41,779 nt of DNA from an uncultured Mycoplasmatota bacterium (GTDB taxonomy: Bacteria > Bacillota_I > Bacilli_A > RF39 > UBA660): NCBI GenBank assembly GCA_946498375.1, contig CAMMOI010000007.1:1-41779 (forward strand), given 5' to 3'. The notes under the pieces were generated by a model, which did not search any database, was not told where the DNA came from, and was given only the letters and a program-made list of their open reading frames with translations. Shown here piece by piece: positions 1 through 41,779 of this stretch (within the stretch, counting starts at the first letter, position 1; each line of letters opens with the position of its first letter). Made by a program: the position numbers and the translations under genes.

Positions 1-105
1 AGAATTATTAATCATCATATTTATAGACATACTTATCAACCTGCTTATTCATGTTGTGAAGAAAATGAAGTTTGCAATGTATATGATAATAAATGCTGTT
101 TTTAA
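1..105 (+). CDS. C-terminal tail of an unidentified Cys-rich protein
   Basis: The first frame is open from the window edge to a TAA at 103-105, giving 34 residues that end in a Cys-rich tail (CCEENEVCNVYDNKCCF). The gene begins outside the window, so the family cannot be named. A strong terminator starting at the stop codon supports this as a real gene end. The Cys pairs could bind metal or form disulfides, but that is a guess. Confidence 0.45.
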   Translation, partial: RIINHHIYRHTYQPAYSCCEENEVCNVYDNKCCF

Positions 106-128
106 AAATCTCTAATATAGAGATTTTT
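104..128 (+). terminator. Rho-independent terminator of the upstream gene
   Basis: A perfect 10-bp stem (AAAAATCTCT at 104-113, AGAGATTTTT at 119-128) encloses a 5-base loop, and the T-run forms the end of the 3' arm. It overlaps the stop codon of the partial upstream gene and separates it from the sigma-factor gene. Confidence 0.75.
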
Positions 129-148
129 CCTTTATATATCATAATAAT

Positions 149-177
149 TTGATTTACTTAAATATTAGTGATAAAAT
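149..177 (+). promoter_or_regulatory. Candidate sigma-A promoter of the sigma-factor gene
   Basis: TTGATT (149-154) and TAAAAT (172-177) are separated by 17 bp, just after the terminator. The start point would be near 184, leaving a leader of about 80 nt before the ATG at 265. Each hexamer deviates modestly from consensus. Confidence 0.5.
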
Positions 178-264
178 AAAAAACAAATTTAATTAATGTA
201 AGTTGGTATATATAAAAGCCTCGAAATACAAATATACATATACATTAGTTATTGGAGGTGAATA

Positions 265-2454
265 ATGCAAGATAATCAAGAATTTCAACAAATGGATGTT
301 CAAGAAATTTATAAAGTATTACTACCGACAATTAATGGCATTTTTAAATCGTATAAATACTTAGAAATATCTGATCAAGAATATTATGATTTAGTACTGC
401 AAGAAATATCAAGTTTAAAAATATCTTGTAATGATAATAAATTATTTGTTAAATTATTAAAAATAAGACTTAATCAATATTTTAAAAAACAATTAAAACT
501 ATTTTTATCAGACTCACAAGAATCTTTTAAAATACTTAATAATTATATAAATCAAAAATTTATTGGATCTTTAGACTATTCAGTCGCTCTAAAATATTTT
601 GATAAATTAGATCTTTTATTTCAAAAATATAATTTTGTTCCTAATTCACAGTTACTAACTGAATTAATAAATAAAAACTTTTTATTTAAACAAATGATTG
701 AATTAGTGTATAACCAATACTCTTCGATAATTATATCGGGAGAATTTGAAAATAAATTTGATAATATTGCTTTACTTTTATCAATAGAAACTTATTGTAT
801 GTTTAATAATATAAAAATAAATGAAAACACATCAAATAAAGATTTAGATATAGATGACGTATATTTGGTTGATACTGCCAGTACTTATTTAAAAGAAATT
901 CATAAAAAAGCTTTATTAACCTATAATCAGGAACAAGCATTAGCAGCTAAAATAGCTAAAGGAGATATAAATGCTCGTAATTTACTAATAGAAAGTAATT
1001 TAAGATTAGTAGTAAGTGTTGCTAGAAAATATTTAGGAAGAGGCCTGTCTTTTTTAGACTTAGTTCAAGAAGGAAATATAGGGCTTATGAAAGCTGTAGA
1101 TAGATTTAAATATCAAAAAGGCTTTAAATTTTCTACCTATGCTATTTGGTGGATTAAACAATCAATTATAAGAGCCATTACAGATAAGGGAAGAAATATT
1201 CGCCTGCCAGATTATCTTTATTTTAAAATAGTTACTTTTAAACAAACAGTTGCTAAGTTGGAATTAAAATTAAATAGAGAGCCAACATTAGAAGAAATAT
1301 CTGAAGAGATGAATGAGCCAACTTCAAAAATTATTGACTTATATAATTGGCAAATTGATACCGTAAGTATAAACACCTTAATTGAAGAGAACTCTGAAAT
1401 GGAAGATTTTATTCCATCTAATGATCAAAATATTGATGATTTAGTAATAGAAAATAATCTGTCATTAGAATTAAAAGAATTATTTGATAAATGTAAATTA
1501 AAACCAAGAGAAATCGAGATTCTAGTTTTAAAATATGGTCTAAACAATAAAAAACCGATGACATTTGAAAAAATTGCCCAACAGTATAATTTATCTAGAG
1601 AAAGAATAAGACAGATCTTAGCAAAAACCATGCAAAAAATTAGAGAGTCAGAATACATTGATGACTTTGCAGTTTATATGAAAAATCCCCAAAAAGCAAT
1701 TGAAAGAATAAAAACTAATATAAAGGAGAATGATGAAATGAGAAAAGTAAGAACAATTTATGAAAATTTAAGTGAATATAGTAAACAAGATATAAATAAT
1801 GCTATAGACAGTTTAACTGATGCAGAAAAAGATATTATTAGATTAAGATATGGAGATGATTTAAATAATCCTACAATTGGTAAACTAACTAAAGAACAAC
1901 TAAGTAAATTTTATGGTGGAATAATTCCTAAATTAAGAAGAAGAATAGAAAATCCAAATAGCAGGCGTAGAAAGAATAATTCTACCCAGATAAGTAAAAT
2001 AGAAAGTAAAACTGTAGAAGATCTAGGGGCAGTTTATATAATAGAAGATGAAAATTCTCAGAATACTATTGAAAAAAATTTAAATGATAAAAATAAGACT
2101 GAACTTAACCAAGAAAATACTAATGTAGCTAATAATCCGAATTTAAAAAAAGATCCAACAACTAATGATTGTTTAAAAATTTTAAAAATATTAAGAACAT
2201 CTAACTTTGATGATATGTTGAAAGTTTTATCTGTAAAAGAAGCTATTATCATTGCATTAAAATTAGGCTATGTAGACGATAAATATTTTTCAACTGAAGC
2301 AATTGCTAACTTTTTGCAAATAGATGAATCAGAAGTATTAGAAACTACCAAAAAAGTATTATTAGTTTATAAAGAAAATTTGAATACTTATTTAGATGAA
2401 GCTATTAAAATTGTTACAGATGGTGATCAAAAATCTAAAAAACTAACAATCTAA
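265..2454 (+). CDS. Divergent sigma-70 family factor with extra C-terminal region-4-like modules
   Basis: This 729-residue protein contains a recognisable sigma core. Region 1.2 begins near 198, region 2 spans about 238-308 (YAIWWIKQS at 292-300), region 3 about 315-385, and region 4 about 405-461 with the -35 reading helix SRERIRQI. An approximately 195-residue N-terminal extension resembles nothing I recognise. Beyond region 4 there are about 265 further residues holding two sequences like the start of region 4: LTDAEKDIIRLRYG at 517-530, followed by a degraded helix-turn-helix, and LSVKEAIIIALKLGY at 655-669 with a fuller one (STEAIANFLQIDESEV, 676-691). A low-complexity Asn/Lys linker separates them. 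The start is set by GGAGGTG at 254-260. Relative to E. coli RpoD, residues aligned to T440, H455 and E458 are I302, Y317 and F320. It may therefore be an alternative rather than the housekeeping sigma; this cannot be settled here. Confidence 0.85.
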   Translation: MQDNQEFQQMDVQEIYKVLLPTINGIFKSYKYLEISDQEYYDLVLQEISSLKISCNDNKLFVKLLKIRLNQYFKKQLKLFLSDSQESFKILNNYINQKFIGSLDYSVALKYFDKLDLLFQKYNFVPNSQLLTELINKNFLFKQMIELVYNQYSSIIISGEFENKFDNIALLLSIETYCMFNNIKINENTSNKDLDIDDVYLVDTASTYLKEIHKKALLTYNQEQALAAKIAKGDINARNLLIESNLRLVVSVARKYLGRGLSFLDLVQEGNIGLMKAVDRFKYQKGFKFSTYAIWWIKQSIIRAITDKGRNIRLPDYLYFKIVTFKQTVAKLELKLNREPTLEEISEEMNEPTSKIIDLYNWQIDTVSINTLIEENSEMEDFIPSNDQNIDDLVIENNLSLELKELFDKCKLKPREIEILVLKYGLNNKKPMTFEKIAQQYNLSRERIRQILAKTMQKIRESEYIDDFAVYMKNPQKAIERIKTNIKENDEMRKVRTIYENLSEYSKQDINNAIDSLTDAEKDIIRLRYGDDLNNPTIGKLTKEQLSKFYGGIIPKLRRRIENPNSRRRKNNSTQISKIESKTVEDLGAVYIIEDENSQNTIEKNLNDKNKTELNQENTNVANNPNLKKDPTTNDCLKILKILRTSNFDDMLKVLSVKEAIIIALKLGYVDDKYFSTEAIANFLQIDESEVLETTKKVLLVYKENLNTYLDEAIKIVTDGDQKSKKLTI

Positions 2455-2476
2455 ATAAAGTTTATAAGAGTTTATT

Positions 2477-3271
2477 ATGAATATTTATCTTCAATTAAAT
2501 AAATTAATAGCATATTTAGAAAAAAACTTGACTAAAAAAATTGATTATAATTATACGGCAAAAATATTGGGCACTAACCTTTATACTGCAGAACAAGTTT
2601 TTAAACTATTAACAGGAATAACAATGAAAGAGTATGTTCGCAATCGCCGTCTTAGTATGGCTGCTTGTGATTTAAGGAAGGGAAGAAAAGTTATTGATGT
2701 TGCCCTAGATTATAACTATACAAGTCCTTCGGCATTTACTAGAAGTTTTATATCTTTTCATAAAATTAGACCTAAAGAAGTAAAAAAAGGAGTGTCAACT
2801 AAAGTATTTCCTGTTATTCATTTTAATTATAATGATTTTATTAATAAAGATATAAATTATCAAATAATAAAAAATCATAAATTTATTATATATACGCAAA
2901 AAGAAAAATTTTCAGTTGATCATGATACTTGTTTAATTGAAAATTATTGGCAAAAGCAAAAAGATAGATACCCAAAACTTAATAATGTCCACAAAAGATA
3001 TGGACTATCAGAACACATAAAGAATAATTCTAAAGAATTTTATTATCATATTGGACTAGATGAAAAATGGCCTGGTAGTAGTAAAATAACTTTATCTTCC
3101 GAAACTTGGCTTGTATTTAAAAATAGTTCATTTAAAGCTTTTGATATCACAAATAATATAAATAACGTTAAAGATATTTATATTCCTAGCTTAAAATATT
3201 ATTTAAAAGAAAAAAACTATCTTGAAATATATCATGATAATTATGTTGAACTATGGTTTGCTTTAAAATGA
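2477..3271 (+). CDS. AraC-family regulator with GyrI-like effector-binding domain
   Basis: The 264-residue protein has an AraC-type double helix-turn-helix at its N-terminus (about 6-108, first motif about 24-45, second about 73-96). A C-terminal domain from about 112 resembles GyrI/AraC_E_bind small-molecule-binding domains, with a Trp-rich end (YVELWFALK). This order is that of Rob/SoxS-like multidrug or stress regulators. It starts 22 bp after the sigma-factor stop with only a weak purine-rich stretch as RBS, so it may depend on read-through from that gene. It ends in TGA. Its ligand and targets are unknown; the transglutaminase-like gene immediately downstream is a possible target. Confidence 0.8.
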   Translation: MNIYLQLNKLIAYLEKNLTKKIDYNYTAKILGTNLYTAEQVFKLLTGITMKEYVRNRRLSMAACDLRKGRKVIDVALDYNYTSPSAFTRSFISFHKIRPKEVKKGVSTKVFPVIHFNYNDFINKDINYQIIKNHKFIIYTQKEKFSVDHDTCLIENYWQKQKDRYPKLNNVHKRYGLSEHIKNNSKEFYYHIGLDEKWPGSSKITLSSETWLVFKNSSFKAFDITNNINNVKDIYIPSLKYYLKEKNYLEIYHDNYVELWFALK

Positions 3272-3340
3272 TATTTTTCATTGAATAAAAGTCAAGTTTT
3301 TTATAAAATTAATCTCTATAATATGAATGGAGGTTTTTTT

Positions 3341-4261
3341 ATGAATGAAGAAATATTTAACTTTTATTTGAAAACTAGTATGTATACCAATTATGAACCT
3401 TATAAAATATATTATCAAAGTTTACCAGATGATATTAAAGAATTAACTGATTTAATTTTGTCTCAAACTATTCACCGAGTAACGCTTCGCCAAAGTCGAA
3501 AAGAACAGTTAACTAAAGGACTTAGTCACGATAAAATTTCTGAGGGGTATCCTTGGTGGAAATACATATCTCATGATGATATATTATTAACTGCACCAGC
3601 AATAACAGCTGAACTTTTTCGTCAAGATGAAAGAGGATTTATTAAAAATAGAGAAATTCGTCATAAAGTTGTTATTACATGTCGCTATGTAGCTGTGCTT
3701 TTAGCTTCAATTTTAAAAGCTAAAAATATACCTTGTAGAGTTCGTAGTGGATTTGCTTATTATTTTACAAATGATGATAGTTATGTTGATCATTGGATTA
3801 TTGAATATTATAATACTTTAGAAAATAGATGGGTTATATGTGATCCTTATCCAGAAAGTGGTCCTTCCCACACTGATATGTCTCATGATAATTTTTCTTG
3901 GATTGCTGAGGTTTGGCTAAATGTAAGAAGAGGCAAAGAAGATATTAATAAATATATACATGGTACATCATTTAAAGGCTTAAATATGTTAGCATATACG
4001 CTCTTTTTTGATTTTCATGCTCTGATGAATGATGAAATATCTTATTTATTTATGCCAAGTTATATAGATAATGAAGATGAATTTTTTTCTCTTTCAGCTG
4101 ATGATTTAAAAGATTTAGATGATCTTGCTACTTTAATGTTAGATCCTAATAAAAATTTTGATTCACTAAGATATTTATTTTATAATGATAAAAAATTTAG
4201 AATTTTAAATACCCCATTATTATCTGATAAAGAACACTATGAATTTGCTTTAAAAAATTAA
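3341..4261 (+). CDS. Transglutaminase-like superfamily protein
   Basis: The 306-residue protein carries the Cys-His-Asp triad of transglutaminase-like cysteine hydrolases: C114 in VITCRYVA, H151 in DHWIIEYY and D168 in VICDPYPES. This core is used by proteases and amidases as well as true transglutaminases, so the reaction is not known. No signal peptide or membrane segment is evident, suggesting a cytoplasmic protein. I chose the ATG at 3341 because GGAGG lies at 3329-3333; a longer reading from a TTG at 3281 has no RBS. A TATAAT at 3317-3322 is present but sits too close to the RBS to be a confident promoter. The gene follows the AraC-type regulator by about 70 bp and precedes the DNA end-joining genes. 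Confidence 0.75.
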   Translation: MNEEIFNFYLKTSMYTNYEPYKIYYQSLPDDIKELTDLILSQTIHRVTLRQSRKEQLTKGLSHDKISEGYPWWKYISHDDILLTAPAITAELFRQDERGFIKNREIRHKVVITCRYVAVLLASILKAKNIPCRVRSGFAYYFTNDDSYVDHWIIEYYNTLENRWVICDPYPESGPSHTDMSHDNFSWIAEVWLNVRRGKEDINKYIHGTSFKGLNMLAYTLFFDFHALMNDEISYLFMPSYIDNEDEFFSLSADDLKDLDDLATLMLDPNKNFDSLRYLFYNDKKFRILNTPLLSDKEHYEFALKN

Positions 4262-4315
4262 TTGTAAATGAATAAAATTTTAAATTTTATTACATAATCA
4301 TTTTAGGTGATAAAA

Positions 4316-5059
4316 GTGGCAAATATAAATAGTGCAATTTCTTTTGGCTTAGTAAATATTCCTATAGTTTATAATCCAATTATCAAAAATAATGATACAT
4401 CATTTAATCAATTGCATAAAAAATGTTTAAATCGTATTCATTATCAAAAGTATTGTCAACATTGTAAAAAGGTCGTTAAAGAAATAGAATTAGTTAAAGG
4501 GTATGAATATGAAAAAGGTCATTTTGTTACATTTAGTAAAGAAGAGTTAACTAATTTACAAATAGATGCTAAAGATTCAATTGAAATAGTATGTTTTGTC
4601 CCAGAATCAGAAATAAAGCCTTACTATTATGAAAAAAGTTATATTTTAACCAGCCCTAAAAAATCAAAAGCTTATTCTTTATTTTTAGAAGTTTTAAAAA
4701 AATCCAAAAAAATAGCTGTTGCTAAAACAGTCTTAAATAGCAAGTTTTATTATGTTTTATTACGATATTTTCAAAATAGTATATTAATGACAACTATTTA
4801 TTTTGAAGAAGAAGTAAATATTCCTGAACCTTTAGCAGCAGTCAAATTTAGTAAAGAAGAATTAAATTTAGCTATGAAGTTAGTCGATCAATTATCTGGA
4901 CATTTTAAGCCTGAGGATTATCATGATGATTATCAAGATCAAATAAAAAAAGCTATTGTTAAAAAAATTGAGGGTAAACCAATAGGTAAAAAAACCAAAC
5001 GTAAAAAAGCTACTATTAATAATTTAATAACATCACTTCAAAAAAGTTTGGAGCAATAA
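4316..5059 (+). CDS. ku: Ku protein of bacterial non-homologous end joining
   Basis: The 247-residue protein begins with the Ku signature (ISFGLVNIPIVY) and continues with VKGYEYEKGHFV, typical of the bacterial Ku beta-barrel that encircles broken DNA ends and recruits LigD. A Cys cluster near residues 36-53 (KKC...YCQHC) resembles that of Bacillus Ku. The C-terminus is short and basic (GKKTKRKKA), shorter than the extended tails of many homologues. I placed the start at GTG 4316, which matches the usual N-terminus and follows AGGTGAT (4305-4311); a GTG at 4307 would lie inside that RBS. It overlaps the ligase gene by one base, indicating translational coupling. A weak AT-only inverted repeat lies upstream at 4271-4291. 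Confidence 0.93.
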   Translation: MANINSAISFGLVNIPIVYNPIIKNNDTSFNQLHKKCLNRIHYQKYCQHCKKVVKEIELVKGYEYEKGHFVTFSKEELTNLQIDAKDSIEIVCFVPESEIKPYYYEKSYILTSPKKSKAYSLFLEVLKKSKKIAVAKTVLNSKFYYVLLRYFQNSILMTTIYFEEEVNIPEPLAAVKFSKEELNLAMKLVDQLSGHFKPEDYHDDYQDQIKKAIVKKIEGKPIGKKTKRKKATINNLITSLQKSLEQ

Positions 5060-5955
5060 TGAGATTTGGTCACTTTTTTGCTCCTATGTTATTAGAAGAG
5101 TATTCTTCTGCTTTTGATAATCCTGACTTTTTATATGAAATAAAGTTTGATGGTATTAGAGCATTGATTCACGTTGGTCCAAAATTTTTAAAAGTTTTTA
5201 GTCGTCATGGTAAAGATATTACAAAATTATATCCTGAATTAAAAAATATACAAAAATTAGTTTCTCAAAATATGATTTTTGATGGAGAAATTGTAACTTT
5301 TAAAAATGGTTTGCCAGATTTTTTAACTTTGCAAAAGCGAAGCAATATAAGTAATTTATCTAGAATAGATTATTTTTCAAAATATTTTCCTGTTTGTTTT
5401 ATGGCTTTTGATTGTCTTTATCAAGCCAAAGATTTAACTAAATTACCTTTATTAGAAAGAAAAAGCATTTTAAATAAAATAAAAGATAGTGATTATTTTA
5501 TTAAAGCACAATATGTCTTAAATGATGGAATTAAACTTTTTAAAAAGACAAAAGAAGTAGGTTTAGAGGGAATTGTAGCCAAAAAAATTAGTAGTACTTA
5601 CCAGACGAGTACTCGTAGTGAAAACTGGATCAAAATAAAAAATTTTTGTGATGAAGAATTTTATGTTGGTGGTTTTATAAAAAATAAAATAAAAGTATCA
5701 TTATTATTAGGTGAGTATCATAATAATCATTTTCTTTATGTTGGCAAAGTATCAATATCAAAAAATTCTTCCTTTTATAAGATATTAATAAAACAAGTAA
5801 AAAGAAAAACTACTCCATTTGATAATTATCAAGATAATCTAGCAGTTTATTTAACTCCTAAATTAAAATGTGAAGTTACGTATTTACATAGAACTAATAC
5901 TAATAATTTACGTCAGCCAGTTTTAAAAAAAATAATTAATAAAGGAGATATTTAA
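5059..5955 (+). CDS. ATP-dependent DNA ligase, stand-alone LigD-type ligase
   Basis: The 298-residue protein has the nucleotidyltransferase motifs of ATP-dependent DNA ligases: motif I EIKFDGIR with catalytic K29, motif III FDGEIV (74-79), motif IV EGIVAKK (170-176) and motif V WIKIKN (190-195). An OB-fold domain follows. It would seal DNA ends held by Ku. It has neither the polymerase nor the phosphoesterase domain of multi-domain LigD; these are in the next gene. TTGGAG at 5048-5053 serves as RBS, and the ATG overlaps the ku stop (TAATG). Confidence 0.92.
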   Translation: MRFGHFFAPMLLEEYSSAFDNPDFLYEIKFDGIRALIHVGPKFLKVFSRHGKDITKLYPELKNIQKLVSQNMIFDGEIVTFKNGLPDFLTLQKRSNISNLSRIDYFSKYFPVCFMAFDCLYQAKDLTKLPLLERKSILNKIKDSDYFIKAQYVLNDGIKLFKKTKEVGLEGIVAKKISSTYQTSTRSENWIKIKNFCDEEFYVGGFIKNKIKVSLLLGEYHNNHFLYVGKVSISKNSSFYKILIKQVKRKTTPFDNYQDNLAVYLTPKLKCEVTYLHRTNTNNLRQPVLKKIINKGDI

Positions 5956-5957
5956 AA

Positions 5958-7376
5958 ATGCCAGATAATTTAAAAGACTATAAGCAAAAAAGAAATTTTA
6001 ATAAAACTCCAGAGCCTAAGCCAGCTAAAAAATCTCATTCTAAAAAAAAGCTTAGATTTGTTGTGCAACATCATTTGGCTAGAAAAGATCATTATGATTT
6101 TCGTTTAGAATTAAATGGGACTTTAAAAAGTTGGGCAGTTCCCAAAGGACCATCTTATGATCCAAGTCAAAAACGTCTAGCTATTATGGTTGAAGATCAT
6201 CCTTTAGAATATCGTAATTTTGAAGGGATTATTCCTAAGGGAGAATACGGTGGGGGAGTTGTAATGATTTGGGATGAAGGTTATTGGGAGGCTTTAGGTA
6301 ACCCAAAAGAAGATTTAAAAAAAGGATCTATAAAATTTATTCTTCACGGCAAAAGATTAAAAGGATGTTGGAGTCTTATTTATTTTAAAGAGAATAATTG
6401 GTTACTTATAAAAGAAAAAGATAGTATAAATTTATATTCTGATATTAATCAATTTAATACTAGTGTAAAAACAGGTCGTACTTTTGATCAGATAGAAAAA
6501 GGTATAAAGAAGATTAAAAATTCTAAGAAAAATTATATTGTTGAGACAATAAAGATTACTCATCCGGATAAATTAATGTTTAATAAACCAAAAGTTACTA
6601 AATATTATGTAGCATTATACTATCAAAAAGTTGCCAAAAGAATGCTTCCCTTTGTAGAAAATCGGATATTAAGTACTATTGTTTGTCCTGATGGTATTAA
6701 AAGTAAATGCTTTTTTAAAAAGCATTTTGAAGATAATTGTTTGGGATTAGGAAAAATAATTTTATCAGATAAAGATTTTAAAAAGCAAGACTACTATTAT
6801 ATATTAGATATAGTAGGATTAATTTATCAAGTTCAAATGAATTGTATAGAGTTTCATGTATGGGGAAGTAATGTTAATAATATTAATTATCCAAATATTC
6901 TAGTATTTGACTTAGATCCTGATGAAAATTTAAGTATCACTAAAATTAGACAAGGCGTTAAAGATTTAAAAAGTATTTTAGATGAACTATCTTTAACCTC
7001 TTTTTTAAAAACGAGTGGTAATAAAGGATATCATGTTGTAGTTCCAACTAAAAAATTAAAAAGTTGGCAACAATGCCGTGATTTTGCTCAAAATATAGCT
7101 AAACTTATGGAAGCTAAGTGGCCGAATCTTTATACAAGCAATATGGCCAAAGCAAAACGCAAAGGAAAAATATATATAGATTGGCTTCGTAATACGAAAC
7201 AAGCAACTAGTGTTGCACCTTATAGTTTAAGAGCTAAAGAAAATCCACGAGTATCAATGCCTATTAAATGGAGTGAATTAGATAAAATAAAACCCGACGA
7301 TATAACAATTGATAAAGCAATTAAACGCTTAAAAAGAAAAGATCCTTGGGAAAACTTTTGGAAGATTGACCAATAA
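5958..7376 (+). CDS. LigD-type phosphoesterase-polymerase fusion without ligase domain
   Basis: The 472-residue protein joins two LigD repair domains. The N-terminal 3'-phosphoesterase has residues matching Pseudomonas LigD H42, H48, D50, R52, H84 and Y88 as H39, H45, D47, R49, H81 and Y85, with a constant offset of three. The C-terminal primase-polymerase domain (about 195-472) has the metal-binding pair in VFDLDPDE (D318, D320), SGNKGYHV (353-360) and a third acidic residue D408 in IYIDWL. Together they would clean and fill DNA ends before ligation. The start follows the ligase stop by two bases, with AAAGGAG at 5941-5947. Known LigD proteins are commonly PE-Lig-Pol, Pol-PE-Lig or Lig-Pol, so PE-Pol with a separate ligase is unusual. 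Confidence 0.92.
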   Translation: MPDNLKDYKQKRNFNKTPEPKPAKKSHSKKKLRFVVQHHLARKDHYDFRLELNGTLKSWAVPKGPSYDPSQKRLAIMVEDHPLEYRNFEGIIPKGEYGGGVVMIWDEGYWEALGNPKEDLKKGSIKFILHGKRLKGCWSLIYFKENNWLLIKEKDSINLYSDINQFNTSVKTGRTFDQIEKGIKKIKNSKKNYIVETIKITHPDKLMFNKPKVTKYYVALYYQKVAKRMLPFVENRILSTIVCPDGIKSKCFFKKHFEDNCLGLGKIILSDKDFKKQDYYYILDIVGLIYQVQMNCIEFHVWGSNVNNINYPNILVFDLDPDENLSITKIRQGVKDLKSILDELSLTSFLKTSGNKGYHVVVPTKKLKSWQQCRDFAQNIAKLMEAKWPNLYTSNMAKAKRKGKIYIDWLRNTKQATSVAPYSLRAKENPRVSMPIKWSELDKIKPDDITIDKAIKRLKRKDPWENFWKIDQ

Positions 7377-7425
7377 TTTTAAAGGTGTCAAAAAAATATA
7401 ATTAAAAAAGTAATAATTAGTAAGT

Positions 7426-7450
7426 AAAGGATAGAAAACTATCTTTTTTT
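7426..7450 (+). terminator. Rho-independent terminator after the end-joining operon
   Basis: A 9-bp stem with one G-T pair (AAAGGATAG at 7426-7434, CTATCTTTT at 7439-7447) has an AAAA loop and runs into a T-tract. It lies about 50 bp after the PE-Pol stop and closes the ku-ligase-PE/Pol operon. Confidence 0.8.
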
Positions 7451-7568
7451 ATTTAATTGATTAAGTTATAATAATTATGAAATATGAGGGCTGATAGATA
7501 AGTTTTTTAACAAGAAAAGACTTTAAGTTGTAAGCCGATGATAAAAATTATATATAAGGTGATTAAAA
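7451..7568 (+). other. Leader region of larC1
   Basis: The leader holds a TATAAT at 7467-7472 with no good -35, and an RBS AAGGTGAT just before the ATG at 7569. A GGCT (7489-7492) can pair with AGCC (7533-7536) around an AT-rich interior, but the pairing is too short to claim a riboswitch. No known RNA family was recognised. Confidence 0.25.
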
Positions 7569-8300
7569 ATGAATGAATTATATTTAGAATGTTATTCTGG
7601 TATTAGTGGCGATATGACTGTAGCTACTTTATTAGATTTAGGAGCAGATGATAAAAAATTAAAAGAAACATTAAAAGAATTGAAAATAGAAAATGAATAT
7701 GAAATTAAAATTTCTAAGGTAATAAAATGTAAAGTAGAGGCTAATGATTTTGATGTCAAATTAAAACCAAATAGACATACCCAAAGAAACTTAGAAGATG
7801 TATATAAAATTATTGACCGATTAAATGATGAACAAGTAAAATCTTTAGCCAAAAAGATATTCAAAATAGTAGCAGAAGCAGAGGCTAAAGCTCATCAGAA
7901 GAAAATAGAAGAAGTGTACTTTCATGAAAAAGGAGCAACCGATTCAATTATAGATATTGTATCGACTGCCTTTTGCATTGTGAATTTAAAAATAAAAAAC
8001 ACATATGTATCACCATTATATGAAGGTCAAGGATTTGTCCATTTACCTCATGTGGATTTGCCAATACCAGTTCCGGCAGTATTAAATATAATTAATGAAT
8101 ATAAACTACCACTTGAGATTACTAATAAAGAAGGAGAAATGATTACCCCAACTGGAGCAGCAATAGTGGCTACTTTAAAAAATACTGAGAAATTACCAGA
8201 AAAATATATAATAAAAAAAGTTGGTATAGGTGCAGGAAAAAAATATCCAGACAGGCCCAGTGTTTTAAAAGCTATGTTAATAGAAAAAATTGATGTATAA
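7569..8300 (+). CDS. larC1: LarC N-terminal domain only (nickel pincer cofactor biosynthesis, LarC1)
   Basis: The 243-residue protein matches the N-terminal half of LarC, the cyclometallase that inserts nickel into the pincer cofactor of lactate racemase-type enzymes. Signatures are ECYSGISGDM near the start, FHEKGATDSIIDIV, LPIPVPAVL and ITPTGAAI. It stops at the end of domain 1 (RPSVLKAMLIE). In Lactobacillus, larC1 and larC2 are joined by a programmed frameshift, but here only 79 bp separate the stop from an unrelated gene and no LarC2 sequence follows. No larA, larB or larE is in the window. Either the activity is lost or LarC2 is encoded elsewhere. Confidence 0.85.
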   Translation: MNELYLECYSGISGDMTVATLLDLGADDKKLKETLKELKIENEYEIKISKVIKCKVEANDFDVKLKPNRHTQRNLEDVYKIIDRLNDEQVKSLAKKIFKIVAEAEAKAHQKKIEEVYFHEKGATDSIIDIVSTAFCIVNLKIKNTYVSPLYEGQGFVHLPHVDLPIPVPAVLNIINEYKLPLEITNKEGEMITPTGAAIVATLKNTEKLPEKYIIKKVGIGAGKKYPDRPSVLKAMLIEKIDV

Positions 8301-8346
8301 TCTTTTACTAGTTATTTTCTAAAATATCTATGTATATTTTTTATAA

Positions 8347-8375
8347 ATCCTTTCAAAATAATGTTGAAAGGATGA
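8347..8375 (+). promoter_or_regulatory. Hairpin masking the ribosome binding site of the 8380 gene
   Basis: A perfect 10-bp inverted repeat (ATCCTTTCAA at 8347-8356, TTGAAAGGAT at 8364-8373) with a 7-base loop contains the AAAGGATGA Shine-Dalgarno in its 3' arm, directly before the ATG at 8380. It has no T-tract, so it is not a terminator. Folding would hide the RBS, as in translational switches or RNA thermometers. The role is inferred. Confidence 0.5.
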
Positions 8376-8379
8376 TTTC

Positions 8380-8811
8380 ATGGAAAATGAAGTAGATGTT
8401 TTAGATGAATTAAATAAAGGGGCATGTATGGGTATGGATGCAATTGATTTTATTATAGATAAAGTAGATAATGAAGCATTAAAAAAAGAACTTGATAATC
8501 AGCATCGAGAATATAAAGAAATATCCGAAGAAATAAATAATTTATATCCTGGTTATACAACAAAAAAAGAACCACATAAAACTAGTGCCATGAATAAAGC
8601 CATGACATGGTATGGTATTGAGATGAAAACTATGCTAGATCAAAGTACTTCAAAAATTACGGAATTATTACTTCAAGGAACAAACATGGGAATTATTGAG
8701 GGCAAGAAATTATTAAATCATAAAGAAGTAACAAAAGAAGTAAAAGATTTAATTGAAAAATATGTTGGTATGCAAGAAAAGGCTGTAGAAAAATTAAAAG
8801 AATTTTTATAA
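8380..8811 (+). CDS. Uncharacterised all-helical protein, ferritin-like or four-helix-bundle type
   Basis: The 143-residue protein appears fully helical. It resembles small uncharacterised clostridial proteins sharing patterns such as KGACMGMDAI at the N-terminus and LLLQGTNMGIIEGKK in the third quarter. These are probably four-helix bundles related to the ferritin-like superfamily, but I cannot see a full set of Glu/His iron ligands and claim no metal centre. There is no signal peptide or membrane segment. Its RBS lies in a hairpin stem and a strong terminator follows, so it is probably expressed separately under translational control. Function is unknown. Confidence 0.7.
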   Translation: MENEVDVLDELNKGACMGMDAIDFIIDKVDNEALKKELDNQHREYKEISEEINNLYPGYTTKKEPHKTSAMNKAMTWYGIEMKTMLDQSTSKITELLLQGTNMGIIEGKKLLNHKEVTKEVKDLIEKYVGMQEKAVEKLKEFL

Positions 8812-8815
8812 TAAT

Positions 8816-8846
8816 ACGTTAGAAAATTAACTTCTAACGTTTTTTT
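8816..8846 (+). terminator. Rho-independent terminator
   Basis: A perfect 9-bp stem (ACGTTAGAA at 8816-8824, TTCTAACGT at 8832-8840) with a 7-base loop runs into a T-tract to 8846, four bases after the preceding stop codon. Confidence 0.9.
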
Positions 8847-8885
8847 AAAGCTTTCTAAAATGTAAGATTAAAGTTGCAAAATTCA

Positions 8886-8894
8886 TGTTATAAT
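8886..8894 (+). promoter_or_regulatory. Extended -10 promoter of the bceRS-like genes
   Basis: TGTTATAAT is a consensus extended -10 element (TG-N-TATAAT). No good -35 is found 16-18 bp upstream. Transcription would start near 8901, just before the response-regulator start at 8915. Confidence 0.6.
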
Positions 8895-8914
8895 AAAAAT
8901 GAAATGGTGAATTT

Positions 8915-9576
8915 ATGAAAAAGATAATGATTGTAGAAGATGATAAGATAATTAAAGAACAATTAAAACAATTATTAGAAACCTCAGGTTATGAGGTAGT
9001 AACTCTTGATAATTTTGTCAATCCATTAAAGGATATTTAAACCTAAATTTTGATTTATTATTATTAGATATAAATTTACCTAGTCAAAATGGAGAGTTTA
9101 TTTTAAAAGAAATTAGAAAAACTTCTAATGTTCCTATTATTATGCTTACTAGCAAAGTTCAAGAAACAGATGAGGTTTTATCAATGTCTTATGGAGCTGA
9201 TGATTATATAACTAAGCCTTATAATCCTACAATATTACTTTTAAGAATTGCTAATATTTTTAAAAGAATGGAAAATAATACAAGTACATCATATTATAAC
9301 GATATAAAAGTATATCAAAACAAAGGATTGTTAGTAAAAGATGATAAAGTTTTAGATTTAACTAAAAATGAAATGATTATCTTTTCGTGTTTATTAAATA
9401 GTCGAGGCAATATTGTAACTCGTGATGAGTTAATGACTGAATTATGGAACAACGAAGAATATGTTAATGAAAATGCTTTAACAGTTAACATTAGTCGCCT
9501 AAGAGCAAAATTAGAGGAATTTGGTACCCACAATGCGATTGAAACAAAAAAAGGACAAGGATATAAATTATTATGA
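8915..9576 (+). pseudogene. BceR-like response regulator, interrupted by a frameshift
   Basis: The ATG at 8915 begins a typical receiver domain (MKKIMIVEDD) but meets TAA at 9038-9040 after 41 codons. The rest lies in the -1 frame: FDLLLLDINLP with the phospho-acceptor Asp, the Thr/Ser of MLTSK, the Lys of YITKPYNP, and an OmpR/PhoB winged helix ending in KGQGYKLL. One extra T in the TTT at 9036-9038 would give one continuous protein of about 220 residues. The break is either a true mutation or a homopolymer error. A shortened start at the ATG at 9142 would lack the phospho-acceptor. The stop overlaps the kinase start (ATGA). By context it would sense peptide antibiotics with the downstream kinase and ABC transporter. 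Confidence 0.85.
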
Positions 9577-10592
9577 AATTTGGCAAATATTTAGTTGATA
9601 AATATATAGAAATATTAATAGCTTGTTTTGGCTTTATAATTGTAATTATGATGCTTTTAGCTTTCAAGACATCTTCTCAAGTCATTATTGCTCTAATAGT
9701 TGTATTCTTTTTATTTAGTTTGATTATTATATTAACTAATTATTTAAAAAGAAGAAACTTTTACAATAATTTAATTGCCAATGTAAAAAAGTTAGATAAA
9801 AAATATTTAGTTTTAGAAATGTTGCAAGAGCCAACATTTTACGACGGAGAAATATTATACCAAGTATTATATGATATAAATAAATCAATGAATGAAAATG
9901 TAAAAGACTTAGAAATAAGTTTAAATGATTTTAAAGAATATATAGAATTATGGATACATGAAATAAAATTACCAATATCCAGTTTAACTTTAATGAATCA
10001 TAATAATAAGAATAAAATTGATAAAAGATATGAAGAACAGATAAATAAAATAGATAATTATGTAGATCAAATTCTTTATTTTGTAAGAAGTGAAAATGCT
10101 GAGAAAGATTATTTAATTAAAGAAAATAATTTAAAAAAAATTATTAATAATGTAGCCTTGAAAAATAAAAACGATTTACTCGAAAATAATATTAATTTTG
10201 TGGTAGAAGTGGGAAGTGAAATAGTTCTTACTGATTCTAAATGGCTTGAGTTTATTATTAATCAAATTATAAGTAATAGTATTAAATATACAAGAAATAA
10301 TAAAGATAAGGTTATTAAAATATATGTAGAAGAACTACCTAGACAAATAGATTTACATATTTATGATAATGGAATAGGGATTCCTGCTAAAGATATAAAA
10401 AGAGTATTTGATAAAACTTTTACAGGGGAAAATGTCCGAAATAGATCTAAATCAACTGGAATGGGACTTTATATAGTTAAGAAATTATGTGATAAATTAG
10501 GGCATAAAATTTCTATTGAGTCTGTTGTTAATGAATATACCGAAGTTAAGATATCTTTTTCCAAAAATGATTTTTATAAAATAAATGACTAA
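9573..10592 (+). CDS. BceS-like intramembrane-sensing histidine kinase
   Basis: The 339-residue kinase has two closely spaced N-terminal membrane helices (about 12-30 and 37-56) with almost no extracellular loop, typical of intramembrane-sensing kinases that read the state of a BceAB transporter. The phospho-acceptor is H129 in LWIHEIKLPISS. The ATPase has an N-box with N235 (IISNSIKYT), a G1 box DNGIGIP at 265-271 and a G2 box TGMGLYIV. It overlaps the response-regulator stop by four bases and is followed by a BceR-type box and the transporter genes. It appears intact even though its partner is frameshifted. Confidence 0.9.
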   Translation: MKFGKYLVDKYIEILIACFGFIIVIMMLLAFKTSSQVIIALIVVFFLFSLIIILTNYLKRRNFYNNLIANVKKLDKKYLVLEMLQEPTFYDGEILYQVLYDINKSMNENVKDLEISLNDFKEYIELWIHEIKLPISSLTLMNHNNKNKIDKRYEEQINKIDNYVDQILYFVRSENAEKDYLIKENNLKKIINNVALKNKNDLLENNINFVVEVGSEIVLTDSKWLEFIINQIISNSIKYTRNNKDKVIKIYVEELPRQIDLHIYDNGIGIPAKDIKRVFDKTFTGENVRNRSKSTGMGLYIVKKLCDKLGHKISIESVVNEYTEVKISFSKNDFYKIND

Positions 10593-10599
10593 TCTATTA

Positions 10600-10613
10600 T
10601 TACAAAAGTGTAA
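10600..10613 (+). promoter_or_regulatory. BceR-type operator upstream of bceAB
   Basis: TTACA-AAAG-TGTAA exactly fits the TNACA-N4-TGTAA inverted repeat described for BceR-like regulators. It lies directly after the kinase stop and before the candidate bceA promoter. An extra TGTAA half-site is at 10620-10624. Confidence 0.7.
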
Positions 10614-10634
10614 TGTTAATGTAATATTAAAATA

Positions 10635-10663
10635 ACGACATAATCGCCTTTTTATTTTAAGAT
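10635..10663 (+). promoter_or_regulatory. Candidate bceAB promoter
   Basis: ACGACA (10635-10640) and TAAGAT (10658-10663) are spaced by 17 bp, both imperfect, as expected for an activated promoter. The BceR-type box is centred about 60 bp upstream of the predicted start near 10670. Confidence 0.4.
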
Positions 10664-10686
10664 ATAAATATGAAAGGAGAAAAATT

Positions 10687-11454
10687 ATGGAAAGTATTTT
10701 AAAAATTGATAAGCTAGAAAAATATTATGGTAGCAGATCAAGTCTTACCAAAGCAATAGATAATATATCTTTTGAAGTTGATAAGGGCGAATTTGTAGCT
10801 ATCATGGGAGCTTCTGGCTCAGGTAAAACAACACTTTTAAATTGTATTTCGACAATAGATAAGGTGACAAGTGGTCATATTTTTGTATCTAAAGAAGATA
10901 TTACTAAATTAAAGGGTAATAAACTTAATAAATTTAGAAGGGAAGAGTTAGGTTTTATCTTTCAAGATTTTAATCTGCTTGATACTTTGACTGCTTATGA
11001 AAATATAGCTTTAGCTTTATCTATTCAAAATGTGAAAGCCAGTGAAATTGCAAGAAGAGTTGATAAAGTTGCTAAAGAACTTGATATTAAAGATGTATTA
11101 AAAAAATATCCCTATCAGATGAGTGGAGGGCAAAAACAAAGAGTAGCATCTGCCAGAGCAATTATTACTAACCCAAAACTTGTCTTAGCCGATGAGCCCA
11201 CCGGTGCTTTGGATTCAAAATCAGCTAAGATGCTGCTTGAAAGATTTGATTATTTGAACAAAGAACTTAAAGCTACAATTCTTATGGTCACTCATGATGC
11301 TTTTACAGCTAGTTACGCAACACGAGTAATTTTTATCAAGGATGGTAAAATTTTTAATGAATTAAATAAAGGTGATGATTCAAGAAAAGAATTTTTTGAT
11401 AAAATTATTGATGTTGTAACCCTTTTAGGTGGCGATTTAAACGATGCTCTTTAA
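10687..11454 (+). CDS. BceA-like ABC transporter ATPase (peptide-antibiotic resistance)
   Basis: The 255-residue ATPase has Walker A GASGSGKTT (41-49), a Q-loop in FIFQDFNLL, signature MSGGQKQR (145-152), Walker B LVLADE (165-170) and a switch His in VTHD. It belongs to the MacB/BceA group that pairs with FtsX-type permeases. With the BceB-like permease it would remove peptide antibiotics from lipid II-cycle targets and signal to the BceS-like kinase. AAAGGAG at 10673-10679 precedes the ATG. The last codons overlap the permease start by 11 bases. Confidence 0.92.
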   Translation: MESILKIDKLEKYYGSRSSLTKAIDNISFEVDKGEFVAIMGASGSGKTTLLNCISTIDKVTSGHIFVSKEDITKLKGNKLNKFRREELGFIFQDFNLLDTLTAYENIALALSIQNVKASEIARRVDKVAKELDIKDVLKKYPYQMSGGQKQRVASARAIITNPKLVLADEPTGALDSKSAKMLLERFDYLNKELKATILMVTHDAFTASYATRVIFIKDGKIFNELNKGDDSRKEFFDKIIDVVTLLGGDLNDAL

Positions 11455-13492
11455 ATTATCGATCAAAAATATTGCTAGAAGTATAAAAGATTATGCCATC
11501 TACTTTTTTACTTTGATATTAGGTGTGGCAATATTTTATATATTTAATGCGATTGAAAGCCAAACTGTGATGATGAATGTATCATCTTCGACTTATGAAA
11601 TTATTGATCTTATGAATAATATGTTATCTGGTGTAAGTGTTTTTGTAGCATTTGTACTAGGCTTCCTAATTATTTATGCAAACCGATTTTTGATGAAAAG
11701 AAGAAATAAAGAGTTTGGTATATATTTAACTTTAGGTATGAGCAAAAGAAAAATATCTTTAATATTATTTTTAGAAACATTAATTGTTGGATGTATATCA
11801 TTAGTTGTAGGTTTAGTTCTTGGTACAGCCTTATCTCAATTAATGAGTCTACTTGTTGCAAATATGTTTGAAGCAAAGATGACTGAATTTGAGTTTGTAT
11901 TTTCCTCAGCATCTTGTATTAAAACACTTATTTATTTTAGTGTAATGTATATACTTGTTATGATTTTTAATACATTTAATGTTAGTCGTTGTAAGTTAAT
12001 TGATTTGCTTAATGCAAATAAAAAATCTGAAAAAATCAAATTGAAAAATCCTTGGCTATGTGTAATTGTATTTATAATTTCTGCTTGTCTGTTAGCTTAT
12101 GCTTACTGGTGTGTAACATCTGGCATAACAGATATGCAAACTGCTGATAAAATATTAATTCCAATAGCTTTAGGAGCAATATCTACATTTTTCGTCTTTT
12201 GGTCTTTATCAGGATTATTACTTAAAATATTTATGAGTATGAAGAATGTTTATTATAAAGGATTAAATAGTTTTACATTAAGACAATTTTGTAGCAAGAT
12301 TAATACAACTGTATTTTCAATGACTATTATATGTTTAATGTTGTTCTTTACAATTTGTGTATTATCAAGTGCAATTTCAATTAGAAATTCAATGACCAGT
12401 AATTTAAAAACCATGGTTCCTGCTGATAACCAACTTGATAAAACATTAGATTTACCTACTGATTCTGGATATTCTAAGGGTATAATTGATGATTCTAAAA
12501 TACCGATAAGCAAAACTTTAGATAGATTAGGTTTTGATACAGATAAATACTTTAAAGATATAATTGAATTTGATTTATATGCTAGTGATGAATATTTAAT
12601 TAGAGATACTTTAGGATCTTCTTATGATGAAATTGCTAAACAATTTCCGTATTTAGATTATGATATGGCCGAAACTTTTATTAAGATGAGTGATTATAAT
12701 AAACTTGCTAAATTATATAACTTAGAACAAATACATTTAAGTGATAATGAGTATGTAATTGTAGCCGATTTTGATTCATGGATTAATATTAGAAATGAAG
12801 GTTTAAAACATAATACATCCCTTACAATAGATGGAATTACTTTAACTCCAAAATATGATAAGTGTATAAATGTTTTTGTTTATATGACGAGTAGTCATAT
12901 TAATACTGGAATATTTGTTGTTCCTGATGAAGTTTTAAATAATATGCCAAGAGAAAGTGGAATATTAATTGCCAATTACAATGCTGATACCGAAGAAGAA
13001 AAACAAGAAATAGAAGATATGATCATTGCAACTGAAAATAGTCCTTATGCACTAAATACGGATATTGAAGCAAGCACTAAAATATCTTTATACGAAAGTA
13101 GTGTTGGACTAGGAGCAATGATTACATTTATTGGTCTATATTTAGGTATTGTATTCTTAATTGCCAGTGCTGCTATTTTAGCATTAAAAGAATTGTCTGA
13201 GTCTACTGATAATAAAGAAAGATTTAGAATGCTTAGAAAGATTGGGACTGATGAAAAAATGCTTAACAAGGCATTGTTTAGACAAATAGGTATATTCTTT
13301 CTATTTCCATTAGTACTTGCAATTATTCATTCTATTTTTGGTATTAAATTTTGTGCCTATCTTTTAGAGACCTTTGGTAAGGAAAAATTAATATATTCTA
13401 TTATTATGACAGCAGGAATTATTATATTTATTTATGGTGGCTATTTTTTAATAACTTATTTATGTAGTAAAAATATTATAAAGGATAAGTAA
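11444..13492 (+). CDS. BceB-like ABC transporter permease
   Basis: The 682-residue membrane protein begins with FKLSIKNIARSIKDYAIYFF, characteristic of BceB permeases. It has about ten predicted membrane helices and a large extracellular domain (roughly residues 315-550) between helices seven and eight, which in this family binds the peptide antibiotic and informs the kinase. Paired C-terminal helices follow (near 560-585, 610-632 and 650-675). AGGTGG upstream and the 11-base overlap with the ATPase gene indicate coupled translation. Confidence 0.9.
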   Translation: MLFKLSIKNIARSIKDYAIYFFTLILGVAIFYIFNAIESQTVMMNVSSSTYEIIDLMNNMLSGVSVFVAFVLGFLIIYANRFLMKRRNKEFGIYLTLGMSKRKISLILFLETLIVGCISLVVGLVLGTALSQLMSLLVANMFEAKMTEFEFVFSSASCIKTLIYFSVMYILVMIFNTFNVSRCKLIDLLNANKKSEKIKLKNPWLCVIVFIISACLLAYAYWCVTSGITDMQTADKILIPIALGAISTFFVFWSLSGLLLKIFMSMKNVYYKGLNSFTLRQFCSKINTTVFSMTIICLMLFFTICVLSSAISIRNSMTSNLKTMVPADNQLDKTLDLPTDSGYSKGIIDDSKIPISKTLDRLGFDTDKYFKDIIEFDLYASDEYLIRDTLGSSYDEIAKQFPYLDYDMAETFIKMSDYNKLAKLYNLEQIHLSDNEYVIVADFDSWINIRNEGLKHNTSLTIDGITLTPKYDKCINVFVYMTSSHINTGIFVVPDEVLNNMPRESGILIANYNADTEEEKQEIEDMIIATENSPYALNTDIEASTKISLYESSVGLGAMITFIGLYLGIVFLIASAAILALKELSESTDNKERFRMLRKIGTDEKMLNKALFRQIGIFFLFPLVLAIIHSIFGIKFCAYLLETFGKEKLIYSIIMTAGIIIFIYGGYFLITYLCSKNIIKDK

Positions 13493-13566
13493 AAAATGAT
13501 TTTAGCTTATAATTGTCCGGCTATTTGGCAGATGATTATATTAATAGTAAAGGGAAAAATAAAAAA

Positions 13567-13594
13567 TTAGCAACTATTGCTAATCCTTAGCTAA
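13567..13594. repeat. TTAGC/GCTAA inverted repeats before the vanZ-like gene
   Basis: TTAGCAA (13567-13573) and TTGCTAA (13577-13583) form a perfect 7-bp dyad with a 3-base spacer, followed by the palindrome TTAGCTAA (13587-13594) that ends two bases before the ATG at 13596. There is no T-tract, so it is not a terminator. It may be an operator or RNA hairpin. No Shine-Dalgarno is seen for the downstream gene. Confidence 0.35.
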
Positions 13595-13595
13595 T

Positions 13596-14680
13596 ATGAA
13601 TTATTTAGAAGCAATAAAAACAGCAATAATTATCTTTCCAATTATAGCATTAATATTTACTATACCTTTTATATTACATCAATATCATAAATATGGTTCT
13701 ATAAATAAATTTAGAGTTTTAATAATATATTCATTTATCCTTTATTTAATTACAATATATTCTCTTGTAATATTTCCACTTCCTAACAAATCAGAAATAA
13801 ATATTTTAAATAAAGCTATTCAACTGCAACCATTTAACTTTATAAAATCCTTTTTACAAGAAACATCTTTTAATTTATTTAAACCTCAAACTTATTTTAA
13901 AATATTTACAGAACCAGCTTTTTATACGGTTGCTTTTAATATTATAATGACTATACCTTTAGGAATGTATTTAAGATATTATTTTAGTTGTAGTCTAAAA
14001 AAACTTTAATTATAAGTTTTATATTAAGTTTGTTTTTTGAATTTACCCAACTAACTGGATTATATTTTATATATCCATCTCCTTATAGAGTATTTGATGT
14101 TGATGATTTAATAATGAATACTTTAGGAGCCATAATCGGTTATTTTATAATGAACTTTATAAAAGGTTTTCTTCCAAGCCGTCAAAAAATGGATGAAGAT
14201 GCTTATTTTAAAGGACAAAATATATCAGGAATGAAAAGAATTACGTTATTTTATTTAGATTGTTTTCTTTATATTGTATTTAGTTTAATAATGAGTTTAT
14301 TTATTCATAAATATGTTTTTACTATTATGTATATCATCTACTATGTTATTTACCCTATATTAAATAATAATCAAACAATTGGTAGTCAGTTTCTAAATAT
14401 TAGATTCCAAATAAATAATTATAAAATAATTAAGCTATTATTTATAAATGAATTTTTATATTTATATTATTTTGGTACTATCATAATTATATTTTCTTTA
14501 ACTATGTTTATATCTATGTATTTAGAATTATTTTTAAGCATTATACTATATATTACAATTACTATTTTTAGTTTATTATTTTATGCATTTAATGTAATAT
14601 ATTTAATAAAACAAAAACATATGTTTTATGATAAATTATTTGATATTAAATATCAAAGTACTGTAAATAAAAACAAGTAA
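13596..14680 (+). pseudogene. VanZ-RDD fusion membrane protein, split by a frameshift
   Basis: The first part (13596-14009) is a VanZ-like membrane region (SLVIFPLP, then FNIIMTIPLGMYLRYYF) ending at a premature TAA. The -1 frame then reads TLIISFILSLFFEFTQLTG and VFDVDDLIMNTLG, the usual VanZ continuation, followed by an RDD-type domain (TLFYLDCFLYIVFSLIMS, then QTIGSQFLNIRF) to 14680. The shift lies in the A-run 13997-14003, where one more A would restore a protein of about 360 residues. In the upstream frame this run is A-AAA-AAA, a known slippery heptamer, so real frameshifting or polymerase slippage is possible alongside mutation or sequencing error. VanZ relatives have been linked to glycopeptide tolerance; the role here is unknown. 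Confidence 0.85.
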
Positions 14681-14698
14681 TTTTATTTGCTTGTTTTT
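14669..14698 (+). terminator. Rho-independent terminator after the vanZ-like gene
   Basis: AAAAACAAG (14669-14677) pairs perfectly with CTTGTTTTT (14690-14698) across a 12-base loop. The 5' arm overlaps the last codons of the VanZ-RDD reading frame. Confidence 0.7.
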
Positions 14699-14707
14699 AA
14701 ATATTTG

Positions 14708-14736
14708 TTGTACTCATACCAAATATTTAGTATGAT
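14708..14736 (+). promoter_or_regulatory. Candidate promoter of the natAB-like operon
   Basis: TTGTAC (14708-14713) and TATGAT (14731-14736) are 17 bp apart, immediately after the terminator of the previous gene and about 40 bp before the RBS of the ATPase gene. Confidence 0.45.
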
Positions 14737-14776
14737 AAACATGTCTTATAAATATAAAAAATATAGGAGTGAAAAA

Positions 14777-15535
14777 ATGATAGTAGTAGAACATGTAACC
14801 AAAAAATTTGAACGATTCAAAAATAAAAAAGAAAAAGAAGAATTTTATGCTGATAATGATATTTCATTTCAAGCAAACGATGGTGAAATCATTGGAATTT
14901 TAGGACCTAATGGGGCAGGTAAGACAACGCTTCTTAGAATGATTGCTGGTATTTTAAAGCCAACTAAAGGTACTATTACTTTTGATAAAATGACCTATGC
15001 AGATCAAGAAATTGAAATAAAAAAACAAATTGCCTATCTTTCTGGAAATACTAAATTATATGATACATTAACTTGCTATGAATTATTAAAAATGTGTTGT
15101 GATATTTATAAGGTGAAAAAAGATAGTCAGGAAAAAAGAATTAAAGAAGTTACCAAGGTTTTGAAAATGGAAAGCTTTTTATATAATAAGATAGCTAATT
15201 TATCAACTGGTCAAACGCAAAAAGTAAATATTGCAAGATGTTTAGTACATAATCCTAAATATTATATTTTAGATGAAGCTACAACTGGTTTAGATATTAT
15301 TTCTAGTCAAATTATTCTTGATTTTATTAAAAAGGAAAAATTAAAAAATAAGATTATTTTATATTCTACCCATTATATGGAAGAAGCAGAAAATATTTGT
15401 GATAGAGTAATTATGATAAATAAGGGAAAGGTAATAGAAACAGGTACTCCTAAAGAAATAAAAAAGAAAACAAAGACAACTAATCTACGTGATGCATTCT
15501 TTAGTTTAATAGGAGGGAATTTAGATGAGGAATAG
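14777..15535 (+). CDS. NatA-like ABC transporter ATPase
   Basis: The 252-residue ATPase has Walker A GPNGAGKT (43-50), an LSTGQ signature (142-146), Walker B YYILDE (162-167) and a switch His in STHYMEEA. The LSTGQ variant and the ABC-2-type permease partner match the NatAB sodium-exporter group, though transported substrates vary in this family. The start at 14777 is fixed by AGGAGTG at 14765-14771; a longer in-frame reading from 14687 runs through the terminator and promoter and is not credible. It overlaps the permease gene by 11 bases. Confidence 0.88.
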   Translation: MIVVEHVTKKFERFKNKKEKEEFYADNDISFQANDGEIIGILGPNGAGKTTLLRMIAGILKPTKGTITFDKMTYADQEIEIKKQIAYLSGNTKLYDTLTCYELLKMCCDIYKVKKDSQEKRIKEVTKVLKMESFLYNKIANLSTGQTQKVNIARCLVHNPKYYILDEATTGLDIISSQIILDFIKKEKLKNKIILYSTHYMEEAENICDRVIMINKGKVIETGTPKEIKKKTKTTNLRDAFFSLIGGNLDEE

Positions 15536-16676
15536 TAATTTATATAATATTTTAAAAAAAGAATTAAGAGAATTATTTCGTGATAAAAAATCTTTGGCAA
15601 TGATGTTAGTGATCCCTATATTTATTCCCTTACTTATAATAGGAATGTCTGCTTTATTTGAATCTCAAATGAATAAGGATATTGAGCAGTATAATAAAAT
15701 TGGTTTTAATTATGAATTATCAGAATCAGAAAAGGCTTTAGCAAAAGAAATGGACATTGATGTAACATCTGATAATACCAAAAATTTAAAACAAAAATAT
15801 GAGAATGGTGAAATAAATTTATATATTACTAAAAAAGATAATCATTATACCCTAAATAGTGATGGCAGTGATGAAAGTACTTATGCAATTAGTTTAATGG
15901 AAACCTATTTTAATACTTATAAAGAAATGTTACAAAAACAAGCCTTAGAACAAAATAATATTAATACTGATCAGATATTAAATATTATTACAGTAGATCA
16001 AAAAATAACTGAGGAAGATAATTTTTTTGCCAGTTATATTAAAAACTACGCTTTCTTATTTATTTTAATGGCAATTACTGTATCCGCAACTTATCCAGCA
16101 ACAGATACTACCGCTGGAGAAAGGGAACGTGGTACACTAGAAACTTTACTTACTTTTCCAATTAAGAGTAAAGATATCATTATTGGTAAATTCTTAGGAG
16201 TAACAGTCTCATCTATTATAACTGGACTTTTAAGTTTAGCTCTTGCCATTATTTCTTTATTATTAACTAAGGACATGTTTACGCTTTATAAAGGAATAGA
16301 TGTTATGTATTCTTTTAGCAGTATAATTTATTCTATCATAGTAATTATTACTTATTCCTTTTTTATCAGCGGCCTTTGTATTGCAATTGCGTCAACTTCT
16401 AAAACCTTTAAAGAGGCTCAAAGTGCTTTAACTCCTTTAACTTTTATATCCCTTTTTCCAGGAATGATTGCTTTTATGATTGGAATAACTACTACACCAT
16501 TAATTTCGATAATTCCATTTTTAAACTTTACAACGATATTTACTGATATTACTGCAGGTAATATTAATATTCTGCACATAGTTTTAATGATGGTATCAAC
16601 GATTTTTTATATTAGCATTGTCTTTTTCTATATTATCAAGCAATATAAATCAGAAAAAATCTTATTTGCTAAATAA
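15525..16676 (+). CDS. NatB-like ABC-2 type permease
   Basis: The 383-residue permease has an N-terminal membrane helix (about 25-45), an external domain to about 175, and five further helices in the C-terminal half. The family motif ERGTLETLLTFPIKSKDI lies after the second helix. This matches the NatB/ABC-2 architecture. AGGAGGG at 15511-15517 provides a strong RBS within the end of the ATPase gene. With the ATPase it would form an efflux pump, possibly for sodium or a drug. A terminator follows. Confidence 0.85.
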   Translation: MRNSNLYNILKKELRELFRDKKSLAMMLVIPIFIPLLIIGMSALFESQMNKDIEQYNKIGFNYELSESEKALAKEMDIDVTSDNTKNLKQKYENGEINLYITKKDNHYTLNSDGSDESTYAISLMETYFNTYKEMLQKQALEQNNINTDQILNIITVDQKITEEDNFFASYIKNYAFLFILMAITVSATYPATDTTAGERERGTLETLLTFPIKSKDIIIGKFLGVTVSSIITGLLSLALAIISLLLTKDMFTLYKGIDVMYSFSSIIYSIIVIITYSFFISGLCIAIASTSKTFKEAQSALTPLTFISLFPGMIAFMIGITTTPLISIIPFLNFTTIFTDITAGNINILHIVLMMVSTIFYISIVFFYIIKQYKSEKILFAK

Positions 16677-16691
16677 CAAAATAATTTTATT

Positions 16692-16713
16692 AAGAGTTTT
16701 TAACTCTTTTTTT
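16692..16713 (+). terminator. Rho-independent terminator of the natAB-like operon
   Basis: AAGAGTT (16692-16698) and AACTCTT (16702-16708) form a 7-bp stem with a TTT loop followed by T residues to 16713. Confidence 0.8.
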
Positions 16714-16732
16714 ATTACTTCAAAAAACTATA

Positions 16733-16761
16733 TTGACATAGTGTCAGAATAGCTGTATAAT
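16733..16761 (+). promoter_or_regulatory. Consensus sigma-A promoter of the TetR operon
   Basis: TTGACA (16733-16738) and TATAAT (16756-16761) are both perfect and separated by 17 bp. The predicted start is near 16768. The strength of this promoter and its two flanking dyads suggest tight repression. Confidence 0.92.
16734..16746. promoter_or_regulatory. TetR operator 1, overlapping the -35
   Basis: TGACA-TAG-TGTCA is a perfect dyad that includes the -35 hexamer. The same half-sites recur 39 bp downstream, so this is probably the autoregulatory site of the TetR protein encoded next. Confidence 0.75.
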
Positions 16762-16772
16762 TCATTAGATAC

Positions 16773-16785
16773 TGACACTGTGTCA
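16773..16785. promoter_or_regulatory. TetR operator 2, just downstream of the start point
   Basis: TGACA-CTG-TGTCA repeats the half-sites of operator 1 with the same 3-base spacer. Bound repressor here would block the transcript a few bases after its start. Confidence 0.75.
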
Positions 16786-16803
16786 ATACGAAAGGAGGAA
16801 TAT

Positions 16804-17409
16804 ATGGAACACTTTGATTTAAGAAAAGAAGAAATTATTAAAGCTTGTAAAGAGTTATATGATAAATATCAATTTAAAGATATAACTATTAAGCTAATAA
16901 GTGAACATACTAGCTTTTCAAGACCATCTATTTATAATTATTTTGAAACAAAAGAAGAAATATTTTTAGCCTTATTTCAAAAAGAATATGAAAAATGGAA
17001 AATAGAACTTGATGAAATAAGAGAGCAAAATGACACTTTAACAAAGGATCAATTTGCTAAACTTCTTGCTCATACATTAGAGGATAAAGAAAGACTATTA
17101 AAACTACTATCTATGAACATGTATGATTTAGAAGAAAACAGTAGAATGCAAAGATTAATAGAATTTAAACAAGCATATAAAAATGCTATTGAAGCTGTAA
17201 AACTTTGTTTAAATAAATTTTTTAAGAATATGACTGAAGAAGAAATCATTAAATTTATTTATTCATTTTTTCCTTTTATGTTTGGTATTTATCCATATAC
17301 AGTAATAACAAAAAAACAAAGTCAAGCGATGAAAGAGGCTGGAATTGATTATCCTCATTATTCAATATATGAACTTGCGTATATGGGAATTAAAAAATTA
17401 CTAGGATAA
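16804..17409 (+). CDS. TetR-family transcriptional repressor
   Basis: The 201-residue protein has an N-terminal TetR helix-turn-helix (about 8-55) with the signature FSRPSIYNYFETKEEIF and a helical ligand-binding domain with no recognisable ligand class. The ATG at 16804 follows AAAGGAGG (16791-16798). A GTG at 16780 would lie inside the operator and is rejected. The consensus promoter with two TGACA-N3-TGTCA dyads indicates self-repression. Three downstream genes follow with gaps of 11 bp, 16 bp and a 4-base overlap, so it probably controls all of them. The natAB-like operon ends just upstream and could also be a target, but has no such dyad. Confidence 0.9.
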   Translation: MEHFDLRKEEIIKACKELYDKYQFKDITIKLISEHTSFSRPSIYNYFETKEEIFLALFQKEYEKWKIELDEIREQNDTLTKDQFAKLLAHTLEDKERLLKLLSMNMYDLEENSRMQRLIEFKQAYKNAIEAVKLCLNKFFKNMTEEEIIKFIYSFFPFMFGIYPYTVITKKQSQAMKEAGIDYPHYSIYELAYMGIKKLLG

Positions 17410-17420
17410 AGGAGAAGTAT

Positions 17421-17981
17421 ATGAAAAAAACACTTGGAATTTTAGTTATTATATTAATAGTAATTGTAGGAATCGCTGGGTATTTTATACTTAGCGATAA
17501 TGAAGATGATTCTAATGGAGAATCTAACGAAAATATTGTAGAAGACAATTCATCAAATGATAATTCTACTAGTGAGAAAAATTCTGAAGAAGTAAACGAT
17601 AGTGATTCAGGTGAATCAAATGTAGAAACTATGGTAATTCTTGTAAGTGATGGAAGTCATGAAATTACATTTGAATTAAATAATAGTGATGCTGCTAGAA
17701 GTTTATACGAACAATTACCACTTACAATTGAAGTAGAAGATTTTAGTTCTAATGAAAAAATTTTCTATCCTACAAATGAACTAGATGTTGGTAATACTCC
17801 AAGAGCAAATGGGAAAGATGCTGGTATTCTAGCTTATTATGAACCATGGGGCGATGTTGTCATGTTTTATGATTCCTTTAGCTCGGCAAGTGGTTTATAT
17901 GAACTTGGAACAGCTATTAAAAATACTAATCAGATAGCTTCTTTATCTGGTGAGATAACAATAGAAAGATTAGAAAATTAA
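17421..17981 (+). CDS. Membrane-anchored cyclophilin-like fold protein
   Basis: The 186-residue protein starts with a hydrophobic signal anchor (about 5-24), then an acidic Asn/Ser/Glu-rich linker to about 70. A C-terminal domain with AARSLYEQLPLTIEVEDF and EPWGDVVMFYDSF matches the bacterial cyclophilin-like fold family often found beside flavodoxins and oxidoreductases. No Cys lipobox is visible, so it is probably a membrane-anchored extracellular protein. Isomerase activity is not implied by this fold. It is the second gene of the TetR operon. Confidence 0.75.
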   Translation: MKKTLGILVIILIVIVGIAGYFILSDNEDDSNGESNENIVEDNSSNDNSTSEKNSEEVNDSDSGESNVETMVILVSDGSHEITFELNNSDAARSLYEQLPLTIEVEDFSSNEKIFYPTNELDVGNTPRANGKDAGILAYYEPWGDVVMFYDSFSSASGLYELGTAIKNTNQIASLSGEITIERLEN

Positions 17982-17997
17982 GAAGGAGAGAATATTT

Positions 17998-18774
17998 ATG
18001 AGTATTACTAAGAAAGCATTAGAAAATCATGATGAGATTTTTAAAGGAGTTAAATATGCTCCAGCAGGTGAAGAAAGACCAATGGATGAAATTAATCCTG
18101 AATATGTTGAAACATTCTTAAACTTTGCTTTTGATGAAGTTTATGAACATGGAAATTATGATAAAAAGTTAAGATGGATGATTATTTTAGCCAGTATGAT
18201 TGTTCAAAATACGAGAGATCGTTATAAAGTATTTTTAGCAGCTGGGCTAAATATTGGTATTACTCCAGAAGAGATTATGGAAATAGTTTATCAAGCTGTA
18301 CCTTACTGTGGTATTGCTAGAGTATTTGATATAATTTATGATACAAACGAGGTATTAGAAGCAAATGGTGTAAAACTTCCTGTATCAGGGGGAAAAAGGA
18401 TTTCTTATGAAGATAGATTTGAAAAAGGATTACAAAAACAAAAAGAAATATGCGGATCAGAGGTTATTGATAAGATGAGAGCTAATGCTTTACCTGATGA
18501 AAAACATATTCAAGATTATTTAAGCGCTAATTGTTTTGGTGATTATTATACTAGAGGATATCTTGATAATAAAACTCGAGAAATCTTGACATTTTCAATG
18601 TTGATTTCATTAGGTGGATGTGAACCTCAAGTAAAAGGGCATGTGGCAGCTAATTTAAATGTTGGAAATGATAGAGAGCTTCTAATTGAAACAGTTACCC
18701 AATTGCTACCTTATATTGGTTATCCTAGAACTCTTAATGCTCTAAGATGTATTGATGAGGTAACATTATCATGA
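17998..18774 (+). CDS. Carboxymuconolactone decarboxylase (CMD) family protein, two CMD domains
   Basis: The 258-residue protein has two tandem CMD/AhpD-like helical domains: about 35-115 (KKLRWMIILASMIVQN) and about 185-255 (KTREILTFSMLISLGG). The CxxC redox pair of AhpD peroxidase partners is absent, so it belongs with the decarboxylase/hydrolase-like members of unknown substrate. GAAGGAGAG lies before the ATG. It overlaps the next gene by four bases (ATGA), and such CMD-flavoprotein pairs are frequent in anaerobic Bacillota. Confidence 0.85.
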   Translation: MSITKKALENHDEIFKGVKYAPAGEERPMDEINPEYVETFLNFAFDEVYEHGNYDKKLRWMIILASMIVQNTRDRYKVFLAAGLNIGITPEEIMEIVYQAVPYCGIARVFDIIYDTNEVLEANGVKLPVSGGKRISYEDRFEKGLQKQKEICGSEVIDKMRANALPDEKHIQDYLSANCFGDYYTRGYLDNKTREILTFSMLISLGGCEPQVKGHVAANLNVGNDRELLIETVTQLLPYIGYPRTLNALRCIDEVTLS

Positions 18775-19304
18775 AGATAGTAATTTTAACTGGAAGTCCC
18801 CATAAAAATGGTACTTCAAATACTTTAGTTAATGAATTTATTAAAGGAGCAGAGGAAAATGGCCATGTTATTAAAAGATTAGACATTCCATTTTTGAAAA
18901 TTCATCCATGTATTGGCTGTGAATCTTGTGGAATGAATGGCCCTTGTGTTTTTAATGATGATATGCCTGATATTTTAGATGCTATTTTAGAATCAGATAT
19001 GATAGTATTTGCAACACCAATATATTACTTTGGTTTCTCTGCTCAGATAAAAAGTGCAATTGATAGATTTTATTCTAAAAATGGAAGGATCCAGAGTAAG
19101 CATTTAAAATCTGTATTTATTGCCACAGCTTGGAATAATGATGAAGTTGTTATGAGTGGAATTAAAAAACACATTGATATTTTAATAGATTATTTAAACT
19201 TAGATAATCAAGGTTTGATTTTAGCAAAAGGATATGGTTATCCAGGCGCATCCTCTGAAAAGTATTACAAAGAAGAAGCTTATAATTTAGGAAAAAGAGT
19301 TTAA
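18771..19304 (+). CDS. NAD(P)H-dependent FMN reductase / flavodoxin-fold oxidoreductase
   Basis: The 177-residue protein has the FMN phosphate loop GSPHKNGTSNTL (8-19), a Cys-rich segment CIGCESCGMNGPC near residue 47, and TPIYYFGFSAQIKSAIDR typical of iron-sulfur flavoprotein-like FMN reductases. It would pass electrons from NAD(P)H to an unknown acceptor. It is translationally coupled to the CMD gene. Its 3' end runs into a GNAT remnant read in another frame, so the last residues (YNLGKRV) may have been altered by a deletion joining the two genes. Confidence 0.85.
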   Translation: MKIVILTGSPHKNGTSNTLVNEFIKGAEENGHVIKRLDIPFLKIHPCIGCESCGMNGPCVFNDDMPDILDAILESDMIVFATPIYYFGFSAQIKSAIDRFYSKNGRIQSKHLKSVFIATAWNNDEVVMSGIKKHIDILIDYLNLDNQGLILAKGYGYPGASSEKYYKEEAYNLGKRV

Positions 19305-19458
19305 ATATGCAAAAGAAAATAATGCAATTGGTGTAAAAATAGATTCTTGGAGTTTTCAAGCACCAAAATTCTATCAAAAACTAGGATATATTGTATGGGG
19401 ACAATTTGAAGATTGTCCACCAGGAACTATACATTATTATTTATATAAGAAATTCTAA
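19291..19458 (+). pseudogene. 3' stump of a GNAT acetyltransferase gene
   Basis: Reading from 19291 gives about 55 residues matching the end of GNAT N-acetyltransferases, including VKIDSWSFQAPKFYQKLGY and DCPPGTIHYYLYKKF, then TAA. There is no start codon or N-terminal acetyl-CoA domain, so it is a relic. It begins within the last codons of the FMN reductase gene, marking a deletion junction. Confidence 0.8.
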
Positions 19459-19505
19459 TATTATATGGGATTAAATTGAAGTTTCGAAAGAATGCAGGTG
19501 ATAAA

Positions 19506-20267
19506 ATGTATGGAGCTATAATTGGTGATTTAGCAGGAAGCATTTATGAATATTCGCAACTAAAAAAAGTAATACCAGTAAATATGAATAAAATTATAGA
19601 AGATAATGCTTTTTATAGTGACGATACAATTTTAACAATTGCTATTTTAGATGCTATACAAAATAGTAGAGAATATGAAAAATATATAAGATCATACATA
19701 AAAAAATATTCTTCATATAAGCCAAATTTTAGTCCATATTTTAATAGTGCTTTTTCTCCTGGGTTAATAAAATGGGCTGCAACACAAACCCAAGGGTTTA
19801 GTTGTAGAAATGGAGCGATAATGCGAATATCTCCTATTGGATATTTGTTTAATACAGAAGAAGAAATTATAGAAAATGCTAGATTGGCGACAATCCCATC
19901 TCATAATTCTAATGAGGCTATTATTTCCGCAACTACGATTGCATTAATGATTTATTATTTTAGAAAAGGTTTTAATAAAGATGAAATATATAAAAAATTA
20001 AATATTGAAATAAAATATAGTCCATTTAAAAAATTCAATACAACATGTTATGAAACATTAGGTAATTGCTTATATGCTTTATATAATAGTAAAACATTTT
20101 ATGAAGCAATTAAGTTAACACTTTTAATGGGTGGGGATACTGATACAAATTGTGCAATAGTTGGATCAATTGCAGAGGCAATGTATGGAATTAATCCCTT
20201 ATTAAAATCTAAGGCAGAAGAAAAACTACCTGAAGAATTCATTGATGTGTTAAAAAAGGTAAAATAA
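19506..20267 (+). CDS. ADP-ribosylglycohydrolase (DraG/ARH family)
   Basis: The 253-residue protein has the metal-binding signatures of ARH/DraG hydrolases: GAIIGDLAGSIYE (3-15), YSDDT (37-41) and GGDTDTNCAIVGSIAEA (209-225). It would remove ADP-ribose from modified proteins or nucleic acids or cleave related compounds. The ATG at 19506 follows AGGTG (19496-19500); an in-frame upstream ATG at 19476 lacks an RBS. No ADP-ribosyltransferase is present in the window. It lies just before the Doc-type cassette, and a defence or antitoxin-like role is possible but unproven. Confidence 0.88.
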   Translation: MYGAIIGDLAGSIYEYSQLKKVIPVNMNKIIEDNAFYSDDTILTIAILDAIQNSREYEKYIRSYIKKYSSYKPNFSPYFNSAFSPGLIKWAATQTQGFSCRNGAIMRISPIGYLFNTEEEIIENARLATIPSHNSNEAIISATTIALMIYYFRKGFNKDEIYKKLNIEIKYSPFKKFNTTCYETLGNCLYALYNSKTFYEAIKLTLLMGGDTDTNCAIVGSIAEAMYGINPLLKSKAEEKLPEEFIDVLKKVK

Positions 20268-20297
20268 GCTTTCTAAAATTTCACCCTCTTAAAAAGT

Positions 20298-20414
20298 GGC
20301 TATAAGTTTATAACCGGATAGAGTTATTATGGTGTCTGAGAATGTTAAACACTAGCATAAAGCTAACCATGATTCATGACTTTCTCATATTTTAATTGAA
20401 TTACCTAAAGATGA
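20298..20414 (+). repeat. Direct repeat copy A (117 bp) before the RhuM-Fic/Doc gene
   Basis: Copy A aligns without gaps to 21580-21696; I count 13 mismatches in 117 positions (about 89% identity). Both copies derive from a cupin gene. Confidence 0.85.
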
Positions 20415-20463
20415 TACTTCTAATGAATGGTTAGAAGCAGTTTCATCGAAGCACATGATATAA
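20299..20463 (+). pseudogene. Dead cupin gene fragment A
   Basis: In the frame of GTT at 20323 the DNA reads VIMVSENVKH, stop, HKANHDS, stop, LSHILIELPKDD, then TSNEWLEAVS. This is the second half of a small cupin of the type normally ending NVKHWHGA..DSWFSH..EWLEPV. TAG and TGA occupy positions where Trp is expected, and another stop lies upstream at 20311. The N-terminal cupin motif is missing. Such cupins accompany CMD and flavodoxin genes, fitting the surrounding relics. The following 130 bp up to 20595 hold only the promoter of the next gene. Confidence 0.75.
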
Positions 20464-20534
20464 TGGGGAAATTTTTAAGTGAAATGAATGATAAAATATT
20501 ATAATATTTTTAAAACAAATGTTCGTAATAACAA

Positions 20535-20563
20535 TTGACAGTCGCTTTTCTTTACTATACAAT
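20535..20563 (+). promoter_or_regulatory. Strong sigma-A promoter of the RhuM-Fic/Doc gene
   Basis: TTGACA (20535-20540) and TACAAT (20558-20563) are separated by 17 bp. The start point would be near 20570, shortly before AAAGGAG at 20582-20588. Confidence 0.8.
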
Positions 20564-20595
20564 TTAGCTGTAGAAGTTAAGAAAGGAGAGTATAA

Positions 20596-21531
20596 ATGAG
20601 CCAGCAAAATGAAATAATTTTATTTGAAAATCAAAAAGTCAAACTTGAAGTTAATATGAAAGATGAAACCGTATGGTTAAATGTCAAACAAATGGCCGAA
20701 TTGTTTGGCAGAGAGGAATCTAATATAAGAAGACATATAATAAACATTTTTAAGGAACAAGAATTAATCGAAACTAACAACGTGCAAAATTTACACGTTG
20801 ATGGGGTTAAACAAAAAGTGTCTTTTTATAATTTAGATGTAATTATATCAGTTGGTTATCGTGTTAAATCACAAAATGGCGTTATCTTCAGAAAATGGGC
20901 AACCGAAGTTCTAAAAGATTACATGATCAAAGGATATGCTGTTAATCAAAAAAGATTAGAGTATTTAGAAAAAACAATTCATCTAATTGATATAGCAAAT
21001 AGAGTAGATAATAGATTAGAAAATAATGATGCCAAAGAAATATTAAGAATAATTGGTAATTATACAAAGGCATTAGATTTATTAGACAATTATGATCATA
21101 AATCTTTAACAAGGCCAAAAGGAAATAAGGATAATAGGAAGATTAACTATGAAGATTGTATTAATATTATTAAAAAATTGCAATTTAATGAAGAAAGTGA
21201 TATTTTTGCAATAGAAAGAGATAGAGGATTAGAATCTATAATAGGTAATATTTATCAAACATATGATGGTAAAGATGTTTATATGAGTATCGAAGAAAAG
21301 GCCGCTAATTTTTTATATATGATAGTCAAAAACCATGTTTTTATTGATGGTAATAAACGTATCGCAGCCACTCTATTTATATATTTTCTAAAATACTATG
21401 ATATCTTATATAAAGGGGATAAACAGTTGATAGATAATAATACCCTTACTTCATTAACATTACTTATTGCTGAATCTAATCCAAAAGAAAAAGAAGTTAT
21501 TATAGATTTAGTATTAAATTTTTTGAATTAA
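20596..21531 (+). CDS. RhuM-family protein fused to a Fic/Doc domain (putative toxin)
   Basis: The 311-residue protein has an N-terminal RhuM/virulence-type domain (about 1-115: VWLNVKQMAELFGREESNIR, then VGYRVKSQNGVIFRKWA). A helical linker leads to a C-terminal Fic/Doc domain (about 180-311) with the catalytic loop HVFIDGNKR at 247-255, H247 being the expected base. The loop lacks the final Arg of AMPylating Fic proteins (IAA follows), so it is closer to Doc, which phosphorylates EF-Tu, than to classical AMPylators. No antitoxin gene or inhibitory (S/T)xxxE(G/N) helix is obvious. It has its own strong promoter and RBS and sits between two copies of a dead cupin fragment, consistent with arrival as a cassette. 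Confidence 0.88.
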   Translation: MSQQNEIILFENQKVKLEVNMKDETVWLNVKQMAELFGREESNIRRHIINIFKEQELIETNNVQNLHVDGVKQKVSFYNLDVIISVGYRVKSQNGVIFRKWATEVLKDYMIKGYAVNQKRLEYLEKTIHLIDIANRVDNRLENNDAKEILRIIGNYTKALDLLDNYDHKSLTRPKGNKDNRKINYEDCINIIKKLQFNEESDIFAIERDRGLESIIGNIYQTYDGKDVYMSIEEKAANFLYMIVKNHVFIDGNKRIAATLFIYFLKYYDILYKGDKQLIDNNTLTSLTLLIAESNPKEKEVIIDLVLNFLN

Positions 21532-21579
21532 GTCCATGACTTTCATAAATTTTAGCTTTCTATCAAGAAGAATGAAAGA

Positions 21580-21696
21580 GGCCATAAGTTTAGAATCGAA
21601 TAGAGTTATTATGGTTTCTGACAATATTAAACATTGGCAGAAAGCTAACCAGGATTCATGACTTTCCCATATTTTAATTGAGTTACCTAAAGATGA
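21580..21696 (+). repeat. Direct repeat copy B (117 bp) after the RhuM-Fic/Doc gene
   Basis: Copy B matches copy A (20298-20414) without gaps. Most differences inside the cupin frame fall at third codon positions, showing that the copies diverged while still coding. Confidence 0.85.
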
Positions 21697-21703
21697 CTGG
21701 TGA
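21581..21703 (+). pseudogene. Dead cupin gene fragment B
   Basis: In the frame of GTT at 21605 it reads VIMVSDNIKHWQKANQDS, stop (TGA), LSHILIELPKDD, W, stop. The TGA sits at the same expected-Trp position as in fragment A, but the KHW Trp is intact here. The C-terminal EWLEAV part is deleted; a nearby TGEVYNNLEK in another frame may be its original end. Confidence 0.75.
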
Positions 21704-21734
21704 AGTTTATAATAATTTAGAAAAGGATGATATA

Positions 21735-22512
21735 ATGGAAAAAATAGATGTTTTTGCTCATGTTTTATTACCTAACTTTTACAATAAGATGCTAAAAATA
21801 AATCCCAATTTACCTAAAGATATTCCTTTTATTAACAACGAAGTATTAACTGATATGAAAAGAAGAAGAGAAACTTCTATTCCAGGAGTAAAGCAAATAA
21901 TATCTTATGTAAATGTAAATCCTGAGGATTATACAGATGCTACTACATCTTATGATCTATGCAAAGAAGCCAATGAAGAGTTACTAGACATTATAAGAGA
22001 AAATCCTGATATATTTTATGGTGGAGTGGCTATGATACCTATGAATAATATTGATGGCGCTATAGATATTATAAAAAATCAAGTAGTAAAAAATAAGGAA
22101 TTATATTGTATTTAGTTGGGAATATGAATTATCTCAAGCCATGATGCAAATTGTAGAAAAAGAAATCTGTAAAAAATATCCTAACTTAAAAATAATTGTT
22201 CATCATGCTGGAGCGATGATTCCATTTTTTGCCGGAAGAATTAAATATATTCTAGGCAAAGACAAAGAAAAAGATTTTAAGAAATTTTATGTAGATACGG
22301 CAATCTTAGGAAATTCTAAAGCACTTGAACTAGCTACTAGTTATTTTGGAATAGATCATTTAGTATTTGGAACAGATGCGCCCTTGGGAATTATGCCAGC
22401 TGGGGCCACAAAAGAAATTCTTGATGCAATTGATAAAATGAATATTACTAATGAAGAAAAGGAACAAATATTAAAAAATAATATAATAAATATGATTAAT
22501 AGGAGAGGTTAA
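21735..22512 (+). pseudogene. ACMSD-like amidohydrolase gene with internal deletion and frameshift
   Basis: The first part (21735-22115) starts after AAGGATGA and encodes MEKIDVFAHVLLPNFY through NIDGAIDIIKNQVV, then stops. The second part is in another frame, open from about 22108 (VFSWEYELSQAMMQ), and carries KIIVHHAGAMIPFFAGR and VFGTDAPLG, the C-terminal metal-binding half of amidohydrolase-2/ACMSD proteins. The central segment that normally supplies a metal-binding His is missing, so deletion of perhaps 60 residues has inactivated the gene. An ATG at 22141 could start a C-terminal piece, but it has no RBS. Confidence 0.85.
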
Positions 22513-22513
22513 C

Positions 22514-23177
22514 ATGAATAAAAAAATTATTGTTTTAATAGTTGCTATTATATTAATTGCCGTAGCAGGAGTAGCAATTTATATGTTTGCAGGAAATAAC
22601 AATGATACTACAAATGACAATAATCAATCAAATAATACGGTTCAAAATAATGTGACTGCTGAAAATGAAAATGATGATAATAGTGATACAACAACTGATG
22701 ATTCAAATGTTTTAGTTTTATATTTTTCAATGAGTGGTAATACAGAGGCTGTTGCTAATATCATTCATGATGAAGTAGGAGGAGACATTATAAAACTAGA
22801 AACAGTTCAAGCTTATCCCGAAGATTATGATGAATTAGTAGATTATGCTCAACAAGAGCAGCAATAAAATGCAAGACCAGAGTTAAGTACAGTAATAGAA
22901 AATATTGAACAGTATGACACAATTTTCTTAGGTTATCCTAATTGGTGGGGAGATATGCCAATGCCTATTTATACATTTTTAGATACTTATGATTTATCAG
23001 GAAAAACAATTGCTCCATTTATTACTCATGGAGGATCAGGACTTTCACAAACCCCAGAAAATATTCAAAGAGAAGAACCAAATGCTACTGTTACCGATGG
23101 ATTAGCTGTAAGTGGAAGTAGAGCCGATAGTTCTCAAGAATCTGTTTTTAGAGTGGCTAAATGATATAGGTATTTAA
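22514..23177 (+). pseudogene. Membrane-anchored flavodoxin gene with nonsense and frameshift mutations
   Basis: It starts at ATG 22514 with a signal anchor (residues 4-26) and an Asn/Asp-rich linker. The flavodoxin phosphate loop YFSMSGNTEAVA follows, then YPEDYDELVDYA. An in-frame TAA at 22865 interrupts it. The same frame continues with NARPELSTVIENIEQYDTI, GYPNWWGDMPMP and THGGSGLS. A second lesion, one extra T in the T-run 23145-23149, hides the normal end WLNDIGI and TAA (23175-23177). With both repaired it is a full flavodoxin of about 220 residues. The in-frame nonsense codon argues for genuine decay. Confidence 0.88.
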
Positions 23178-23180
23178 TAT

Positions 23181-23255
23181 GCAAAAAAGGTAATCAGTTA
23201 TTTAAAAAATGATCAAATTTGGAAATATGCTAATCAATTAATGGAAAAAGTATGA
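23181..23255 (+). pseudogene. Unidentified C-terminal gene fragment
   Basis: A 24-codon open stretch reads AKKVISYLKNDQIWKYANQ and four more residues, then TGA. It looks like an amphipathic C-terminal helix of a lost enzyme, with no start codon or RBS. The family is not identified. From 23256 to 23318 nothing else is recognisable. Confidence 0.35.
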
Positions 23256-23318
23256 TTGCTCCTATAGTTTTTGTAGAAATACATTTACATAAAAAATTAT
23301 AAGTTATCATATCAAGTC

Positions 23319-23349
23319 TTAACTTAAAACTATATTTAAGTGGTACAAT
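23319..23349 (+). promoter_or_regulatory. MerR-type promoter with 19-bp spacer and central dyad
   Basis: TTAACT (23319-23324) and TACAAT (23344-23349) are 19 bp apart, the overlong spacing typical of MerR-family promoters. A perfect dyad ACTTAAA-N6-TTTAAGT (23322-23341) lies between them. A strong GAGGAGG follows at 23358-23364, but the next codons meet TGA almost at once, so the original gene is gone. It may now drive the DUF362 gene at 23464. Confidence 0.5.
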
Positions 23350-23463
23350 AATAATAAGAGGAGGATGATCATCTGCTGAAATAGTAAATCAAATATTCAA
23401 AATAAAAATAGTAATTTTAATCTAAAATAGTTACTTTAATTAATAAAGATTGGAGAGATTATA

Positions 23464-24336
23464 ATGGAAAAAGCAAAAGTTTATTTTACAAGTGAAGTAT
23501 CAAAAAAAAGTTTAGTAAAAATGTATGAAGCATTAGGCGTAGACTTACCAGGAAAAGTTGCTGTAAAATTGCATTCTGGGGAACAAGGAAATAGAAATTA
23601 CTTAAAGCCAGAATTTGTAGAAGAGTTAGTTAATCGAGTTAATGGTACAGTTGTTGAATGTAATACAGCCTATCCCGGGGCTAGAAATACAACAGAAAAA
23701 CATCAAAAATTAATGGAGGAACATGAATGGACTAAATATTTTGATGTTGATATTATGGATAGTGAATCACCAGATTTAGAACTTGATATTCCTAATGGCA
23801 AACAAATTAAGAAAAACTATGTTGGCAAGCATCTTGCTAATTACGATTCAATGTTAGTATTATCTCATTTTAAAGGACATGCTATGGGTGGATTTGGTGG
23901 AGCCTTAAAACAGCTTTCTATTGGATGTGCCTCTTCTTATGGAAAAGCATATATTCATGGAGCTGGAGATCCTGAGCAGGATATGTTTAAAACTAACCAA
24001 TTAGACTTTGTTACAGCAATGGGAGATGCTGCAAGTAGTGTTCATAAATATTTTAAGGGAAACATAGTTTATATTAATGCTATGGTTAACATATCTATTG
24101 ATTGCGATTGTGATGGTAATGCATCATTGCCATGCATGAAAGATATTGGCATTTTAGCAAGTACAGATCCAGTTGCTATAGATCAGGCTTGTATAGATAT
24201 TATTTATAATAGTAAAGATGAAGGTAAAGATAAATTAATAGCTCGTATAGAAGAAAAATTAGGAACTCATATTATTGATGTTGCAAGTGATGATCAAGCT
24301 GGTACAAAAGAATATGAACTCATAAATGTTGATTAA
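23464..24336 (+). CDS. DUF362 family protein without its ferredoxin domain
   Basis: The 290-residue protein matches DUF362: VAVKLHSGEQGNRNYLKP near 32-49, THF-like LSHFKGHAMGGFGGALKQLS near 137-156, and ASTDPVAIDQACIDIIY in the C-terminal third. Many family members carry a 2x[4Fe-4S] ferredoxin insert; here only a short Cys segment (CDCDGNASLPC) remains. It is probably a cytoplasmic iron-sulfur or redox-related protein of unknown reaction. The ATG follows TTGGAGAG. It is the only apparently intact enzyme gene in the last part of the decayed island and ends at a bidirectional terminator. Confidence 0.85.
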   Translation: MEKAKVYFTSEVSKKSLVKMYEALGVDLPGKVAVKLHSGEQGNRNYLKPEFVEELVNRVNGTVVECNTAYPGARNTTEKHQKLMEEHEWTKYFDVDIMDSESPDLELDIPNGKQIKKNYVGKHLANYDSMLVLSHFKGHAMGGFGGALKQLSIGCASSYGKAYIHGAGDPEQDMFKTNQLDFVTAMGDAASSVHKYFKGNIVYINAMVNISIDCDCDGNASLPCMKDIGILASTDPVAIDQACIDIIYNSKDEGKDKLIARIEEKLGTHIIDVASDDQAGTKEYELINVD

Positions 24337-24337
24337 T

Positions 24338-24384
24338 AAAAAAACATCTCTTTTGGAATTAATCCACTTTCGAGATGTTTTTTT
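24338..24384. terminator. Bidirectional terminator between convergent genes
   Basis: A 13-bp perfect outer stem (24338-24350 with 24372-24384) has seven A's on one side and seven T's on the other. An inner TGGA/TCCA pairing occurs in the loop. It can stop both the DUF362 gene and the DUF2207 gene on the opposite strand. Confidence 0.9.
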
Positions 24385-24396
24385 ATTATTTAAAAG

Positions 24397-26682
24397 TTAC
24401 CAAGAACCTCCGCCTCCACCACCGGAACCTCCGCCTGATGAACCTCCACCAGATGAACGACCTGAGGTAGAATTACTACGAGATGGAGACGATGACATAT
24501 CTTGATATGCTGTAGACATTGTTGAGTTCACAAAATTTTTAAATGTTCTGATATTAAACATCGAATTTCCATCGTACCAATCTGGAGATTGCAAAGCAAT
24601 TGTTTCAAATTTTTCAATCCATTTATTTGATACTCCTAAAACATAAGCATAGGGAAGTATATCATAAAAATATGTAGGGTTTTCCATTACCATAGCTTCT
24701 AATTTTTGTTTTTCAGCTGTTTCTAAAAATTTTTTAAATCCTAATATTTTTCCTAACATTTCATTACCATATTCTGTTCTTTTTGGCATTAATTTAAATA
24801 AAATAGTCATGCCAATAATACATATAATACCAAATATCAAGCTAATAATATAATGATAATCAAAGGATAATGCATCTAGGAGTTGAGGATTAAAAAAGAA
24901 TACAGAAAAAATTATTATAGACCAACTTATTCTAAGCAAAAATGGTAAATTAGCCAATATCACAATTAAAATAAAAGGTATATAAAACAAACTGAAAGCT
25001 AATAAACTATATAAACAATCCATTTCACTATATTCACCAATAGGAATGATTGTTATAGTCAGCAGGCTGATAAATAGAAATAATATTATAATAACATAAT
25101 TTTTCTTTTTGGTTTTTTCAAATATTTTATCTTTATTTTTATCGGTATTATCTATTAATCTATTAATTGTTGTATAGAATCTATTTTTTAAACTCTTATT
25201 TGTGGTTGAATCTTTACCATTAAATAGCCTTTTTAAAAATAATTTTTCATCATTATTATTACCATCATATTCTTTTAATTTTGTGATTTTAAAGTTTTTT
25301 TGGTCAGTCTCTGTAATTTTTATGTAACCTTGATTAGCTAAATATATCAATAAAGAAATAACATCTGTTGTATCGGCATGTCCTTTATATAAATATCCTA
25401 TATCTAAACTATTTAAACCTTGAGGTGGATAAAATTCAACAGTTTGGATTATTGGTTTATCTTTTCCGTATTTTTTCCATAATATGAAACTTATTAGTAA
25501 GCCTAATAGAGGAATTATAAACATTAAATAATAAGTAAAAGACATTTTAATACCAGCATTAATAAAATATCCCTCTGGTAGTTCTAATCTCAAAGTAATG
25601 GCTTCATTTGAATCAAGTGTACCATCAAAACTTCCACTAATTGTATTACCGTTTATATTGTAAATAATTTTTGATGAATCAGTCGAGCCTTTTTTTCCAC
25701 TTGAAAATCCAAGTTTTGTTGCATCAAATTCTTTGGGCATAGTAATTGTAAAAGTAATATTACTAATAGATGTATCCCATTCATCTCCAATTAAATTAAA
25801 ATATAATTCATCATATTTTTTTGAAGGGTCTTTTCCTAAATTGTAAAGATAGCTAATCTCATAGTTTTTCTGTCCTAATAAAGTTGAGTTACCATTACCA
25901 ATTTTAATTACTTTATATCCATCTTCATTTGATAGAGAATAGTTATCATTTACTTTTATTTCACTAATTTGAGTTCTATTTTTTGATGTTGTTCCATCTA
26001 ATCTTGTTATAGTATTTTTAAGAGGAATTTTACGATATATCCCGTGTTTTTCCTTATAAAAATAAGCTCCGATTTTTTCAGTTATTTTTAATGTATTATT
26101 TTCATTTACAATAATATTAATATCATAACTATTTAAAACGTAATCTAAATTAGATAAGCTGTTCTGCGTTGAATTTTCATCATAAATATTTGGATTATCA
26201 TTATAATTACTTTCTTCTAAAGAAGAAATAGGGACATTTTCTGAAATTAATATTTTATAAAACTTTACATCATCAATAGTTTTATTATTAATAAAATTTG
26301 CTTCATCAACACTACAATAAAGTGTAACTGTTTTATTTTTTATAAGACTGTTTTCTGAAGCACAAGTTGCGACTATTTCTTTATTGGAATCAAAGAATAA
26401 TGTTTTAGTATAAATTGTATCATCAAGATAATTAGGATTATTAAAAAGACCATAAATATATATTCTTTTAGAATTATTAGAATCTACGCTACCGGCAAAG
26501 AAAGAAAAAGATACATCTATATTTTTAAATTCTATTAAATGATTGGTTTTATTATATTCATAATAATCACTATTAATATCTAAAGCATTTACTTTTAAGG
26601 GAATAATTAATAATAGTAATACAAATGCCAATAATAAAACAAAATAATATTTATTTATATTCGTTTTCATTTGTTCTTTCAT
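24397..26682 (-). CDS. DUF2207 membrane protein with Gly/Ser-rich tail
   Basis: The 761-residue protein has a signal peptide (about 1-33), a large extracellular DUF2207 region (about 180-375, including EKIGAYFYKEKHGIYRKIPL), and a membrane helix near 382-402. A cytoplasmic part follows, then a cluster of helices between about 528 and 635, and a tail ending in SGGGSGGGGGGSW. Such Gly-rich GSW tails are common in this family. It is encoded directly after lemA, one base from its stop, so translation is likely coupled. LemA-DUF2207 pairs are widespread; their role, perhaps envelope stress or secretion, is unsettled. Confidence 0.88.
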   Translation of the reverse strand: MKEQMKTNINKYYFVLLLAFVLLLLIIPLKVNALDINSDYYEYNKTNHLIEFKNIDVSFSFFAGSVDSNNSKRIYIYGLFNNPNYLDDTIYTKTLFFDSNKEIVATCASENSLIKNKTVTLYCSVDEANFINNKTIDDVKFYKILISENVPISSLEESNYNDNPNIYDENSTQNSLSNLDYVLNSYDINIIVNENNTLKITEKIGAYFYKEKHGIYRKIPLKNTITRLDGTTSKNRTQISEIKVNDNYSLSNEDGYKVIKIGNGNSTLLGQKNYEISYLYNLGKDPSKKYDELYFNLIGDEWDTSISNITFTITMPKEFDATKLGFSSGKKGSTDSSKIIYNINGNTISGSFDGTLDSNEAITLRLELPEGYFINAGIKMSFTYYLMFIIPLLGLLISFILWKKYGKDKPIIQTVEFYPPQGLNSLDIGYLYKGHADTTDVISLLIYLANQGYIKITETDQKNFKITKLKEYDGNNNDEKLFLKRLFNGKDSTTNKSLKNRFYTTINRLIDNTDKNKDKIFEKTKKKNYVIIILFLFISLLTITIIPIGEYSEMDCLYSLLAFSLFYIPFILIVILANLPFLLRISWSIIIFSVFFFNPQLLDALSFDYHYIISLIFGIICIIGMTILFKLMPKRTEYGNEMLGKILGFKKFLETAEKQKLEAMVMENPTYFYDILPYAYVLGVSNKWIEKFETIALQSPDWYDGNSMFNIRTFKNFVNSTMSTAYQDMSSSPSRSNSTSGRSSGGGSSGGGSGGGGGGSW

Positions 26683-26683
26683 A

Positions 26684-27232
26684 TTATAGGTCTACTTTTA
26701 CATTTTCTCTTTCAGTTTCACTTGCTTCAAACATTTTTTGTTCTTTAAATTTTAATATTTCGGCTATAATATTACTAGGAAACATTTGAACTTTATCATT
26801 AAATATTCTAACTGCACCATTGTAATATTTTCTAGAATTAGCAATATCTTCTTCAACTTTTGCTAATTGTTGACTTAAATCTTTAAAGTTTTCATTTGCT
26901 TTAAGATCAGGATATGCCTCAGCAATAGCCATTAATTTACTAATTTTTTGAGATAATTTATTATTTATATCAACTTTTTCATTTGCACTCATATTCTCAT
27001 AAGTACTATTTCTTAATTCTACAATTTTTTTTAAAGTATCTTTTTCATGTTTAGAATACTTTTTTACTATTTCTACAATATTGGGAACTAAATCCCATCT
27101 TTTTTTTAGATAAACATCCATTGTTGCAAATGCCTCTTTAACTGTATTATTTAATTTTACAAGGCAATTATAAGTTACAACAATATAAATTAATATTAAA
27201 ATTAAAATAACAACTAATATAAAAATTCCCAT
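26684..27232 (-). CDS. lemA: LemA family protein
   Basis: The 182-residue protein has an N-terminal membrane helix (about 2-22) followed by the LemA helical domain: YNCLVKLNNTVKEAFATMDV, KKRWDLVPNIVEIVKKY and AVRIFNDKVQMFPSNIIAEI. An AGGAGG lies six bases before the ATG on the minus strand. It is cotranscribed with the DUF2207 gene. LemA proteins form a membrane-anchored four-helix bundle; their biochemical activity is unknown. Confidence 0.93.
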   Translation of the reverse strand: MGIFILVVILILILIYIVVTYNCLVKLNNTVKEAFATMDVYLKKRWDLVPNIVEIVKKYSKHEKDTLKKIVELRNSTYENMSANEKVDINNKLSQKISKLMAIAEAYPDLKANENFKDLSQQLAKVEEDIANSRKYYNGAVRIFNDKVQMFPSNIIAEILKFKEQKMFEASETERENVKVDL

Positions 27233-27344
27233 TTTTTGCCTCCTAAAAATTTATAATTTTTTGTTTACAAATTTAAAAATAAATCATCATACCTCCTTTT
27301 TAATTTAAGGATACTAAAAAGTTAAACCGCATCCTAGTATAAAA

Positions 27345-27353
27345 ATTATAACA
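27345..27353 (-). promoter_or_regulatory. Extended -10 promoter of lemA
   Basis: On the minus strand the sequence is TGTTATAAT, a perfect extended -10 with no clear -35. It gives a leader of about 105 nt that contains an AGGAT/ATCCT pairing and a second strong SD-like GGAGG (27292-27296). Confidence 0.55.
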
Positions 27354-27425
27354 TAAAAAAGTTAATTTCTTGTTTTAAATTAAAATATTAATTTTTAGCT
27401 TTAGGTATTAGACAAATTATTTAGT

Positions 27426-27434
27426 TGATATAAT
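27426..27434 (+). promoter_or_regulatory. Extended -10 promoter of the MacB-like ABC operon
   Basis: TGATATAAT fits TG-N-TATAAT; no good -35 at standard spacing. It is followed after about 40 bp by AAAGGAG (27476-27482) of the ATPase gene. Confidence 0.6.
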
Positions 27435-27492
27435 GGCTTTATAAGTGGTAAAATAATAACAATAATTGATGATTTAAAGGAGAATTAATTAT

Positions 27493-28194
27493 ATGGCCTA
27501 TATTGAATTTAAAAATGTCAGTAAAATTTATCAAATGGGAGAAATAAAAATAAAGGCATTAGATAAAGTATCTTTTGAAATAGAAAAAGGGGAATTAGTA
27601 GTTATTTTAGGCCCATCCGGTGCTGGGAAAACTACATGCTTAAACATTTTAGGGGGTATGGATATAGCTACCTCAGGGAAGGTTATTGTAGATCAAAAAT
27701 CTATTGAAAAGCTAAAAAAAAGGGAATTAACTAAATATCGTCGAAATGATATTGGATTTGTTTTTCAATTTTATAATTTAATTCAAAATCTAACAGCTTT
27801 AGAAAATGTTGAACTTGCAGTTCAGCTGTGTACTAATTATTTAGATCCTAAAAAAATTTTAGAAAAAGTAGGTTTAAAAAACAGGCTTAAAAATTTTCCT
27901 AGTCAATTATCAGGTGGAGAACAACAAAGAGTATCTATAGCTAGAGCTATTGCTAAAAATCCCAAACTTTTACTATGTGATGAACCAACCGGAGCATTAG
28001 ATAATAAAACCGGTAGGCAAATACTAAAACTACTTGAAGATGTATGTCGCAAAGAAAAAATGACGGTTGTGATTATTACCCATAATAGTGTTATTGCCGA
28101 TATTGCCGATAAAGTAATCAAATTTAATAGTGGAAAGGTACAAGACATTATAATTAATAAACATCCTAAATCTATTAATGATATTGAGTGGTAA
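27493..28194 (+). CDS. MacB/LolD-type ABC transporter ATPase
   Basis: The 233-residue ATPase has Walker A GPSGAGKTT (40-48), signature LSGGEQQR (139-146), Walker B LLLCDE (159-164) and a switch His in ITHN. It pairs with the FtsX-type permease encoded next, whose start codon is two bases after this stop. This class couples ATP hydrolysis to periplasmic or surface events, or to export of peptides and lipoproteins, rather than classical solute transport. Substrate unknown. A gene for a double-glycine peptide lies about 3 kb downstream, which may or may not be related. Confidence 0.9.
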   Translation: MAYIEFKNVSKIYQMGEIKIKALDKVSFEIEKGELVVILGPSGAGKTTCLNILGGMDIATSGKVIVDQKSIEKLKKRELTKYRRNDIGFVFQFYNLIQNLTALENVELAVQLCTNYLDPKKILEKVGLKNRLKNFPSQLSGGEQQRVSIARAIAKNPKLLLCDEPTGALDNKTGRQILKLLEDVCRKEKMTVVIITHNSVIADIADKVIKFNSGKVQDIIINKHPKSINDIEW

Positions 28195-28196
28195 TT

Positions 28197-30659
28197 ATGA
28201 AAAATAAGTTATTATTAAGTAGTTTTAGAAAAATTTGGAGTACGCGAAAGAAATTTCTATCTTTACTATGTATGTCTTTATTAGGTGTTGGATTTTTTGT
28301 AGGAATTAAAGCAACTAGTCCAGATATGACTAAAACATTAGATAAATATTTATCTGATAATGATGTATATGATATCGAAGTTATATCATCTTTAGGATTA
28401 ACCGAAGATGATATAGAAGAATTAGAAAGTTTAGATATTGCATCGAATGTTGTGGGAAATAAATATAGTGATGAAGTAATTAATTTAGATACTCAAGAAG
28501 AAGTAATAAGAATTATTGCTTTGTCTGATATAAATAAACCCATTTTAATAGATGGTGATTTGCCTAAGAACAGTAACGAAATTGTAGTAGAAGAAGCATT
28601 TTTAAATGATAATGATTTAAAAATTAATGACACTTTATCAATTGAAAGTGATAATTTAAACAATAAAAATTTCAAAATAGTAGGAGTAGTAGAAAGTCCA
28701 CTTTATTTTACTAGTTCTAGAGGAACTACTTCTGTTGGCAATGGACAGTGGAATTATTATTTTTATACTTTAGAAGAAGTATTTAATTTAGATTATTATT
28801 CTAGTATATATTTGAGATTAGATAATAAAGAAGATTATATTACAAATAGTGATGAATATTTAGATTTAGTAAATAAAGGGATAGATGAGATAGAAGAAAT
28901 TCAAAAATCTCGCCAAGATGCTAGATATGAAGAGCTTTATGGAACTTACATTGAATCTTTACAAGTTCAAAATATAGAAGTTGATGAAAATAATTTTGAA
29001 TATCCAACTTGGTATATTTTAACTCGTAGTGATAATCAAGCTTATTCAATGTTTATTGATGCTACTGAGAGTTTAAAACAAATTGGTTCAGTATTTCCTT
29101 TAATATTTTTTATAGTAGCTATTTTAATTAGTTTAATTTCAATGTCGAGAATGGTTGAAGAAGAAAGAGGCGAAATAGGAACTTTAAAAGGGTTAGGTTT
29201 TTCTAATTATCATTTATATGCTAAGAATCTGTTATATGCTTTTTTAGCAACTTTTCTGGGTGGAATTATCGGAATGTTCATCGGTTTTAACTTAATTCCT
29301 AATGTAATTTGGAATATTTATACTTCATTATTTTATATATCCGATTTTATTTGTGAGTTTAATTTGTATTATGCTACACTTGGTATTGTTATTTCTTTAA
29401 TTTGCATATGTGGAGCATGTATAATAACTACACATAATATTTTGCGAGAAAAAGCTAGTGAGTTAATGCGTCCAAAGGCCCCAAAAGATGGAAAGAAAAT
29501 ATTTTTAGAAAATTTTAAATTTTGGCAAAAACTTCGTTTTTCAACTAAAATATCTATTCGAAATATTTTTAGATATAAAAAGCGTATAATAATTACAATT
29601 ATTGGTTTAGCAGGATCTACAGCCTTATTACTAGTGGGATTTGGTCTTAGAGATTCTGTTACAGATGTTGTTGATTTTAATTATAGTAATGTATTTGTAT
29701 ATGATCGAATTATATCTTTAAAAAATAATGTTGATGATAGTTCTTTAATGGATTTTTTAGACAAAAATGATGCTATAGAAGCTAATATTGAGGCACGTAC
29801 GGAGGTAGTTAATTTATATAATCTAAATAAAGATAGTTTAGAAGTTAATTTAATAGTACCTCAAGAAAGTAAACAGTTAGATAAGGTTATTCATTTAAAT
29901 GATATTAATAATGATTATAAAAAAATAAATATATCCAATGATGGAATTATTTTAACTGAAAAGCTTGCTCAAAGTTTAGGAGTTGAATCCAAAGATAAAG
30001 TAACATTTTTAATTGACGATGAGTATAAAGAGGTAGAAGTTACAAATATTGTTGAAAATTATATCAATGATTATGCTTATTTAAGTAAAGAAACTTATGA
30101 AGAATTATTTAAAGACTATCAAGTAAATTCAATATTTGTTAAAGTAGAAGATAATTATGATAAGGAATTGGATTCAGAAATTATGAAATATGATAGTGTA
30201 TCTAATCTTATTACTAAAGAAGATACTTCGAGTTTAATGGAAGATATTTTGTCTAAATTAAATGCTGTAGTAGTTATATTAATAATAGCCTCATCTATGC
30301 TTGCTTTTGTAATTTTATATAATCTATCATCAATAAATATTAGTGAACGAAAAAGAGAAATATCAACTTTAAAAGTGTTAGGGTTTTATGATGAAGAAGT
30401 TGATGCATATATAACTAATGAAAATTATTTTATTACAATTGTTGGGATTGCAATAGGATTATTTGGTGGATTATATTTATGTCATTATGTTATTAATACT
30501 TGTGAACCCCAATATGTAATGTTTGTAAGACACATAAAAATATCAAGTTATATAATTTCAGCACTTATTTCAATTGCTTTTACCTTTATTGTAAGTAGAC
30601 TAACTCATATTAATTTGAAAAAAATAGATATGATTGAATCTTTGAAAAGTAATGAATAG
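28197..30659 (+). CDS. FtsX-like ABC permease (two FtsX domains)
   Basis: The 820-residue permease has an N-terminal helix (about 17-40), an extracellular domain, three helices (roughly 295-405) forming the first FtsX domain, another transmembrane-anchored extracellular section, and three C-terminal helices forming the second. The FtsX-domain phrases GEIGTLKGLGFS and REISTLKVLGF occur after the first helix of each set. I prefer ATG 28197 over the GTG at 28188, which lies inside the end of the ATPase gene. It forms an operon with the ATPase and the small protein downstream. Confidence 0.88.
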   Translation: MKNKLLLSSFRKIWSTRKKFLSLLCMSLLGVGFFVGIKATSPDMTKTLDKYLSDNDVYDIEVISSLGLTEDDIEELESLDIASNVVGNKYSDEVINLDTQEEVIRIIALSDINKPILIDGDLPKNSNEIVVEEAFLNDNDLKINDTLSIESDNLNNKNFKIVGVVESPLYFTSSRGTTSVGNGQWNYYFYTLEEVFNLDYYSSIYLRLDNKEDYITNSDEYLDLVNKGIDEIEEIQKSRQDARYEELYGTYIESLQVQNIEVDENNFEYPTWYILTRSDNQAYSMFIDATESLKQIGSVFPLIFFIVAILISLISMSRMVEEERGEIGTLKGLGFSNYHLYAKNLLYAFLATFLGGIIGMFIGFNLIPNVIWNIYTSLFYISDFICEFNLYYATLGIVISLICICGACIITTHNILREKASELMRPKAPKDGKKIFLENFKFWQKLRFSTKISIRNIFRYKKRIIITIIGLAGSTALLLVGFGLRDSVTDVVDFNYSNVFVYDRIISLKNNVDDSSLMDFLDKNDAIEANIEARTEVVNLYNLNKDSLEVNLIVPQESKQLDKVIHLNDINNDYKKINISNDGIILTEKLAQSLGVESKDKVTFLIDDEYKEVEVTNIVENYINDYAYLSKETYEELFKDYQVNSIFVKVEDNYDKELDSEIMKYDSVSNLITKEDTSSLMEDILSKLNAVVVILIIASSMLAFVILYNLSSINISERKREISTLKVLGFYDEEVDAYITNENYFITIVGIAIGLFGGLYLCHYVINTCEPQYVMFVRHIKISSYIISALISIAFTFIVSRLTHINLKKIDMIESLKSNE

Positions 30660-30671
30660 AGGAGAATATAA

Positions 30672-31091
30672 ATGTTAAATAAAGAAAATATGCTAAAAGA
30701 ATTGCAGAAATATAATTTTACTTATGAAAAAAATATTTTGTGTGGTCATACTAAATCTAAAGTAAAATGGGTGCTTCCTGCTGGGGCTATTAATGTAATT
30801 GCATTTGAACAAGCATCTAGTTATTTATTTGGCTTTACATCTGAGGGAATAAATATTTTCCCAGTTGATAGTAATTGGCAAATAAAAGAAAATTTAAGTC
30901 TTCCTTGGGAACAAATAATTGATTTTAAAATAAAAAAAGGCATTCTTTTAGAAAATGAGATGAAAATTCAAACAAATGATATGAAAATAGAGATGAAAAT
31001 AAATAAATTTATTGCTAATAATCCTTGGGTTAAAGAAAATATTAATTATTTAGAAAGTAAAAATTATTTTTATAACAAAAATATTGATTAA
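30672..31091 (+). CDS. Small soluble protein, possibly PH-like fold
   Basis: I do not recognise this 139-residue protein with confidence. It has no membrane segment. The middle reads like alternating beta strands (YLFGFTSEGINIFPV, WEQIIDFKIKKGILL) followed by a C-terminal helix (NNPWVKENINYLE), the order expected of bacterial PH-like domains. GAGGAG just after the permease stop places it in the same operon. A helper or immunity-type role for the transporter is possible but unproven. A terminator follows. Confidence 0.65.
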   Translation: MLNKENMLKELQKYNFTYEKNILCGHTKSKVKWVLPAGAINVIAFEQASSYLFGFTSEGINIFPVDSNWQIKENLSLPWEQIIDFKIKKGILLENEMKIQTNDMKIEMKINKFIANNPWVKENINYLESKNYFYNKNID

Positions 31092-31106
31092 TAGCAAAAA
31101 TTTGAA

Positions 31107-31133
31107 GTGCACTATTAAAGTGTGCCTTTTTTT
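31107..31133 (+). terminator. Rho-independent terminator of the ABC operon
   Basis: GTGCACT (31107-31113) pairs with AGTGTGC (31119-31125), including two G-T pairs, and is followed by seven T's. Confidence 0.75.
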
Positions 31134-31173
31134 ATAACATAATAAAAAGTGAATATTGGATTTTAAAAAATAT

Positions 31174-31182
31174 TGTTATAAT
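31174..31182 (+). promoter_or_regulatory. Extended -10 promoter of the peptide gene
   Basis: TGTTATAAT is a perfect extended -10. TTGGAT at 31156-31161 is a possible -35 at a short 15-bp spacing. The start point would be about 20 nt before the ATG at 31209. Confidence 0.65.
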
Positions 31183-31208
31183 GAAATTAAAGATAGGAGT
31201 ACTGAAAA

Positions 31209-31373
31209 ATGAAAATAAGTTTTAATAAATTACAAGAAATTGATTTAGTAAATATGAATGGTGGTAAAAGGATAGTAAAGTCAAAAATGTTTATGAACAA
31301 TGATTGTAAAATTATAAAAACTATTTTAGAGCCAAATGCTCAGAGAAACAATAATAACAATATTCTTTCATAA
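31209..31373 (+). CDS. Double-glycine leader peptide (bacteriocin- or pheromone-like precursor)
   Basis: This 54-residue ORF has a complete small transcription unit: extended -10, AGGAG (31195-31199), ATG, stop at 31371-31373 and a terminator beginning at the stop. Its first 19 residues fit the double-glycine (type II) leader processed by PCAT/C39 peptidase transporters. Hydrophobic residues occur at -15 (F5), -12 (L8), -7 (L13) and -4 (M16), an acidic residue at -8 (D12), and GG at 18-19. The predicted mature peptide has 35 residues, starts KRIVKSK, is basic (seven Lys/Arg against two Asp/Glu), has one Cys and an Asn-rich end. No C39-type transporter is in the window. It is convergent with the RNase J gene. 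Confidence 0.75.
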   Translation: MKISFNKLQEIDLVNMNGGKRIVKSKMFMNNDCKIIKTILEPNAQRNNNNNILS

Positions 31374-31412
31374 AAAAATCTTTCCATTTATTTTATAACG
31401 GAAAGATTTTTT
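31373..31412. terminator. Bidirectional terminator between the peptide gene and rnj
   Basis: AAAAAATCTTTCC (31373-31385) pairs perfectly with GGAAAGATTTTTT (31400-31412) over 13 bp, with A/T-rich flanks suited to stopping both convergent genes. Confidence 0.88.
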
Positions 31413-31437
31413 ATTTACAAATGCCTAATTTATTGAA

Positions 31438-33102
31438 TTATTTTATTTCCATAATTACTGGTAATATAATAGGTCTACGACCAGTTAAATTATTAATATA
31501 AGGACTTAATTCTAATATTATTTGATTTTTTAAATCAACAAAGCTATATGCTTTTGATTTTAAAGTGTTTTTAACAATCTCAGCTATTTTATGCTCAATT
31601 TTTTGAATTAGTTCAGCATTTTCATTAACTAAGACAAACCCACGAGTTGTTACATTAGGTTTAATCATTAATTCTTTAGTTTTAGTGTTAATATTTAAAA
31701 TAGTTACTAAAATACCATCTTTACTCATTAATTTTCGATCTTTAATAACGACACTTCCTACATCACCAATTCTAGAACCATCAACATAAACATCTCCAGC
31801 TTGAATACTTCCACCTTTATGAACACCATTATCATCTAAAATTAGTTCATCTCCATTACTCATTATGAATACTTTATCAGGATCCATTCCACATGAGACA
31901 GCTAGTTCTTTGTGTTCACGAAGCATTCTATATTCTCCATGCATCGGCATAAAATATTCTGGTTTAATAAGTCGTAACATTAATTTTAGTTCTTCGGCTT
32001 TTGCATGGCCAGAGGTATGAATATCGCTAAATTCGGAATTAGTATATACTTTAACACCCTTTAAATATAGTTTGTTAATAACGCGATTAATACTGGCAGC
32101 ATTTCCTGGAATAGGGGAAGATGAAAATACTACTAAATCATCATTCATTAATGATATTTGTTTATGAGTACCATTAGCAATTCGAGATAAGGCAGCAAGA
32201 GGCTCTCCTTGAGATCCAGTACAAAGAATACATACCTCATTTTTCTTTAAATTCTTAGCAGTATTTGAGTCAATAAATATACTACGATCAGTAAGTAGAC
32301 CATTATCCAGTGCTAAATTAATATTAGTTTCCATAGAACGACCAAAGACTACGATTTTACGATTATATTTTTTACAAGTCTCTACTATATGTTTAATTCT
32401 AAAAACATTAGAGGCAAAAGTCGCAATAATTAATCGACCGTAATGCTTAGCAAATATAGCCGATAATGCCTCATCAACTGTGCTTTCACTTTTAGAATAT
32501 CCCTCAGTTAAAGCATTAGTACTATCACTCATTAATAATTTAATACCTTTATCACTTAAGCGGGCCATTTTATGCAAATCGGCCATCGGACCAATTGGAT
32601 TTAAATCGAATTTAAAATCGCCAGTGGAAAAAATTGTTCCATTGGGACTATGGACTACAACTGCAAATGAATCAGGTATAGAGTGTGTAGTATTGACAAA
32701 TTCAACTTCAAAATGTTTAGTTTTAATATAACTATCTTTATCTATAGTTATGATATTATCATACTTTATAAGTTTTTCTTCTAATTTTTTATTTATCAGG
32801 GATACAGCCATCTTAGGAGCATATATGGCAGGGATTTTAACGCTTTGTAATAAAAAGGATATCCCTCCAATATGATCCTCATGACCATGGGTTATAAATA
32901 AAGCTTTAATTTTATCTTCATTTTGTTTTAAGTAAGTCACATCTTGGATTACATAATCAACTCCAAGTAAATCATTTTCGGGGAACATAACCCCCGCATC
33001 AATTATTACAATTTCATTTTTATGGGTAATAACATACATATTTTTCCCAACTTCACCAAGGCCGCCTAAAGCGACCACAGACGTAAAGTTATCTGTTTTC
33101 AT
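31438..33102 (-). CDS. rnj: Ribonuclease J
   Basis: The 554-residue enzyme has the metallo-beta-lactamase/beta-CASP core of RNase J, which both cleaves and 5'-3' degrades RNA in Bacillota. Visible motifs are THGHEDHIGG with H72, H74, D76 and H77 binding zinc, SDSTNALTEGYS, the beta-CASP segment, and FSDIHTSGHAKAEELK. The start is set at the minus-strand ATG at 33102, eight bases after GAAGGA; an in-frame TTG just before it is less likely. Without its paralogue in view, J1 and J2 cannot be told apart. Confidence 0.93.
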   Translation of the reverse strand: MKTDNFTSVVALGGLGEVGKNMYVITHKNEIVIIDAGVMFPENDLLGVDYVIQDVTYLKQNEDKIKALFITHGHEDHIGGISFLLQSVKIPAIYAPKMAVSLINKKLEEKLIKYDNIITIDKDSYIKTKHFEVEFVNTTHSIPDSFAVVVHSPNGTIFSTGDFKFDLNPIGPMADLHKMARLSDKGIKLLMSDSTNALTEGYSKSESTVDEALSAIFAKHYGRLIIATFASNVFRIKHIVETCKKYNRKIVVFGRSMETNINLALDNGLLTDRSIFIDSNTAKNLKKNEVCILCTGSQGEPLAALSRIANGTHKQISLMNDDLVVFSSSPIPGNAASINRVINKLYLKGVKVYTNSEFSDIHTSGHAKAEELKLMLRLIKPEYFMPMHGEYRMLREHKELAVSCGMDPDKVFIMSNGDELILDDNGVHKGGSIQAGDVYVDGSRIGDVGSVVIKDRKLMSKDGILVTILNINTKTKELMIKPNVTTRGFVLVNENAELIQKIEHKIAEIVKNTLKSKAYSFVDLKNQIILELSPYINNLTGRRPIILPVIMEIK

Positions 33103-33166
33103 CAATTAATTCCTTCTTTCAAAAATTTCTAAATTTATAAACATAAAAAAGTTAATTGCCGTTAAC

Positions 33167-33195
33167 ATTATACAAAAATTATTTTAGAAAGTAAA
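33167..33195 (-). promoter_or_regulatory. Candidate promoter of rnj
   Basis: On the minus strand TTTACT (33195-33190) and TATAAT (33172-33167) are separated by 17 bp. The leader of about 60 nt contains a GTTAA/TTAAC inverted repeat (33151-33166). Confidence 0.6.
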
Positions 33196-33264
33196 GTTAT
33201 TCTATTTTAAAATCAGAAACATACGTTTGTTTTAACTTTTATTTAACTATTTTGTTAAAAATCG

Positions 33265-33273
33265 TGTTATAAT
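33265..33273 (+). promoter_or_regulatory. Extended -10 promoter of the pilin-pdp-deoD genes
   Basis: TGTTATAAT matches TG-N-TATAAT; the -35 region is weak. AGGTGAT follows shortly before the ATG at 33296. Confidence 0.6.
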
Positions 33274-33295
33274 CATTTTAAGAATAGGTGATAAT

Positions 33296-33682
33296 ATGAA
33301 CAGTCGTGGTTTTACTTTAGTTGAAATTTTGGTTGTAATCGTAATTTTAGGGGTCCTTTTAACTATGGTATCTACAAACGTGTTTGGCATATTAGATGAT
33401 TCTAAAACTAAATTAGGAAATTACACCCAGTCTCAAATAGAAGATGCTGCTAAGTTATATGTTATAGATTTAGATTTTGATCCAACAGAAGAAAATACAG
33501 TTATTTTACAAGGAAAGGACCAAATAATAAATCAGTTAGGCCCCTATTATCCCCAGATGGAAAGTAAGTGCGAATTTAATAGTAACTCCAAAATAACTAT
33601 AATATCTTATGAAGTGGCAACAGATGATTATACTGGTGGTGATGTTAAAGTAGAAGTTAATGATATTACTTGTCGAAAATAA
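33296..33682 (+). CDS. Orphan type IV prepilin-like protein
   Basis: The 128-residue protein begins with a class III signal. MNSRG is cut before F6 by a prepilin peptidase, giving FTLVEILVVIVILGVLL with the conserved Glu at mature position 5 and a hydrophobic helix. The C-terminal half has two Cys (ESKC and ITCRK) that may form a disulfide. It resembles ComGC/pseudopilin-type subunits. No assembly ATPase, platform protein or prepilin peptidase is nearby. It is placed 15 bp before the pyrimidine phosphorylase gene, so they are probably cotranscribed. A role in DNA uptake feeding nucleoside salvage is only conjecture. Confidence 0.82.
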   Translation: MNSRGFTLVEILVVIVILGVLLTMVSTNVFGILDDSKTKLGNYTQSQIEDAAKLYVIDLDFDPTEENTVILQGKDQIINQLGPYYPQMESKCEFNSNSKITIISYEVATDDYTGGDVKVEVNDITCRK

Positions 33683-33697
33683 AGGAGAATTATAATA

Positions 33698-34936
33698 ATG
33701 AATATATTAAATATTATTGATAAAAAAAGATTAAATAAACATTTAGAGTATGAAGAGCTTGACTATGCATTTAATGGCTATTTAAATAAAAATATTCCTG
33801 ATTATCAAATGAGTGCTTTGTTAATGGCTATATGTATAAATAAAATAGATGACAAGGAGATATTAGATTTGACTGATATTTTTATTAAAAGCGGTCAAGT
33901 TTTAGATGTATCGGCAATCAACGGTCCTTTAGTTGATAAGCATTCTACTGGAGGAGTAGGCGATAAAACTACTATGATTATAGGTCCAATTATTGCCGCA
34001 TGTGGTCTTAAGATGGCTAAGATGAGTGGAAGAGGATTAGGACTTACTGGAGGAACGATTGATAAACTAGAAAGTATTCCAGGATTTAATGTAAATCTTT
34101 CAATAGAAGATTTTTTACATCAAGTTGATAATATCGGGTTTGCTACTATTGCTCAAAATGAAAATTTAGTACCAATGGATAAAAAAGTATATGCATTAAG
34201 AGATGCAACTGCAACTTGTGAATCTTTAGGACTTATTGCAGTAAGTATTATGAGTAAGAAAATAGCTAGCGGATCTAAAAATATTTTAATTGATGTTAAA
34301 TATGGCAAAGGAGCTTTAATTAAAAGTAAAGATGATGCTTATTTATTTTCTCAGATAGCGGAAAAAATTGGTCAAAAATATAATTGTAAAGTAAAATGTA
34401 TAATTGATAATATGGATATGCCTTTAGGAGATAATATTGGAAACAGTTTAGAAGTTTTAGAAGCTATTGATATTTTAAATGGAAAAAATAATTATCTTAA
34501 AGATTTATGTTTAAAATTAGCAGCAACATTAATTAGTATGGGAAAAGATATTAATTATGATGAAGCTTATAAATTAGCTCAAGAAGCTATTGATAATAAA
34601 AAAGCTTATGAAAAATTTCAAGAATTTGTTAAAGCTCAAGGAGGAGATATTACTAAAATAAGGGTAAGCCCTTATAAAGTAATGGTAAAATCTTTAAAGA
34701 ATGGTCAAATAGTAAATATTGATGCACATAAAATAGCTCAGCTAGCTCGAGCAATTGGTTGTTTTAGAGAAACAAAAGAAGATAAAATAGATTACAGTTT
34801 AGGAATAGTATTAAATAAAAGATTAAATGATAAAGTAAAAAAAGATGATATTTTATGTGAGCTTTATGTTAAAGAAAATTATAATAAAAATATATATGAT
34901 CAAGCAATTAATTGCTTTGAGATAAAGGAGGATTAA
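33698..34936 (+). CDS. pdp: Pyrimidine-nucleoside phosphorylase
   Basis: The 412-residue enzyme of the thymidine/pyrimidine phosphorylase family splits uridine and thymidine with phosphate for salvage and carbon use. The phosphate-binding motif DKHSTGGVGDK (81-91) and MAKMSGRGLGLTGGT are present, with the alpha/beta domain and a C-terminal barrel-type end. It is slightly shorter than the usual 430-440 residues, mainly at the C-terminus. AAAGGAG (33681-33687) overlaps the pilin stop. It is two bases from deoD. Confidence 0.93.
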   Translation: MNILNIIDKKRLNKHLEYEELDYAFNGYLNKNIPDYQMSALLMAICINKIDDKEILDLTDIFIKSGQVLDVSAINGPLVDKHSTGGVGDKTTMIIGPIIAACGLKMAKMSGRGLGLTGGTIDKLESIPGFNVNLSIEDFLHQVDNIGFATIAQNENLVPMDKKVYALRDATATCESLGLIAVSIMSKKIASGSKNILIDVKYGKGALIKSKDDAYLFSQIAEKIGQKYNCKVKCIIDNMDMPLGDNIGNSLEVLEAIDILNGKNNYLKDLCLKLAATLISMGKDINYDEAYKLAQEAIDNKKAYEKFQEFVKAQGGDITKIRVSPYKVMVKSLKNGQIVNIDAHKIAQLARAIGCFRETKEDKIDYSLGIVLNKRLNDKVKKDDILCELYVKENYNKNIYDQAINCFEIKED

Positions 34937-34938
34937 AT

Positions 34939-35649
34939 ATGACACCCCATATAGAAAGTAAAAAAGAGGATATAGCTCCAATTGTATTAATGCCCGGAGA
35001 TCCTCTTCGTGCTAAATATATAGCTCAAAAATATTTAAAAGATTATAAATTAGTAAATACAATTCGTAATATGTATGCCTATACAGGATACTATAAAGAT
35101 AAAAAAGTTACAGTATTTGCCTCTGGGATGGGAATTCCCTCTATAGGAATATATGCTTATGAATTATATCGATTTTATGATGTTCAAAAAATTATTCGTA
35201 TTGGTTCTTGTGGATCATTTAAAAAGGGAATAAAAATTACCGATTTAATAATGGCAACTTCTGCTAGTAGTATTTCTTCATATGATGATTTAATGCTAAA
35301 AGAAAATCATAATCATCAAATGGCAACTAAAGAATTAAATGATATAATTCAAGCTACAGCCTTGGAATTAAACTTGGATTTAAAAATCGGTCCAATTATA
35401 ACTAGCGATGTTTTTGATCATTATGTAGATTTTGATAATTTTATTAAATTACATGAAAATAATGATTATTTAGGATGTGAAATGGAAGCTTTTGGTTTAT
35501 TTGTCTTAGCTACCAAATTTAAAAGACAAGCTTCTTGCTTATTAACTGTTGTTGATACCCACGATAGTCAAGAGATTATAGAAGCAAAAGATCGAGAAAG
35601 TGCTTTAGATCAAATGATTATTCTAGCTTTAGAATCAATAATTAAATAA
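34939..35649 (+). CDS. deoD: Purine nucleoside phosphorylase, DeoD type
   Basis: The 236-residue protein matches hexameric DeoD phosphorylases: VLMPGDPLRAKYIA (17-30), FASGMGIPSIGIYAYEL, IRIGSCGSF, and CEMEAFGLF binding the ribose. It converts purine nucleosides to bases and ribose-1-phosphate. AAAGGAGG at 34924-34931 drives it, directly after pdp, so the two form a nucleoside salvage unit. The acidic active-site position falls in VVDTHDS. Confidence 0.94.
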   Translation: MTPHIESKKEDIAPIVLMPGDPLRAKYIAQKYLKDYKLVNTIRNMYAYTGYYKDKKVTVFASGMGIPSIGIYAYELYRFYDVQKIIRIGSCGSFKKGIKITDLIMATSASSISSYDDLMLKENHNHQMATKELNDIIQATALELNLDLKIGPIITSDVFDHYVDFDNFIKLHENNDYLGCEMEAFGLFVLATKFKRQASCLLTVVDTHDSQEIIEAKDRESALDQMIILALESIIK

Positions 35650-35734
35650 ACTATTTATTATTTTTATTCTTTTTCATATTAATATCACTTTATTTTCACA
35701 TTTGATTGATATTATGTGATTGTAGAAAGGAGAA

Positions 35735-35980
35735 ATGATAATAGAGATAAAGCTTATTGGAACAAATAATACAGATGGTATCAAATTAAGAAATAATTTA
35801 AAAACGGCAATGCAATCTTTGAAAAATAACACAAAAATCCAAGAAATAAACGATACTGCCTCCATACTTGAATATAATAATATTAAATATACTCCTGCTC
35901 TTATTATAAATGGTGTTATTATAACTCAGGGAAAAGCAATGCCATCTATTGATCTAGAAAAATTTCTTAGTTTAATATAA
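35735..35980 (+). CDS. Thioredoxin-fold protein lacking the active-site cysteines
   Basis: The 81-residue protein resembles the small thioredoxin-like family (MTH895 type), with the cis-Pro segment KYTPALIINGVIITQGK and the final PSIDLEKFLSLI. The place of the usual CxxC after the first strand reads GTNNTDGIKL, and no Cys occurs anywhere. It therefore cannot do thiol redox and may bind a partner instead. AAAGGAG is only two bases before the ATG, unusually close. It follows deoD by 85 bp and ends at a terminator. Confidence 0.7.
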   Translation: MIIEIKLIGTNNTDGIKLRNNLKTAMQSLKNNTKIQEINDTASILEYNNIKYTPALIINGVIITQGKAMPSIDLEKFLSLI

Positions 35981-35981
35981 A

Positions 35982-36008
35982 ATAAAAAGTGCTTTTAGCA
36001 CTTTTTAT
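35982..36008 (+). terminator. Rho-independent terminator
   Basis: ATAAAAAGTGC (35982-35992) pairs with GCACTTTTTAT (35998-36008), an 11-bp stem with a 5-base loop, followed by GTTTTTT. Confidence 0.85.
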
Positions 36009-36031
36009 GTTTTTTAGAAAGAAGTAATCTT

Positions 36032-36502
36032 ATGAGTAGAATAATTCATCCTTTAAAGCCTATATATAATCAAAATTCTCAGATATTAATTTTAGGATCT
36101 TTTCCTAGTCAAAAATCTCGAGAAGTATCTTTTTATTATGCTCATCCACAAAATAGATTTTGGAAAGTATTAGAAAAAGTATTTGATGAAAAGATTATTA
36201 ATAAAGAAAAATTTTTACTTCAACATAATATAGCCTTATGGGATGTTATTAAATCATGTCAAATAGAAGGTTCAAGTGATGCTAGTATTAAAGATATTGA
36301 AGTTAATGATATTGAATTTTTATTAAAAACAAGTAATATTAAAAAAATTTATGTAAATGGTAAAAAAGCCTATGATTTATATCATAAATATTTAGAAAAT
36401 AATTTAAAAATAAAAGCAATTTATCTTCCCTCAACAAGTCCAGCCAATGCTCAATTTAGTTTAGAGGATTTAGCCAAAAGGTATGAGGTTTTAAAAAATT
36501 AG
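36032..36502 (+). CDS. DNA-deoxyinosine (hypoxanthine-DNA) glycosylase-like protein
   Basis: The 156-residue protein belongs to the uracil-DNA glycosylase superfamily. ILILGSFPSQKSRE (18-31), then YYAHPQNRFWKVL, NIALWDVIKSC and the C-terminal YLPSTSPANA match family-6 hypoxanthine-DNA glycosylases, which remove deaminated adenine from DNA. The RBS is weak (GAAAGAAG). It starts 23 bp after a terminator with no clear promoter of its own, so read-through may matter. Confidence 0.85.
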   Translation: MSRIIHPLKPIYNQNSQILILGSFPSQKSREVSFYYAHPQNRFWKVLEKVFDEKIINKEKFLLQHNIALWDVIKSCQIEGSSDASIKDIEVNDIEFLLKTSNIKKIYVNGKKAYDLYHKYLENNLKIKAIYLPSTSPANAQFSLEDLAKRYEVLKN

Positions 36503-36504
36503 TA

Positions 36505-36533
36505 TTGAGTTTAATATAAGTATTGAATATAAT
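36505..36533 (+). promoter_or_regulatory. Sigma-A promoter of the DUF4234 gene
   Basis: TTGAGT (36505-36510) and TATAAT (36528-36533) are 17 bp apart, followed by AGGAGGT at 36541-36547 and ATG at 36555. Confidence 0.75.
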
Positions 36534-36554
36534 ATAGGTTAGGAGGTAGGATTA

Positions 36555-36902
36555 ATGATAAAAAGTAGAAGTATTGCTTCATGTATTATATTTAGCTTGA
36601 TTACCTGTGGAATATATGCTATTTATTGGTTTATAGTTTTAACTGATGAAATTAATACACTAAGTGATAATAAAGGCTTTAGTGGGGGAGTATCCTTTTT
36701 ATTAAGCTTAGTTACTTGTGGTATATATTCTTATTTTTGGGCATATGATATGGGAAAAAGAATTAATGCTTATAATACGCAAAGAAATCTAGCAACATCA
36801 GATAACTCAATATTATATATCATTCTGCAAATATTTGGCTTGGGAATAGTAAACTATTGTTTAATGCAAAATGATCTAAATAAAATAGCAGAGGCAAAAT
36901 AA
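36555..36902 (+). CDS. DUF4234 membrane protein
   Basis: The 115-residue protein has three predicted membrane helices (about 7-28, 45-66 and 88-105) and twin motifs TCGIYAIYW (17-25) and TCGIYSYFWAYDMG, diagnostic of DUF4234. Function is unknown in the family. It has a good promoter and RBS and a terminator that overlaps its stop codon, so it is a single-gene unit. Confidence 0.85.
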   Translation: MIKSRSIASCIIFSLITCGIYAIYWFIVLTDEINTLSDNKGFSGGVSFLLSLVTCGIYSYFWAYDMGKRINAYNTQRNLATSDNSILYIILQIFGLGIVNYCLMQNDLNKIAEAK

Positions 36903-36917
36903 AAGCCTCTTTTTTTA
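36890..36917 (+). terminator. Rho-independent terminator of the DUF4234 gene
   Basis: AGAGGC (36890-36895) and GCCTCT (36905-36910) form the stem, and a T-tract extends to 36917. The stop codon lies in the loop. Confidence 0.85.
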
Positions 36918-36962
36918 TTAAAATTAGCATTCAATAATATTATTTTATCTTTTTAAAATTCA

Positions 36963-36971
36963 TGATATAAT
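36963..36971 (+). promoter_or_regulatory. Extended -10 promoter of miaB
   Basis: TGATATAAT matches TG-N-TATAAT, about 10 bp before GGAGTGAT (36981-36988). No convincing -35. Confidence 0.55.
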
Positions 36972-36993
36972 AATGAAATCGGAGTGATTTAGT

Positions 36994-38394
36994 ATGAATT
37001 TACCAAATTTAAAAGAAGCCAGAAAAAGAACAAAGCAAGAAGTGGAGCATGTTTATTTAAAGGAAAGTTACGACAAGATAAAACAAGGCTCTAAATACTA
37101 TCTAAAAACTTATGGCTGTCAGATGAATGTACATGACTCAGAGGAAATTGCTCAGCGTTTAGAGTCATTAGGTTATGAAAAAACTGATACATTAGAACAT
37201 GCTGATGTAGTTATTTTAAATACATGTGCAGTAAGAGAAAATGCTCATGATAAAGTATTTGGCTTTTTAGGAAGATGTAAGCATTTAAAAAAAGAAAAGC
37301 CTAATTTAATTGTAGGTTTATGTGGATGTATGGCTCAAGAAGAGAGCGTTGTTAATGAAATTAAAACTAAACATCCTTATATTGATATAGTATTTGGAAC
37401 TCATAATATCCATGAATTACAAAACTTAATTATAAATTATAATAATAAGCAAGAAATTGATGTATATTCTATTGAGGGTAAAGTATATGAAAATATTGCT
37501 TATAAGCGTGATTCTAAAATTAAAGCTTGGGTTAATATTATGTATGGGTGTGATAAGTTCTGTACTTATTGTATAGTTCCATATACAAGGGGAAAACAAA
37601 GAAGTCGTAAAAGTACAGATATTTTAAACGAAATAAAGTCATTGGTAGAACTTGGTTATCAAGAAGTAACTTTACTTGGTCAAAATGTTAATGCTTATGG
37701 TAAAGATTTAGATCAAGAAATATCTTTTGCTACTCTTTTAGAAAAAGTAGCTCAAAGTAATATTCCCCGAATTAGATTTGTTACTTCCCATCCTTGGGAT
37801 TTTACTGATGAAATGATAGATACTATCGCCAAATATGATAATATCATGCCTTATATTCATCTGCCACTTCAATCCGGTAGTACTCGCATCTTGAAATTAA
37901 TGGGCCGAAGATATTCGCAAGAAGATTATTTAAAACTATTTAATAAGATTAAATCTTCAATTAAAAATGTAGCTATAACTACTGATATAATTGTCGGTTT
38001 TCCTAATGAAACTGATGAGGATTTCCAAAAAACTTTAGAAGTGGTAAATACTTGTCAATTTGATGGAGCTTTTACATTTATTTATTCACCTAGAATTGGA
38101 ACTCCAGCAGCTTTAATAAAAGATAATATTTCTTTAGAAGAAAAAGAAAAGCGTTTACAAAAATTAAATAAAGTAGTAAATGAGTATTCTTTAAAAAATA
38201 ACCAAAAATATTTAAATCAAACATTAAAAGTCTTACTAGAGGCACCTAGTCCCAAAAATCCGCAAAAATTATTTGGGTATACCGAGAATATGAAGTTAGT
38301 TAATGTAACTGCTGATAGTTCACTAATTGGGAAAATTGTCAATGTTAAAATAACTGATGCAAAAAGTTTTAGCTTAGATGGGGAAGTTGTTTAA
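36994..38394 (+). CDS. miaB: tRNA-2-methylthio-N6-dimethylallyladenosine synthase MiaB
   Basis: The 466-residue radical SAM enzyme adds a methylthio group to i6A37 of tRNAs. The N-terminal UPF0004 domain holds the auxiliary cluster Cys C42 (YGCQMN), C78 (NTCAVRE) and C112 (CGCMAQ). The radical SAM triad is C186, C190 and C193 in GCDKFCTYC, and a TRAM domain forms the C-terminus. It has its own extended -10, RBS and terminator. Confidence 0.96.
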   Translation: MNLPNLKEARKRTKQEVEHVYLKESYDKIKQGSKYYLKTYGCQMNVHDSEEIAQRLESLGYEKTDTLEHADVVILNTCAVRENAHDKVFGFLGRCKHLKKEKPNLIVGLCGCMAQEESVVNEIKTKHPYIDIVFGTHNIHELQNLIINYNNKQEIDVYSIEGKVYENIAYKRDSKIKAWVNIMYGCDKFCTYCIVPYTRGKQRSRKSTDILNEIKSLVELGYQEVTLLGQNVNAYGKDLDQEISFATLLEKVAQSNIPRIRFVTSHPWDFTDEMIDTIAKYDNIMPYIHLPLQSGSTRILKLMGRRYSQEDYLKLFNKIKSSIKNVAITTDIIVGFPNETDEDFQKTLEVVNTCQFDGAFTFIYSPRIGTPAALIKDNISLEEKEKRLQKLNKVVNEYSLKNNQKYLNQTLKVLLEAPSPKNPQKLFGYTENMKLVNVTADSSLIGKIVNVKITDAKSFSLDGEVV

Positions 38395-38405
38395 AAACTG
38401 CAATT

Positions 38406-38430
38406 AGACATAATGATATGTCTTTTTTTT
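38406..38430 (+). terminator. Rho-independent terminator of miaB
   Basis: AGACATA (38406-38412) and TATGTCT (38417-38423) form a 7-bp stem with an ATGA loop followed by T's to 38430. Confidence 0.88.
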
Positions 38431-38438
38431 ATTAGTCG

Positions 38439-38447
38439 TGCTATAAT
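38439..38447 (+). promoter_or_regulatory. Extended -10 promoter of rlmN
   Basis: TGCTATAAT fits TG-N-TATAAT. The predicted start near 38454 falls at the candidate start codons of rlmN, implying a very short or absent leader. Confidence 0.6.
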
Positions 38448-38462
38448 ATATTAGTGATGAGT

Positions 38463-39485
38463 ATGAATAATATATTTAATTATCAACTTAGAGATTTAGA
38501 GCAGTATTTTTTAAATATCGGTCAAAAAAAATTTAAGGCTTCGCAAGTTTATGATTGGCTTTATAAAAAACGTGTTTTTAATTTTGAAAAAATGACTAAT
38601 TTAAAAAAAGAATTAATAGAACAGTTACAAAAAGATTTTAATATAAATCAGATTCAAATAGTAAAAAAACAAAGTGATAAAACAGCTAATAAATATTTAT
38701 TTAAATTGGAAGATGGACAATTTATTGAAGCAGTAGTAATGTTTCACGATTATGGAACAAGCATATGTATCTCAAGTCAAGTAGGATGCAATATGGGATG
38801 TAAATTTTGTGAAAGTGGAAGATTAAAAAAAATTAGAAATTTAGAAACTTATGAAATGGTTGAGCAAATACTTTTAATTGAAGAAGATATAAAAAGGCGA
38901 ATTTTTTCAGTTGTTATAATGGGAATTGGCGAACCGTTTGATAACTATGATAATGTAATGAATTTTGTTAAAATTATTAATCATGATAAAGCTCTTGCTA
39001 TTGGAGCAAGGCATATTAGCATTTCAACTTGTGGAATAGTTCCTAAAATTAAAGAATTCATGAATGAACCACTGCAAATAAATTTAGCAGTTTCCCTGCA
39101 TGCTCCAACAGATGAAATTCGCAATCAAATTATGAATATTAATAAAGCATATAATATTAGTACTTTAATTGAAACTTTAAAAGAATATATTGCTAAAACT
39201 AATAGACGAGTAACTATAGAATATGTTATGCTAGATAAGGTAAATACTAGTGTAGAATGTGCTAATAAATTAGCAGATTTGTTACATGGGATGAATGTTT
39301 ATGTTAATCTAATACCTTATAATCAAACTAATAATTTAGGTTATAAAAAATGTAGTGCAACTGATTTGCAAAAATTTTATGATACACTAAAAAAAAGACA
39401 TTTAACGGTTACAACTAGAAAAGAATTTGGTTCTAAAATAGATGCTGCTTGTGGACAGTTAAGAAGCAAAGAGGTGGAACAATGA
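38463..39485 (+). CDS. rlmN: Dual-specificity 23S rRNA/tRNA methyltransferase RlmN
   Basis: The 340-residue radical SAM enzyme methylates C2 of A2503 in 23S rRNA and A37 in some tRNAs. The radical SAM cluster is CNMGCKFC with C109, C113 and C116. C102 and C330 (DAACGQL) correspond by spacing to E. coli C118 and C355, the catalytic pair. The variant CESGRLKKIRNL and MGIGEPFDNYDNV resemble Mollicutes-type RlmN. In-frame starts are GTG 38454, ATG 38457 and ATG 38463; I chose the last because AGTGATGAG just before it is the only SD-like stretch. It overlaps prpC by four bases. Confidence 0.93.
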   Translation: MNNIFNYQLRDLEQYFLNIGQKKFKASQVYDWLYKKRVFNFEKMTNLKKELIEQLQKDFNINQIQIVKKQSDKTANKYLFKLEDGQFIEAVVMFHDYGTSICISSQVGCNMGCKFCESGRLKKIRNLETYEMVEQILLIEEDIKRRIFSVVIMGIGEPFDNYDNVMNFVKIINHDKALAIGARHISISTCGIVPKIKEFMNEPLQINLAVSLHAPTDEIRNQIMNINKAYNISTLIETLKEYIAKTNRRVTIEYVMLDKVNTSVECANKLADLLHGMNVYVNLIPYNQTNNLGYKKCSATDLQKFYDTLKKRHLTVTTRKEFGSKIDAACGQLRSKEVEQ

Positions 39486-40231
39486 AATCTTATTATTTGA
39501 CTGATGCTGGTCGAATTCGAAATCATAATGAAGATAGTGTAACTATTTTAAAAAATATGAGTGGGGAATATTTACTTATTGTAGCAGATGGAATGGGGGG
39601 ACATAGAGCTGGCGAAGTTGCCTCATCTTTAGCAGTAACTCATCTAGGAACAAGATTTCAAAGCATTCCTACTATTGGTTCTAAAATAGATGCTGTTAAT
39701 TGGCTTAGAGATAATATTAATGAAATTAATAAAAATATTATTGATTATACTAAAGAACATCCTGAAACAGTTGGTATGGGAACAACACTAGTTGTTGCTT
39801 TACTTACTGCTGATTATTTAATTTTTGGCAACATTGGAGATTCTGTGGGATTTGTAATTAAAAATCAAAAATTATTAAAAGTAACCAAAGAACATACATT
39901 AGTAAATTTTTTGGTTAGTATGGGAGAAATAACTGAAGAAGAAGCCAAGAATCATCCTAAAAAAAACGTTTTAATGAAAGCATTAGGTGCTGCTGAGGTT
40001 TGTGAACTAGATATATTTGATGTCGATAAGGATGTAGATGCAATCTTACTTTGTAGTGATGGACTTACAAACATGTTAAGTGAGAGTCAAATTCAAAGAG
40101 TATGTAACGATGAGGAATTGACTGTGGAAGAAAAGGTTGTTAAATTAATAAGAAAAAGTAATGCTAGGGGTGGCAATGATAATATAACTATTGCTTATTT
40201 GGTTAAAGAAAGTGAGGATACTAGTTTATGA
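39482..40231 (+). CDS. prpC: PPM-type serine/threonine protein phosphatase PrpC
   Basis: The 249-residue phosphatase has PPM metal-binding motifs: RIRNHNEDS (11-19), VADGMGGHRAGE with D36, GMGTTLVVALL (98-108), IGDS, LLCSDGLTNML with D193, and GGNDNITI with D233. It reverses phosphorylation by the PASTA kinase encoded next. GAGGTGG (39471-39477) sets the ATG at 39482, overlapping the rlmN stop by four bases, and its own stop overlaps the kinase start (ATGA). The rlmN-prpC-prkC order is conserved in Bacillota. Confidence 0.95.
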   Translation: MKSYYLTDAGRIRNHNEDSVTILKNMSGEYLLIVADGMGGHRAGEVASSLAVTHLGTRFQSIPTIGSKIDAVNWLRDNINEINKNIIDYTKEHPETVGMGTTLVVALLTADYLIFGNIGDSVGFVIKNQKLLKVTKEHTLVNFLVSMGEITEEEAKNHPKKNVLMKALGAAEVCELDIFDVDKDVDAILLCSDGLTNMLSESQIQRVCNDEELTVEEKVVKLIRKSNARGGNDNITIAYLVKESEDTSL

Positions 40232-41779
40232 TAATGAAAGGTCAAAAAATTAATGATCGTTATCAAATAATCAAAACTATTGGCGAAGGTGGCATGGCCA
40301 ATGTTTATTTAGCATATGATACGATTCTAGATCGAAACGTGGCAGTAAAGGTATTAAGAGGAGATCTAGCCTCAGATGAAAAGTTTGTCAGACGTTTTCA
40401 AAGAGAGGCCCTATCAGCTAGTAGTTTATCTCATCCTAATATTGTTGAGGTCTATGACGTAGGCGAAGATAATGGCCAGTATTATATAGTAATGGAATAT
40501 ATAGAGGGTAAACATTTAAAACAACTACTTAAAAAAAGAGGTAATTTAACAGTTACTGAAGTTATAGATATTATGCTTCAAATTACTGATGGTATAGCCA
40601 CAGCTCATGATTCATATATAATCCATCGTGATATTAAACCTCAAAATATTATGATTTTAGAAAATGGTTTAGTTAAAATTACTGATTTTGGTATAGCTAT
40701 GGCTATGAATTCTGCTCAACTTACTCAAACTAATTCGGTAATGGGTTCTGTTCATTATCTTCCACCAGAGCAAGCCAATGGTAAAGGATCGACAATTCAA
40801 AGTGATATTTATTCTATGGGAATATTGATGTATGAATTACTTTGCGGACATCTACCTTATAGAGGAGATAATGCTGTTGAGATAGCTTTAAAGCATTTAA
40901 AAGAGCCATTACCTTCTATTAGAGAATATTTACCAAATTTACCTCAAAGTGTTGAAAATATTATTCTAAAAGCAACTGCTAAAAACCCTAAAAATAGATA
41001 TAATGATGCTAGAGAAATGAATGAAGATTTAAAAACGGCGATGGATGATTCTAGGATTAACGAACCTCGTTATGAATACCCTTATCCCGAATATGAAGAG
41101 GATAATAAACCAATAAAAATAAAAAAGGAACCTAAAGAAGATGATTCAGTAGTAGTAAAACAAATTAGTAAAGATGAATATAAAAAACAAAATAAAGTTT
41201 TAATTGTTTTAGGCGCTATTTTTGCTGCCTTAATTATTATTACGACAACGGTTGTTGTATTTTTGCCAATGATTACTAGTGGAAAAGAAATAACTGTTCC
41301 TGATGTATCGGGAATGAGTCAAAAAAAGGCAATAAAAACTTTACAGGATGCAGGATTTACAATATCTGATGATACTAAGGAAATAGCCTCAGATGAAATA
41401 GAAGAAGGAGATGTTGTTAAAACTAATCCTGCTGCTAATACAAAAAAAAGAGAAGGTAAAGAAGTAATTTTATATATTTCTACTGGTAGTAATCAAATAG
41501 AGGTTGAGGATTATACCGGAGAAAATTATGATGAAATAAAGGGAAAATTAGAGGCCTTAGGAATATATGTAACTCGTGAAAAAAAGGATGTAGATGATTC
41601 TAAAAATTTAGTTGAAACTCAAATAATAGGTCAATCAGTTGAACCAGGAGAAAAATTATCGCCAAAAGAAACAATTATTTTATATACGCCAAATATTACT
41701 ACTAAATATCCAGACTTTTCTAAAGGGTATAGCCCCTGCCCCGAAGTGGCGGGCGAACTGGTCGGGCGGATCAACGCCG
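40228..41779 (+). CDS. prkC: PASTA-domain serine/threonine kinase PrkC, 3' truncated
   Basis: The frame is open to the window edge for 517 codons. The kinase domain (about 10-270) has the glycine loop GEGGMANVY, catalytic K41, HRDIKPQN with D135, DFG at 153-155 and PPEQANGKGSTIQSDIYSMG. A single membrane helix spans about 323-349. PASTA repeat one covers about 354-420, repeat two about 423-488, and a third begins at about 492. The external repeats bind muropeptides or lipid II and control growth-related phosphorylation. From codon 502 the sequence becomes GC-rich and unlike PASTA, so only residues 1 to about 500 should be trusted. ATG 40234 is an alternative start. Confidence 0.93.
   Translation, partial: MIMKGQKINDRYQIIKTIGEGGMANVYLAYDTILDRNVAVKVLRGDLASDEKFVRRFQREALSASSLSHPNIVEVYDVGEDNGQYYIVMEYIEGKHLKQLLKKRGNLTVTEVIDIMLQITDGIATAHDSYIIHRDIKPQNIMILENGLVKITDFGIAMAMNSAQLTQTNSVMGSVHYLPPEQANGKGSTIQSDIYSMGILMYELLCGHLPYRGDNAVEIALKHLKEPLPSIREYLPNLPQSVENIILKATAKNPKNRYNDAREMNEDLKTAMDDSRINEPRYEYPYPEYEEDNKPIKIKKEPKEDDSVVVKQISKDEYKKQNKVLIVLGAIFAALIIITTTVVVFLPMITSGKEITVPDVSGMSQKKAIKTLQDAGFTISDDTKEIASDEIEEGDVVKTNPAANTKKREGKEVILYISTGSNQIEVEDYTGENYDEIKGKLEALGIYVTREKKDVDDSKNLVETQIIGQSVEPGEKLSPKETIILYTPNITTKYPDFSKGYSPCPEVAGELVGRINA
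41731..41779. other. GC-rich foreign tail, probable chimeric contig end
   Basis: 36 of the last 49 bases are G or C, against A+T-rich DNA everywhere else. The kinase frame changes from the expected PASTA sequence (YPDFSKGY) to SPCPEVAGELVGRINA, which does not fit the repeat and looks like part of a high-GC coding sequence. This is best read as an assembly or ligation artefact. Confidence 0.75.

Follow-up and report, generated by a model that had tools for sequence, protein, structure and literature searches.

Peptide substrates of PCATs, the ABC transporters with a C39 peptidase domain, carry a leader of about 14-25 residues that ends in GG, and linkage or co-regulation of such a GG peptide with its PCAT is usual but not obligatory. 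Hydrophobic residues mark positions -15, -12, -7 and -4 of these leaders (PMC7018657, PMC6959990); Met(-4) of the PCAT1 substrate packs on Gly135, and in LahT Val(-4) meets Ile (PMC6959990). GG peptides without a linked PCAT, so-called orphans, are known in other systems (PMC7018657). The window analyzed here, the whole stretch of 41,779 nucleotides, contains a candidate for such a peptide: a forward-strand ORF at 31209-31373 that starts with ATG and encodes 54 residues, read directly as MKISFNKLQEIDLVNMNGG|KRIVKSKMFMNNDCKIIKTILEPNAQRNNNNNILS. Its putative leader, MKISFNKLQEIDLVNMNGG (31209-31265), is 19 residues long and carries F, L, D, L and M at -15, -12, -8, -7 and -4 and GG at -2 and -1, exactly as the original prediction had it; the putative cargo, KRIVKSKMFMNNDCKIIKTILEPNAQRNNNNNILS (31266-31370), is likewise, as claimed, a basic sequence of 35 residues (net charge +5) with one Cys. 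We tentatively regard this ORF as a candidate species-specific, unlinked ("orphan") GG-leader peptide. This reading is held with somewhat less than even confidence and is closely rivalled by that of a small ORF with an incidental GG; the chance ORF and the non-exported protein discussed below weigh equally with it when taken together.

A genome search for a PCAT/ComA-type transporter, the check proposed with the original prediction, found a single C39-ABC transporter, located at C1:71929 on a different contig from the ORF, with a C39 domain at E 4.7e-32 and PCAT1 as its best match in the PDB (5.7e-23). The assembly of this genome (G000) comprises 969 kb and is 67.7% complete, and its sequence and gene content give the impression of a small-genome Bacilli member. 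The PCAT is present in 9/9 genomes of the genus, in all of which it is accompanied by a partner protein of ~150 aa and by two GG peptides, pepA and pepB; the exception to adjacency is G008, whose pepA/pepB lie on a different contig from the PCAT. The genome's own locus with this cargo spans L003:7900-10874 (G000:C1), and others are found at L047-L054 and L111-L140. The C-terminal end of pepA reads ..GVIDGIVRP..C and that of pepB ..MDVGRSLGTAIRRIYS..C, with a GxxxG motif in each; pepA carries GVIDG and pepB GRSLG. The 3' end of pepB is overlapped by a gene for a small membrane protein, and some pepA pass the NCBIfam model TIGR03949 (class IIb lactobin A/cerein 7B family). pepB occurs in 267/291 genomes and 144/150 genera of the family sample, and in 268 of the 288 genomes of the order sample, all of these belonging to one family. 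By their sequences, pepA and pepB appear to be a two-peptide, class IIb-like GG cargo of the PCAT. A literature search for class IIb bacteriocins spread across a family, or for work on this lineage, brought up nothing specific.

Two further observations concern this transporter and its locus. Comparison of the pepA starts (L003:10410-10420, L047, L049-L054, L149/L158) showed that in 9/9 genus genomes there is no well-placed ATG, GTG or TTG, and that an ATA or ATT stands at most about 10 nt after the ribosome site; one of these genes also has a GTG, but just 1 nt 3' of the ribosome site. The pepA genes of other genera start with ATG or GTG, and the start codon of the G000 PCAT seems to be ATT too. 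A second C39-like match in the genome, C3:9163, was rejected as a PCAT because it is a stand-alone protein of 223 aa (L002:1390-2061, G000:C3), which falls below the family cut-off and adjoins a recombinase and a histidine kinase.

The ORF resembles the described substrates of C39-ABC transporters (CtA of PCAT1; ComC and BlpI of ComA/BlpA) in its GG at -2/-1, its two Leu residues (-12 and -7), the hydrophobic character of positions -4 and -15, its short length and its ribosome site, but it differs from them in having no adjoining PCAT, a hydrophilic cargo, no conservation and a Met(-4) ill-suited to the Val in the -4 pocket of the genome's PCAT. With pepA and pepB it shares the leader pattern L(-12), E/D(-8), L(-7) and GG, whereas those peptides are hydrophobic or amphipathic, contain GxxxG, are conserved in the family and are linked to the PCAT, none of which holds for the ORF. 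Lying on a different contig and in a different transcription unit, the ORF is neither linked to nor co-regulated with the PCAT; in this it resembles the orphan GG peptides described elsewhere (PMC7018657), although it comes from a single genome only.

The resemblance to genuine cargo leaders was quantified with a matrix of 13 columns built from 66 pepA/pepB leaders across the family. Agreeing with these leaders at -12, -8, -7 and GG, the ORF leader scores 16.2 bits, where genuine leaders mostly reach 20-32, and the ORF is the top-scoring non-cargo entry among 1249 small ORFs (355 kb); the next two, at 11.6 and 7.4 bits, are YlmC starts, and the remainder score 5.6 or less. A six-frame matrix scan of 407 kb located one other non-cargo site that reaches the score of the ORF, within a sigma factor. 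With the matrix refitted on 65 leaders in a leave-one-out procedure, the ORF scores 15.1 bits against 16.1 for the lowest genuine leader. When GG is fixed, the leader is matched or beaten by 0.0004 (0.04%) of random 11-mers and by 32/20000 shuffles of the ORF (0.16%), and some 79 small ORFs per genome are expected to place a GG where a leader would end. The match is a moderate one, exceeding chance for one ORF but not overwhelming genome-wide. A profile of the cargo leaders gives the ORF 7.1 bits, compared with 19.5 for pepB and 14.4 for pepA of the same genome, and ranks it 12 of 5001, with 11/5000 of its own shuffles scoring higher; a search of the genome with this profile (E<=10) returned pepA and pepB only and did not list the ORF. 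Among the tblastn matches of the ORF are two real GG cargo peptides from other genera (L072, L076), with the leaders aligned.

The main misfit of the ORF leader is its Met at -4, a position at which 0/65 cargo leaders carry Met and which is instead I, V or L. In the genome's PCAT, Val is aligned to Gly135 of PCAT1 (Val or Ile in three congeners), and the Ala and Ile of the L(-7)/L(-12) knot are kept (Ala kept, Ile or Val in the three congener PCATs). Given the retained knot and the Val at the Gly135 place, the leader would probably be bound by this PCAT, with position -4 poorly accommodated. The earlier reading of the leader as carrying the positions that matter for C39 peptidase recognition is supported by its resemblance to real cargo leaders and weakened at Met(-4).

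The original prediction had also described a complete transcription unit. The extended -10, ribosome site, ORF and terminator are all present in the sequence, with the qualification that the promoter is unflagged by our scan and the terminator probably shared. The ribosome-binding site AGGAG (31195-31199, forward strand) lies 9 nt 5' of the ATG, and a ribosome-site match of at least 5 nt stands ahead of 10/15 real starts checked, versus 6.5% of ATGs in the window as a whole. The extended -10-like TGTTATAAT (31174-31182, forward strand), found by direct reading, ends 26 nt 5' of the ORF start and is without a good -35; because it goes unflagged in the consensus scan, and shuffles of this 79% AT stretch yield promoter-like sites just as often, the promoter weighs little as evidence. 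On the 3' side of the stop codon, a 13-pair hairpin followed by a T run forms a terminator (31373-31412; -13.2 kcal/mol, z -4.6) with convergent genes on both sides, and it is likely shared with the RNase J gene that ends at 31438. The sole terminator-like site in the stretch scanned, a forward-strand hairpin with T run at 31107-31125 (0.0 expected in shuffles), closes the ABC/139-aa unit on the 5' side, so the candidate ORF would form a separate transcription unit.

The alternative that survives best, one we consider unlikely but by no means negligible, is that the ORF is a chance or newly arisen functionless reading frame in AT-rich, variable intergenic DNA and that its GG and hydrophobic spacing are coincidental. 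An ATG ORF of at least 54 aa appears in 4.5% of simulations of 346 nt of the same composition. GC at codon positions 1-2-3 is a flat 24-20-20% in the ORF versus 39-28-14% in the neighbouring genes, and a gene-like pattern by codon position was not found in it. Leaders as good as that of the ORF are expected by chance at 0.03-0.13 per genome, which is not rare across a screen of many windows. Against this explanation stand the well-spaced ribosome site, the strong terminator and a codon score (0.21 per codon) that exceeds 17/17 out-of-frame ORFs, although 91% of segments from real genes score higher (9th percentile). Together, codon score, ribosome site and ORF length provide no more than moderate support for a real gene, and nothing indicates production of the peptide or its retention by selection.

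Conservation also favours a chance origin. Absence of the GG leader from close relatives was one of the two refuting conditions set with the original prediction, the other being a genome lacking a C39 peptidase, and no relative with the peptide was found. There was no convincing homologue in 59 relatives, including 8 congeners; tblastn (E<=0.1) against 386 family genomes gave a match in 35 versus ~39 expected by chance; and GTDB contigs, IMG/VR, phages, plasmids and the PDB contained no homologue. PHROGs returned a single weak match (E 0.18), and a cupin match in another family (L007), also single and weak, was dropped. The region past RNase J differs in each of the seven congeners read and is without a GG peptide in all of them. 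No leader-like ORF away from the PCAT reaches pepA/pepB strength in the congeners, so stand-alone cargo is not usual in this lineage. As for the neighbouring RNase J gene itself (window 31438-33105), 8/8 congeners carry a second RNase J-like gene, ~30-33% identical to it (loci L017-L031); only one RNase J was found in G000, which its 68% completeness may explain.

Slightly less probable is that the ORF encodes a real, species-specific small cytoplasmic protein in which GG is not a cleavage site. The ribosome site and terminator also speak for such a gene, and both the departure of Met(-4) from the cargo leaders and the hydrophilic sequence are consistent with it, but the joint occurrence of the -12, -8, -7 and GG leader pattern argues against it.

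An improbable further explanation is a decayed or truncated copy of a YlmC/YmxH PRC-barrel gene, as the YlmC start (LQ.KDIVNINDGKRIG) resembles the ORF leader. The ORF shares the N-terminal letters LQ..D.VN.N.GKRI with this protein, several of its weak tblastn matches are YlmC starts with ~40 residues aligned, and a YlmC profile of 30 members ranks it 8th of 5001 (the ORF and 5000 of its own shuffles). The number of matches nevertheless equals the chance expectation noted above for the 386 genomes, and the family was chosen post hoc from thousands. The ORF also lacks the marking residues (K after LQ., D before G, G of KRIG, D of IID), the conserved DG..G..ID core, a full PRC barrel and the C-terminal half of YlmC; it has no Pfam or NCBIfam match, and an intact YlmC is encoded elsewhere in the genome, at C1:40042.

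If the GG-peptide reading is correct, the nature of the cargo would still differ from that first suggested. The cargo has a GRAVY of -0.73 and a charge of +5, whereas the two genuine cargo peptides have GRAVY values of +1.26 and +0.19, and its hydrophilic character weakens the bacteriocin reading. Profile searches of Pfam and NCBIfam up to E 10 gave no match and no bacteriocin profile. Class II (IIb) bacteriocins are hydrophobic or amphipathic and have GxxxG, a partner peptide and an immunity gene, and none of these was found in the ORF or its unit. Since the cargo is unlike genuine cargo, we replace the label "bacteriocin" with "candidate orphan GG peptide"; the composition would favour a signalling or accessory peptide over a membrane-active class II bacteriocin.

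Resistance or immunity had been tentatively ascribed to the upstream operon. The only models that its ABC parts match are general ones of the LolCDE/MacB type, and these matches fall below the model cut-offs; a scan of GTDB contigs with the 823-aa permease found nothing. The 139-aa protein (window 30672-31091) has no match in Pfam, NCBIfam or PHROG; its relatives are sporadic (12/386 family genomes, its own included), at times occur as tandem pairs and in some copies contain internal stops. A bacteriocin protected by this MacB-like operon and the 139-aa protein is very improbable, as proximity alone speaks for it, and the immunity link is left unsupported by the separate terminator at 31107-31125, by the below-threshold ABC matches and by the lack of a GG peptide beside the 139-aa relatives in 11 genomes, tandem pairs included.

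For the preferred reading of an orphan GG peptide, the observed ORF, ribosome site, terminator, PCAT elsewhere in the genome and likeness of the leader to genuine cargo leaders provide the starting point from which we infer translation, cleavage and export. If expressed, the ORF product would dock through L(-12) and L(-7) on the sole PCAT's C39 peptidase domain, be cleaved behind the GG and be released through the PCAT as a 35-residue basic, hydrophilic peptide.

As a single unconserved candidate GG peptide, weak and fairly ordinary, the ORF carries little weight on its own. The more useful by-product of this work is the conserved PCAT with its two-peptide GG cargo, present in >90% of sampled genomes of a small-genome family, and the near-core presence of pepA/pepB across that family is unusual for a bacteriocin-like locus. 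That a strain-specific, unlinked, hydrophilic and basic GG peptide uses the family-wide PCAT of this reduced-genome lineage is doubtful on present evidence, but if true, the conserved PCAT would double as an exit route for signalling or competition peptides that change fast.
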